From Anadara kagoshimensis (taxonomy: Eukaryota; Mollusca; Bivalvia; Arcoida; Arcidae), in assembly GCA_021292105.1 (NCBI GenBank), contig CM037868.1, forward strand, positions 35,095,523 to 35,159,522: a DNA stretch of 64,000 bases, given 5' to 3'. Of the stretch, positions 1 through 64,000 are shown piece after piece. Under the pieces are notes generated by a model. That model ran no database searches, had not been told where the DNA came from, and was given only the letters and a program-made list of their open reading frames with translations. Within the stretch, counting starts at the first letter, position 1, and each line of letters opens with the position of its first letter. The position numbers and the translations under genes were made by a program.

Positions 1-1134
1 TATGCCCATTTCTGCCTGCACATTTTAAATATGTTAATACTTGATTTTGGTTATGGCAAGCAAAAACAACATCATGTCATCCATCAAACCTGATATCTGG
101 TATACAGTATAACCTTCACCCAGGGGACTGAGCAAAAGTGGTAGACTTTATATAGAGGGTCACCTTAAACATGTATTGTTGATACTGGTATACAAATGAG
201 TGAAAATAATACCTCTAAAATACCTTTTCATAAATTTTGTTATTATTATTTTTAAAAATAATTATTTAGAATTAATTATAGAAAAAATTGAAAAGTGCAT
301 TATAATTTAATGGACTACATCTGATTACATGGTTAGAGTTGATCTTGACTAATGTCCTTGTTTCTTAAGAAGCAGGGTGTCACTAATTAAAACAAAAGGT
401 ATAGTAAACATACTACCACTAAATAACAAAGACTAGTTACTAATAATCCAATATTCTAAATAGGCTACAAGCATGTAATTTGCTTTATGCTAATATAGTT
501 ATTATTATAATAACCCTTCTGATCTAATGACTTAGTCATTGACATGAGAATAAGGACTTCACTTTATTCCTCAATTTTTTTTACTTATTATATACATTTT
601 GCAACAAAAATCTATATATTAATTATATATTTCTAATCTTAATGCATCAAGAATATATGAATTACAATGTACTTGGTTAATTTTTTTGCTAAAATTATAA
701 AAAAAATAAAATAAAGTTGATTGAAAAAGTGGACTTTATCGAAAGTTGAGTAGTCATTTGGGACTGTAAAAGGTGGTCTTTATTCACATTAGACAGGTGG
801 AATATATATGGAAGGTCATTATATAGTAAATTCCATTGGGGATACTTCATACTGTTTGCTATAGACAGGTGGTCTTTATAGCAGGTTATACTGTTTTGCA
901 AAATTTATTTTAAAACTCATTTGTTATTTACTCAGAATTAGGATAGTGGTTATTTATTATAATATTAATGTGAACATTCAGTTTACATATGTAAGTTATT
1001 TAAAGATTCAGTCTGTATGGTGGTAATATGTCCATTATGGATAAATGACTCCTTGGAGAATATACTTGTTGCATTGATTGTGAAGGTAATCTTATGACTT
1101 ATGGCGTTTCAAAATATGCTCTACTGAACATATC

Positions 1135-1221
<87 letters not shown>

Positions 1222-1968
1222 GGGAGAGAGAGTGCGAAAATGCAATAAAAGAGAGACAACTCTTGATAGCGTGTGCATACAAGGTTTGACATGTAGGTAA
1301 CCGATCAGTGTTTAGATTATATTACTTTGTCTAATGATTTTTATTGAAAACTTGCGAAACTTGGTGATTTGAACATGTGACTTAATGATTCTCCAAACCG
1401 GTATCGCGTGAATATAATTTAAACACGTTGCAATGTCATTTCCAACTTCACATTCGTACACATCGCGGGGGCAGCCATATTTGTTTACATTGACAACCAA
1501 ATGTACCATCCAAATTTTCGCTGTTTTAAGATATTTACACCTGATGCACCAGAAAGATTTTAGATTGAATTTAATTTTGGATGTGTTATTGTATGTTTTA
1601 CAAAATATCGAGTGATAATTTTCTTTACACAAAAAGTGTCCAAGTTTTAAAGATTGACAAAAAATTCCTAGAGTTTCTGTTGCGACATCAGTTGGCGTCA
1701 AGAAATCGAATATTTTGTGTGAATAAAAATATTTTATATCAAATTTAAACCCAAATTCTAAAATATTGGTTATTCTGGCATATAATCCACTGGTGCACGG
1801 CGCTGAACTATATTTTATAATGTTTTATCGTTAGTTTAAACACGGGGAACTTTTTCGGCCATCAGACACTTGTCAAAAAGTAATCCCAATTTTCAAAACG
1901 GCGGAAGGATAAAAAATTGTAAAACCGAAACACAATTCTCGGAAAAAGCCGGGTTGGCGTTCCTACTG
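1..1968 (-). mobile_element. End of a DNA transposon related to the 21.9-26.3 kb element, inverted
   Basis: The right boundary at 1963-1968 reads CTACTG, preceded by GGGTTGGCGTTC. This is the reverse complement of the terminal inverted repeat of the transposon at 21902-26346. About 490 bp inside each end both elements share a block (around 1467-1500 here, reverse complement of about 22375-22410), so the match extends beyond the tip. The other end is not in the window, and how much of 1-1400 belongs to the element is unclear. No transposase frame or other gene was recognised in 1-1968. Confidence 0.55.
1139..1220. repeat. Compound microsatellite (TC)n(AC)n
   Basis: An uninterrupted run of CT dinucleotides is followed directly by CA dinucleotides. 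It creates a spurious Ser/Leu/Thr/His-rich reading frame. Confidence 0.97.
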
Positions 1969-2224
1969 TTGATCACATAGTAAGTAAATGACAGTGACGT
2001 CAGACAAATTACGTCACAAATCGGAAGGTTTTATGACGTCAACGATGAAAAGACGTTTCAATTTATTCAAATTTATTCTTCTTTGGTCTAAATAGCTAGT
2101 ATTTTTCCTTATTTTTTACCATTAATTGTAGATATATACCATGAAAAGCAAATGAAAATCTTCAGTTTTTTTTTCATAATCTGCCGGCACTGGCTAATCA
2201 AATGATTTTCACTCCCGGCAGCAA

Positions 2225-2400
2225 GGGGGTTAAAGGTGTCTTCCGAAGGACCATGTTACATTAAATTTTAAAATTCCCAGGAGAAAGCACGTTCGCTTAC
2301 TATTTTAAAGTCTTGGTCAGACCCGGCCGGGGTTCGAACCTATGACCTTTACCTATGGAGCGAGCACTCTACTAACTCAGCTACCGCAGTGGTCGCAAAG
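2225..2400 (-). mobile_element. tRNA-derived SINE, truncated
   Basis: On the minus strand the head carries pol III box A (TAGCTGAGTTAGTAG) and box B (GGTTCGAACCCC), followed by a body found in full at 14985-15300. The (TTGA)n-type tail is missing here, so this copy is 3'-truncated. Confidence 0.75.
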
Positions 2401-2626
2401 ACTAAAAAGGCTATACCCTATACACTCAAATTAAATACCTCTGTAATTTCAACGCTACAGTACATGTATGTTTCGTACCATCGTGTCTGTGAAAAAAATC
2501 CTGGAGTGAGCTTTGGACATCCTATTTATAATGTGACATATGTGGACACACGTTTGTGACGGCTTGAATACATATAAATCCACGTTTCTAACAGATAGAA
2601 AATAGCACTTCTTTATCTTCTTCTTT

Positions 2627-2631
2627 TTATT

Positions 2632-2662
<31 letters not shown>

Positions 2663-2831
2663 TTATTATTATTATTATATTTTTGTTATCAATCCTAAAA
2701 TGAGAGATTTTGTCAGTTCGCTTACCAAAGGTCGGATTTTGTTTAACACTCCTTTTTTCTCTCAATCTTATGTTTTAAATAATAAAGTGAGTCACGTTTA
2801 AATTATTTTAACTTTTTAAAGTTTTCACCGT

Positions 2832-2866
<35 letters not shown>

Positions 2867-2867
2867 C
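2627..2867. repeat. (TTA)n microsatellite and poly-T tract
   Basis: TTA repeats run from about 2627 to 2680 and a near-pure T run from about 2831 to 2866, with unique AT-rich sequence between them. Confidence 0.9.
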
Positions 2868-3040
2868 CTAAGTTTTTTTGTGTTGGAATCGGTAAATTTT
2901 TTTATGTTCCATAGCAACCGCAATAAACCAATGTCATTCGGGGAGAGAATGGATAAACTAGGAATGGTTTTCCCAAATTTCCTTCGTTATGTGGTAAATA
3001 ATAATACATGTATTAAAAAATCAGCCGAGTCAGGTTTATT

Positions 3041-3310
3041 TATAAAATGTTATGGCTGTCATCTCAGTATTGTTGATAAGCTTGTTGTCTCTGTGCCTAG
3101 TATTGCCCTGGATATATGTGACGTCCCATTATTCCATATTCCTTTCACACAATTATGATTTACACTCGTGGAGGGTGTAGCTAGATAAACAGTAGGTACT
3201 TACTCTTCCGGTGCAAGCGGCTTCACTTCTCTGGTGAAAGTTCACATGTCTAAATGGACTTGTCAGTTCCAAAGTTTTATTTTGCTTCTATTGTGACTGG
3301 GACATTGATA
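3041..3310 (+). pseudogene. Penelope-like retroelement fragment: RT C-terminus plus 3' UTR
   Basis: The start encodes a decayed version of the RT C-terminus (KCYGCHLSIVDK, compare KKFYGRH in other copies). The family's 3' UTR follows: a TTTGATTACAC-like stretch, GTGTAGCTAG and a CACTTC hairpin. The same segment lies at 16255-16580 in the duplicate arm, so it predates the duplication. Confidence 0.75.
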
Positions 3311-3949
3311 AGTCTGTTTGATTTTGATAATTATAACCATGCTCCATATTTGTCAATTATGCCTTGAATTCCATTTGATTGTATTGATGCAAACTCTAGA
3401 CAAATTATAGTATGAACTTATCAGTTCGAAGAAGGGTATTCCTGGTAATCTGGTAGCCTTCATCCTGAAACTGGCCGTCTCAATATAAGTGAACTATTTT
3501 TGTCTCAGAAGGGAAACATCACTCTTTTCCACTCCCAAACAGTTAGTTTCAAATGGTACATTGTTCTCTAAACTAATTTTTACAATCTAAGTATCACGCT
3601 TCATATCGACATCTTTTCTTTAACTTATGTTATTTTTACATGAACTGTTAAAGTGTAAATAAATTTCGTCATGGACACGTAGAAATTCGAAAAAACGTAC
3701 AAATTGATATTTAATATTGGATTTATTCCGTTCAGTTACGATTTCCATTCTTTAAAAATCATTATTTGCAAAGTTAATACCCCGATGATTGTAAATATGA
3801 GGATTGAAGTTTGTTTTTTATCGTTCATGAAGACTAGGAAAATAATCCACAAACCGCTTTACGAACAATAGGGTTTACTAGTATGTGTATGCCTAAACAT
3901 TCCTTAATGAAGGATTGAAATACATAACGTCAATTCTTTATTACCGAAA

Positions 3950-4235
3950 CATTACCTCAAAAAGTTTTATGGCCGTCATCACAGTATTGTTGATAAGTTT
4001 GATGTCTCTGTGTCCAGAATTGCCCTGGATATATTTGACATCTCATAGATTCATGTTCCTTTCTCACAATTTTGATTACACACGTGGCGGGTGTAGCTAG
4101 CTAAACAGGAAGTGCTTACCATTTTGAAGCACCCGGCCTCACTTCCCTGGTGGAAGTTCACGTGTCTAACCTAACTTGTCAGTTTCAAAGATTTTACTTT
4201 GCGTCTGGATTGTGATTTTGACATGGATTAGTGTG
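3950..4235 (+). pseudogene. Penelope-like retroelement fragment: RT C-terminus plus 3' UTR
   Basis: It encodes a remnant of the terminal RT residues followed by the family 3' UTR with both hairpins, ending near the GGATTAGTGTGTTTG tail. The matching copy in arm B is 17118-17375. Confidence 0.75.
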
Positions 4236-5035
4236 TTTGTTTTTGATTTATAACAAAGTCATTTTTATCATATTGTGTAATTTGTCATTTTTATTTAATC
4301 AGCCATCAGAACTACAGAACAACTTAGCAGCTATAAAATAACGAATATAATAAGTTCATGGTTAGAACACACGTTTGTATCATTTAATGTCGTTAAAACA
4401 TACATTTGAAAGATGGCTATCGCAAGTAAATAAAAATCAGTTTTCTTCTTGTCGTCATCTTAAGATTTTATTTTCTCTGTTTTCCGAAAATGAAAATTTC
4501 TTCATTTACTATGATATAAAAAGTCATATACAATTCACACCATAATAATATTATATATCATCTCCAATTCTTAAAATGTTTGCAATCTGATTGATTTATA
4601 AACTCATTCACCTAATTGTACACAGGGTGTATAGAAATTACACAGGTTTTTTAAAACAATGCGGATTGCTTCTAAGTTCGCCCGCTTCGATTCTCAATGA
4701 ATAAAGATTTAATTTTTAAATATCAAACTGTATTTATTTGAATTTAGACTTAAATAGACAGAAATGGGAATTTATTTGTAACATAATTTTAAACCTGTCT
4801 GAGTCAACATTACGTTGTTCCAGATGAAAATTCCCATACAGCCTGTTTCGGAATTATATAAAGTATGACGCACAAAATGTAACCTAAAAGATTGACAATT
4901 GGATACGCATTCTTAAATCAAAAATTGATGATCATCATATTTTCCTGGGTTAATAGCAAGCTATTTTTGACTAATGATTCACTATATTTCTCTTGAAAAT
5001 CCTCCATATCGGTGACTGAAACAGTTTCGTCATCG

Positions 5036-6840
5036 TCATTCCCTAGGTTTACTAGCTTTAGCTACAAAATCCTTTATATCGCCTTCTGACTCGGTGTTTT
5101 CATCGTCAAATTCGATATTTGAAATAACTGCAAAAAAAGGTGTCAAAATAGCTACTATGACTCCACCAACTAGCATGAAGGGGATTGCCAGTACCCCACC
5201 GAGAAATGCCCCAGTCCCTATACCAATTGCTTTCAAAACTTTTAAAATTTTTTTTCCAGTTTCATTTTTGGCCACCGTATTTTCATCTTCTAACTTCTTT
5301 ATCAATTTTTCACGCAACCTCAATGCATCAATTTCTTTAAGAAAATCATCATTGATGCTTTTAGTTTTCTCTATAACATCGTACTCATACTTTTGTTTAA
5401 TTCTCGTGTCGATTTTTGTCTTTTCGCAAGTTTCCAAATCTCGTCCTAATCTCTTTTTTTCAGCCTCTTCTTCTGCCTTTATTTCTTCTTCCGCATGCTC
5501 TAATAATTCATTTCTTAAATCACGGAGACGATCGGCTTTCTTTGCCGTTAGTTTTTGAACACGATCATCAATTTTGCTTTGGATCATCCTTTCCAATTTT
5601 TCAAACAAATTATTTGTGTAATGGTCCTTGTTTATTTCTACCGTTTTGTCAATCAATTCAAATAAAAGTTTAACCTGTTCTTCGTCCTGAATCCTGTTGT
5701 TGAACCGCACATATCTTTGGTTACACATTTTCAGTAATTTTAACAGGTCTTTAGTCGCAGTATTCAAATACTGTTGAACATCCTGTCCATCATATATTAG
5801 GTCATCTTCATGGGTAAAAACTATAATTGCATGTTCAAACACCTGTTGGGTGAGATGCCATTGAATGAAATCTATTGTCTTCTTACATTCATCAGTATAA
5901 CGGTGTGTGAAACTCAGCACGATCAGTAAGGCATGAGGTCCTGGAGAACACATTATGTAACTTTCGACCATTGCATTTTGAAATTCAATGCCCGTCATCG
6001 ATGTATCGCATACACCTGGTGTGTCCACGATCGATACGACACGACCAAATCTCTTCTTGGATCTGTAGGTTGCACGTCTGGTGACAGAATGCGAAGCCAG
6101 TTTTGATAGAAAATACTTTTCTCCTAAAATTGTATTACCGGTAGAGCTTTTTCCAGTGCCAGTAGGACCCATAAGAAGTATTCGGACAGGACGATCTTTA
6201 TATAATTTCTCTAAATAATCTGTAAAAAAATATCTATTTTACCCCAAATGCATTTTTCAATAATTTTATGATGACAACCATAAACCATTACTTTGCCAAC
6301 TCCCGGAATTAAAATGTATTTGTTAGCAATTTTCCTTATTGTTATAAGTTCCCAATGTCGTTAAAATATTAGAGTAGCGTTTTAACTGTGATATAAACAC
6401 ATTGAAACTGGAGAAAAAGGAATATTACGCATTTTTAAAACAAATTGTCGATTGATAAATGAAGTCATCAAGTTTGACATACAGTTCATACATGTATAAT
6501 GCTTTTCGTTTGTGTTATAATTTAAGGAAAGTTCTGATTGAAAGAATTAGAATCTTCTAAATTAAACTCACTTTTGGTAGATGGCATCCAATAACTAAGA
6601 AATATTTAAAATGTGAACGCCTAGGCACCTAGCCACACTTTCATAGAAGAAGTTTTTACACTATTTACACGTTGCAAATGTTTTACTTTTGCTTCGAGAT
6701 ATTGGACTGGTATGTTTGGTTTTGGCAATTTGATGCTTTCATTAAGCCTTTAAATGACCACTTTCATATTCAACTTTTAGTGTTCAATTATTATCTGATT
6801 GTTTATTCATTTTAATCCTATGCTTACCTCTATCAGCCAT
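5036..6840 (-). CDS. GIMAP/AIG1-family GTPase, copy 1 (two coding exons, truncated tail)
   Basis: Join of 6840-6828 (ATGGCTGATAGAG, donor GTAAG) and 6219-5036 (acceptor TTTTTTTACAG). The phases fit exactly and give 398 residues beginning MADRDYLEKLY. Residues 22-29 are the P-loop GPTGTGKS, 70-73 are DTPG (G3), 140-144 are THEDD (the conserved G4-region box) and 173-179 are RYVRFNN (G5 region). A Lys/Glu-rich probable coiled coil covers about 205-325. A Gly-rich hydrophobic segment at about 336-371 probably anchors or inserts in a membrane. Family role: GTP-dependent scaffold or oligomer on intracellular membranes, linked to lymphocyte survival in vertebrates and to immune responses in molluscs; the role here is inferred. 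Against copy 2 there is a 2-nt deletion near 5045, so the protein ends at SKPRE and loses the acidic tail. Clear family membership; expression unknown. Confidence 0.93.
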
Positions 6841-6939
6841 TGTGTCTCAAGTTAACCACTCACAGCCTAAAATAAAAAAGAAACAAATAAAAAAACAGTT
6901 TCGGATAAAATTTAAAGAAATAAAAAACAACAATTACTG

Positions 6940-7875
6940 TAACTAGTAAACTCTGAAATCAATCACAAACCAAAAGGAAAGTAAAATAAATTAAGTTAAT
7001 AAAAAACAAACATACCAATCCATGTCTAAATCACAAGCCAAAAGCAAAGTAAAATTAATCAAGTTAATAAAAACACCAAACATACTCATATATTTCCAAA
7101 TCACAAGCCTAAAGCAAAGTAAAATAAATCAAGTTAATAAAATAACCAAACATACCAATCCATGTCCAAATCACAAGCCAAAAGCAAAGTAAAATAAATC
7201 AAGTTAACAAAAACACCAAACAAACGAATCCATATCCAAATCACAAGCAAAAAGCAAAGTAAAGTAAATCAAGTTAATAAAAAAAACAAACATATCAATC
7301 CGTTTCCAAATCACAAGCCAAAAGCAAAGTAAAATAAATTAAGTGAATAAAAACACCAAACAAACCAATCCATGTCCAAATCACAAGCCAAAATCAAAGT
7401 AAAATAAATAAATTATTACAAACACCAAACATACCAATCCATGTCCAAATCACAAGCCAAAATCAAAGTAAAATAAATAAATTATTACAAACACCAAACA
7501 TACCAATCCATGTCCAAATCACAAACCAAAATCAAAGTAAAATAAATATATTTTAAAAACACCAAACATACCAATCCATGTCAAAATCACAAGGCAAAAG
7601 CAAAGTAAAATAAATTAATTAATAAAACACCAAACATACCAATCCAAGTCCAAATCACAAGCCAAAATCAAAGTAAATTTTTTGAAGTTAGTAAAAAAAA
7701 CCAAACATATCAATCTATGTCTAAATCACAATCTGAGAGAAAAGTGAAATCTTTGAAGAGAACCAAATACAAACATACCAATCCATATGCAAATCACAAG
7801 CCAAAAGCAAAGTGAAATCTTTGAAGTAAACAAAATACAAACATACCAATTCATGTCCAAATCACAATTTTAAAG
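6940..7875 (-). repeat. Minisatellite, ~68-70-bp unit, from a retroelement 3' tail
   Basis: About 13 head-to-tail units contain AATCACAAGCCAAAAGCAAA, then an AT-rich spacer, then AAACATACCAATCCATGTCC. This is the reverse complement of the terminal segment of the local Penelope-like elements (for example 32000-32050), extended by about 20 bp. It lies just upstream of GIMAP copy 1 exon 1 and is absent at the matching place upstream of copy 2. Confidence 0.9.
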
Positions 7876-8369
7876 CATAGTGAAAACTGAGAAGCTGGTA
7901 TAAGTTCATTTTAGAAAAACTGCTATTAATACTTTTTGTTACCAATTTAGTGTTTTTGACATTACTTAATTAAACAAAAAGGGCCAAAAACAGCACTGTA
8001 AAGGTATACGAGGGCGAGACAATAAGTAACCAGCTAGTTAAACACGTGAACGAGTTTTACCCATAGTACATTTAACCAAAAATTAAAATAAAATACATAA
8101 TTGCATTTCTTAGTGGCGTTCATTGTTGCCAAGTACAATATATTTACAGTAACAAAAACTATTTTTACCATTCATTTTAATTTATGTTAAAAACAAACAT
8201 ACCAATCGGTTTACTCATAAAAATCCCAACTTGAAATAAAATTATTTAAACTGGTAGTTTAAGCTAAACACGTAATCTCTCATCATTCTAATGAGACCGG
8301 CAATACAAATTCAATATACAGAAAAGGCATTGGAAACATTTATTATAAAAATCCCAATTTTGGACTTAC

Positions 8370-8422
8370 ATAGGGGTAGGTGTTCACTGTTGTGGTTATA
8401 GTAATATCGATGCTCAATGGCT
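8370..8422 (-). promoter_or_regulatory. Conserved upstream block 2 of GIMAP copy 1 (possible 5' UTR exon)
   Basis: This 53-bp block is shared with 20462-20513 and 29220-29272, in each case between promoter block 1 and the ATG exon and on the gene's strand. It starts after TTAG, begins AGCCAT and ends CTAT before GTAAGT, a good donor. The acceptor side lacks a polypyrimidine tract. The sequence just upstream (8425-8520) is a relic of the retroelement 3' UTR. An untranslated exon is an inference. Confidence 0.4.
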
Positions 8423-8702
8423 CTAACCAATCCAATTTCTTTACTAGGAGTCCAGTCCCTAAATACGCGAACTTGAAAAATTGAAGTCGTGTGATCTGGA
8501 AAGGTAAGCAAATTCAGTTAAGCTTGATAAACCATTGCATTTGTAATCAAAAAAGAGAAATTAAGATACATGGAACTATGGGGTGTCAAACACATTTACG
8601 TGTAATATAACGAATTTAGCGACTGTTAAGTACAAATACCAAATTCCTCGAATGTCTAAGGGACCTGTCTAATCCACAAATTGTAATTTGTAAAATGTCA
8701 TA

Positions 8703-8708
8703 ATAATG

Positions 8709-8748
<40 letters not shown>
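8703..8748. repeat. (ATA)n microsatellite
   Basis: A run of ATA/AAT trinucleotides. The rest of 8520-9700 is AT-rich sequence shared with 20610-21740 and shows no gene. Confidence 0.95.
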
Positions 8749-8749
<1 letters not shown>

Positions 8750-9794
8750 TACATGTCGGTTCAAAAAGTACCCCTTAATTTCCAAAAAAACGTCACCCCT
8801 TGGGTCGAATCTAAAATCATTTGTTTCAATATTTTACTGCAGTAGGTATTAAAAAAAATCAAGAAACCCTTTTAATAAGAATCTAAATTTGTGTATACAC
8901 AACGTTTTATCTACATGACATTGTGATGTCAAATGATTTTTTAAATTCGAACTGTTTAATTAAACTGTCAACTAAAATCTAAAAAAATCAAACTACTTTC
9001 TTTAAACAGTTTAACACTTAAAATCAAATATATTTCTCATTTCAAAGATAAATATATTAGGAAAATTGATCTATGATGCAAATTTTATGAAAATGTTGAG
9101 TTGAAAGTTGATTTTCAAATAATATTAGCGGCTTCATAAGCTCGTCCAAGGCTGAATTATAAGAAGTATTTGAAGATTGTATGGTAAAATTGAAATGAGA
9201 CCAGAGTGATGATTGATGAATTTTCTGAGTGTTTATTTTGTTGCCCGATTGTAGTAATTTTGTCGTAAGGTTGACATAAAATTTTCATACCCATTCTAGA
9301 GCCGCCTGACAATTCTACGGACATGACTCCCATAGAAAATCTATTAATTAATTTAAGGAAGGAAGTAGCTGAGAATAATCTTTGATAAAATTCTACACTT
9401 TGAAAGATCATGCAAAGTCACTGGTATACGATAACAAAAGCAAAGTGCAAAGAATTGTTTGAGAGTATTTGAAGACGAATAATGGCCGTCATCAAAACAA
9501 AAGGAGCATCAACTAAAAATAACTCTAATGTATAGAAGCTGTTTTTCATAAAATGGGTCATCTTTAATCTGTAGTTCTTCTTTAATACAGAAACAATGGG
9601 GTGGCGTTTCTTTTTTGAAATTTGGGGAAGACGTTACTTTTTAAACGGACCTGTAAAATAATAATTATTGTTATTATTATTATTTATTGTTTTATCATTA
9701 TTAATAATTATAAAATAATAATATTATTATTAAATCAATGATAAATGTACTGTATGTATGATATTGAGCAATATACAGACTTTCATATTTACAC

Positions 9795-9875
9795 TTACCT
9801 TTCCTTTAAGTTCAAAACCCGTAATTGAATTATGATAGCGAACTCTAAACGATATACAAATAACGTCACGTGTTT
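9795..9875 (-). promoter_or_regulatory. Putative promoter and first non-coding exon, GIMAP copy 1
   Basis: On the minus strand an E-box CACGTG (9867-9872) overlaps a CRE-like TGACGT (9863-9868). It is followed by a conserved stretch containing TTCGCTATCATAATTCAA and ending GGAAAG at 9799 before GTAAGTGT, a near-consensus donor. The same arrangement stands upstream of copies 2 and 3 with 68-75 bp between E-box and donor. Promoter and exon status are inferred from this three-way conservation and the splice signal. Confidence 0.55.
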
Positions 9876-10109
9876 TATAAATCTGTGACACGTGTATTGA
9901 ACTGTTGTTTTAACCAGTTTTATCTAGTTTCAAGTTTGAATCAAAAACTTAAATACCAAACACACTTATATGCTTATCGACAAAAGACCAACGGATTTTA
10001 AGTACATTATCACCATGAAGTTTTAGGAATTTATTATTCCCGGTAATACATAATTTATAATCATTTTTTATTTGAATATGTGCCAAATGTTTTTTTTTCT
10101 GAAAAAGTT

Positions 10110-10300
10110 TTTAATTGAAAACAAACCCATATTTATCCATGTCCGAATCACAATCCATTAGCGGAGACAAAACTTTGAGACAGAAAAATAGGCTAACAAC
10201 GTGATTTTTCACCAGTGAGGTGAGACCGGGTGTCCAGAACCAGGTATATTGTGGCATTAAAAAAGGAAGTTGACAAAAGAAAATTAAAGCCATCGCATTT
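10110..10300 (-). pseudogene. Retroelement 3' end fragment, rearranged
   Basis: It holds the reverse complement of the element tail (TATCCATGTCCGAATCACAA) and of the 3' UTR, joined directly to a piece of RT sequence (AACCAGGTATATTGTGGCAT). The same internal junction is at 26705-26890 in arm B, so the rearrangement preceded the duplication. Confidence 0.65.
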
Positions 10301-11034
10301 TTCACACAAGTTCAAATGTAGATGCCATTGGTGCCATAGGTGTCAGTATACAGCTTTTAGGTACTTTCGTGTAGGGGACCCAAATAGTACATAACAGTAT
10401 GGCTCTGGTTTGATACACTGTGTTTCGGATAAAAATGAATATTTTCACATAAAGGAAAGCAAAAAGATGATTTTAAAAATGTGTCAAAATGTGCATAACT
10501 AACGAAATGCTTTAATTATTGGCGCAGTAATATGGTTAACTAACAGGCCTAAAATGGCAGTACCTAGAATTTTAAGGTTTCATACCTTCATCGTGAATAG
10601 GCAGAAAAACGAATCCGTTATCTTTTGGATTTTTTTCGAAATTATTTAAGAACGCTATATTTGCTTAAAATGTTCGGATTTTAGTAATGTTTAATCCAAA
10701 GTTTATGGAGAAATCAAAATGTTTTTAAGATGTTGGGCACCAAATGTATTTCACCAGTTCCACTTCAGGCAATACTGTGACCAATGAAGTATGAAAATAT
10801 TTGAAAAAAACAGTTAATTTTAAAGAAAATTAGTTGTTTTCCAGGCTATATTATTTATTTATGCTTAATCCAACAGAGAAACCAATCCAGGGGCGTGGTT
10901 GTAATTTTGTTTTAATTTTGAAGCACTACATTAATCAAGTTCAATTTTCTATTTTGATAAAACGTGTAAATCTTTGTAAGTGACAATCCTGAAGTTGCTA
11001 TTTTTGGATATAATAAACGGTTTGTTAAATGTTA

Positions 11035-11345
11035 TATATATTATTGCCGCCATCAAAATATTGTTAGAATGTATGATGTTTCTATAACCAAGATTGTCCC
11101 GGATATATTTGATGTCCCATAGTTTTATGTCCCTTTCACTGTAAATTTTGATTACGCACGTAACTGGTGTAGCTAGCCAAGCAGGAAATGCTTACTATTC
11201 TGGAGCATCTGTTCTCATTTCCTTAGTGACATTTAACTTACCTTATCAGTCTCTAACATTTTACATTGCTTGAGATAAGATATGTATTAGGATGTGAGTT
11301 TAAGATAATCAAAAACAAACATACTAATCCATTTCCGAATCATTC
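11035..11345 (+). pseudogene. Retroelement RT C-terminus and 3' UTR fragment
   Basis: A degenerate RT end is followed by the family 3' UTR: GTGTAGCTAGCCAAGCAGG, then a hairpin with arms ATGCT/AGCAT. Apart from this fragment, 10300-11700 shows no gene. Confidence 0.7.
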
Positions 11346-11706
11346 GAAATAAATGTTCGAAATAAATTAGAGTTTTTCTTAATTTTTATAGATATTGATA
11401 CAAGTTAGTTGAGTAATATAAATGAACAAAATAACAACAAAACAAAACAAAGTCCAAAAACGTTGAAAAAATTGCACACTTTGTTGACCTTCAACTATGG
11501 AATTGAGGCGGGATATAAAAAGAATAAGTGTCTTTTTCCGCTAGCTACACCCCAACGTGTGTAATGAAAAACATAGACAACTAACTATTTTCTTCCAGAA
11601 TTCGAGTCGCCTTGCATTCTATCTCCATATCTATCAAACTTTCGATGTTAGATCTAATTTTTTTAAACTATGCCTAATATAAACGGCTCTAATTTCTATC
11701 TTGTAG

Positions 11707-11958
11707 GGAGACAAGTCAGACAATTCGAAGATTATCGGAATAGCTGTTGGAGTTCCAACTGCTGTTGTTTCAGTGGTGGTTATCATAATCGTGTTTAATT
11801 TAAAAGTGAACTATTTTGGATCGTCTGCCAAAGTTAAAGATCCTTCCATTTTTTATTCAATACCAACAGCAGCAGACAGGGTCATAAATGTTCGATTCAA
11901 TCAAAGTGAGTTAGACCAAGTTGAATGGAAATTTGAGACTTCACCACGGAAGGACTGA
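11707..11958 (+). CDS. Orphan terminal exon of a single-pass membrane protein
   Basis: An acceptor (TTCTATCTTGTAG) is followed by an open frame of 83 codons ending in TGA at 11956-11958. The peptide begins GDKSDNSK and continues with a strongly hydrophobic run of about 22 residues (IIGIAVGVPTAVVSVVVI...). A cytoplasmic-type tail of about 50 residues follows, containing YFGSS, IFYSIP and a basic end, SPRKD. This layout is typical of the last exon of a type I receptor. I do not recognise the family. No upstream exon was found on the plus strand before it, so it may be a gene remnant; a short degenerate echo of its 3' coding part appears at 12391-12440. It is divergently oriented relative to GIMAP copy 1. 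TM and tail are seen in the sequence; receptor status is inferred. Confidence 0.55.
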   Translation, partial: GDKSDNSKIIGIAVGVPTAVVSVVVIIIVFNLKVNYFGSSAKVKDPSIFYSIPTAADRVINVRFNQSELDQVEWKFETSPRKD

Positions 11959-12659
11959 TAACTTTGGTATTCTAAATTTGCAAATAGTTATTTGTTAAGC
12001 AAAAACTAAAAGGAAAATAAACGTGATTTTCAGTGACGTAACAAAGGACAATTGAATGACGTCATTCTGAGGGGACATGACGTTGTCTTGCGGGAAAATG
12101 ACATCCGAGTCTCAATTTTTTTTTTTTTTTGCGTTTCAATTGTTTATTCTGAGAGATTAGAATAAATGACTTTGTTTTGTAGTTTACACATTTTGTATAA
12201 ACCATATTCAGGTACATTCTGCCCGATGGTCATACTTATTTTCATGTAAAACTTTAAACAAAGTTAGATTTTCAAAGATGGCGTCAATATCGATGTAACG
12301 TCTTTTTGAAGCCAAAAATTGTCATCAAAAGGGCAGAAAAAGAATCAATTACAAGTTTATCTATGTAGGATAGGAAATATGTGTCTACTTCAATTAAAGT
12401 GCGTTAGACCAAAATAAATGAAAATCCGAGACTCAAACTCGAATGATTTAAAAATGTTGTTAAGTACAATATTCTCATAAAATTTCGATTCTTCCGTTTT
12501 GAATATTGTTTGAATATAATGAGCAAATATATGTTTTACCACCAAGTAAGGTTGAATTAAAAGAAAATAAAACAAAACAAAGAATTAAAACTTTTAAAAA
12601 TAAAACTAAAAACAAAAAACAAATTAAAAGAAATAAAGCATTTACACCTGCCAGGTTAA

Positions 12660-12796
12660 AAATGCAGTACATGCAGTGAATTATTGATAAAGCCTTCGTT
12701 TGATAACCTTAGGTGTGTCTTTATCTGAAATCCTTTATACGGCATATACATGGGATTTGCCGACGTTGTGATGTATCGTTTTTCTGTAACAACAAA
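12660..12796 (-). pseudogene. Triplicated phase 1-1 exon, unit 1 (frameshifted)
   Basis: Acceptor TTTTTGTTGTTACAG and donor GGCAG/GTGTAAATG bracket the exon. It encodes KRYITTSANPMYMPYKGF, then HLRLSNEGFINNSLHVLHF. One extra T in a T-run near the end, compared with unit 3, creates an in-frame stop just before the donor. The domain is not recognised. Confidence 0.5.
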
Positions 12797-12954
12797 AATA
12801 TTTATAAACAGATCCGGGTGTAGGCTAAAGGATATTTTCATTTAAGAATGAAAAAACACACTAATTTTAACTTTGAAATGTAAATTAAAAAACCAGTTAA
12901 ATAAAGACATCCCTTATTCAATCATCTCTGAAAGAAACCTCAGACTGAAAAGTT

Positions 12955-13280
12955 TCGATTGATTGTTTGATAGATTGATTGATTGATTAATTGATTAATT
13001 GATTGATTGATTGATTGATTGATTCATTCATTCATTCATTCATTCATTCATTCATTCATTCATTCATTCATTGAATGGGGTTTCACATCCCAGTCCAGAT
13101 TTTTTTAATACGTCACAAACTTCAGATAAAGTGACATAAATTCGAACCTTTGCAGTGCGCTCAGGGCAATGTGCAGGGAAGGTTTTTGAACGTACAAAAC
13201 CTTCTGTGACTGGTCAACGATTTTGAAGGTGTCTTCCGAAAGGACAATGTTACATTCATTTCTTAAAGTCCCAGAAAAAA
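12955..13280 (-). mobile_element. SINE body with (TTGA)n/(ATTC)n tail, unit 1
   Basis: The tetranucleotide tail lies at 12960-13072. The SINE body follows to about 13280 in reverse orientation, sharing TTCGAACCTTTGCAGTGCGC with the other units. The tRNA head is missing. Confidence 0.75.
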
Positions 13281-13591
13281 ACACATATCTATGAAGTTTT
13301 AATACAACGTTTCTGTTTTGACTTGTCTGTAATTTTATACAAAATGGTTTATGTTTTCAGCCAGGAAAGTCGATGATTTCATTTCAAATCATCAGTTTCT
13401 AATACATTTAATTAAGTTCCGATTCTTCCGTTGTGAATATTGTTTGAAATAATGAGCAAATATATATTTTACCACCAAGTAAGGTTGAATTAAAAAAATA
13501 ATAAAACAAAACAAAGAATTAAAACTTTAAAAAATAAATACTTAAAACTAAAAATCAAATTTAAAAAAAAAAACATTTACAACTGTCAGGT

Positions 13592-13728
13592 AAAAAATGC
13601 AGTGCATGCAGTGAATTGTTGATAAAGCCTTCCTTTGATAACCTTAGGTGTGTTTTTATTTGAAATCCTTTAAAGTGCATGTACATGGGATATGCAGACG
13701 TTGCGATGTATTGTTTTTCTGTAACAAC
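13592..13728 (-). pseudogene. Triplicated phase 1-1 exon, unit 2 (donor lost)
   Basis: The acceptor (TTGTTGTTACAG) and the open frame are kept, but the donor reads CTGACAG/TTGTAAATG, so the GT is lost. The peptide resembles the other units (SAYPMYMHFKGFQIKTHLRL). Confidence 0.5.
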
Positions 13729-13904
13729 AAACATATTTATAACTAGATCCGGGTGTAGGCTAAAGGATATTTTCATATAAGAATGAGAAAAAACACACTT
13801 ATTTTAACTTTGAAATGTAAATTAAAAAAAGCCGTTAAATAAGGACATCCCTTATTCATCCAATCACCTCTGAAAGAAACCTCAGACTGAAAAGTTTCGA
13901 TTGA

Positions 13905-13943
13905 TTCGTTAATTGATTGATTGGTTGATTGATTGATTGATTG

Positions 13944-14041
<98 letters not shown>

Positions 14042-14280
14042 CGATTCATTCCTTCATTTATTTATTGAATGGGGTTTTACACTACAGTCAAGAATATTTT
14101 TAAATACGTCACCAACTTCAGATAAAGTGACATAAATTCGAACCTTTGCAGTGCGCTCAGGGCAATGTGCAGGGAAGGTTTTTGAACGTACAAAACCTAC
14201 TGTGTCTGGTCAACGATTTTAAAGGTGTCTTCCGAAGGACAATGTTACATTCATTTTTAAAAGTCCCAGAAAGAAGCACA
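13905..14280 (-). mobile_element. SINE body with long (TTGA)n tail, unit 2
   Basis: A run of about 130 bp of TTGA repeats (13910-14042) is followed by the same SINE body in reverse orientation. The head is absent. Confidence 0.75.
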
Positions 14281-14580
14281 TATCTATGAAGTTATAATAC
14301 AACGTTTCTGTTTTTGACTTGTCTGTAATTATATACAAAATGGTTTATGTTTTCAGCCAGGAAAGTCGATGATTTCATTTTGAATCATCAGTTTGTAATA
14401 CATTTAATTAAGTTTCTATTCTTCCTTTTTGAATATTGTTTGAATATAATGAGCAAATATATGTTTTACCACCAAGTAATGTTGAATTAAAAAAAATAAA
14501 ACAAAATAAAGAATTAAAACTTTTAAAAAATAAAAATAAAAAACAAATTTAAAAAAATAAAACATTTACACCTGCCAGGT

Positions 14581-14715
14581 TAAAATGCAGTACATGCAGT
14601 GAATTGTTGATAAAGATTTCGTTCGATAACCTTAGGTGTGTCTTTATCTGTAATCCTTTAAACGGCAGGTACATTGGATTTGCCGACGTTGTGATGTATC
14701 GTTTTTCTGTAACAA
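14581..14715 (-). CDS. Triplicated phase 1-1 exon, unit 3 (intact)
   Basis: Acceptor TTTTTGTTGTTACAG and donor AACCTGGCAG/GTGTAAATG flank a 135-nt exon with no stop. It starts with two bases of a codon and ends with one, so it is a symmetric phase 1-1 exon of the kind used in shuffled extracellular domains. It encodes 44 complete codons including KRYITTSANPMYLPFKG and HLRLSNEIFINNSLHVLHF, with one NNS glycosylation sequon. I do not recognise the domain, and no adjoining coding exon was found. It could be a live alternative exon, an orphan, or part of an exon-derived repeat. Confidence 0.45.
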
Positions 14716-14884
14716 CAAAAATATTTATAACTAGATCCGGGTGTAGGCTAAAGTATATTTCCATATAAGAATGAGAAAAAACACACTAATTTTAACTTTG
14801 AAATGTAAATTAAAAAATGCCGTCAGATCAAGACATCCCTTATTCATCCAATCATCTCTGATAAAAACCTCAGACTGAAAAGTT

Positions 14885-15300
14885 TCGATTGATTCGTTGA
14901 TTCATTGATTGATTGATTGATTGATTTATTTATTCATTCATTCATTTATTCATCAATTCCTTTATTCATTCATTCATTGAATGAGGTTTCACATTCCAGT
15001 CAAGAATATTTTTTTAATACGTCACCAACTTCAGATAAAGTGACATAAATTCGAACCTTTGCAGTGCGCTCAGGGCAATAAGCTAGGAAGGTTTTTGAAC
15101 GTACAAAACCTGCTGTGACTGGTCATCGATTTAAAAATCTTACGAAGGACAATGTTACATTCATTTCTAAAAGTTCCAGAAGAAAGCACATTCGCTGACC
15201 ATTTTAAAGTCTTGGTCAGACCCGGCCGGGGTTTGAACCTATGACCTTCACCTATGGAGCTAGCAATCTACCAACTCAGCTACCGCAGTGGTCCCTTAGA
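14885..15300 (-). mobile_element. tRNA-derived SINE, full length, unit 3
   Basis: Read on the minus strand: box A (TAGCTGAGTTGGTAG) and box B (GGTTCAAACCCC) at about 15220-15295, then a ~250-bp body, then an AATC/AATG tail at 14890-14980. It is the most complete copy of this SINE family in the window. Confidence 0.8.
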
Positions 15301-15891
15301 CTGAATAGGGTTTAGAATGAATGCTTTACCTTATAAACTAAAATCAAATTACTCTGTAAATTTAACGTTACAAACGTGTGTTTCGTACCAATGTGTCTGT
15401 AAAAATCCTGTACTGAGCTTTGGTCATCCTATTATAATGTGACATATGTGGAAACACGCATGTCAGGACTTTGAATACATATAGATCCAAGTGCCTAACA
15501 GATGGAAAATCCGAACTTCTTTATCTTCCTCTTCTTTGTCTTCTTCTTATTTTTATTATTTTTATATTACTATACTTTAATCATCAATCCTAAAATGAAA
15601 GATTTTGTCAGTTCGCTAACTTAAGGTCGGTTTTCGTTTAACATTCCTTTTTTCTCTCAATCTAATTTTTTAAATAATAAAATGAGTCACGTGTAAAATA
15701 TTTTAACTTTTTAAAGTTTTCACCGGCTTTTTTGTTTTTGCTTAAGTTTTCTGTACTGTGAACGGTAAGTTTTTTTAAATTTTCCATAGCAACTGCAATA
15801 AATCAATGTCATTCAGGTAGAGAATTGGTAAACGTTCTCAAACTAACAATGGTGTTTACTAGTTTTAGTTTCATTCGTTAAATGTCGCACA

Positions 15892-16114
15892 ATAATACTG
15901 TAGATCACTTGTTTTTCGCGATTAAACCACCGTTGCCTTATTCGCGAATATTTGAATTCGCATTTAGATTTTTATTGAATACAACATATGTATGTCGTCA
16001 TAGAAATTTCTGTGTGCTGGAAATATTTGCGTTATATTTGAATTCGCGAAAAGAATGACTCGCGAATTTATGCGAAAATAAATCTTTCGTGAAATGAAAG
16101 TAATCTACAGTATT
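15892..16114. mobile_element. MITE with ACTGTAGAT-type TIRs
   Basis: The left end reads ATACTGTAGATCACTT and the right end AAGTAATCTACAGTAT. The interior is rich in TTCGCGAA-type words. Arm A has no such sequence at the matching place (around 3005), which supports an insertion after the duplication. Confidence 0.75.
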
Positions 16115-16254
16115 ATAAGAGCAGTCGAGACAGGTGTATTTATAAACTTGGGAAACAGGAGTGCCAAACGAAAACAGACTGAAAGCAAAATGCCAAACTT
16201 TCTTATTTTAGGATTGTTATAAAATAGGCTGTTTATAAAAAACTTGTTAAGCCA

Positions 16255-16580
16255 GATATATTTCAAGCCTAGGCTTATCAAGGCACTCAAATATTTTATG
16301 GCTCTCATCACAGTATTGTTAATAAGCTTGGTCTCTCTATGCCCAGTATTGCCCTGGATATATGTGACGTCTCATAGTTCCATGTACCTTTCATACAATT
16401 TTGATTACACACGTGACGGGTGTAGCTAGCTAAACAAGAGTCACTTTCCCTACCGGAGCACGCGGCCTCACTTCCCTGGTGAAAGTTCACGTGTCTAACT
16501 TGACTTGTCAGTTCAAAAGTTTTTATTTTGCTTTTATTTGATTGAGACATTGATTACTCTGTATGTTTTTGATAATTATA
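16255..16580 (+). pseudogene. Retroelement RT C-terminus and 3' UTR fragment (arm B)
   Basis: It begins with the RT end (GCACTCAAATATTTTATGGC) and runs through the full 3' UTR. It matches 3041-3310 in arm A. Confidence 0.75.
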
Positions 16581-17117
16581 ACCATGCTCTTTACTTGTCA
16601 ATTCGAATTCCAGTTGACCGTATTGATGGAAACTCTAGACAAATTATAGTATGAGCTTATCAGTTCGCTTGCAGAAGATGGGTTTTCCAGGTAATTCAGT
16701 TTCCTACATCATCCTAAAACTGACTGTCTCGATATAAATAAATTTTGTCTGGGACGTGAAAAATTACTTTTCACAACTTTCAAACAGGTGGTGGTTTCAA
16801 TATACACACTGTTCTAAAAATCTTTAATGTTCCAATTCTTACCGATTTATTAACGATCTATGTATCTCGCTTTATATGAACATCTTTAGTATATGTTATT
16901 TTTACATGAACTGTTAAAGGGTAAATGAATTCGTCATGGACACGTAGAAATACGAAAAAACTTCCAAATTAATATTTAATATTGGATTTATTCTGTTCAA
17001 TCTCGATTTTTATTCTTTAAAATAATCATTTGCAAAATTAACACCCCCGTGATTGTTTAAGCAGGCTGGAACAATAATACACAAACCGCTTCACGATTCA
17101 TATGATTCATATGATTA

Positions 17118-17375
17118 ATACAGTTGACAAGTTTGATGTCTCTGTGTCCAGGAGTGCCCTGGATATATTTGACGTGTCACTGTTCTATGTTCCTTTCACA
17201 CATTGTCTACTACACACGTGGCCGGTGTAGCTAGCTAAACAGGAGGTGCTTACCCTTCCGGATCACTAGACCTCACTTCCCTGGTGGAAGTTCACGTGTA
17301 TAGCCTTACTATAGTCAGTTCGTTCGAAAGTTTGGATTGTGACTCGGATATGGATAAGTACTTTTGTTTTTGATT
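17118..17375 (+). pseudogene. Retroelement RT C-terminus and 3' UTR fragment (arm B)
   Basis: It starts at the RT residues encoded by GTTGACAAGTTTGATGTCTC and continues into the 3' UTR. It matches 3950-4235 in arm A. Confidence 0.75.
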
Positions 17376-18256
17376 GATGTAATTTGCGCACACCTGCTAT
17401 AGCAGAGCATACCTTAATGAATGATTGAAACACATAACGTCAATTCTTTATTTTACGGAACTTTTAAACATTACTCATATAACTAACAAAGTCTCATATC
17501 ATATTGTTTGATTTGACATATTTTTTTAATATATTTATTTAATCAGCCATCAGAATCACAGAACAAATTAACAACTATAAGATGACGATTATTAAACTTT
17601 CATGGTTAGAACACACGTTTGTATCATAAATGTCGTTAAAATATGTGTTTAAAAGACGCCTATCGTAAGTCAATAAAAATCAAGTCTCCTTTCACAATGG
17701 AGTATAATATCGTTATCTTTAAATTTTATTTTCTCCGTTTCTCCGAAAAACACGAAATTCACAATATTTTAATATATAATCCCCATTTCTTGTCAACCAG
17801 ATAATAAACTCATTCACATAATTTGACACAGAGTGTATGCAATTTACACAGGGTTTTATAAAAACAATGCGAGTTGCCTCGGTTTACGCCCGCTTCGATT
17901 CTCAATGAATAAAAAACGTACCGTTTTTTAAAGATTTAAATTTTGAAAAATATTTAGAATCTATTGATTTTAATATTTAAATCAGACTTTAAGAGACAGA
18001 AATGGGAATTCATTCATTACATAATTTTAAGAAAGGTGAATGGGGATTTTAATCCTGTCTGAGTCAACATCATGTTGATCCAGATGAAAATTCCCATTCA
18101 CCCTGTTTCGGAATTATATAAAGTATGACGCATATAATGTAACTTAAAAGATTGAAAATTGAATAGGCAAGGTTTGTATGCATTCTTAAATCAAAAAGTG
18201 ATAATCATCTATTTTGATAGGATAATAGCCAGCTACTTGTCTACTAATGATTTACT

Positions 18257-20257
18257 TTATTTCTCTTCAAAATCCTCCATATCAGTATCTGAAACGGTTT
18301 CGTCATCGTCATCTTCTAGTGATTTACTAGCAATCTCAACAAAATCCTTTATATCACCTTCTGACTCGGTGTTATCATCGTCAAAGTCGATGATTGAAAT
18401 AATTGCAATAATAGGTGTCATAATAGCTACCAAGACTCCTCCAACTAGCACGAAGGGGGCCGCTAGTACCCCACCGAGAAATCCTCCAAACACAATACCA
18501 ATTGTTTTCAAAACTTGTAAAACTTTTCTTCCAATGTCTTTTTTTGCCACCATATCTTCATCTTGTAACTTCTGTCTCAATTTTTCCCGCAACTTCAATG
18601 CATCTATTTCTTTACGAAATTCATCATTGATACTTTTAGTTTTCTTTATAACAACGTGCTCATATTTTTGTTTAATTATCGTGTCGATTTGTATCATTTC
18701 TATCTCTTCCAAATCCCGTCCTAATCTCTTTTTCTTTGCCTCTGCTTTTGCCTTTATATGCTGTTTTGCTTGTTCTAATGATTTCTCCCTTAAAACACGG
18801 AGAAGATCAGCTTTTTTTGCCATTAGGGCTTTAACGCGATCATCAATTTTGCTTTTGATTCCCTTTTCCAATTGTTCAAACAATGTATTTGTGTAATGGC
18901 CCTTGTTCATTTCTACCGTTTTGTCAATCAAATCAAATAAACGTTTAACCTGTTCTTCGCCCTGACTCCTGTTGTTGAATGGCACATATCTTTGATTACA
19001 CATATCCAGTAATTCGGACAGGTCTTTAGTCGCAGTATTTAAATACTGTTGAACATCTTGTTCATCATGTATTAGGTCATCTTCATGGGTTAAAACTATA
19101 ATTGCATGTTTAAACACCTGTTGGGTGAGATGCCATTTAATGAAATCGATCGTTTTCTTACATTCATAAGTATAACGTTGTTTGAAACTCAGCACGATCA
19201 GTAAGGCATGAGGTCCTGGAGAACACATTAAGTAACTTTCCATTATAGCATTTTGGAACTCAATGTCCGTCATCGTTGTGTCGCATACACCCGGTGTGTC
19301 CACGATCGATACTACACGACCAAATCTCTTCTTGGATCTGTAGGTTGCACGTCTGGTGACAGAATGCGAACCCAGTTTTGAAGGAAAATACTTCTCTCCT
19401 AGAATTGTATTACCGGTAGAGCTTTTTCCAGCTCCAGTAGGACCCATCATCAGTATTCGGACAGGGCGATCTTTATATAACTTCTCTAAATAACCTGTGA
19501 AAAAAACAATTATATTTTGGTCTTTTTGGTAGCTTTTAAACATCTTCAAAATAATTTTGGTTTCATAATTTTGGTCCAAGCACTACTGATGAGGAATTGT
19601 ATTCCAAAACGGCCGTCTTGTGCTGTACAATTAAAACTGGTATAATATGTAATACCTCCCCAAAAAAAATTCAATAATATTATGAATACAACCATAATCC
19701 ATTAGCTTGCCGAATCCAGATTTACAAATTTATTTGTTAACAACTTTCTTTATTAAGTCCCCAATGTCGTTACAAGTATAACAATACCGTTTAAACTATG
19801 ATGTAAACACATTAAAACTGGAAAAGCAGAAATATTGCTACATTGATAAAACAAGTTGTTGATAGATAAATGAAGTCATCAAGTTTGAAATACAGCTCAT
19901 ACATGTAAAATGCTTTTCGTTGGTGTCATAATTTAAGGAAAAGTTCTAATGTGAAGAATTAGAATCTTCTAAATTAAAATCCCTTTTGGTAGATGGCATC
20001 CAATACCTAAGAAATATTTAAAGATTGAACGCCTAAACACCGGGCCTCACTTTCAAAGAAGAAGTTTTTACCCTAATTTACACGTTGTAAATGTTTTACT
20101 TTTGCTTTCAGAAAGTGGATTGGTATGTTTGATTTTGGCAATTTGATGCTTTCATTTATACTTTAAATGATCACTTGATGTCATATTCAACTTTTAGTGT
20201 GCAAATATTAACTGATTGTTTATTCACATTAATAATATGTTTACCTTTATCAGCCAT
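18257..20257 (-). CDS. GIMAP/AIG1-family GTPase, copy 2 (two coding exons, full tail)
   Basis: Join of 20257-20245 (ATGGCTGATAAAG, donor GTAAAC) and 19494-18257 (acceptor TTTTTTCACAG), in phase, giving 416 residues starting MADKGYLEKLY. The open frame continues into the intron, but the shared acceptor and exon 1 define the start. P-loop GPTGAGKS is at 22-29, DTPG at 70-73, THEDD at 140-144 and RYVPFNN at 173-179. A long Lys/Glu-rich coiled coil and a Gly/Ala-rich hydrophobic segment (GGFLGGVLAAPFVLVGGVLV) follow. The acidic tail (LEDDDDETVSDTDMEDFEEK) is complete, unlike copy 1. An AATAAA word overlaps the stop codon. The 0.75-kb intron contains a hammerhead-bearing repeat on the opposite strand. 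It is closely related to copy 1 and probably a recent duplicate. Family role on intracellular membranes is known; the role here is inferred. Confidence 0.94.
19508..19648 (+). mobile_element. Ribozyme-bearing repeat inserted in the GIMAP copy 2 intron
   Basis: About 140 bp absent from the copy 1 intron. It has the same order as 55225-55360 in reverse: an AAAATTATTTTGG-like flank, the hammerhead (19580-19623), then AATTAAAACTGGTATAAT. It lies antisense to the GIMAP transcript. Confidence 0.7.
19580..19623 (+). ncRNA. Hammerhead ribozyme, one core substitution
   Basis: A 44-nt fold: stem I GCACTA/TTGTGC (one mismatch), CTGATGA core, stem II GGAAT/ATTCC with loop TGT, AAAA in place of GAAA, then CGGCCGTC. 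G12 of the core is A here, which is expected to abolish or strongly reduce cleavage. Every other core position matches the intact copy at 55244-55287. Confidence 0.65.
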
Positions 20258-20461
20258 CGTGTCTTAAGTTAACCACTCACCGCCTAAAATAAATAAGAAA
20301 TAAAGAAAACAAAAGTGTCGATAAAATTATCCTTTTAAAGATATAAAAACAGTTGCTAATAAATTCTTTTGAAATCAATCCCAGAATATGTGTCAAACAC
20401 AAAGACTGCTTTTGAATGCATTATTTACCATTTATCATAAAAATCCTTATGTCGGACTTAC

Positions 20462-20513
20462 ATAGTGGTAGGTGTTCACTGTTTAGTTATAGTAATATTG
20501 ATGCTCCATGGCT
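20462..20513 (-). promoter_or_regulatory. Conserved upstream block 2 of GIMAP copy 2 (possible 5' UTR exon)
   Basis: Same block as 8370-8422: starts AGCCAT after TTAG and ends CTAT before GTAAGT. It is only about 200 bp upstream of the ATG exon here, because the minisatellite of copy 1 is absent. Confidence 0.4.
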
Positions 20514-21751
20514 CTAACCAATCCAATTTCTTTACTAGGAGTCCAGTCCCTAAATACGCGAACTTGAAAAATTGAGATCGGGTGATCTGGAAAGGTAAGC
20601 AAATTTAGTTAAGCTTGATAAACCCCTTATGTTTGTAATAAAAAAATGAGAATTTAAGGTACACCGTACTATGGGGTCTAAAATACAGATATATCAGTCA
20701 CGTGTAAGATTATGAATAAAGCGGCTATTTAGTACAAATACCAAAGTCCTCGAAAGTCTAAGGGACGTGCCTAATGTACAAATTCTAATTTGTAAAATAT
20801 CATAATAATAATAACAACTACATGTCGATTCAAAAAGTACCCCTAAATTTCCAAAAAGAGACGTCACCCCTTGTACAGAATCTAATATCATTTGTTTCAA
20901 TATTTTACTGTAGTATGTATTAAAAAATTAAGAAACCTTTTTAATAAGAATCTAAATTATGTATACACAACGTTTCATCTACTTGTTGACAAAAATATCG
21001 TGATGTCAAATGATTTTTTAAATTCCAACTGTTTAAATGTCAATTAAAATCTATAAAAATTAAATCATTTTCTTGAAACAGTTAAACACTTAAAATCAAA
21101 AATATTTCTCAATTCAAAGATAAATATATTAGGAAAATTGATCTATGATGTAAATTATATGAAAACGTTGCGTTGAAAGTTTATTTTCAGATAATATTAG
21201 CGGCTGCGTACAAGGCTGAATTATAAGAAGTATTTGAAGATTGTATGGTAAAATTGAAATAAGGCCAGTGATGATTGATGAATTTTCTTCGTGTTTATTT
21301 TCTTGCGTGTATTTTTAGTTCATTTGCATCTTTTAATTTTTTGGTCGCACAATTGTTGTTATATTCGTCAAAGTTAACACTAAATTTTTTATACCCGTTT
21401 TAGAATAACCTGGCAATTCTCCCGACATGACTCCCATAGAAAATCTATGAATTAAGGAAGGAAGTAGCTGAGGATAATCCTAGATAAAACCATACTATTT
21501 GAAAGATCATGCAAAGTCACTGGTATACTATAACAAGCGCAAAGTGCAAATAATTTTTTGAGAGTACACGAAGACGAATAATAGCCGTCATCAAAGCAAG
21601 AGGAGAATCAACTAAAAATTAACTCTAATGTATAAAAGCTGTTTTTTTATAAAATGGGTCATTTTTAATCTTTAGTTCTTCTTAAATACAGAAACAATGG
21701 TGTGGAGTTTCTTTTTTAAAATTTTGTTGTTACTTTTTGAACGGACCTGTA

Positions 21752-21825
21752 TCATAATAATAATAATAATAATAATAATGTTATTATTATTATTATTATT
21801 ATTATAATTATTATTATTATTATTA

Positions 21826-21859
<34 letters not shown>

Positions 21860-21898
21860 TATTATTATTATTATTTATTATTAATAATTATTATTAAA
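21752..21898. repeat. (ATA)n/(TTA)n microsatellite
   Basis: A long run of AT-only trinucleotides. It ends at the left target-site duplication of the transposon that follows. Confidence 0.95.
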
Positions 21899-22500
21899 TC
21901 ACAGTAGGAAAGCCAAGTCCAAAATGTGCGTTGGTTTTAAAATTTGAGACCTTCCGCGGTAAATAAAAAGGGATTATTTTTTGGCATGTGTCTGAACCCG
22001 AAAAAATTCGCCATTTTCAGAATCGTTTTTATACCATAAAATTAACATTTTTAGCTACGAATATGATGCAAGCGTGTGAGGAATTAACTAAACTTACTAC
22101 ATGTATTAAAAAGTCCGAGATAAAACGCCACATTTATTTAAAATTACTGATATCCCGACGTTAACCGATTTCTCTTGAAAATCAACAGAAATTTCTTCTC
22201 CATTTTTGAAACTGGTACGTTTTTTGTGTAAAGAATACTTTTCCTAGAAATTTTAATACAATGTCAGAAAATTATTACAGTATACGCCAGTAAATTATCG
22301 TACCTGGTGCATGAGGGTTAAACATGCGAAAATCGCAAAAATCCAACAGCATGATTTCAGTACGTCTTGTTGTCAATGAAAACAAATATGGCCGCGACCT
22401 TGATAAACATTGTTCTAACGTAATGACGTAAACAACGTTCCCCGTGTCAAATATATAGGTCATTTGTCTACTGTTTACACAGTACACAGTACACGCAATG

Positions 22501-22716
22501 TACAGTACAGACCTGTCGAAAGTTTAATACGAAGCTAACCAAAAGAAGTCAAAGCTCGACTGCCGAGTGCCTAAGGTATGGAAAGGTAGCGGTCGAAAAG
22601 CTGCCGAAAGATAGATGGCAACTGCTGTCGATATAAACACCAAACGAGGAACCAATATGGGCTGTCGGCACTAATTCGTTAGCTGGGTGCTAAACTTTGT
22701 ACAGGTCTGTACTGTA
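22501..22716. mobile_element. MITE with TACAGTACAGACCTGT-type TIRs
   Basis: The left end begins TACAGTACAGACCTGTCGAA and the right end is GTACAGGTCTGTACTGTA, a 216-bp element nested in the 4.4-kb transposon. The same TIR is the core of the 88-bp tandem array at 48840-49720. Confidence 0.85.
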
Positions 22717-22824
22717 TTTATCGATTTTTTTTGCAACAGGCATCCTCATCTGGCACACATCATATGACATGTGCTTGTTGATGGAGATACTTTAGGACCT
22801 CAACAGGAATAAATAAATAGGGCC

Positions 22825-22863
22825 TACATTAAAAAAATAAATGATAAATAAATAAATAAATGA

Positions 22864-22926
<63 letters not shown>

Positions 22927-23360
22927 ATCAGATTTTCTACAGAGAAATAAGTTAGAGCTGGGACACAGTATGTTGAGCAGGTTACAAAATGTCTAACAGG
23001 TTAGTGATGATAATAAATAAATAAATAAATCAGAAATTGTTCAGAGAAATAATTTAGAACTGGGATACAATATGTCAGTGCTCAGTTAATAATATAAATA
23101 AATAATTAAGAAATTAAATTGAGAAATAAGTTAAGAGCTGGGACACAATATGTCAGCAGTTGTTAATAAATAAATAAATAAATAAATCAGAATTTCTACA
23201 GAGAAATAAGTTAGAGCTGGGACACAGTATGTTGAGCAGGTTACAAAATGTCTAGCAGGTTAGAGATGATAATAAATAAATAAATAAATAAATCAGACCT
23301 TCTACAGAGAAATAAGTTAGAGCTGGGACACAGTATGTTGAGCAGGTTAGTGATGATAAA
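22825..23360. repeat. Tandem repeat with (AAAT)n spacers
   Basis: (AAAT)n from about 22846 to 22926 is followed by about five diverged units of roughly 80-110 bp. They contain GAGAAATAAGTTAGAGCTGG and variably ACACAGTATGTTGAGCAGG, each separated by AAAT repeats. Confidence 0.85.
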
Positions 23361-26300
23361 TAGGGTAAATACATAAAAAGAGATCAAAATAAGTTGCATT
23401 TTCTCTTTCCTCAAGGTACTAACATGAAATGTGGCATGGGTACCATGGAAAGTAACCTCAGATATTTTTTGGAAAAATAAAACAAATATTTTTATATGAA
23501 CAAAATTAACATTTAAAAAATAAAAGATATTGAATTACTAAAAAGTTAGAAAAATTTATGAACAGGCAGATAGTTAGAAATTTTGTCATATTGTTGTTTG
23601 TTAAATGAATGACAAGTGGGCCATAATAGCATTTAAAAAGACAAAAATTGTCTAAATTATCAAATTTAATTTAGAAACTACACAAACAGGTGATTTTTTG
23701 GGGGACAGGTACTTTCTAGTTGTTCTGGCTGTGATAAATAGATAAATCATTTACAAATAAATCAAAAACTATGGGATCATATGGCAGTGTTCATTCTAGA
23801 AAGGGGCTGTTGATCCTTTATTTTGCCTATTGGCACCATTGTAAAGACCATAGTTGGCCACATTTGAAATTAGATTTCAAATGCAAGTTCAAAATATTTG
23901 ATAGCATTGTCATATATAAAAGCTACATTATATGAAACTTTTAAATACTTCATTACAAAGGCTTTTACATCAGCCTAAAAGACTACAAGTCACATCCAAC
24001 ATTAGATGTATGCAAAATCATTGATGTTATTCAACTTGTTATTAGAGGAATTTTATTAGAAATGAACCCATCTGAAAAAATCCTAGAATGAACACTCGTG
24101 GTTATTACTATTTACACATAATGGAACATTTTTCAAAGAAAAATGCATTATGTGTGTCTAAACCAACTTTGTAAATTGTAATAATGTTGAATGTCTCATT
24201 TCATCATGAAAAATTAAAACATAACAATATCTTTAATACACTAGGACTTAAATATCATCAGACATTTATGAATGTTTCATTTTATATGGAATGAAAAAAA
24301 ATCAACACATACCAATAGCCTTAACATACTGGGAATTATATACCATTACACATTTATGAATTGAATGCTTCTCTTGAAACTGAATACCTCTTTTTCACCA
24401 CATGAAATGCTTTTCATGCACCCTTGCCTGAAGTGTAGCATACAGGTAACAGCATAGGTTAAAATCTTACTATGTCAGAAAGTTTGCCAGTTCTCTTGTT
24501 GAGGGGTGTGATTTACCTCAGGGATAAAGCCTGAATATTTTGAGTTTGGGGTCAGCTCACTTCATAAAGCAATTTGTAACAGTACTAAATGGCTTAAATG
24601 TGTAAACACTAAGTGGCCCATACTCGAATTTAGAAGCCATTGGCTACTGGGCCCCTGCAAATCTTTATCCCTGTACCTATTTACTTCCTTAATCTCATTT
24701 ACCTGATTATAATTGAAATAATCTTGAATGGGGTGTGTATACCAATCAATCAATTCTAAATTTAACTGATAAATCAATAAATCTGGAATAGGCCTAGTGT
24801 GTTACAATTATTTTGAATTCTTACAAACTAATAATGCCCATTTGGATACACTGTGTCATGAATTTCACTGCATTTGCATCAACTTATTTCTTAATGCTAT
24901 TATCAAACCAGTTCCCATGAATTTTCCTAAAAGAAGGTGATATTTATTTATTAGAATTTTACAATTTTACAGAAATTACTGAAATTCCTAAATATTTTAC
25001 AGATCTGGATTTAATCATTATAATATGGAGTTAAATTTTTAACCAAGTCAAATGAAATCCACATGATTAGTATTCACTTTTCCTATTTCCTACTTCCACA
25101 TAGTCTATTTTAAATGTTATTTGTGCTATGTCAAGTTGACTTAAAACTTTTAATGAAGCAAAATAATCAACTTTTCATGTCTAAATTGTACTAAAATAAT
25201 AATGCCGGGGTTATTGGCATCAGAACAAAACAAAAATTTAAATAATAAAGACCAATGTTGTGTTGACTCTGGCTAAACTAACACGGGAGATGTTTCCTCA
25301 TTTTGGGAAATATTTCATAAAGAAAAATCCAGTCTAACCCTCTTTAATGATATTAGCTTATTTATCCAATGATATGTACTGATATGACAGACAGGTCCTG
25401 TTTATATTTTGCCAGCAAAGCAAAATCAGTTGGTAATTTTCAGTAATTCTGAGTCCCTAACTAGCCCTACATGAGCAGGTTGCACTGTACACTGTATTGG
25501 TACAGATCCCGAGTCCATATGGGTAAAATTAGAACACATGCATATCTAATGTGTTTGGCAGCCATGCAGATCGATCATACATGACAAATAAGGCAAAAAA
25601 GCTTGACTATTTTGTCCAAAATACACGATGACATTTTCTGCATGCTAAAATTGTGATCGAAGCGGGACGAATGCTAATCAAATATGTCCGACTGGAAGTA
25701 GTTCCAAAAATCGGCAGATTAGACGAGAAATGGAGTGAAAATACAATATTTTTAAGGAAAACCTTACTTTATTTCAACAAAAATATCTCCACAGCGTCTC
25801 TCGATTATCAAATTTATACATTACATACAATAAGGAAGCTGTCTTAGCATTTTTTCTGTGTCCAATTAGCCGGAAAGGGGGCGGCCCATGATCGAGAATC
25901 CGGCAATGTCATCGATTTTTTCGACATTTGAAACTGGTACGTTTTTTGTGTAAAGAAAATTATTTGACAAATTATACATTAAAATAACCGTAAGAAAAAG
26001 TTCTTTCCTTTCTTGTAAAAACATCTTTGGTGCATGAGGAACTGCGTACACAGAATGATATTTTTTAAAGTTTCAATTTTCAATTTTTCGCCGGTGCCTA
26101 ACATTCAATTACGATTTAAATTGTTAAATTCTCACTGACTTTGATAAAAATCGTCTTTAATGACTTACTTTTGTCCTCAAAAGACGATAAAATACTACAA
26201 ATAGTATTAAAAACACGCAGTGAAATAAATATTGTGTAATTTTACCGCCTCGAGTGAATTCAAATTTTTGACAATTTTTTCACTTTGTCTGCGCGTGAAA

Positions 26301-26381
26301 TTTTGTTTGATGAATCAATGCGCTGACCGGGTTGGCTATCCTACTGTCAATGGTGTATAAAATTGAGCAATATACACACTT

Positions 26382-26465
26382 ACCTTTCCTTTCAGTTCAG
26401 AACCCGCAGTTGAATTATGAAGCGAACTCTAGATCTTAAATAGTATGCAAAAAAGTCACGTGTTT
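26382..26465 (-). promoter_or_regulatory. Putative promoter and first non-coding exon, GIMAP copy 2
   Basis: Minus strand: E-box CACGTG (26457-26462), then TTCGCTTCATAATTCAACTG, ending GGAAAG at 26384 before GTAAGTGT. The CRE-like word of copy 1 is changed here to TGACTT. The block is now about 6 kb from the ATG exon because of the transposon insertion. Confidence 0.55.
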
Positions 26466-26704
26466 TATCAATCTGTGACACATGTATTGAACTGTTGTTT
26501 TAACCAGTTTTATCTATTTTCAAGTTTGAACAAAAAACTTAAATACCAAACAAACTAATATGCTTATCGACAAAAGACCACCGGATTTTATTTTAAGTAC
26601 ATTATCACCATGAAGTTTAGGAATTTTTTTTATTACCAGTAATACATAATTTATAATCATCTTTATTTGAATATGCACTACATGGTTTTCTGAAAAGTTA
26701 ACAA

Positions 26705-26890
26705 TTGAAAATAAACATATTAATCCATGTCCGAATTGCAATTCCAAAGCAGAGACAAATCTTTGAGACAGTAAAAAATAGGCTAACAACGTAATTTGTC
26801 ACCGGTTAAGTGAGACCGGATCTCCAGAAGCAGGTTTATTGTGGCATAAAAAGGAAAGAAAAGTTGATAATAGAAAATTGAAGTCATCGC
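26705..26890 (-). pseudogene. Retroelement 3' end fragment, rearranged (arm B)
   Basis: Partner of 10110-10300: element tail (AATCCATGTCCGAATTGCAA) and 3' UTR joined to a piece of RT sequence (AAGCAGGTTTATTGTGGCAT). Confidence 0.65.
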
Positions 26891-27589
26891 ATTTTCACAC
26901 AAGTTCAAATAGGTGTCATTGGTGTCTTAGGTGTCAGTATACAGCTTCTAGGTACTTCCGTGCAGGGGACCCAAATAATACATAACAGTGTGGTTCTGTG
27001 TTTGATAAAACAAAATGAATATGTGCACATCCAATATTGTAAAGGAAAACCAAAAGAGGCCCTAAAAATGTTTCAGCATTTGCATAACTACTGAAATGCT
27101 TTAATTATTGGTGCAGTAATAAGGTAAACTAACAGGCCTTTAATGTCAGTACCTAGAAATTGGAGGTTGCAAACCTTCATCGTGAATCGGCAGGAAAACG
27201 AATCGGTAAACTTTTGGATTTTTTTTCGAAATTATTTAAGAACACTATATTTGCTTTCAGGATACATAAAAAATATATATATCTACATTTTTGAAGGCAG
27301 GACAAATAGGGGACAGTTTAAGATATATTTTGTTCTTTTGTTTCGTAATCTGGCCCTTGATTTTGGCTCCTAGCTGAACATTGCATGATGCGAAATAACA
27401 GACCACCAGTCAGAAGATTTTTAACATTCTTCATATTCGTAGCTCTCAGAGCCAATAGCTTGTTCCAGTACCAAATGTTCCTACGTGATGTTTTACACTA
27501 ACGATCTAGGCAAAGCAATTGGAAAAATGTGCAATTTTGGGGCATCTTAAAAACTGTAAACTTGAAACTATAATTGAGGTATAAGATGA

Positions 27590-28490
27590 GATATGGATTT
27601 TGAAAACTTATCCGCATGGAAAAATGTTGTACAGGTTTTATTTAAACAGGGATTACCAAAATTAAAGGGTTTATGGAGAAATTATCAACAAAACGTGAAA
27701 GTAGTGATTGACAAAATATATGTTGCGTTTGGTATTAAAATCGTCCAACAACAGATGATTGGTATACCAACAGGCCCAAATTAAGCACCATTGTATTTTT
27801 CTTAATTTCGCATGCAGCAGAATTTATGTTGTACCTTGTTAAATCTTGAGAGATGACATGCACAAAAAATAAATTAGGGTATATTTAAATAATTCCTAAT
27901 TCGTATTTTTTTCTATCCTAGTTTGCTGGAAATAAGAAAACTGCGAATGATTCGTCATGTTTTTTTTTCATATTGAGACTTTTATTTCGGTTATGACGTC
28001 AACGAGAGGTTTCATTTACACCTGAATGACAAGCGTGATGGCTTCAATCTTCGATTGTCAACTTCCTGTCCTTTTGTATGCGTTAACAAACATGATTCTA
28101 TGCTATGGTAGAACTTGTTCTTACCACGGAAACATTATACTACAGAGCTAGCAATTTACAAATAAGTTGGTAATCCAGGGATGTTGCAAGCCCAGGGTTA
28201 TCAGGACCCTTAAAAAGTTTCACGTCCGTCATTGCAAAATTTTTGGTAAGCATGATGTCTCTGAATGCAGAATTTCAATGGAGATATTTGAAATCCCAAA
28301 GTTTAATGTCCCTTTATTCTAAATTTTTTACACAAATGGCGGATTTATCTAGCTTACCAGGACGTCATTCCCCAATTTGAGCACCCGGTCTCACTTCACT
28401 GGAGGAAGTTGACGTTGTGAACTTTATTTGCCAGTCTCAAAGCTTTTTTTTTTACTTTGCTTTGGAAATATGATTTGGATATGGATTGGT
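27590..28490 (+). pseudogene. Penelope-like RT pseudogene with 3' UTR
   Basis: 27593-27783 is open and ends with a decayed RT motif (FGIKIVQQQMIGIPTGPN, compare FQQTIGIPMGTN at 31.2 kb). Frameshifted remnants follow of the stretch that reads ELEIKDTTD and LNDKRDDFN elsewhere, then the RT end and the family 3' UTR (28320-28490). Confidence 0.7.
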
Positions 28491-28675
28491 AAAATCGTGT
28501 TTTAATATTGACTATTTAGGAAAACACATGATAAATATTCAACTCAAATTCTGTAAATTCTGTATGACCAGAAAAGAAAAATTACAGAACTTCATAGCGA
28601 TCGTGTATTAGGTAAACCATTCATGCAAATATTTAGCTCTTTAGATATAAAATTTGGTTTCACATTTTTGTCGAA

Positions 28676-28719
28676 TCACTTTTAATGAGGAATAGTATTC
28701 CGAAACGGTCATCTAGTGC
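28676..28719 (+). ncRNA. Degenerate hammerhead ribozyme motif
   Basis: Stem II (GGAAT/ATTCC, loop AGT) and GAAA are kept, but the CTGATGA core is TTAATGA and stem I is only partly paired. Probably inactive. It lies about 150 bp upstream of the GIMAP copy 3 promoter block. Confidence 0.5.
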
Positions 28720-28826
28720 AGTAAAATGCAAATATTATGTAATCCAATAAACGTATCTGTTAAAATATTTTACTTAAATATTTTGATAAAACTTGAAAAA
28801 AAAAAGATAATAACTGATATGAATGA

Positions 28827-28907
28827 CATGTGACGTAATGATGATAATATATCAGTGTTCGCTATCATAATTCAATTGCGGGTCCAGAACATAAAGGAAA
28901 GACATTT
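28827..28907 (+). promoter_or_regulatory. Putative promoter and first non-coding exon, GIMAP copy 3
   Basis: E-box CATGTG (28827-28832) overlaps TGACGTAA, a good CREB/ATF site. Then comes TTCGCTATCATAATTCAATT and GGAAAGACATTT before the donor GTAAGTAT. This is the inverted counterpart of 9795-9875 and 26382-26465. Confidence 0.55.
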
Positions 28908-29219
28908 GTAAGTATATGTAATGTAAATGTTTATATTAAGTGATTTTTTTTAAATTCTATACATTTTAACAGGTTGCACTGGCATTCGAAAATTTGGTGG
29001 GTGTATTTATCCATCGCACAAAGCATCATTTCACACGTGATTGGTATATCTGTATTTGACACCCAATACTTCCGTGCTCCTTAAATTCTCATTTTTGATT
29101 ACAACAGTAAGGTGTATATCAAGCTTAACTCAATTCGCTTACCTTTAAAGAGCACCCAACTTCAAAATTTAAAATTTGCCGACTTAGGAAATTGGCTTCT
29201 TGTAAAACAATTTGATTAG

Positions 29220-29272
29220 AGCCATCAATATTACTGTTACTATAACCACAGCAGTGGAGACCTACCCCCGAT
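29220..29272 (+). promoter_or_regulatory. Conserved upstream block 2 of GIMAP copy 3 (possible 5' UTR exon)
   Basis: Same block as 8370-8422 in the opposite orientation. It begins AGCCATCAATATTACTG after TTAG and ends GAT before GCAAGT, which would be a non-canonical GC donor. Confidence 0.4.
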
Positions 29273-29329
29273 GCAAGTCCTACGTTAGGAGTTTTATAAT
29301 AAATTGTTCCAATGTATTTTATTTTTATT

Positions 29330-29440
29330 TTTGCACTTGTATTGCCGAAGCACCCAGCCTCACTTCAATAATCGAAGTTTACCTGTTTGGCTTAATTTAC
29401 TAGTCGAAATGTTTTTACTTTTGTTTTTGATTGTTAAATA
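29330..29440 (+). pseudogene. Retroelement 3' UTR fragment
   Basis: It starts inside the first hairpin (GAAGCACCCAGCCTCACTTC) and runs through the second hairpin (ACTTC/GAAGT) to the TTTTACTTTTGTTTTTGATT end. Confidence 0.6.
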
Positions 29441-29528
29441 TAGTGAATATGTACATGGCAACTTACAAATTGTTAATAAAAAATTAACTAACTAAAATGC
29501 AACAGATCAAACACATTGGTTCTGTTTA

Positions 29529-29808
29529 ATAAAAACAAACATACTAATCCATGTCCGAATCACAATCCAGAAACAAAGTAAAAACTTTGCAACTGACAAG
29601 TTAGGTTATACACGTGAATTTCCACCAGGGAAGTGAGGTCTAGTGCTCCGAAAGGGTAAGCATCTCCTGTTTAGCTAGCTACACCCACCACGTGTGTAAT
29701 CAAGATTGTGTGAAAGGATCATGGAACTATGGGACGTCAAATATTTTCAGGGGAATCCTGGACACAGAGACCTCAATCTTATCAACAACACTGTGATGAC
29801 GGCCATAA
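29529..29808 (-). pseudogene. Retroelement RT C-terminus and 3' UTR fragment
   Basis: Reverse orientation: tail AAACATACTAATCCATGTCC at the left, then the 3' UTR, ending in the RT C-terminus (GATGACGGCCATAAAACT). Well preserved. Confidence 0.8.
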
Positions 29809-30050
29809 AACTAAATTACAATCACAGAATAAAAACTTTGTTAATTGGCAAATTAAATCTATCACACAAATTTCCACCAAAACTTTAAATAATGCATTTA
29901 AAAGCAGTGGTTGTGTTTGACATATATTCGGGGAGAGTTTATCAGTTACAGCTAATGTTTATTTGATTTTTGTAACAGCATAAATTGATACGAAAATTTT
30001 TATCTTTATTTTTTATTATTGAAGGCGTTGAGTGGTTAATGCGAGACACG

Positions 30051-33000
30051 ATGGCTGATAAAGGTAAGCATGTAAAAACAAAAACAAAATTTAAAAAAAA
30101 AACAAACGTTAAAACTGGCACCAATAAAAAAGTTTAAAGACTTAATAAAAACATCAAATTGCCAAATCTAAAACAAACGTCAAAAACGACGTCAAAACCA
30201 CAATCCAAAAGCAAAATAAATATATGAATTGGCACATTAGTTTAAAGACGTGAACATCCACCAGGAAAGTGAGTCCGGATGATCTAGAAGAGGAAACCAC
30301 CTCCTGTATAACTAGCTTCATCCGACACGTGTGTAATCCAAATTGGAAACACAGAACTCTGTGACATCGAATCTATCCAGGATAATAAAGAGACGCCATA
30401 TCATAACCCAGGAAATGCCTTTAAGGACAATTCTAAAGGCTTAGTGCAAAAACCAAATTGTTATACCATATAAATGCAGTGAAATACGGTGTTGTTGCCT
30501 AGTTCTATTTTTTTTTATTTTATTTTATTTTATTTTATTTTATTTCACATTTGGCTGTTTTGTCTTTGCAAAATCAAAATATTTATTTAAGCTATATGTT
30601 GTTATTCTTAAAATTTCTTTTAATATACTCCAGGTATTGTTGAGGATTTTATAGATAATAATAAAATAAAAACTAACGACAACATGATTCCTCATATCGC
30701 AATATATTTCGAATACACAGTATTCCTTATCAAGCTTACATTTTAACTAACTTAAAATTACAAATACAAGATATATGTATAAACCATTATTTTCAGATTA
30801 TACAATGTAATTACACAAAAGAGTCACCTGATAAATGAAAAACGAATTAGGGTTTAGCCTAAGGGTTATTGGAACACATTCAACAAGAAAGTTGTCCCAT
30901 ATCCCGCTAATTGTTTATTTAGGGTAGGCCTTTCATCTTTGATATGTAAAGCCTCCAGAATCACCAAGTCAAAGTCTGAATTACTTTTATTCAGAGATTT
31001 CAAACACTTGGTGATCCCGAACTCTTTACATTTCTTACAATTTTCTACATGATTGAATATGGCACTACCTGTTTTATTATGTTCAGTAATGCGTCTCTGA
31101 AGGAATCTTTTAGTTTTACCTACATAGGTAACACTTGAATCCTCCAAGCATTGAAATTTATAAATAACAGATGCCTTCAAGACGCTATTACTTTTGGAGA
31201 TGTTGATCGATAACATATTTGTTGTGTTTGGTAATATAGTTTTTCAGCAAACAATCGGTATACCAATGGGTACAAACTGTGCATTATTGCTTGCTGATTT
31301 GTTTCTTTATTCTTATAAAGCAGAATTTATGCAGAACCTTGTTTAATCTGTAGAGAAGGTAGTCGCCAAATCATTCAACTCAACATACAGTTTTAAATAG
31401 ATGACGTTCTGTCTCTTAACAAACCTAAATTTGGAGACTTTGTAAATGGCATCTATCCTAGTGAGCTTGAAATAAAAGACACGACTGATTCCTCAAGTTC
31501 TGCTTCATATTTAGACTTATACTTGGATAATAACGCACACAAAGGCTAAATTTGAAACTTAATGACAAACGTGATGACTTCAATTTTTCTATTGTCAATT
31601 TTCCTTTTTTACGCAGCAATATACCTGTTTCTCCTGCTTATTGTGTATTTGTTTCCCAATTAACAGGCTGTGTAGAGCTTGTTTCCTCTACGGGGACTTT
31701 GTACAACGAAGTAGGTTGCTTGCAAATAAATTGTCTCAGGGATATTGCAAGCCTATGCTTATCAAAAAGTTTTATGGCCGTCATAACAGTATTGTTGACA
31801 AGTTTGGTGCCGTCTCTGTGTCCAGGATTGCCCTGGATATATTTGATGTCTCATAGTTCCATGTTCCTTTCACACAATTTTGATTACACACGTGGCGGGT
31901 GTAGCTAGCTAAACAGGAGATGCTAATCCTTCCGGAGCATCCGGCCTCACTTCCATAGTGGAAGTTCACGTGTATAACCTACCTTGTCAGTTCCAAAGTT
32001 TTTACTTTGCTTCTGGATTGTGATTCGGATATGGATTAGTATGTTTGTTTTTGATAACAGCAAAGAATGGTGAAGAAAATAAAACAAAATCTACGTTATA
32101 AGTTATAAATATTACGACATACTGTTGTCCATGAAGATTGAACAGTATGTACATACTCTAATTCATATTGGAAGTGTACACTGTGCATCATATGTCCATA
32201 ATGCCCCCAATCTTTCCCATGGGATCATGGAGGGAAGGTAGGCATTGGTTCCCCAACAGTCTTTGCATAACTGCACCAACAAGAATCAATTATTTTTCTA
32301 AAAGCATCAGACAACCCTATGATGGGCACATACCAAATAGGGAGACCTGTCACATCCTTTAACTTTAATTTTCTTATGTAATCAGTGACCAAATTATGTA
32401 TAAAATTAAATAAGGATAGAGTTGATATCCAAAGTAAACAAGCATTGGCATCATGAGTGTACCCACAGTCAATATTGCCACAAGGTCTGCACGTAAAAGG
32501 TTGACGTTTGAAATAAATGAAATAAATAAAAACTATTTTAACTTTACTGTAACACTTTATGATCGAGTTTTCTAGTATAATGTGTTAATTGTTCATTGTT
32601 GTATGGTTTAATGACTGGTCATATGAAACATTGTCCTGTATATATTTGACGTCTCATAGTTCTATGTTCCTTTCACACAATTTTGATTACACACGTGGCG
32701 GATGTAGCTAGCTGAACAGGAGGTGCTTACCCTTCCGGAGCACCCGACCTCACTTCCATGGTGGAAGTTCACCTGTCTAACCTGAAGTGTCCGTTTCAAA
32801 AAATTTACTAGCTTCTGGATTATGATTCGGACATGGATTACTTTACAACCAATTGGCGAATATCAAAACATTTATTTATAAAATGTATGACATGTTTGAA
32901 TAAAAATTTATTGCTATTTAGCATAGCATAGTATTTATTAAAATGTGGACAGTTTTCCTTTAATTTTGAGAATAGTGTATCTCTCTCAACTTATATTAAT

Positions 33001-34647
33001 TGCAAGAAATAAGTAAGTAATGTTCATCTTCAACCAGATTTTAATTGCATTATGTGATGTTTATTGTTTTTCGCATTTGACTAGATGTTTTCTGAAAATA
33101 AAGGAAGGAAACAAAAATATCAGTCTATTTGCAATAAGACTACAATTATAATGTTATGCTTGGGGAAAGTCTGAAATAACTGATTTGATGTTTTGAAATT
33201 AATTTATTCAAATAAATCAATAAATATTCTATTTCTAAATGAATAATAAAATTATCAATTGTGTAATTACATATCATAGTTAAACGCTATTACATTACTT
33301 GTAACCAAAATGTATACCAACAAAGAAAGTTGCTAACAAATAAGTTGTTGTAACAGGAATTTTTGCAAGCTAATTGTTTATGATTGTCATCATAATATTA
33401 TTGAAAAATATATTTGGGATTTAATAAGTATTTGTTTTTTTTTCACAGGCTATTTAGAGAAGCTTTATAAAGGAGGTCCTGTCCGAATATTAATGATGGG
33501 TCCGACTGGCGCTGGAAAAAGTGATACAGGTAATACAATTTTAGGAGAAAAGTATTTTCCTTCAAAACTGGCTTCGCATTCTGTTACCAGACGTGCAGCC
33601 TACAGATCTAAGAAGAGATTTGGTCGTGTCGTATCGGTAGTGGACACACCAGGTGTATGCGATACAACGATGACGGCCATTGAATTCCAAAATGTTATAA
33701 TGGAAAGTTACATTATGTCTTCTCCTGGACCCCATGCCTTACTCATCGTTCTGAATTTAAAAGCCCGTTATACTGATGAATGTAAGAAGACAATCGATTT
33801 CATAAAAAAGCATCTCACCAAACAGGTGTTTAAACATGTGATTGTGGCTTTTACCCATGAAGATTGCCTCATAGAAGAAAAGGGTAAGCTTGAAGAGTAT
33901 TTGAAAACTGCAACTAAAGACCTTTCCGAATTACTGAACATGTGTAATCAAAGATATGTGCCATTCAACAACAAGATTGAGGACGACGAACAGGTTATAC
34001 GTTTATTTGAACTGATCGATAAAACGGTAGAAATCAACAAGGGCCATTACACAAATAAATTCTTTGAAGAATTTGAAAAGAAACTCCAAAGCAGAATTGA
34101 CCAGCACATTAAAACCCTAACGAAAAAGAAATCTGCTCAGCTCCGTGCTTTAAAGTCGGAATCAACAAAATATGTGGAGGCGGAAATAAAGGTAAAAGAA
34201 AATGCTGAAAAAGAGAAACTACATCGAGATTTGGAAATAAAAGAAAAGAAAACAATTGAAACAAATATTGAACAACAATATGAGCATGTTGTTCAAGAGA
34301 AAACTGAACTGATTAATCATCATTTTGCCATAAAAATGGATGAATGGAAGTTGCGAGAAGAATTGATTAAGAAGTTGGAAAAAGAAAATCTGGTGGCAAA
34401 AAATGAAGTTGGAAGAATTGTTTTAAAATGTTTGAAAAAAGTGGGTATTGGAATTGGGGCATTTCTCGGTGGGGTACTAGCAGCCCCTCTCTTACTAGTT
34501 GGGGGAGTCGTAGTAGCTATTGTGGCACCTGTTGCTGCAGTGATTACAAGCATTGTGTTAGACGACGATACTACCGAGCCAGACGACGATATAAAGGATT
34601 TTGTAGATCAAAAGGTGGCAATTATCCCACAAACTTTAAATCCTTAA
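30051..34647 (+). CDS. GIMAP/AIG1-family GTPase, copy 3 (two coding exons, inverted)
   Basis: Join of 30051-30063 (ATGGCTGATAAAG, donor GTAAGC) and 33449-34647 (acceptor TTTTTTTTTCACAG), in phase, giving 403 residues starting MADKGYLEKLYKGGPVR. The P-loop is GPTGAGKS at 22-29, followed by DT where copies 1 and 2 have ST. DTPG is at 70-73, THED at 140-143 and RYVPFNN at 173-179. A Lys/Glu-rich coiled coil and a hydrophobic Gly/Ala segment (GAFLGGVLAAPLLLVGGVVV) follow. The tail is shorter and different from copies 1 and 2, ending IIPQTLNP. The 3.4-kb intron is filled with retroelement debris, including a GIY-YIG frame. A polyadenylation signal AATAAA stands at 34721-34726, 74 nt after the stop. 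The coiled coil and tail differ from copies 1 and 2 much more than those two differ from each other. Confidence 0.93.
30165..30400 (-). pseudogene. Degenerate retroelement 3' end fragment
   Basis: Reverse-orientation 3' UTR landmarks are recognisable but diverged: CCACAATCCAAAAGCAAA tail, CATCCACCAGGAAAGTGAG, CACCTCCTGTATAACTAGC. Confidence 0.6.
30866..31216 (-). CDS. GIY-YIG endonuclease fragment of a Penelope-like element
   Basis: A 116-residue open frame. Residues about 18-40 read VIYKFQCLEDSSVTYVGKTK, a GIY-YIG start (YKF...YVG) with the following KTKR and the catalytic-region RITEH. SAIFNHVENCKKC (possible zinc ligands) and ILEALHIKDERPTLNKQ close the domain, with E and N where GIY-YIG nucleases place their metal-binding and structural residues. 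This layout, with HV..C..C between the helix and the end, is that of the nuclease fused to RT in Penelope-like elements. The N-terminal side abuts an RT fragment on the opposite strand (31205 on), so the ORF is cut from its own RT. It lies in the intron of GIMAP copy 3 and is probably a relic, although still open. Confidence 0.7.
   Translation of the reverse strand: MLSINISKSNSVLKASVIYKFQCLEDSSVTYVGKTKRFLQRRITEHNKTGSAIFNHVENCKKCKEFGITKCLKSLNKSNSDFDLVILEALHIKDERPTLNKQLAGYGTTFLLNVFQ
31205..32060 (+). pseudogene. Penelope-like RT fragment with complete 3' UTR
   Basis: It encodes the RT core stretch FQQTIGIPMGTNCA then LLADLFLYSYKAEFMQNL. Frameshifts follow, then SLNNPKFGDFVNGIYPSELE, KDTTDSSSSASYLDLYL, KLNDKRDDFNFSIVNFPF and the RT end. 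The catalytic aspartates lie in a damaged IDDV region near 31400. The 3' UTR (31850-32050) ends GGATTAGTATGTTTG. RT is known in this family; assignment to the Penelope-like class is by motif and by the nearby GIY-YIG. Confidence 0.75.
32225..32512 (-). other. Unrecognised open stretch in the GIMAP copy 3 intron
   Basis: About 95 codons stay open on the minus strand without a start Met, containing CRPCGNIDCGYTHDANAC, DYIRKLKLKDVTGLPIW and SCWCSYAKTVGEPMPTFPP. The Cys spacing suggests protein sequence, probably from an old transposon. No family could be named. Confidence 0.25.
32640..32850 (+). pseudogene. Retroelement 3' UTR fragment, well preserved
   Basis: It carries the reference form of both hairpins: GGTGCT/AGCACC and a second with arms CTTCC/GGAAG around CATGGT. 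It is truncated to the 3' UTR. Confidence 0.75.
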
Positions 34648-34720
34648 AAATTTAGGAATTCTTACCACAGAACGAACTGTTATTTCTACAAACTATTTTG
34701 TTCGCACATTATAAACATTC

Positions 34721-34726
34721 AATAAA
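34721..34726 (+). terminator. Polyadenylation signal AATAAA of GIMAP copy 3
   Basis: A canonical hexamer 74 nt downstream of the copy 3 stop codon. No stronger candidate lies between. Confidence 0.6.
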
Positions 34727-34804
34727 CAAATAATATGGCACTTCATGACATTATTAAAATAATAAATATATATATATTATATTATAATATATATATATAT
34801 ATAT

Positions 34805-34960
34805 ATTGTTCATGAGTTACACGGTGAATACGTCACAAGAAAGTGAGGTCGGGTACTCCGGAAAAATAAACATCTATTACTAACTAAGAACTTAGACTGA
34901 AAAGAACGATGGTACATCAGATATATCAAGAACAATTTTGAAATAGAGACACCATACTAC
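34805..34960 (-). pseudogene. Degenerate retroelement 3' end fragment
   Basis: Reverse-orientation remnants (GAATACGTCACAAGAAAGTG, TACTCCGGAAAAATAAACAT, GATGGTACATCAGATATATC) follow a TA-dinucleotide run at about 34767-34806. Confidence 0.55.
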
Positions 34961-35204
34961 TTATATAAATGCATATTCATGATCATTTTTTATATTTTGT
35001 TCATTTAGTTTTAATTTTTATTAAGATTCATTTAGTAATTGATTTTCATTTGGTTACTATCATAAAAATTAAGATATATGAAATTCATGTTTCCCTCTTG
35101 AGTATTTATTTTCACATGATTAATTCGTGTTGTATAAAACATATATTATTATCATGTTTATAAAATATGATAGATTTTCTATATGTGATACGAGTCAAAA
35201 TTCT

Positions 35205-35869
35205 CAAAAGTCGTATCAGCCCTAGGGCTGATATCGGATATATGAAAATAATCCGAATTCAATTCCTTTATCGTTACCGGTTTGACAATAAGCGACGTTC
35301 GTCTGTTTACAAACAAAAATGACGGAACAAGGAGACCGTGTGTTAGGCAGTCTTGCAATAGAATATTAGAGTTAGATGCTTTAATAGACAATCGATTGGG
35401 TGAAGATACACAGAAAATGATGTACTCGCAATGAAAATACAAATATTTTACAAAAACAGTACCCGACACATAAAATCCTCACAGACTTCCTGTGCAGTGT
35501 AAAAGAATTCCGACACCCATTAGATATTTCACCTTGCGATCTTGCCATTATCTGGCAAGATTTTTTCTCAATGTCTGAAAAACAAGTTTTAGTTCTTTGA
35601 ATGAAACATATGGTAAAAAGTTTATAATATGACCATTTTGATATCACACCCTAATCAGCCCTCGAGTCCTGATATCAGCCCTCGGGCTTTCGGCCCTCTG
35701 GCTGATATCAGGACTCTCTGGCTGATAAGGGGTGTGATATCAAAACTGGTCATATAATAATCTCTAATTATATCATGATATATGATCAGGTATTTTCATA
35801 TTGGCCCAGTTATTTGGCTAATGTGTGCCATATTAGCCAAATAAATGGGCAATATGAAAATACCTGATC
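35205..35869. repeat. Palindrome-rich repeat (TATCAGCCC family) with two long hairpins
   Basis: Nested inverted repeats built on CTGATATCAGCCCTCGGGC-like words occur here. 35621-35760 folds with arms TGACCATTTTGATATCACAC and its near-complement, differing by a base. 35784-35869 has arms of about 39 bp (GATCAGGTATTTTCATATTG ... CAATATGAAAATACCTGATC) with a loop of about 10 nt. The open frames across it are by-products. 34960-35200 is AT-rich with no gene seen. Confidence 0.8.
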
Positions 35870-35947
35870 AATGATAATTTATTAGTTACATTTTACACTC
35901 TCAAAAATTTATCAGTACCGTCGATTGTTACAACAAACAAAATTTCA

Positions 35948-36175
35948 CAGGATGAAATACCATCTATAAGCCACCTATAAGCCATGCTTATAGGAGTTAT
36001 AGATTGGCTTATAGGAGCTTATAGGTGGTTTATAGGTGGCTTATAGGACTCCATCTATAAGCCACCTATAAGCCATCTATAAGCCTGGCTTATTGGCACT
36101 CAAAATATAAGCCACCTATAAGCCATGTTATAGGTGGCTTATAGACTGTTTCTATTTCTAAATGAAACATCCCGT
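35948..36175. mobile_element. MITE-like element packed with GCTTATAG/CTATAAGC words
   Basis: The ends read CACAGGATGAAA and TTTCATCCCGTG-like (AAACATCCCGTG). Between them are more than ten copies of GGCTTATAG in both orientations, giving many possible hairpins. A second copy lies at 41505-41716. Confidence 0.7.
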
Positions 36176-36189
36176 GTACTTACATTATG

Positions 36190-36195
36190 GAAGTC

Positions 36196-36226
<31 letters not shown>

Positions 36227-36775
36227 TTTTTTTTTTTTTTTTATTTATTCAGTTTTGTATATAGACAAAAATCATAGGAGAAAATGCGCACTTTAAAATA
36301 TAATGACCGGCAGTAAATTTTATGATTGTTAGTCATCAATTTATTTTTATTTATTTATTATTATTTATTTTTTTTTATTTTTATTTACTTTTTTTATTTA
36401 TTTATTTATTCAGTTTGTATATATGACATAAGGCACTTTAATATATATTTACCGGCATAAAATTTCATCATTGTTAGTTTTCAATTTTATTTATTTATTT
36501 ATTTATTCAGTTTGTATATATGAGAAAAAATCATATGAGAAAATACGCATTTAAAATTAAATGACCGACAGTAAAATTTTATGATGTTAGTTTCAATTAT
36601 TTATTTAGTATTTATTTATTTTTATCCAATTTGTATAAATGACAAAAGGCACTTTAACTTATATTTACCGGCAAAAATTTCATCATTGTTAGTTTTCAAC
36701 TTATTTATTTATTCATTTATTTATTTATTTATTTATATTTATTTATTTATTTATTATTATATTTTTTTATAACCT
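36190..36775. repeat. (TTTA)n arrays with degenerate tandem units
   Basis: Four TTTA runs are separated by similar spacers of about 100 bp (CAGTTTGTATATATGA..., ACCGGCA.AAAATTTCATCATTGTTAG), so this is a higher-order tandem repeat. No coding sequence. Confidence 0.85.
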
Positions 36776-37170
36776 CTAACCTGCTCAACATATTTTTCAA
36801 GCTCCAAATTGACTATTTTACAGCTTCTTATAACGTGATAGTTTCGACTATTCATCAGTTACATATTCATGTCCATAGGTAATATAACATCCCGGTCACT
36901 AATTATTGAACGTACACCTCATCAACACCTTACCTACAAATTGATAACAGAAGCAAATTCAAACTCATTTAACCAGACTAGCATATTCCACGTGAAAAAT
37001 TACCTGTATGATGTTAATCTAATACTTTAATTAATTTGGATGGACCGGAATCTATGATGTCATCTTAGTGAATAGTAATTAGGGAGTATTAAGTACTTTT
37101 TACAAATTGTCATTCATGTGTAAATAAACGAATAAATAAATATTTATTATTAAAACTTTAATAAATATCT

Positions 37171-37212
<42 letters not shown>

Positions 37213-37970
37213 AGAAAAGAGAGATATTACCTAATAATCTGAGTATTTAAATAAATAAATAAATAAATAAATAATAAATAAAAATCACAAATCATCTGAT
37301 GAACTGGTAGATCTTTGAACTATCGTCTCCATGTTAAGATTTCTGGATCCAGTAAAAATTTGTGTTCCCTGATACATAAACCTGCATGGTTTTATAATCG
37401 TAGAAGATATCCATGATCATTATGAATTTTTTTAAACGGGTTTAATATGAAAATGTATTAATGCATTTTACAACTTCGTGATCGGCCCCGTCAAAAACAA
37501 TAATTTTATTTTCATGCCTGCATGATATTATAGCAATATGATAACAATATGATATTGTAGTCGGCTCGGTCAGCGATATTTAACACAGTATTATAATTAT
37601 GTCTCATTTTTATGTGGAGTGATTTTATATTATTTGAATATTTTATCTAGGATCAAGAACGAGGACAGACAAAATTAATATTTACATCTCCATCGCACTC
37701 TCAATAAAATGGGACAGTTAGGTACCATATTCGCGCAAAAGGACTGAGAGTTTCTGTTTAAAAACCTTTAATGAAAGAGTGATATCCTTGCGCAAAAATG
37801 ACACTAAAATGGTGAAAATGGATTTCACTACTACCAATTTACATTTGTTTCCATTGCAGAAACAAGACAAATTTCAAAAGCATAATATCTTTTAATTACA
37901 TGACCAGAAACTACCTGCATACAAATATTTCCTCACAAATGAAATGAATAATTAACCAACTTAGAGTGAG
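36776..37970. other. No gene seen; (AG)n and (AAAT)n microsatellites
   Basis: An (AG)n run lies at about 37172-37205 followed by poly-G, and (AAAT)n at about 37249-37280. The rest is AT-rich without a convincing exon. Confidence 0.7.
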
Positions 37971-37974
37971 TTGA

Positions 37975-38290
37975 GTTGAATAATGATGTTAAACGTACCA
38001 GTCAAGAATATTTCACTTATATTGAGACATCGCCAGCTACAGGTGAATGTGCATAAATTTTGCCTGTGCGTTGCGCTGATGGCTGCTATACAACCAAGCT
38101 ACCGTGAGACGGGACCTCGTTTTTTTTAGTTCCCATCCGAAAGAGCTGTGACTTTCATTTCGCAATGCCGAGTGCTTGACGAAAGAACAATCATTACCCA
38201 CTTTCAAGTTTTGGATCAGATCCGGTCGGGGTTCATACCCACGACCTCCCATTTAGGCGACCAGTCTACAAACTGAGCAACCGCAACAAA
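37975..38290 (-). mobile_element. tRNA-derived SINE
   Basis: On the minus strand the head carries box A (TTGCTCAGTTTGTAGACTGG) and box B (GGTATGAACCCC). The body is related to that at 39370-39665, and the 3' end is GACTGGTACGTTTAACATCA. Confidence 0.75.
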
Positions 38291-38814
38291 CTTAGAAGCA
38301 ATAAAGTTATATGATTAATGTTGTGATTAAAAAAACAAAACAAAAACCCAACTTTTATTTTGATCGGCATTTATTTAAAGTGAATTATTGTTATGAATTT
38401 TAACGATTAGTACAAGTTACGGCCGAAGATTATATGTTGCACCTTGCACCCAGCGGACGGTTTACTGACTATACAGGAGTGCGAGATAACCCTCCTAATT
38501 TACCGAACGGAAAATTTATAATGTGTTTGCTTGCCGAAAAATGGTTGTTTTCTCCATGTACTCCTGTTTTCTCCACAATCCTAGAATCTGGATCTCACCA
38601 GCTTGGTTCGTATTTTGTTCGGGCAAGTCCTAGTGCGAGAAAATTCGTTTGTCGAATGTTGGTTCTTTTCTCAGTGTACTTCCGTTTCCTCCGCCCTTGT
38701 TGAACTTGACGTCTAGATACAAAGACTACACATTTGTTTTTACAAACTTACAAAAAAAATGAATTAGACGTAAAGCATCGTTGCTTTAAAGAATTTCATA
38801 CTATGCAGGTGCGG

Positions 38815-39715
38815 ATCCAGAGTCTTGGTGAATGGGGTGGGGGGGCACAAGAATGCGCCAAAGGCGCGACCTTCTAGGGGGGTCTGGCGTCATGCTCCTC
38901 CAGAAAAAAAATCGCTTTTTTCAGTACAAATAGTGCAATTTCCTGCATCTTGAACACTGTCGAGCGTCCGTTTTACCTCGTATTCAAAGTAGATCTAAAC
39001 CAGTCTAGCTTTTTTTTTTAAATTTTACTATTGACGCAGGTGGCTATGAGTGTCGGTGAGTTCATAATACTAGTATCTTTATCGATATATGTCTATCAAC
39101 AGTACTGTCGAAATTTGCCGCCGTCGGTAACTTGTATTGTCGGTCTTTTTATTTGTCGAGGTGTAGTTGTGCACCGCAGATTCAGACCGACATTTTTTAA
39201 GTTATATTAAAGGAGTTCGTTCGACCTTTGGAAATTGTAGATCGATACGTCGATCCTTTTGAGGGATACCAGTGTTTTGATTTAATTTAGTCGATAAATG
39301 GATGAACGTGGTCTGGGTGATCCAGTTGAGTTGATAAAGGAAAGTCTTTCTGTCTGAATCCCGGTCCTGAGTTTGATTGATCATTAGGTGATGGGGTTTA
39401 ACTTCAAAGTCAACAATATTTCACTTATATCAAGCGCCACCAGCTATAGGTGTAGGTGCAGAAATATTTACCTGTGCTTTGCGGTGATGGCATTATGCAG
39501 TGAGGGTTCTTTATCGTGCCACGCCTACCGTGACAAAGGGTCTCGGTTTTTAAAGTTTGTCCGAAAGAGCCGCATTCATTTTTTAATGCCGAGCAAATTT
39601 GGGTCAGACCTGACTAGAGACCAAACCCTTGACCTCCTTGACAAGCACTTTACCAACTGACCTGCCTGCTACATATACCGAAGGGGTAGGTCTCCTACTA
39701 CCCCCCCCTTTCCAC
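38815..39715. repeat. Long dispersed repeat, copy 1, including a SINE
   Basis: It begins GCGGATCCAGAGTCTTGGTG and shares ATGCGCCAAAGGCGCGA, CACTGTCGAGCGTCC and GTGGCTATGAGTGTCGGTGA with 51660-52305. It includes a minus-strand SINE body at 39370-39665 and ends in poly-C (about 39701-39708). The 270-bp frame at 38434-38703 just upstream shows no recognisable domain. Confidence 0.8.
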
Positions 39716-40079
39716 ACTTGTTTAAAATTAACTGTATGATATCCATCTTTTATTATATTACATTTTGTATTAGTTTTAAAATGACTAGTTAGTCAGTTTT
39801 ATCATTATATAATGCGCATTAAAGGTCAACAGACAAGAATCTTGTCACTAGAAAAAACACTGATTATTTCAGACTGATTTGTTTCGTAAAGCCGATAGTC
39901 GGACGAATATTGTCATGTCATGTGTCATGACAAATAGAATAAAAAGTCAAATGAGACAGATTTTTCCCCCATTAAAACCAATATAAAATAAAAATGTACA
40001 AAAATTTGTACTTTTATATGGATATAGAACATCGTGCTGTAAAAATATACAAAAAAGATAATTCGTGTGCTAAAAATTA

Positions 40080-40081
<2 letters not shown>

Positions 40082-40133
<52 letters not shown>
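40082..40133. repeat. (TC)n microsatellite
   Basis: A pure CT run. The flanking 39720-41040 holds a G-run (about 40478-40488), an (ATA)n run (about 40855-40903) and no gene. Confidence 0.95.
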
Positions 40134-40134
<1 letters not shown>

Positions 40135-40848
40135 ACCATGTCCCTTGGTTTAAAAAGGTAAATTAGATGAATTCACGTATGATTAATGGAATCACTCTTC
40201 GTAGAAGTCTCTTAATTAGTATGACTAATTAACGTTATCTTCTGATACTAACTGGTTTCTTTCGCGACTCAGCGATCAGGTAAATAACATCATCACCTAA
40301 GACTGGTCAGTACTACCTGGATTCTTTCATGCTTCAGCAAACTGGTAAAATACATCATCACCTGATTGCAATTTCCTACCTGCGTACACGAATTAATTAA
40401 TCAGTACCACTCATTAACTGGCCATTACGCTGGTTGATTGGCAATTAGCTGTAAGAGGGCAAAAGTCTGGGCAACTGGGGGGGGGGGGGCACTGAAACTT
40501 GTTTTTTCTATCTTTTAACTTGTACTATATTTAAGTTTCTTTTGAAGAAAACAAGTACCGGTATTACAATAAAAAACTATATTATAATGGACAATTTTTA
40601 ATAAAATTTACTTAAAACTATACAGCTACAGTTTTGATCTCAAGCATTATTGAATTTATAAATAATATATATATTAACCAAAAAAAAAATGTGCCTTAAT
40701 TAAGATTCTACATCTGATCGATGATTGATCTTCATAATTTATCTCTGCCAGCCAGATAAATAAGTATATTACAGGTGAGATTTGACTTCCTGTCTTCTTT
40801 TGGTATCTTGGGTCAGTAACCCTAAAAATTATTTTTCTAATGAAAGAC

Positions 40849-40901
<53 letters not shown>

Positions 40902-41057
40902 TATAAATAAATAATAAATATGTAAAAAAATGACTAAAATCAGATATATTTATTATTTATAGTTTATAAACATCTAAAAGTTTTAGAGCTAGTCACGTGA
41001 TCACATCTTAGATAACTGGGTACTGATATACATTTAAAATAAGAGTAATGAGTTCAT

Positions 41058-41152
41058 GTCCTCCGTGGCCTAATGGATAAGGATGTAGATTGAGAATCAG
41101 ACTGTAGTCAGGAGAACCAAGGATCGCGAGTTCAAGTCCCGCTGGGGGCAAA
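41058..41152 (+). mobile_element. tRNA-like SINE head
   Basis: Box A (TGGCCTAATGGATAAGG) and box B (GAGTTCAAGTCCC) resemble tRNA-Arg, but the anticodon arm is expanded and unpaired and an AT-rich body follows. Treated as a SINE or tRNA pseudogene, not a functional tRNA. Confidence 0.55.
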
Positions 41153-41504
41153 ATTGTGTAAATATATGTGATTTCAGGAAAAATGACATCAAATAAAATA
41201 AATATATGAATAAAAAGATAAACAAACAAAATTAATAGCATAAAAAATTAAACAGAATAAAATTTTTAATTACAATTAAATAATTTTATTATTAAATTAA
41301 AAAAGTAATAAAATTAATGAAATAAGATAATTTATAACAATAAAATAAATATTTTTTAATTAAAAAGTTAATTAGGAAAATAATATTTATTTTTAATATA
41401 TTCATATTATTTTAAAGTTAAAAATAATATATATTGAATTTTGTTTTCTGTATTGACCCTTAAAGATCTTAAAACTAAATTAAAGATCCTTAAAATTTAC
41501 TTCT

Positions 41505-41716
41505 ACTGAAAGAAGGCTTATAGGTGGTTTATAGATGGCTTATAGATGGCTTATATTTTGAGTGCCAATAAGCCATCTATAAGCCGGCTTATAGATGGCT
41601 TATAGGTCATCTATAAGCGGCTTATAGATGGCTTATAGGTGGCTTATAGCCTTCTATAAGCCCTCTATAAGCCCCCTATAAGCCACCTATAAGCTGGCTT
41701 ATAGACAGTTTTTCAT
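41505..41716. mobile_element. MITE-like GCTTATAG element, second copy, inverted
   Basis: It contains GAGTGCCAATAAGCC, the reverse complement of GGCTTATTGGCACTC at about 36088-36102. It ends TTTTCATCTTGTG, matching the inverted left end of the first copy. Confidence 0.7.
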
Positions 41717-41864
41717 CTTGTGTTTAGGCAAATCATATAATAACATAAACATGTGTTTTTAACACGTGCATACATGTCATCTGATATTTTTAAATTGCTC
41801 TGAATTATTTATGGCTAATTGAATAATTATTTCTAATCAGATCATGTGATAACAGATATTTTTT

Positions 41865-42014
41865 GTTTTTATGCGTAGTGTGTAATTTGCATGTAATTTT
41901 CATTAATTAAAAGTTTAGATGGACCGTAAATCACCTGTTTTTGTTTTTATGCGTAGTGTGTAATTTACATGTAATTTTCATTAATTAAAGGCCTAGATGG
42001 ACCGTAAATCACCT
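41865..42014. repeat. Direct tandem duplication, ~74-bp unit
   Basis: Two near-identical units contain TTTTTATGCGTAGTGTGTAA and AGATGGACCGTAAATCACCT. The surrounding 42015-42660 shows no gene. Confidence 0.85.
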
Positions 42015-42664
42015 GGGTCCAATCCACCATATCAAAACTGATCCCCTCAATATAAGTAAAAGAATCTAGATTTGAACTTGAATCACCATCAATTAAGGAT
42101 TGATTTATTATTTTTTAATCGTTCATCAAGGTATGAATAGATAAAGCATGCAGGGACGAATCACAAAAATTGTGAAAGGGTTTAGAGATTATTTGCCCCA
42201 TCCTGCTTTGACATTTCATACTTTGTCGAACTTTTTAAAAAAATCGAATTCTAACAAAACACAAACATCTCAGTACCAATGCGAAAACGCTTAGAGTTTG
42301 CTCTCAAATGGCCTAGTGTTTTCAAAGCCTACATATCTTAGTGTATTTCGCCGCAAACAATGGTTTTGTTTTTAATCGTTCATCAGTCAATCAAAACTCC
42401 TCAGCTTGCGGGCCTCTAATTGACGAATCGCCGACCACGCCTACAATGTTCCGACAAAGGCCCGGCATACTTGAAAAAGACGCAAAAAGAATGAGAACCC
42501 GGCCTGAATTGCGCCATTTAATGACGTCACTGGTACTAGTACGTCTTTATTGACCGTGGTGCTGTTATGGTGCCGTGATGGCGGCCAGTGTCGGATTGTT
42601 CATTTTGAATTTCATAAAGGACACATTGTGGCGAATGTATATAATTAAAAAGTAGAAAATGATT

Positions 42665-43205
42665 TCATCAGCAACAAGGGCATAGTAACTTTGGAACTGA
42701 CAAGTCAGGATAGACACGTGATCCGGAAAGGTAAGCACCTCCTGTTTAGCTACACCCCTCACGTGTGTAATCAAAAATTGTGTGAAAGGAACATAGTACT
42801 AAGGGACGTCAGACATATCCAGGGTAATTCTGGATACAAAGATATCAAATGTATCAGCAATACTGTAATGACGGCTATAAAATGTTTTGAGGGCATTGAT
42901 TAGCCTAGGCTTGCAATGTCCCAACGATTAGTTTTCAAGCAACCTGCTTCGTTGTACAAGCTCTAAAATAGCCAATTAATTGGTAAACAAATACGCCATA
43001 ACCAGGAGAACCGGGTATATTGTTGCACAGAAAAAGAAAGATGACAATATAAAAATTGAAGTCATCACGGTTTGTAATAATGTTTCAAATGTAGCCTTTC
43101 GCGTGCGTCATAATCCAGGTATAAGTCTAAATATGAAGAAGAACTTCAGTCGTATCTTTAATTTCAAGCTCACAAGGATAGATGAATGTGCATTATACAT
43201 TTAAT
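42665..43205 (-). pseudogene. Penelope-like RT fragment and 3' UTR
   Basis: Reverse orientation. The 3' UTR is at the left (CCGGAAAGGTAAGCACCTCC). Then come the RT C-terminus (GGCTATAAAATGTTTTGAGG) and frameshifted RT to about 43200, with the counterpart of the stretch that reads SELE in 56188-56667. The extreme tail is missing. Confidence 0.7.
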
Positions 43206-43337
43206 TTAAAAGCGCAATGATGAGCCTAATCACTCAGTCACGTGGAAAATCGGTATAAAAGGACCAGCTGAAATCACAGTCAGACATTCTATTCTGAACA
43301 GTCTAAGTGTATAGGATGTAAAACAAATACGGAAGTG

Positions 43338-43725
43338 AGGCGCGGTGGCCTAATGGATAAGACGTCAGTCTTTAAATTCCAGGGTCTCTCGTCGCTGTGA
43401 GTTCGAGTCCCGCTCGGATCACATGTGGGAAAGTGAATTTTCCTTACCGTTGGCCTTCACTGATTCACCTGGTATCAGTATAATGGACTGGGGGAGTGGT
43501 ACGCTTATCTGCGGCGTACTGACTCTGTGAGCTAGCACGGTAAAGTCGCCCTCAGTGCGCGCTAGTACAAGGCAGACCATACAACACACTCGCAATTCAT
43601 ATGCACACACAAAAATTGTTCATAGATTATTTCATAGAGATTAATTAAAATAGTTCTCGTCGCGAAAAGCTAAAAAATTGCTGATGCGACGTTAAACAAC
43701 ATTCAACCAACCAAACCCAACATTT
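43338..43725 (+). mobile_element. Full-length tRNA-derived SINE
   Basis: The head has box A (TGGCCTAATGGATAAGA) and box B (GAGTTCGAGTCCC). The body contains CACCTGGTATCAGTATAATG, and the 3' end is GCGACGTTAAACAACATTCA, followed by a short AACC-type tail, the common mollusc SINE ending. Confidence 0.8.
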
Positions 43726-43789
43726 TATGTTTTACTGTGACGTTGACGATATCACCTTGGTTCAAGGTCTGAACACACCCGTTGACCAT

Positions 43790-44100
43790 GAGGATTATTC
43801 ATGTTTTATGACAGTTGTCCAAAACAGCTATGAGCTTTGGCTCGGACACGATTTTACAAGGACGGACACAAAGGCAGACATGGTGATTCCTATATACCCC
43901 TGAAACTAGTTTGCGGGGATATAATTAAAGTAAAGGCGAAAAGTAAAGGCACTAATATAAGATATACATTAGGTGATACGCACCGCTGGGAAATCGGGTT
44001 GCTTGGGTCGGCACAAATACATTTACACAATAAGAGAGTATTTAGCTTTAGGGGGCTAGTAAAGCAAAGAGACTGATAACACCAGTGAAAACTCCAATGT
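43790..44100 (+). repeat. Dispersed repeat ending in ACGGACACAAAGGCAGACA / TATATACCCC
   Basis: It shares the ACGGACAC...CCTATATACCCC...GGGGATATAA ending with 50760-50836. The 79-residue frame through it is a by-product. Confidence 0.5.
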
Positions 44101-44464
44101 TACACAGTGGAAGAAGCCGACGGTATTAAGCGGCACCAGATATTAGGCAACCAGTGGGAACCCTGGTTGACTTTGGCGCTAGCATAGCGCGGAACACGAC
44201 AACGTTGGAGTGTAGCGCAAGGCACGGCAACATTTGAATATTGTGCACGGAATGGAAAAGATTGGGACACAACGCACTGCACGACGTCTTTGAAACGAAG
44301 CAATTGACAATAAAGTATTTAGAAGCGGTGCGCGGCACAGAATAATAGGACACAAGGAATCCGTTCGGGAGTTTCTAAAATTACAACATTAACGTCTGAT
44401 TCTCGTAATCTTATCTAAAATATCACATGTCCTACAACTTTATACTATGCACAATTCGTTAATA

Positions 44465-44547
44465 TTGAGATAAAGATGCACGTAAGGTTATCAAGGGAAG
44501 GCTTTATCAACAATTGACTGCATGTATATTTTTTTATTTGGCAGATG
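44465..44547 (+). pseudogene. Degenerate copy of the triplicated 12.7-14.7 kb exon
   Basis: On the plus strand GAGATAAAGATGCACGTAAG, GGCTTTATCAACAATTGACT and TTTGGCAGATGTAA follow the exon sequence at 14581-14715, including the place of its donor, now AGATGTAA instead of AGGTGTAA. The first half of the exon and the acceptor are not recognisable. Confidence 0.45.
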
Positions 44548-44814
44548 TAATTCTCTAATTTTTGTTTTACATTTTATTTATAAATTTATTTATGCATATA
44601 TTTATTTATTCATTTATTTATATATTTATTTTACAACAACACAATCTTTCAATCTTTTTAAAATTTAAAATTTATTTATTTATTTATTTTACAACAACAC
44701 AAGATAAAATACATAACCTAAAATACATTATCCACAACTTTGTGATTGATATGACCAAATTGAAATTTTTAAGTCTACACCATCATAGTTAGTGCACTAA
44801 TTGAAAAAAAATAT

Positions 44815-45225
44815 GGAACTATGGGACGTCAAATATATCCGGGGATATCCTGGCCACAGAGACATCCAACTTATCAACAATACTATTTTCAAACTACGGG
44901 GACTTTGAACAACGAAGGAGGCTGCTTGCTAATAAATTGTTGACTCAGGGATATTGCAAGCCTAGGCTTATCAAGGCCCTTAAAAAGTTTTATAACCATT
45001 ATCACAGTATTGTTGATAAGTTTGACGTCTCTGTGTCTAGGATTGCCCTGATGTTTGACGTCTCATAGTTCCGTGTTTCTGTCACACAATTTTGATTACA
45101 CACGTGACGGGTGTAGCTAGCTAAACAGGAGGTGCTTTCCGTTCCGGAGCACCCGGCCTCACTTCCTTGGTGGAAGTTCACGTGTATAATCTAACTTGTC
45201 AGTTCCAAAGTTTTTACTTTGCTTC
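44815..45225 (+). pseudogene. Two retroelement 3' ends in converging arrangement
   Basis: 44815-44885 is a reverse-oriented RT end (TATGGAACTATGGGACGTCA). Directly after it, from about 44893, comes a forward RT C-terminus (CGGGGACTTTGAACAACGAA ... AAGTTTTATAACCATTATCA) with the full 3' UTR, which runs into the minisatellite. Confidence 0.75.
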
Positions 45226-46193
45226 TGCATTGTGATTCGGACATAGATTAGTATGTTTGCTTTTACTTTGCTTCTGGATTGTGATTCGGACATGGATTAG
45301 TATGTTTGTTTTTACTTTACTTCTGGATTGTGATTCGGACATGGATTAGTATGTTTGTGTTTACTTTGCTTCTGGATTTTGATTCGGACATGGATTAGTA
45401 CGTTTGTTTTAACTTTGCTTCTGGATTATGATTCGGACATGGATTAGTACGTTTGTTTCTACTTTGATTCTGGATTGTGATTCGGACATGAATTGGCATG
45501 TTTGTTTTTACTTTGCTTCTGGATAGTGTTTCGGACATGGAATAGTATGCTTGTTTTAACTTTGCTTCTGGATTGTGATTCGGACATAAATTAGTATGTT
45601 TGTTTTTACTTTGCTTCTGGATTGTGATTCGGACATGGATTGGCATGTTTGTTTTTACTTTGCTTCTGAATAGTGTTTCGGACATTGATTAGTATGTTTG
45701 TTTTTACTTTGCTTCTGGATTGTGATTCGGACATGGATTGGCATGTTTGTTTTTACTTTGCTTCTGGATTGTGATTCGGACATGGATTAGTACGTTTGTT
45801 TTTACTTTGCTTCTGGATTGAGATTCAGACATGGATAAGAACGTTTGTTTTTACTTTGCTTCTGGATTGTGATTCGGACATGGATTAGTACGTTTGTTTT
45901 TACTTTGTTTCTGGATTGTGATTCGGACATGGTTTAGTACGTTTGTTTTTTCTTTGCTTCTGGATTCTGATTCGGACATGGATTAGAATGTTTGTTTTTA
46001 CTTTGCTTCTGGATTGTGATTCGGACATGGATTAGTATGTTTGCTTTTACTTTGCTTCTGGATTGTGATTCGGACATGGATTAGTACGTTTGTTTTTACT
46101 TTGATTCTGGATTGTGATTCGGACATGGATTAGTACATTTGTTTTTACTTTACTTCTGGATTCTGATTCGGACATGGATTAGTATGTTTGTTT
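45226..46193 (+). repeat. Minisatellite, 49-bp unit, from a retroelement 3' tail
   Basis: About 20 head-to-tail units of TTTTTACTTTGCTTCTGGAT + TGTGATTCGGACATGGATTA + GTATGTTTG. The unit equals the last 49 bp of the element whose 3' UTR immediately precedes it, so it grew in place at that element's 3' end. The antisense 96-residue frame across it is an artefact. Confidence 0.95.
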
Positions 46194-46199
46194 TTGATT

Positions 46200-46420
46200 A
46201 TATGGTCTTTCCTAAAATATTATCCATAAGTATTATGTCTCTACTCAAAATTACCTTGAATATATTTGTCCTTCAATAGTTACTTTTTCCTCTCACTCTC
46301 AATTTTTTACAATTGGCGAATGCAGTTAGCTAAACAGGAACTTACCCTTCCGCAGCAACTGGTCTCACTTTGCTGGTAATTCCACGAGTTCATCTTAATT
46401 TGCAAATACATATATGTCAC
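46200..46420 (+). pseudogene. Degenerate retroelement 3' end fragment
   Basis: Diverged RT end and 3' UTR (AGTATTATGTCTCTACTCAA, GCAGTTAGCTAAACAGGAAC, GCAACTGGTCTCACTTTGCT) follow directly after the minisatellite. Confidence 0.55.
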
Positions 46421-46574
46421 ACTTTAATATTTGTTGGTATTATTTGACTGCAACGTTTGATTTTAAAATTTGTACTTTTAACAAAATATTTCTAAATTAT
46501 ATTCTTATTTACCATATTTTTAAACTATAGAAACAATTTTTAAAATGGTATGTTCAAAATAAATATTTGTTTGA

Positions 46575-46985
46575 TGGACACCGGAGTAAATGTCCGGTGA
46601 TGTGGTCATTCTATTATATAGACAACTCGGTATAAAACTTCCGTCACTGGACGATCACTGGAGTTAATGTCCAGTGGTGTTAATTGTTATTGTATTATTT
46701 GAGTGTCTTATCGTCTCACTATATGTGCATCTCACTTATTTTACAAACGGGCGTCTATAAATATACATTATTACAAATTCCCGAATTACATTTCCTGGGG
46801 TATGGTTATAGCACTTTTGAAGAGCCACACCCCTCCCACTTATCTTACAACCAACCGTGAATTAAAACATTTATATTTTCTTCAAATTTCCTAATTTAAA
46901 CAATACTGGAGTAAATGTCCAGTGCTTTTGGAGTACTTAAGGATGGTCCAACGGTCCCACTTACTTTACAACAAGGTGTCTATTC
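46575..46985. repeat. Degenerate tandem repeat with a recurring hairpin
   Basis: Three hairpins share the loop AGTAAATGT/AGTTAATGT: 46579-46599 (CACCGG/CCGGTG), 46656-46676 (CACTGG/CCAGTG) and 46904-46924 (ACTGG/CCAGT core). Each of the later ones is followed by CACTTA.TTTACAA-like sequence. No protein. Confidence 0.7.
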
Positions 46986-47925
46986 AGGTCCGTCCAGATA
47001 AAATTGGACATCCCATCTTTAACCTTTGTAAAAGAGCAATTTTGATGGTCTTAAAACTTGGTGTTTTGTTAACTTATATTTGTTAAAAGACTTTTTTATA
47101 TTCTACGTAGAATCTTATATTTAAATGACATATTTGATAAAAGTTTCAATTTTAGTTTTTAGTGAACAGCGAGTGATTAAAAAATGAAAATATTTTTGAA
47201 ATCCTATTTCTTCAAATACGGACTTAATACACTAGAAACGACTTTAAACACTTAGTTCCAAGTAATTATTAAGCACTTTCTAAGTAAAATATTTCATTTT
47301 ATCTGTTAAAATTCCTTCTGTATTGAAAATACTAAAATATTTAGAAATAGGGTAAAATTGGATTTTTGGTTAGTGTATTTAACAATTATTTATTTTTCGT
47401 ATAGCGTCTATTTCCTACTGCAAAAAGATGTTTTATAGTATAATGTGACTTTTACTTATGTTGTGGAGTAGTATGTGAAGGAATTCTTGCTTATGTTCGG
47501 AGGTGTATACGATCTGTTTTATGTTTTATGGACGATTTAGACGAAGGATTTTTTGACATTGAAATGGATCATCTGTGTGAATTAATTGGAAATCTACATT
47601 TATAAAACAGCTATGGATTCAGGTAGGTCTGTTTATTTTACATATAAACATTAAATAGAAATATGCTTGCAAGAATTTAGTCTGTTTGAGAATATACTAG
47701 GATATAGTAAACGCAAAACCAAGAATTATTTTGTAAACCTTGTAAATGAATTTATATTTGGCGCCATACGATGATCCACAGTCTACCTGTATTTACATTT
47801 AAATATGCGATACCTGTCAAGAGAACGAACGACAGTAAATAAAGTTCATTTACGCATTCAATGGGGCATAACCTTATTATCATTCTTTTTTAAAGAAAAA
47901 CAAAGAAACATTGTATTTAAGTTAA
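46986..47925. other. No gene seen (AT-rich); isolated short ATG-donor motif
   Basis: At 47611 ATGGATTCAG is followed by GTAGGT, which could be a tiny first coding exon like those of the GIMAP genes, but no downstream exon was found. Nothing else is supported. Confidence 0.4.
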
Positions 47926-47927
47926 AG

Positions 47928-48188
47928 TTAAAGTCTGTCCCGAGCCATTAGGCCCATCAGGTGGCGTTAAGCGACTGAGAGTACAAGACTGTCCCCTAAA
48001 TGGGACGCCGGTCCATCGCAGGGTTAACCCCCAGCATCTTGCTGGTACTCATTTATTTTTCACCTGAGTGAACTGGAACAACATGAAATTAAGTGTCTTG
48101 CTCAACACATCGCCCGGTCCAGGGATCAACCCACGACCTTCGAATCATGAGTCCAAAGCCTTAACCACTAGGCCACGCGCTTCCACCT
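47928..48188 (-). mobile_element. tRNA-derived SINE with conserved central domain
   Basis: Minus strand: the head has box A (TGGCCTAGTGGTTAAGGC) and box B (GGGTTGATCCC). The body contains GAGCAAGACACTTAATTTCA, GTGAAAAATAAATGAGTACC and CTGCGATGGACCGGCGTCCC, a type common in aquatic invertebrates. It ends ACTTTAACTTTAAC. Confidence 0.8.
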
Positions 48189-48668
48189 TGTATTTAAAGT
48201 GTCAGTTAAAATAATATGTCAGCGGGGTTAAAGGTTTTAATACACATTCCTTAGTATGGTAACAGAGAACACGGTTATTATCCTACCAGAAAGGGAATAG
48301 CTTTATAAGGGTAATATAAGTAGGAAAATTCAAGTGAAAACCATTTGGTTGAAAAGCATAAAAGAGGGGTATAATTAGCAAATTACCTACACAAGAGTGA
48401 AGATTTATCAATAAAAATAAAGTAGGAATTGATAATTTAAGAGTTTATAAAATATTTGTTGCATTTTAAAAATTAGTCAACGTCATAGAGCATTGCAAAA
48501 GGGGCCAGAGTTTATTAAAGAAATACGAGGTTTTTTTTTAAAAATTCGACAATTTACGGCTGAGGTTATCTACGATTTATTTTCCTTTTCAGGGTTAAAC
48601 TTTCGGCAGGTCTGTATATCCCAGATAGATTTCTCATATGAAGCTTTTAAAGATAAAATCTTATTATA

Positions 48669-49850
48669 TACAATACAGGCCTGTCGAAAGTTTAACACTA
48701 AATTAACGAAAAGGAGTCAAATTTTGGCTACCAGGTGGCAAAGATATTAATAATCATTGGCCAAGAGATAGATACCAGCTGCCGAGATCTAGCTAACAAA
48801 GGGCCCAAATAAGCTGTCGACGATTTGGCCCTTATAAGCTACAGTACAGACCTGTCGAAAGTTTAACACCAACCTAACGAATTAGTGCAGAATCGACAAC
48901 TCATCTCAGACACTAATAAGTTATATGTACAGTACAGACCTGTCGAAAGTTTAACACCAACCTAACGAATTAGTGCAGAATCGACAACTCATCTCAGACA
49001 CTAATAAGTTATATGTACAGTACAGACCTGTCGAAAGTTTAACACCAACCTAACGACTTAGTGCAGAATCGACAACTCATCTCAGACACTAATAAGTTAT
49101 ATGTACAGTACAGACCTGTCGAAAGTTTAACACCAACCTAACGAATTAGTGCAGAATCGACAACTCATCTCAGACACTAATAAGTTATAAGCTACAGTAC
49201 AGACCTGTCGAAAGTTTAACACCAACCTAACGAATTAGTGCAGAATCGACAACTCATCTCAGACACTAATAAGTTATAAGCTACAGTACAGACCTGTCGA
49301 AAGTTTAACACCAACCTAACGAATTAGTGCAGAATCGACATCTCATCTCAGACACTAATAAGTTATATGTACAGTACAGACCTGTCGAAAGTTTAACACC
49401 AACCTAACGAATTAGTGCAGAATCGACAACTCATCTCAGACACTAATAAGTTATATGTACAGTACAGACCTGTCGAAAGTTTAACACTCACCTAACGAAT
49501 TAGTGCAGAATCGACAACTCATCTCAGACACTAATAAGTTATATGTACAGTACAGACCTGTCGAAAGTTTAACACTAAACTAACGAATTAGTGCAGAATC
49601 GACATCTCATCTCAGACACTGATAAGTTATATGTACAGTACAGACCTGTCGAAAGTTTAACACCAACCTAACGAATTAGTGCAGAATCGACATCTCATCT
49701 CAGACACTAATACGTTTTATGTATAGCAGCTGTCATATATCTCTCGACAGCATTTTGGTAACTTGCTATCTTTATACTGCCACTCGGCAGTCGAGTATTT
49801 GACAACTATTCGTTAGCTTAATGTTTAACTTTCGACAAGTCCGTACTGTA
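48669..49850. mobile_element. MITE with internal 88-bp tandem amplification
   Basis: The outer left end is TACAATACAGGCCTGTCGAA and the outer right end is TTCGACAAGTCCGTACTGTA, related to the MITE at 22501-22716. Ten units of 88-89 bp start at about 48840, 48928, 49016, 49104, 49193, 49282, 49369, 49457, 49545 and 49633. Each begins with the TIR sequence TACAGTACAGACCTGTCGAA and continues CACCAACCTAACGAATTAGT. Units are nearly identical, so the expansion is recent. Confidence 0.9.
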
Positions 49851-49920
49851 GCTTAGCATTAAATCGAAATGTCTGTACATATTTATTTGTAAAGTTAAAA
49901 GAGTTTAAACTAAAAAACTG

Positions 49921-50840
49921 TGAGCCACAAGCTCACCCCCCCCCCCCCCCGCGCTCCCACATAAAAGAATCCATCGGATCAAAATTTTAAATAGGAGGTG
50001 CACATCTACATTATATCACAAAGATTGTGTGAAAGTTTCATCAAAATCCATTGAAGGGTTTAGGAGGAGCTGCGGATACGAGATATGTACCCTAAGGTGT
50101 AACGTGTAACAAAATTATTCAACTCCAAAAAGTTCCTAAAACTATTTATTCTATAAGCGTGGTTTGTGTGTCTGTGTGAAGTGTAGTGTGTTGCGCGCGA
50201 GTGAATGCAGCTTTTATATGTCCCAGTGAATGTGTGTAGGCAGACCAGGAATGTGGACCTGAATGCCTTTTATGGGCAGTACACTAGCGAGGAGCTGATT
50301 CCAAGAATAAGCGGTGGCATAATTCCGAGAATTGTGTATTGGTCAAGCTATATTTGACCTCATGTTGATGTACTGACCACCATACTAGGAGTTCTATTTC
50401 CTTAACAAGACAGTATGACCCCCGACCTGTTGACCATTAACTCTAGATGCTGAAACAGCAAGGGGTAATTATCGGTAGGGCTATTGCTCGTCTTAACAGC
50501 AGGAGTTAATAGATCATATCAATCAACAACATGTTTTAAATAGCCTAAATACTTCCGGCTTCTGATGTACAGTAGTCTAAACATCAGCAGACAAGTCCAC
50601 GTATGATGTTTGATAAATACTGCCTCCAATGTGTAGTAGCCAATACACCAGTAGATAACACCACTTAATAATATTTGAGAAATTACCAATAACCCAAAAT
50701 ACCGAGTTTAATTACTTTCTTATTTTTGTAATTTCTATAAAGGCATGTATATTGTTACAAACGGAAGGACGGACGGACACAAGGACGGACATCCCTATCA
50801 CTATATACCCCCCACTTTTTAAGCGAGGGATATAAATATG
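49921..50840 (+). repeat. Dispersed mollusc-type repeat, interrupted
   Basis: It starts GAGCCACAAGCTCA, then a C-run (about 49937-49953), then TGTGTGAAAGTTTCATCAAA. It ends CGGACGGACACAAGGACGGA ... CTATATACCCCCCACTT ... GAGGGATATAA. About 600 bp of unrelated sequence separates the two halves. No coding sequence. Confidence 0.6.
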
Positions 50841-51655
50841 TTGTACTGAAATTGTTTTGCATGATTGAGTTACATTCAGTGGAAATAATAAACTTTGTCT
50901 TATTTAAATCTTAAATCTTAAAAAAGTCGTATAGATAGGTAATGATTACGTAGACAGGAAAAGACTTGAAAAAACGTAAGGGAGACACCAGGAAGTAACC
51001 GAATTATATGAAAAATAACAAAAAATTGTTTCAGGGAAAACGCGTGCTATATAGCTACATGTATGTGAGACACAATTATTTCAAGACATCAGCTTTTATT
51101 TGATTCATGTATTAATTGATTGGCAAAAACAAAGGGAACGTGTAGTGTACAAGTTACAACAATTGCTAAAGTACATTTACGTCACGCAAGCTTGATGAAA
51201 CAGAACAAGCCAGTTTAAATGCGTTTTGATTTTCAGTCTTATTTAGTGGAGGCCATTACTTTTAGTTCATTAATCGAAAGATTTTGTTTATTGTGAATTA
51301 AGTTTAAATTTGAAATTTTAGGTAAAACAGACAAAAGATAATTATTTTCAGCGTCATACCAGTTCGAATAAATATTCAAATTCGGAATATATTATTACGA
51401 TTTTGTTCGGTGAAGTTCGACTGAAAAAGTCTTGTTTTTGTTTGAAAAATTTATGGACAGTGAATTACCTCCCTTTTTTGTGAACTAACTTCAATAATGG
51501 GATTTATTAGGTGAAACGGTTATATGTTGGAATACTCTAACTGCTACGCTTCACCTGGACACACTTAAGGTTAGTCACTATTTTTCAATATTTTCATTTG
51601 TGATGTTTTAATGTCTTAAACTCTGTTTGAGATCAAATTGAGTATATCGATATAT
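50841..51655. other. No gene seen
   Basis: AT-rich sequence without convincing exons, repeats or RNA motifs. Confidence 0.6.
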
Positions 51656-51659
51656 ATAA

Positions 51660-52305
51660 CAGGGGCGGATCCAGAGTCTTGGTGAATGGGGGGCACAAGT
51701 ATGCGCCAAAGGCGCGAACTGCTACAGAAATTTTTTTCGCTTTTTTCAGTCCAAATGGTGCAATTTCCTGCATTTTGAACACTGTCGAGCGTCCTTTTTA
51801 CCTCGCATTCAAAGTGGATCTAAACCAGTCAAAGAACTAATCAGTCTAGCTTTTTTCAAGAATTGTAATATTAACGCAGGTGGCTATGAGTGTCGGTGAG
51901 TTCATAATATCTTTATCAATATATGTCTATCAACTGTACTGTCTAAAGTCGCCGTCGGCAACTTGTATTGTCGGTCTTTTTATCTGTCGAGGTGTAGTTG
52001 TGCACCGCAGATCCAGACCGACTCTTTTTTGCGTTATATTAGAGTCCGTTCGACCTTTGGAAGTTGTAGATCGATACTTCGATCCATCGGAGGGATACCA
52101 GTGACAAGGGGCCTCGGTTTTTAAGGTTTGTCTGAAAGACCCACATTCATTTTTTAATGCCGAACGACGAACAGTCACAACCCTTTTTCAATTCTTGGAT
52201 CAGACCTGACCAGAGACCAAACCCTCGACCTCCTTGACTTACGCAGCAAGCACTTTACCAACTGACCTGCCTGCTACATATGCCGAAGGGGTAGGCCTCC
52301 TATTA
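51660..52305. repeat. Long dispersed repeat, copy 2, cut by the assembly gap
   Basis: Same order as 38815-39715. It stops exactly where the first copy enters its poly-C run, at which point the N gap begins. Confidence 0.8.
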
Positions 52306-53305
52306 NNNNNNNNNNNNNNNNNNNNNNNNNNNNNNNNNNNNNNNNNNNNNNNNNNNNNNNNNNNNNNNNNNNNNNNNNNNNNNNNNNNNNNNNNNNNNNN
52401 NNNNNNNNNNNNNNNNNNNNNNNNNNNNNNNNNNNNNNNNNNNNNNNNNNNNNNNNNNNNNNNNNNNNNNNNNNNNNNNNNNNNNNNNNNNNNNNNNNNN
52501 NNNNNNNNNNNNNNNNNNNNNNNNNNNNNNNNNNNNNNNNNNNNNNNNNNNNNNNNNNNNNNNNNNNNNNNNNNNNNNNNNNNNNNNNNNNNNNNNNNNN
52601 NNNNNNNNNNNNNNNNNNNNNNNNNNNNNNNNNNNNNNNNNNNNNNNNNNNNNNNNNNNNNNNNNNNNNNNNNNNNNNNNNNNNNNNNNNNNNNNNNNNN
52701 NNNNNNNNNNNNNNNNNNNNNNNNNNNNNNNNNNNNNNNNNNNNNNNNNNNNNNNNNNNNNNNNNNNNNNNNNNNNNNNNNNNNNNNNNNNNNNNNNNNN
52801 NNNNNNNNNNNNNNNNNNNNNNNNNNNNNNNNNNNNNNNNNNNNNNNNNNNNNNNNNNNNNNNNNNNNNNNNNNNNNNNNNNNNNNNNNNNNNNNNNNNN
52901 NNNNNNNNNNNNNNNNNNNNNNNNNNNNNNNNNNNNNNNNNNNNNNNNNNNNNNNNNNNNNNNNNNNNNNNNNNNNNNNNNNNNNNNNNNNNNNNNNNNN
53001 NNNNNNNNNNNNNNNNNNNNNNNNNNNNNNNNNNNNNNNNNNNNNNNNNNNNNNNNNNNNNNNNNNNNNNNNNNNNNNNNNNNNNNNNNNNNNNNNNNNN
53101 NNNNNNNNNNNNNNNNNNNNNNNNNNNNNNNNNNNNNNNNNNNNNNNNNNNNNNNNNNNNNNNNNNNNNNNNNNNNNNNNNNNNNNNNNNNNNNNNNNNN
53201 NNNNNNNNNNNNNNNNNNNNNNNNNNNNNNNNNNNNNNNNNNNNNNNNNNNNNNNNNNNNNNNNNNNNNNNNNNNNNNNNNNNNNNNNNNNNNNNNNNNN
53301 NNNNN
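52306..53305. other. Assembly gap (1,000 N)
   Basis: Exactly 1,000 N characters, a conventional placeholder length. Reading frames across it are meaningless. Confidence 1.
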
Positions 53306-53410
53306 ACGATAATACAACAATACATACATTTTGATGAGTATATATATTGAATAGGTTTGAGAGAGAGAGAGAGAGAGAGATTTTCACACTATAATTTCAA
53401 GATTGTTCTT

Positions 53411-53790
53411 TGTGTTCTATATAACAATACGGTGGATTTGTTGTCATTCTCTTTGAAAATTTATTTTTACCTACTTTTCTAACATATTCTTACCTCATAA
53501 TTACAATTTATATCAGTTAATCAAATACTACCAGCCCTGGCCAGAAAGTCACTTATAGACATTGGCTATTGTGTTCTATATAACAATACGGTGGATTTGT
53601 TGTCATTCTCTTTGAAAATTTATATCAGTTAATCAAATACTACCAGCCCTGGCCAGAAAGTCACTTATAGACATTGGCTATTGTGTTCTATATAACAATA
53701 CGGTGGATTTGTTGTCATTCTCTTTGAAAATTTATTTTTACCTACTTTTCTAACATATTCTTACCTCATAATTACAATTTATATCAGTTT
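53411..53790. repeat. Direct tandem repeat, ~120-170-bp unit
   Basis: GTGTTCTATATAACAATACG appears three times (about 53411, 53571, 53684), each followed by GTGGATTTGTTGTCATTCTC. ACTACCAGCCCTGGCCAGAA is found twice between them. Confidence 0.9.
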
Positions 53791-53800
53791 TAATTTTACA

Positions 53801-53844
53801 GTACTAGACGGCATTTTCGAAATACAATTCTTCATCAGTAGTGC
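53801..53844 (-). ncRNA. Hammerhead ribozyme motif, weakened stems
   Basis: The CTGATGA core and GAAA are intact and the length is 44 nt, but stem I has one mismatch, stem II starts A/C with a G-T pair, and stem III is disrupted (ATGCCG instead of CGGCCG). Activity is doubtful. Confidence 0.5.
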
Positions 53845-54108
53845 TCGGATGAAAATTGTAAAACCAATTTTTTTGTTTAAAGACGTTGAAATATCCAGAG
53901 GACTAAGAAACTTTACTGATATTTAGTATACTTTTAAGAATTTAATATTTTATCTAGCAGGAAATTTAGACAATAGTATATTTCTGACAATAATACACTT
54001 AAATTCTCTACTGAGTTAGTGATATATATATATACTCGGGAGAACATCGAGCAACAGAGATACAGGCTTAGTAGTTTAAATTAAATATATACCAGTTTTA
54101 ATTTTACA

Positions 54109-54154
54109 GTACGGTGGCCTTTTCGGAATACGAATAATACTTTATTAGTAGTGC
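54109..54154 (-). ncRNA. Degenerate hammerhead ribozyme motif
   Basis: The core is CTAATAA instead of CTGATGA, and stem I is broken on the 3' side. The position within the repeat identifies it. Confidence 0.4.
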
Positions 54155-54605
54155 TTGAACCAAAATTGTGATCCTAACATTTTTCTCAAGATGGCAAAGA
54201 TACCCAAGGGACCAAATATTATTGAGAATTTTTTTCGAATTATATTTTTTTTGAATTATTCAATTGTTAAACGGTGTCGACTTAAACATAGTCAGCTATT
54301 AAAGAGATATCAATCCTACAATTAAATCACAAGTTTTATGTAATGAGGGTTACTTCCCTTGTGTTAGCACTTTCTGTCGTTTGCTAGCCAATAAATGTAG
54401 TGATTTTGGTCAAGGAAAGTATCTAAATCTGTATTAAAGACATTCTTAAACTGAATGTAATGGCTGAACAATAAAACTTATCTCTTCCAACTGTAAACTT
54501 AGTGGCCCAGAATACTGAGAATGGTACTGGAATTTAATATTGGGATGGAACTGGTTGACCTAGAAAACTAATCAAATTACATATTATAACAGCTTTAAGT
54601 TTACA

Positions 54606-54637
54606 GCACTAGACGGCCGTTTCCTCAACAGCAGTGC
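54606..54637 (-). ncRNA. Hammerhead ribozyme motif with stem II deleted
   Basis: Stem I and CGGCCGTC remain, but the region between CTGTTGA and GAAA has lost one arm of stem II (32 nt in place of 44). Inactive by inspection. Confidence 0.45.
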
Positions 54638-55243
54638 TTGGACCAAAATTATGAAACCAAAATTATTTTGAAGATGTTGCAAAGCTACCCAAAGGACCAA
54701 AATATATTTTACCAAATTAAGCTAAGGAAATACTTTGCATGAGGGAGTATACCTTAGTTTTTGAGAAATTTCAAATTTTAACTTGCGGGAAATTTAGACA
54801 ATTATAGCATATTTCTGACAATAATACGAAATTATTGCCTATTGAGTTTGTCATATCCTCGGGGCACCAGCCACCAGCCGAGATATCGGCTCAGGGGTTC
54901 AAACCGACTTTCCTACTAGGAGAAGCCTTCGTTGATAGGTATAACACTAGAACAATTTTTATAAAATATTCCTACAATCTCTGAAAATCTGATTCAAATC
55001 ATAAAATATGACACGCTAAATTCACAAAATTTCGAAAAACAACGTTTCTTGCCTCGAAGCACAGTAACCCGAACGGGAAACCCAATATCTTGCATTTTGT
55101 GAAATTTGCGTGACCAGAAAATATAAATCTCGTTGAGAAGTTAAGATTCCATTGCAAGTAACTATTGTTCACGTACGAAATACTAGATTTCCCGATCTTG
55201 TTTTACTAATTAAATTCAATATTATACCAGTTTTATATTTACA

Positions 55244-55287
55244 GCACTAGACGGCCGTTTCGGAATACAATTCCTCATCAGTAGTGC
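55244..55287 (-). ncRNA. Hammerhead ribozyme, intact (type I, minimal stem III)
   Basis: Minus strand, 5' to 3': GCACUA (stem I), CUGAUGA, GGAAU-UGU-AUUCC (stem II with triloop), GAA, then ACG-GC-CGU (A15.1-U16.1 plus two pairs), C17, and UAGUGC, which closes stem I with six perfect pairs. All core nucleotides (C3 U4 G5 A6 U7 G8 A9, G12 A13 A14, C17) are present. Predicted cleavage is between 55250 and 55249. Very short stem III hammerheads of this kind are known from Penelope-like elements and animal retrozymes, and often act as dimers. Fold by inspection only. Confidence 0.85.
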
Positions 55288-55610
55288 TTGGACCAAAATT
55301 ATGAAACCAAAATTATTTTGAAGATGTTGAGAAGCTACACAAAAAAAATTATTTTACCAAATTAAGCTAAGGAAATACTTTGTATGAGGAAGTATACCTT
55401 AGTTTTTGAGAAATTTCCAATTTTAAAACGAAAAAAATTAGTTTCTCGACTAGAAACCTAAATTGCCGATAGTGATTATGTTCTCGCCTAACTTGACGAA
55501 GTGAATTTCGTTCAGTTACTGTGTTTTCCCGCGATTCTTATTTAATTGGCGTCTGGTTTATTTTCTACATAAGTTCACTATTTTAATATTTTATGGGTAT
55601 ATTTTAATAG

Positions 55611-56839
55611 GTTTACAAGCGAATTACACTCGTTCGGACGTTCCATAAATAGTATCACTGGTATTTATACATCAATGGAGAAAAGGACATATTGGTCTTT
55701 GTTGAAGGCACCAAACACCCCTTCCCGTAAAGGTAATTATTACTCTAAGTCTAAAGTTTACATGTGAATTGTTTCAAACAAATTGCTATTATTTGTGCAT
55801 TTTTCTGTTATTTAAATCGCCCAAAGTCTGACGCAAAACAGTTTTTCGAATAAACATTTGAAACGCTTTCTCGCCTGTTGTTTTTTTTTAAATCTGTATC
55901 ACTAAGGATCAAGTTGGCATTATTTTATATATAAATAAAAAACAAACATACTAATCCATGTCCGAATCCCAATCCAGAAGCAAAGTAAACATTTGGAACT
56001 GACAGGTTAGGTTAGACACGCGAACTTCCACTAGGGAACTGAGGCCGGTTGCTTCAGAAGGGTAAGCACCTCCTGTTTAGCTAGCTGCACCCACCACGTG
56101 TGTAATCAAAATTGTGTGAAAGGAACATAGAACTAGGGGACGTCAAATATATCCAAGGCAATCCTGGACACAGAGACGTCAAATTTATCAACAATACTGA
56201 TGACGGCCATAAAACTTTTTGAGGGCCTTGATAAGCCTATGCTTGCAATATCCCTGAGTCAACAATGTATTTGCAAGCACCCTACTTCGTTGTACAAAAT
56301 CCATGTAGTGGGAACAGGCTCTTACATTGTGTATTAATGGGGAAACAAATACACCATAAGCAGGAGAAGCAGGTATATTGCTGCATAGAAAAGGAAAGCT
56401 TACAATAGAATAACTGAAGTTATTGTGTTTGTCATAAAGTTTCAAATGTAGCGTTTCGTGTGCGTCATAATTCAGGTATAAGTCTAAATATAAAGCAGAA
56501 CTTGAGGAATCAGTCGTGTCTTTTAATTCAAGCTCACTAGGATAAATGGCATTCACACAGTTTCCACATTTAGGATTGTTAAGAGACAGAACTTCATCTA
56601 TATATCTGTATGTTGAGTTGAATGATTTGGCGACAATCTTTTCTCCCGATTTAACAAGGTCCTGCATACATTCTGCTTTATAAGAATAAAATAGATAATA
56701 CTCAGAATTTTGTATTTTTTAAAATACGATTTAACGGAAATTTCAAATATCTAATTCTGTCTGTTTTTGTTTTTCAGGTGTATCTTCAGTCATTGTGAAA
56801 AACGACGACCATTATATATTCAAAATGTCTACGTATTGA
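55611..56839 (+). CDS. DUF4430/transcobalamin C-terminal-like protein, last two exons
   Basis: Exon 55611-55732 follows an acceptor (ATATTTTAATAG) and ends CGTAAAG/GTAATT. Exon 56778-56839 follows a strong acceptor (CTGTTTTTGTTTTTCAG) and ends TGA. They join in phase (G+GT). The peptide runs FTSELHSFGRSINSITGIYT, then MEKRTYWSLLKAPNTPSRKG, then VSSVIVKNDDHYIFKMSTY and stop. The pattern I.SI.GI ... YW ... GVSS..V...DHY.F..STY matches the C-terminal end of the DUF4430 domain found at the end of transcobalamin/intrinsic-factor-like and small secreted mollusc proteins (assignment by eye). The first part of the domain and any signal peptide are missing and may lie in the gap at 52306-53305. The intron holds a reverse-oriented retroelement fragment. 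Confidence 0.6.
55928..56690 (-). pseudogene. Penelope-like RT fragment with 3' UTR, longest open RT frame
   Basis: 56667-56188 is open for 159 residues: FNSTYRYIDEVLSLNN (the YIDD catalytic box, here YIDE), NAIYPSELELKDTTDSSSSA, FLCSNIPASPAYGVFVS, QGYCKHRLIKALKKFYGRH. The 3' UTR follows to about 55928 with the reference tail AAACATACTAATCCATGTCC. The second catalytic Asp is changed to Glu and the 5' half and nuclease are absent, so this is a dead fragment. It sits inside the DUF4430-like gene's intron on the opposite strand, and on the same strand as the ribozyme cluster. Confidence 0.8.
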
Positions 56840-56919
56840 TTAAATTCAACGGATGACCAGCTGATAATATAAGCTTATCAAACATTATTCAATTGTTTTT
56901 GTCGTTCTTTATAAAAGTG

Positions 56920-57200
56920 AAACATACTAATCGATGTCCAAATCACAATCTCAAAGCAAAGTAAAAACGAACATATCTATCTATTACCAAGTCATAATCT
57001 CAAAGCAAAATGAAAGGAAATTAATATATATATATATATTTATATATACCAATTAATGTCCAAATCACAATCTCAAAGAAAAGGGAAGACTAAAAAACTA
57101 GCAAATTATGTGAAACACATAAACTTTCACTTGAAAATGAGACCGGGTGTTCTGGCTAAGCACTTACTGTTAAGCTAGCTACTTCCACCACATATGTTAT
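56920..57200 (-). pseudogene. Retroelement tail repeats and 3' UTR fragment
   Basis: Three imperfect copies of the tail (CGATGTCCAAATCACAATCT, then variants at about 56980 and 57055) are followed by a degenerate 3' UTR. This is a small version of the tail expansion seen at 6.9 and 45.2 kb. Confidence 0.6.
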
Positions 57201-58224
57201 CAAAATTAAGAATAAATAGAATATTCCGTTTGATACAGTAGTGTTGAAGCAAATATTCATGTATAAAATAATACATTTATAATACAAACTTAAAAAAGTT
57301 GATTTTCAAGTCAAATGATCTCATATAATTTTTTTACAATCGAAAAAATGAGAGAATAAGAAATACACAAAAATTTACGATGAAATGTTTTTGAAAGTGG
57401 GGAGACAAACTGGCAATAGTTTTTTTTTCCCATAAGTCTGAATTATGTCATATGTGTCATGCGGTCAGTTTAGACTTGATTGACTAAGCTGGAGAAACAG
57501 GATAACAGACAATTCTCTTTGCACTAGGTACCGAGTGGAATTCAAATCTAGGCAATGTGAACCCCGCGCTTTAAGAAGTGACAGAGTATTATTATTTAAC
57601 ATTGCTCGCACGCGTAAATATATCTAGATTGCGTTTTTTCAAGAGACCGAGAGAGAGAGAAAGTATTATTTTCACATTGTTTGCACTTGTACCTATTATG
57701 CATAACTGCGATATTGTTGATTGAAACGCGCGTCGACTGGGGATCTTTGTGACTTGTGATCGTAACCCATAGTAACGTTTGTTCCCCGACTTATTTTCAT
57801 TTTTATATCCAGATTTAATGTAAAACTCGCACATGACACAAAGACAAAGTTATTTTCAACCATTTTTATTTACTGATAGCAGACAACATGTAATATATTA
57901 ACATAATTATAAATACATCAACTATATACATATCTATATAACCTATTCTTATTCTCATTAATTTTTCTTTGAAACATTATCAAAATGAATACAAAAATCT
58001 GTTATATCGACAAACACTCTACGAATTAAAGTAAAATTGTTTATATCGACAACTTCAAAATATAGGCCCTTTTGTCCGTTAAAGAAACGATTCTGTGGTC
58101 CTTTTACTTTATATTTCAACAAACCTCTCTATAGAAACAACCTCTTTAAGTTCTATTTTATTTGTAGGGTAAGTTGACCTTAATACAATTTACTATATAT
58201 TTCCCTTATCTTAAAATAGCTTTA
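57201..58224. other. No gene seen; short (GA)n
   Basis: AT-rich sequence with a short GA run at about 57648-57661. The small frames have no recognisable domain. Confidence 0.6.
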
Positions 58225-58345
58225 TCGGAGTTGCATACCTTTCCGTAGCCGACCCCACTTCTTTAGTGTAAAATGCGTTTAACCTATTTGTCAGTATTTA
58301 TTTTGCTTCTTGATTGTGGCTCGGATATGAATTAGTATATTTTTG
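58225..58345 (+). pseudogene. Short retroelement 3' UTR fragment
   Basis: CATACCTTTCCGTAGCCGAC ... CTTCTTGATTGTGGCTCGGA ... GAATTAGTATATTTTTGAT follows the last part of the family 3' UTR. Confidence 0.55.
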
Positions 58346-59150
58346 ATAAAAAATAACACGATTTATAAATATATATCATTAAAATTTCGGTATGGAAACA
58401 TTGCCCGTCAAGTTCATATTGCAAGAAGCCAAATGGTTGATCTGTAAATACAGCTTTAACTGTAGTTTCTAGTCGAATAAATGTTTTGATTGTTTTCATT
58501 TTCATATAATAACATCACAAAAATGATTTTTTTAATTGAATTAAATCTTTCTATTATCCGACCTCATTTACTCGACAAAGTACTGAAAATGTGGAATATA
58601 TGGCAGCATTGCATTTTTGAATGGACCAAAAATTGATGTAATTTGCGCATATCGAGTTGCCAGACGAAAATCAACGCAAATGCAAGCATTAGCAAAAAAT
58701 ATATTTTAGCTGTGTCTTTTGTGAATATATTCCTCAATTACAGTACATACACATTTAAGGATTCTGTCGGTGTTGTTTTTAACGAACAATGATATATGGG
58801 CAACATTTATGTTTTTTTTTAAAATGGCACAAACAATGCTGCTCAATGTAGTATCAATAGTAATACACACACAAAAAAAAAACAATTAAAAAAATATTGA
58901 ATTACACTGACAATATTTAGAATGTTATCAAATTCAACTTTATAAATAATAGAATGTACAAACTAGAAAACAAAGTTCATTATTCTAAACTTCCAGGATG
59001 AAAATTTGAAACGTAATAAAATTTATGAAATTTGAAATCTCACATGAACAGGTATGAAAGAAACAGTTTCAAGAGTTGAAACAAATATAGGTACAAACAT
59101 TTATTGAAAGGAAATTGTAAATATAAGGAATGACATTCTGTTCATGGTAT

Positions 59151-59300
59151 TTAAATAAAAATATACAAGATAGTGTGGTACAAGTCAAATTCAAAATGAA
59201 GGTCTTCGTCGAGTTTGGCACCCACCGCAATATCTTGCATTACCTCTTCAAATGTCATGAGTAGAATGACATTTCTTAAATGAAATATTGTCAAAATACT
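59151..59300 (-). CDS. Possible terminal exon of an unrecognised gene
   Basis: After a candidate acceptor (CATTTTTATATGCAAG) the minus strand stays open to a TAA at 59151. It encodes LLMTFEEVMQDIAVGAKLDE and DLHFEFDLYHTILYIF. The composition is less AT-rich than its surroundings and looks protein-like, but no partner exon or family was found. It could be an old transposon fragment. Confidence 0.25.
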   Translation of the reverse strand, partial: SILTIFHLRNVILLMTFEEVMQDIAVGAKLDEDLHFEFDLYHTILYIFI

Positions 59301-60663
59301 TGCATATAAAAATGCAAAAACAATATTGAAATGTACGCCACTCAAAGCAATACCAATTGTGATCTAATTGACAATAATAAAAGACACGAACAAAAATATA
59401 ACATCTCAAATATAGACATATTATACAAATGTGATAATTGAATCAAAATATCAAATACAACTGAAGCGCTTCAAATACACTTAAACCTACCATATTAACC
59501 ACCTCTATTTAAACACCACCTGTTTACAGTAAAACTTTCTATAGTGACCAGCTCTTTATAAAATGCATCCGTCCATGTTGTAATGATTTAAAGTCTGTCT
59601 TGTCAAAAAAGTCCAATATTTGTTGTTATGTTCATTATTATTTTGTTAACATTTCGCAGTTGAAGCTACAGGTTCTTACCCTCCTGGAGCACCAACTCTC
59701 ACTTATCCTGGGTATCGTGTCTTCTTTTATTACTTGGAAAAAGACAGGTAGTTTATTTTTGTTGAAAAATTTTGACAGATTTTCTTGATATCTTCCAAAA
59801 AATTTTAATTTTTGTTTCAACTTCAAACAAGATAAGATAACATCTTTATAAAAATCATACATGGTAATTGAATAAATATATCGCCCTAAGCCTACCAATA
59901 AAATATACAATATGTATACATATGCTCTATTAAGACAATATAAGTTATACAGGGTTTTGTCACCCTTCAATGCGGTACTTATTTGATTTTTTTACTTCCA
60001 TTTCGTATTTTGTGTGACTTGTTTACGTTGTCACTATGTTTGTTAACTGTAACAATACGTTTGCGATGTACGAGTTACTTCCCTTTTACCGCTAAACGTC
60101 GCGAACGGTTACATACCTCGGCAGATTTCCGAACATAGTTCTAAGTACCCCGGCAAGTTAACTTATCGCTATGCGAGAAATTTCTTTGAAGGGTGACAAT
60201 AAATATTGGTAAAATTCCAATACAATTACATTCATGTATTTAAATGTCTTAAATTCTTTTAAGAACAAATGTAACTATATGACCATTTCTGGCTTTACGA
60301 CTATACACGTTCCGTCATTGATTGACTGTTCCAGAAATTGGAAAGGTATCTCCTATTTTAGGATTAAAAAACACAAAAATTGTTTTCAAAAATTGTTAAA
60401 TGTTAATATAACCATTGGTCTGTCTAGTACGCGTTATTCAGTTTGCTTTTCACAGCAAGGGTAGTTAATTATTGCACTATAAACACCATTTCTTGGCAGT
60501 TCGATTGATACATCAATCGTTAATCAATCAGATATAATATTCTACAAAAATATAATAATCAGAAACATTTACATACATAGATAACAAATATTGTCCATTC
60601 TAATGTTATATTTTAAATATCATGTATATTCAATATAAAATTATTTGTATTCGTACTTTACTG

Positions 60664-60895
60664 ACTGTTAATTACTGCAAACGTTTTTATTTTCGCGGTG
60701 TACTAATTTTCACTTCTTTCGAGGTCGTATATTTTGCGCGGAAATTAATACCAAGCGAAAATTATATTATGATTTTTGTATTATAGTGCATATTTCAAAA
60801 ACACGTAATTTAACTACACGGATGTGACTTAATTTCATAAACCGCGAAAACAAATATACAAGAAATGTGAATAGGTTTACAGTATATATTTTAAA
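60664..60895. mobile_element. MITE with TACTG(C/T)AAACG-type ends
   Basis: The left end is ATTACTGCAAACGTTTTTAT followed by TTCGCGG. The right end is CCGCGAAAACAAATATAC followed by AATAGGTTTACAGTA. It is related to the element ending at 62153. Confidence 0.6.
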
Positions 60896-61124
60896 GTTAT
60901 TGATGCGGTAATTTTCGTCAAATTTCCGACATTTAAAATGAAATTCACAAATTCTGTATTTTATACAAATTATAAGAGTTAGGACAATTTGCTTAATTGT
61001 AAAATTTAAAGTAATCGGACTGGAATGTTTAAGAAATAAATATGTTTAAAAAGTAATTTTGGGTTGGCATGTCTACAATTCATCAGATCGAGATCGGCAG
61101 GTATCATGTGACCAAAATTAGCAT

Positions 61125-61295
61125 AAAAGACAAAAAACGGTGACGACAGTTCTCGGCCTAAGAAAGCGGGGGAGACCTAAAAAAACGTTGTCGGATTCGG
61201 CCAAAAAACGAAAAAAAGAGTGTGTATGTAAAAGGAATTGGCAAAACAAGGGTCATAATCGGAGAGGTAATGATGAGATGGGGCAAAAATAGCAA
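61125..61295 (+). pseudogene. AT-hook-like peptide fragment
   Basis: One frame reads VLGLRKRGRPKKTLSDSAKK then RKKECVCKRNWQNKGHN and reaches a stop near 61290. RGRP flanked by basic residues is an AT-hook. Similar GRPKK...S.KRRK stretches occur in transposon-associated proteins, so it is probably a relic. Confidence 0.3.
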
Positions 61296-61939
61296 TTATG
61301 AGGCCATTTTAAAATGTAAACAATAACATGTGCCTTACTTTGTACGACCTTAATATGGTTAAATCATGCATACTCATTAAGAAAAAATGGCGACAACCAA
61401 GTGATAAGCGTAAAAATGTCATCGGTATTTCAACCTGTAGCATTCTTGTGCAAGTGATTTTGAGTATTTTATCAGAATACTTTTCATTTTTTTTTTTTTT
61501 TTCATTTCAAACAATATATATATTACATTTTAGATGTCGTAAATTTGACGAAAACTACCGCACCAATAACTTTAAGATATTGTTTTTAAACAAAAGCCCG
61601 ATCAAAAAAGTAAACAGCTGTAAAGATACCAGTCATATATAAGCACACAAAATTTACCTATCAGCTTAAACTTTCTTTAGGAAGATTCATATACGAGTCT
61701 CTACTTAATATCAAGATAATGTCAGGATTTGGACTTAAAACGTGCACAATTCACAAACTCACACCTGTAGCACCTAGCTTTAAGGATCATGTTAACCACT
61801 CGACCATTGACCATTGACTTGTTTAAAAGAATCGTTCCAATGCTTTAGACGAAATAAACACTAAATGCATTCGTCTGCAATAAATATTGAAATTAAAGTT
61901 CAAAATAGACAGGTAATGTTGTTTCTCAGTACTCCTTGT

Positions 61940-62153
61940 AAACATATTCAATTTCGCGTGTATTGTTTCGTGGTACAGGTATAGGAGATTAAGACACATC
62001 CGCGTAGTTAAATTTTCGCGTGTTCGAAATATTCACAATAACACACTAAGCATAATATGATCTTCACTTGATATTTATTTTCGTCCAAAATAAAAGACCG
62101 CAAATTTAGCGAAAACTAGTACACCACGAAAAACTAATACGTTTACAGTATGA
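61940..62153. mobile_element. Degenerate MITE, inverted relative to 60664-60895
   Basis: It contains TTTCGCGTGTATTGTTTCGT and ends ACTAATACGTTTACAGTA, the same terminal word as the MITE at 60.7 kb. The stretch 61300-61940 shows no gene; the frame at 61328-61642 has no recognisable domain. Confidence 0.5.
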
Positions 62154-62164
62154 AGAAGTGTATA

Positions 62165-63891
62165 TTAGTTACAATTATCGTTAACGGGAATGTAGTGGAT
62201 AGCATTAGCCGGTTTATCTAATGCGTCCTCGATATGGTTCAGTCCAATGCAATTCCCTGTCCCTGGTGTAAAGAAGAATGATTTACATCCATTTTTATCC
62301 AGGCTGCATATCGTCGCACATGGGATAACAGTACCTGTCTGAAGAATCCATGATGCCACAGCATTCGTTTGTTTCTGGTGTTCAATGGCAGATTGTTTAT
62401 AAAACGTTCCTAAAACAACATCAATGATAACATACAAATAATGAATTTGCGATAATTTAATTTAAACATGGTAAAATATCAATCAATAAATAGTACTTTG
62501 TTATTATAATTAATCGATTTAAAAAGATATCAAAAAAATTTATACACAATATTAAAAAAAGTTCCTTCCATTGCAAATTTTATTTCACACGTGACGGGTG
62601 TAGCTAGCTAAACTGGAGGTGCTTACCTTTCCAAAGCACCATGCATCACATCCCTAGTTGAACATCATGTGTTTAACCTAATTTGTAAACTTTCTTTACT
62701 TTGGTTTTTTAGTTCTGTTTAAACATGGATTTGTAGCTTTGATTTTGGTTGTATTATGCCTTTATCCTGGATAAAATTAACGTGCTATTGTTCCATACTC
62801 TTTTTATACCGAAGTTACATTTTAAACAGCGGGTGTACCTAGCCAAAGCGTAGTTGCTTGTCCTTACGGAGTACATGTACTCATTTCCGATTGCCAAATT
62901 TCACTTTAGTTTTTGGATTGTTATTTCAACATAAAATGATATTTTGGTGTATTATTAAATGGTTTCTGCAGTAGTTCCTTACACAACGGTGTTCAAAATA
63001 TTTTTTATTTCATTCATTATAAAACTTTTTTCTGCAGTTCTCTGTTGAACTAGTCACTTGTGCCGAATTACAACTCGTATCATATTTAATCACATTTAAC
63101 ATCAGTTTTAATTTTACAGCACTAGGAATACATTTTTCATAAGTAGTGCATGCGAAACTAAAATTGTTTTAAAATGTTGAACAGATACCCAAAGGGCCAA
63201 AATATATATTTACCAAACTTAGCAAAGGAAATATTTTGCATGAGGGAGTATAACTTAGTGTTTGAGAAAAGATTCAAGACTCACTACAGAAATATCATAC
63301 TATTATTGAGTGTTATTTTAATGGCGTGTTCTGTTAAGTTCATAACCCATTTTACATTTTCTCAAGCACAAACTTGTCTTTCGATGTTCATTAAATAGAA
63401 ACAGTCTTGCTAATTTCGCTGTTTTTAAATTCTATATAAAAATACTTATTCATGCCTTTCTCAGAAACCATCATAAAACTTTTAAACTGACAAATAAGGT
63501 GTAATAAGCGAACTTCCACGAGAGAAGTGTGTTCAGGAAGGGTAAGCACCTTTTGTTTAGCTAGCTACACTACCACGTGTGTAATCAAAATTCCCAGTGA
63601 AAGGAACATGGAACTATGTGACGTCAAATATATACAATATATCTAGGGCAATCCTTGACACTTAGACATTATACTAATCGACAATATTACGATAATTAAA
63701 AACACCTTATTATTGGACCCTTGAAAAAATAAATATCATACCTTGTCTAGTTGAATTGTCACAACTCTCGGTTTCGTTTCTGTTATTATTATTTGTTTCT
63801 GTGTTGCTATTGCTACTGATATTTGTCGGTTTACATGCGTCTTTGACGTCTGGTAGTGCCATCGTAACACCGCTTGTTGTAAAATTACAAA
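62165..63891 (-). CDS. PAN/apple-like secreted protein, last two exons (5' end outside window)
   Basis: Exon 63891-63742 (acceptor TTATTATCTCTTAG, donor GACAAG/GTATG) and exon 62409-62165 (acceptor GATGTTGTTTTAG, stop TAG) join in phase as G+GA. The first encodes CNFTTSGVTMALPDVKDACK followed by an Asn/Ser/Thr/Glu-rich linker (TNISSNSNTETNNNNRNETE) with several N-glycosylation sequons. The second encodes a compact domain with four cysteines in CATIC...GCKSFFF...NCIGL, the usual PAN/apple spacing, ending YIPVNDNCN. PAN domains bind proteins or carbohydrates in secreted and receptor proteins. The phase at the left edge of the first exon shows that at least one more exon lies beyond 64000. The intron is filled with retroelement and ribozyme-repeat remnants. 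Identification rests on Cys pattern and length. Confidence 0.6.
62586..62760 (+). pseudogene. Retroelement 3' UTR fragment
   Basis: It starts ACACGTGACGGGTGTAGCTA, has the first hairpin (GGTGCTT/AAGCACC) and a degraded second one, and ends near AACATGGATTTGTAGC. It lies in the PAN-like gene's intron; a more diverged relative follows at about 62790-62940. Confidence 0.65.
63095..63290 (-). mobile_element. Ribozyme-bearing repeat, hammerhead deleted in part
   Basis: The flanks match 54590-54780 (ATCAGTTTTAATTTTACAG; ACCCAAAGGGCCAAAATATA; CATGAGGGAGTATAACTTAG). The hammerhead itself (63119-63149) has lost the GAAA-stem III part and has CTTATGA for CTGATGA, so it is inactive. Confidence 0.6.
63480..63695 (-). 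pseudogene. Retroelement 3' UTR and RT end fragment
   Basis: Reverse orientation: ACTGACAAATAAGGTGTAAT, AAGGGTAAGCACCTTTTGTT, TAGCTAGCTACACTACCACG and GAACTATGTGACGTCAAATA. It lies just downstream (minus strand) of the first PAN-gene exon. Confidence 0.7.
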
Positions 63892-64000
63892 CTAAGAGAT
63901 AATAAATACAAACAAACTGTAAACATATAGAATATCGAAGAGTTAAATGAATCTACAGTTGTCAGTAGTAATCCCGATTCAATTATAAATCAAAAACAAA

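Follow-up and report, generated by a model that had tools for sequence, protein, structure and literature searches.

Known systems

The described systems closest to the element studied here include the non-LTR retrozymes of the mussel Mytilus galloprovincialis, for which the accessible text of the original report gives about 5,000 hammerheads in repeats of about 350–390 bp, together with circular RNA (PMC7229834). The same text leaves open what moves animal retrozymes and puts forward Penelope-like elements (PLEs) as a strong but unproven candidate. In the available portions of the PLE literature, a pseudo-LTR carrying a hammerhead and a tail is a feature of these elements, as in Poseidon and rotifer Penelope (PMC11167929, PMC3846280), and the Anolis PLE protein initiates reverse transcription internally, at this 'tail' (PMC11167929). 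A fixed end at the tail is a published PLE signature. A link to PLEs also exists for small hammerheads acting as dimers (Luense et al. 2017), in forms that are said, in the accessible part of PMC7761336, to lack helix III. The portions of the open-licence literature available to us contained no statement on a fixed tail end of animal retrozymes.

The window analyzed here is a whole stretch of 64,000 nucleotides from the bivalve Anadara kagoshimensis (contig CM037868.1). The genome assembly comprises 1.115 Gb in 19 large contigs (C1–C19) and 17 small ones, compared with 14 chromosomes in mussels. The number of large contigs is in keeping with a bivalve, 19 chromosomes being given for a clam, and no mitochondrial genes were seen by eye in the first 8 kb of contig C24.

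Hammerhead motif and its copies in the window

The minus strand at 55240–55291 (CCAAGCACUACUGAUGAGGAAUUGUAUUCCGAAACGGCCGUCUAGUGCUGUA) was found to contain a type I hammerhead, with the conserved core and three stems and with its ends in stem I (Table 1). The core pattern CTGANGA...CGAAAC...GTC matched once in the window against 0.02 matches expected, and was present in 2 of 100 shuffled sequences. Cleavage between 55250 and 55249 is predicted from the hammerhead core, which is the same position that an earlier note on this DNA had proposed. That note had also described a complete set of catalytic-core nucleotides and a 5-bp stem II with the triloop UGU, both of which were recovered; its 6-bp stem I is indeed paired but extends to 7 bp, and its stem III of 3 bp with a 2-nt loop is disallowed by the folding model that we used.

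A cmscan search of a 71-base stretch aligned RF00163 (Hammerhead_1) to 55244–55287 over its full length (model positions 1–45 of 45) with 28.1 bits and an E-value of 1.1e-5 that applies to this small search; the score lies below the Rfam gathering score of 34. No hammerhead was listed when the whole window was scanned at gathering thresholds or when 1,044 bases were scanned permissively, so that among the Rfam searches the motif was shown by the 71-base scan only. The lack of any match to a hammerhead model, named in the earlier note as the outcome that would speak against its reading, thus holds at the curated threshold but not for the full-length alignment below it. The core and the fold confirm that 55243–55288 is a real hammerhead, although its score places it outside the Rfam family as delimited by the curated threshold.

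A covariance model of the family detected seven hammerheads or hammerhead remnants in the window (E-values up to 0.044), four of which had been used in building the model. Among these seven, only the motif at 55243–55288 retained the core and all three stems.

Table 1. Features of the 64,000-nt window (unit positions are counted from the cleavage site).
Feature	Position	Strand	Remarks
Type I hammerhead, intact	55243–55288	−	Complete core; Rfam alignment 55244–55287; 79.3 bits with the family covariance model, which was built with this copy included
Parts of this hammerhead	55243–55288	−	7-bp stem I, CUGAUGA, 5-bp stem II closed by a UGU loop, GAA, stem III formed by the palindrome ACGGCCGU, C17
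Retrozyme copy with the intact hammerhead	55210–55426	−	Unit 158 through 339 to 40; 92% to the L009 unit
Tail of about 37 nt, cleavage site to copy 3' end	55213–55249	−	In 50 of 54 copies the 3' end lies at unit 35–41
Second copy, about one full circle	54574–54903	−	Unit 36 to 38; alignment of 342 columns
Hammerhead remnant of second copy	54605–54638	−	Short; stem II missing by eye
Old copy, more than one unit (72%)	53770–54216	−	Two altered hammerheads, 53800–53845 and 54108–54155
Copy adjoining an AIG1/GIMAP frame (18257–19582, −)	19508–19653	+	Hammerhead 19579–19624, G12 to A (GAAA to AAAA)
Old fragment	28650–28725	+	Altered hammerhead 28675–28720; 77.9 bits; outside the count of 54 copies
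Old copy (75%) ending at unit 40	63085–63269	−	Hammerhead remnant 63118–63150, weak, E 0.044
AIG1/GIMAP-type GTPase frame	5036–6238	−	
AIG1/GIMAP-type GTPase frame	18257–19582	−	
AIG1/GIMAP-type GTPase frame	33337–34647	+	
Tandem array	45210–46195		Period 49 bp
Tandem array	48832–49723		Period 88 bp
Tandem array	6961–7867		Period 70 bp
Run of N	about 52300–53310		Either an assembly gap or withheld sequence

The three AIG1/GIMAP frames of the window lie inside inverted repeats of up to about 720 bp. At another locus (L073), the frame at 7075–7920 resembles a piggyBac-type transposase.

Retrozyme family in the genome

Searching the 1.115-Gb genome with the exact core pattern CTGATGAN{8,20}CGAAACGGCCGTC revealed 4,696 matches (2,422 + 2,274), and exact 18-nt tails numbered 7,999; the reversed-pattern control gave 0 in both cases. 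Part of the excess of tails over cores is explained by decay at the 20 letters that the core pattern fixes. A 66-base query returned 743 candidates, and the 40 that were scored were all identical to it. The carrier unit, taken from locus L009, measures 339 bp with 34% GC and occurs singly, truncated or in tandem; neighboring cores in arrays lie 338–339 bp apart, including one array of five hammerheads at that spacing. The earlier claim of a hammerhead within a repeat is thereby borne out.

Animal non-LTR retrozymes are characterized by units of 150–450 bp, a GC content of less than 50%, type I hammerheads in tandem copies, and dispersed insertions. The present family falls within these ranges, and its insertions are dispersed, with unrelated flanks between loci and a mostly fixed 3' end. 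No reverse transcriptase or GIY-YIG nuclease frame was found in the 339-bp unit, which separates it from autonomous PLEs. Frames of at least 180 aa in loci L001–L050 and the window were GIMAP-type frames, their antisense or one repetitive frame (partly judged by eye). The carrier resembles the animal non-LTR retrozymes that were reported from mussels in 2020, with which it has in common a type I hammerhead, low GC content, tandem copies and few or no loop–loop contacts, as given in the accessible text (PMC7229834). Compared by description, the mussel family has about 5,000 copies and a unit of about 350–390 bp, whereas the present one has 4,696 exact cores and a unit of 339 bp.

The tail occurs as a commoner variant, TGTAAAATTAAAACTGG, and as the rarer variant of the window copy, TGTAAATATAAAACTGG, among 100 places listed on contig C1, which indicates subfamilies. 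Two matches to the core pattern in IMG/VR (L051, L052) were rejected as chance matches: L051 has a phage-type coding frame there, the two loci are closely alike at this place, and no stem I was seen by eye.

Predicted folding

The isolated hammerhead strand preferred a different fold, with a minimum free energy (MFE) of −12.3 kcal/mol versus −7.8 for the hammerhead with a 2-bp stem III and −8.6 for the hammerhead without stem III, and its stability was unexceptional (z −1.84; 12 of 200 shuffles as good). For two strands, the predicted MFE structure was a double hammerhead of −34.5 kcal/mol, compared with 2 × −12.3, in which stems I and III form between the strands. This cofold lends in silico support to the earlier suggestion that the ribozyme may act as a dimer.

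In the predicted circular fold of one unit, 58% of the bases were paired versus 56% in 60 shuffled sequences (z −0.94), a proportion not above chance; highly self-paired circles are a reported property of animal non-LTR retrozymes. No covariation beyond that of shuffled alignments was detected among 16 hammerhead copies, as expected for freely decaying copies.

Copy ends, lengths and flanks

Copy ends are given as unit positions counted from the cleavage site. The first sample consisted of the window and 40 places chosen by an exact junction-spanning 66-mer, for which shorter copies were ineligible; here, matches to a head-to-tail series of units were scored if they reached 140 bits. The 3' end lay at unit 35–41 in 50 of the 54 copies of this sample, a count that includes the near-identical duplicates L012/L013 and two L041 copies with a common 3' flank; the four exceptions ended at 20, 25, 28 and 228, the last being cut by the locus edge. 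Twelve matches below 140 bits, with ends at unit 12, 18, 25, 27, 30, 181, 191, 208, 243, 257, 325 and 326, were excluded. The second sample, chosen by the core, used 22 of 30 loci after exclusion of those that were in the same array, overlapping or already used, and yielded 28 rows, which were reduced to 26 copies by removing two edge-cut second views; L089/L091 and L092/L095 are near-identical pairs. Among these distinct copies, 19 of 26 ended at unit 33–42, including a 1.7-kb array, and the other seven ended at 313, 19, 27, 27, 27, 20 and 325. Minor ends near +25 to +28 were seen in both samples.

The 5' ends were scattered, giving copy lengths of 81–899 bp, with 13 of 52 copies exceeding one unit and 39 of 52 being shorter. 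A mild cluster was observed near unit 147–175 (11 of 52 in a 22-nt stretch, p 0.033). There was no pile-up at the cleavage site, where a single 5' end of 52 lay within 5 nt (L030, unit 337), and copies ran across the junction between units.

When flanks within 60 bp of the boundaries were compared between different loci (L013 omitted), no upstream sharing and only one matching downstream pair were found; in this pair an inverted copy follows both retrozyme copies. At L028, two copies stand tail to tail across a palindrome. The 3' tail contains GGTATAATATGTAA, and the two bases after ATATGTAA were A or T in 98% and 100% of 44 copies. Target-site duplications were mostly undetectable among 46 copies, of which two stood out (12 bp and 9 bp); 5-bp matches numbered 18 versus 10 expected. 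No poly(A) or simple-repeat end was present at the 54 copy junctions.

Two tail-only pieces of 16–19 nt were detected in 40 kb taken from set positions (L043, L047), compared with an average of 0.35 and a maximum of 2 per 249 kb for shuffled 14-mers. On contig C1, 27 of 100 listed tails had an exact core versus an expected 0.40 (Fisher p 0.04), which is suggestive only.

Penelope-like elements of the same genome

Scoring of 150 of 248 candidates revealed at least 50 GIY-YIG matches in the genome, in frames of up to 762 aa; an RVT_1 match (E 1.3e-8) shares its reading frame with the GIY-YIG match that has the 762-aa frame. The 3' anatomy of these PLEs was examined in nine pieces downstream of the nuclease, drawn from 50 GIY-YIG matches. 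A minimal hammerhead with a palindromic stem III was present in seven of the nine (L104, L106–L111), of the type CTGAAGA...GAAA-GCGCTA, with GTACTA in L104; L106 has a changed core and L110 misses the stem I rule. No hammerhead was found in the L113 piece. L112 carries a different hammerhead-like motif, CTGATGAAGGCC...GGCCGAAAGCTTGACC, near 860, 860 nt away.

From the PLE cleavage site, about 40–46 nt (by eye) lead to the point at which copies diverge, in two PLE groups, or to (TA)n; L110, alone of its kind, gives no PLE end. The retrozyme shows this same order of hammerhead, short tail and copy end, in 50 of 54 and 19 of 26 copies. The (TA)n repeats follow the PLE copies near the hammerhead tail in L104, L107, L108 and L111 and perhaps reflect a target preference.

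A strict descriptor was passed by five of the seven PLE hammerhead pieces and had 0 matches in 40 kb from set positions. Its 11 kinds of match in the window and in the other retrieved loci of the genome were all of retrozyme type. Rfam named no hammerhead in the PLE motifs of L107 and L108, and the PLE motifs were identified by the descriptor and by eye. The double hammerhead was the predicted cofold MFE structure for two of four PLE motifs (L104 and L107, not L108 and L110). No likeness to the retrozyme was found in the nine nuclease-downstream pieces or in one 5' piece (best E 0.59). The relation between retrozymes and PLEs raised in the earlier note gains support from these data and is made more exact by the copy ends and by the PLE hammerheads of the same genome.

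Discussion

We consider it probable, at roughly 65%, that the motif serves a small, non-coding, retrozyme-like retroelement of about 339 nt as its ribozyme and that this element is spread by PLE-type internal priming from junction-spanning RNA. Cleavage, circles and the helper role of a PLE are inferred parts of the following scheme. Tandem copies would be transcribed, and two hammerheads, on one RNA or on two, would combine into a double hammerhead by way of stems I and III and cleave 3' of C17; the cut units could then be ligated into circles, as reported for mussels. PLE machinery may nick AT-rich DNA and begin reverse transcription at an internal position of the RNA, some 36 nt beyond the cleavage site. 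From there synthesis would pass the unbroken ribozyme junction and continue for a varying length, in some cases for more than one round.

In the available portions of the papers on Poseidon of Anolis (PMC11167929) and rotifer Penelope (PMC3846280), these PLEs have, as seen or proposed for the retrozyme, a minimal type I hammerhead, an AT-rich target, an internal start, a tail of 30–40 bp, partial tandems and inverted neighbors, whereas the retrozyme unit differs from them in having no reverse transcriptase or nuclease frame. The distance from cleavage site to copy end is about 36 nt here, compared with 85–92 nt from cleavage to start site in Anolis, as calculated from the accessible text (PMC11167929). 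As with the hammerheads of Luense et al. (2017), a weak or palindromic stem III would favor dimers, the palindrome being our own observation; unlike the forms described in the accessible part of PMC7761336, the present motif has more stem III pairs and a short non-coding carrier.

The form of the template bears on the details of this scheme. A unit RNA cleaved at both ends has only about 36–37 nt between its 5' end and the copy 3' end, and copies longer than this must therefore derive from RNA with an unbroken or resealed junction, that is, a circle or an uncut multimer. In seven multi-unit copies, units were generally no more alike within than between copies (one L031 pair excepted), and this comparison does not distinguish a circle from a multimer. 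PLE-type movement of uncleaved multimeric transcripts, with a ribozyme dispensable for copying, is somewhat unlikely: ribozyme mutations do not prevent in vitro insertion of the anole PLE according to the accessible text (PMC11167929) and the 5' ends do not pile up where cleavage is predicted, with one in 52 lying within 5 nt, but mussel retrozymes accumulate as circles (PMC7229834, accessible text). The ribozyme itself would be inactive sequence in a further reading, for which the monomer MFE fold, loop–loop partners that are not evident by eye and the score below Rfam gathering can be cited; the complete core, the 4,696 exact core copies and the strong predicted dimer fold make this improbable.

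LINE-driven copies, too, typically have a fixed 3' end and 5' truncation of variable extent, and a SINE-like element whose tail is recognized by a LINE reverse transcriptase, the ribozyme only trimming transcripts, could further account for the clear 9-bp and 12-bp duplications. Such an origin appears unlikely given that a poly(A) or simple-repeat end is absent at 54 junctions and that the hammerhead–tail–end layout is common to PLEs of the same genome. Head-to-tail arrays at 338–339 bp would likewise suit satellite DNA grown by unequal crossing-over or DNA rolling circles with the hammerhead as a passenger, but 39 of 52 sampled copies are shorter than one unit, and the copies lie scattered among unrelated flanks and keep a constant 3' end, which renders this explanation very improbable.

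Within the preferred reading of PLE-type internal priming, we tentatively propose that the retrozyme may be a parasite of PLEs: a PLE protein would recognize the tail and use circular RNA as the template of a target-primed, rolling-circle reverse transcription that begins at one fixed internal position, and single, truncated, multi-unit and tail-only (16–19 nt) insertions would form one product series. The end anatomy brings animal retrozymes closer to PLEs than earlier proposals did, as far as the accessible text goes (PMC7229834). Fixed copy ends past the ribozyme, together with similarly built PLEs in the same genome, make the question of the mover directly testable, namely whether reverse transcription starts at the tail and whether circles or uncleaved RNA are copied, and suggest how such small repeats spread.
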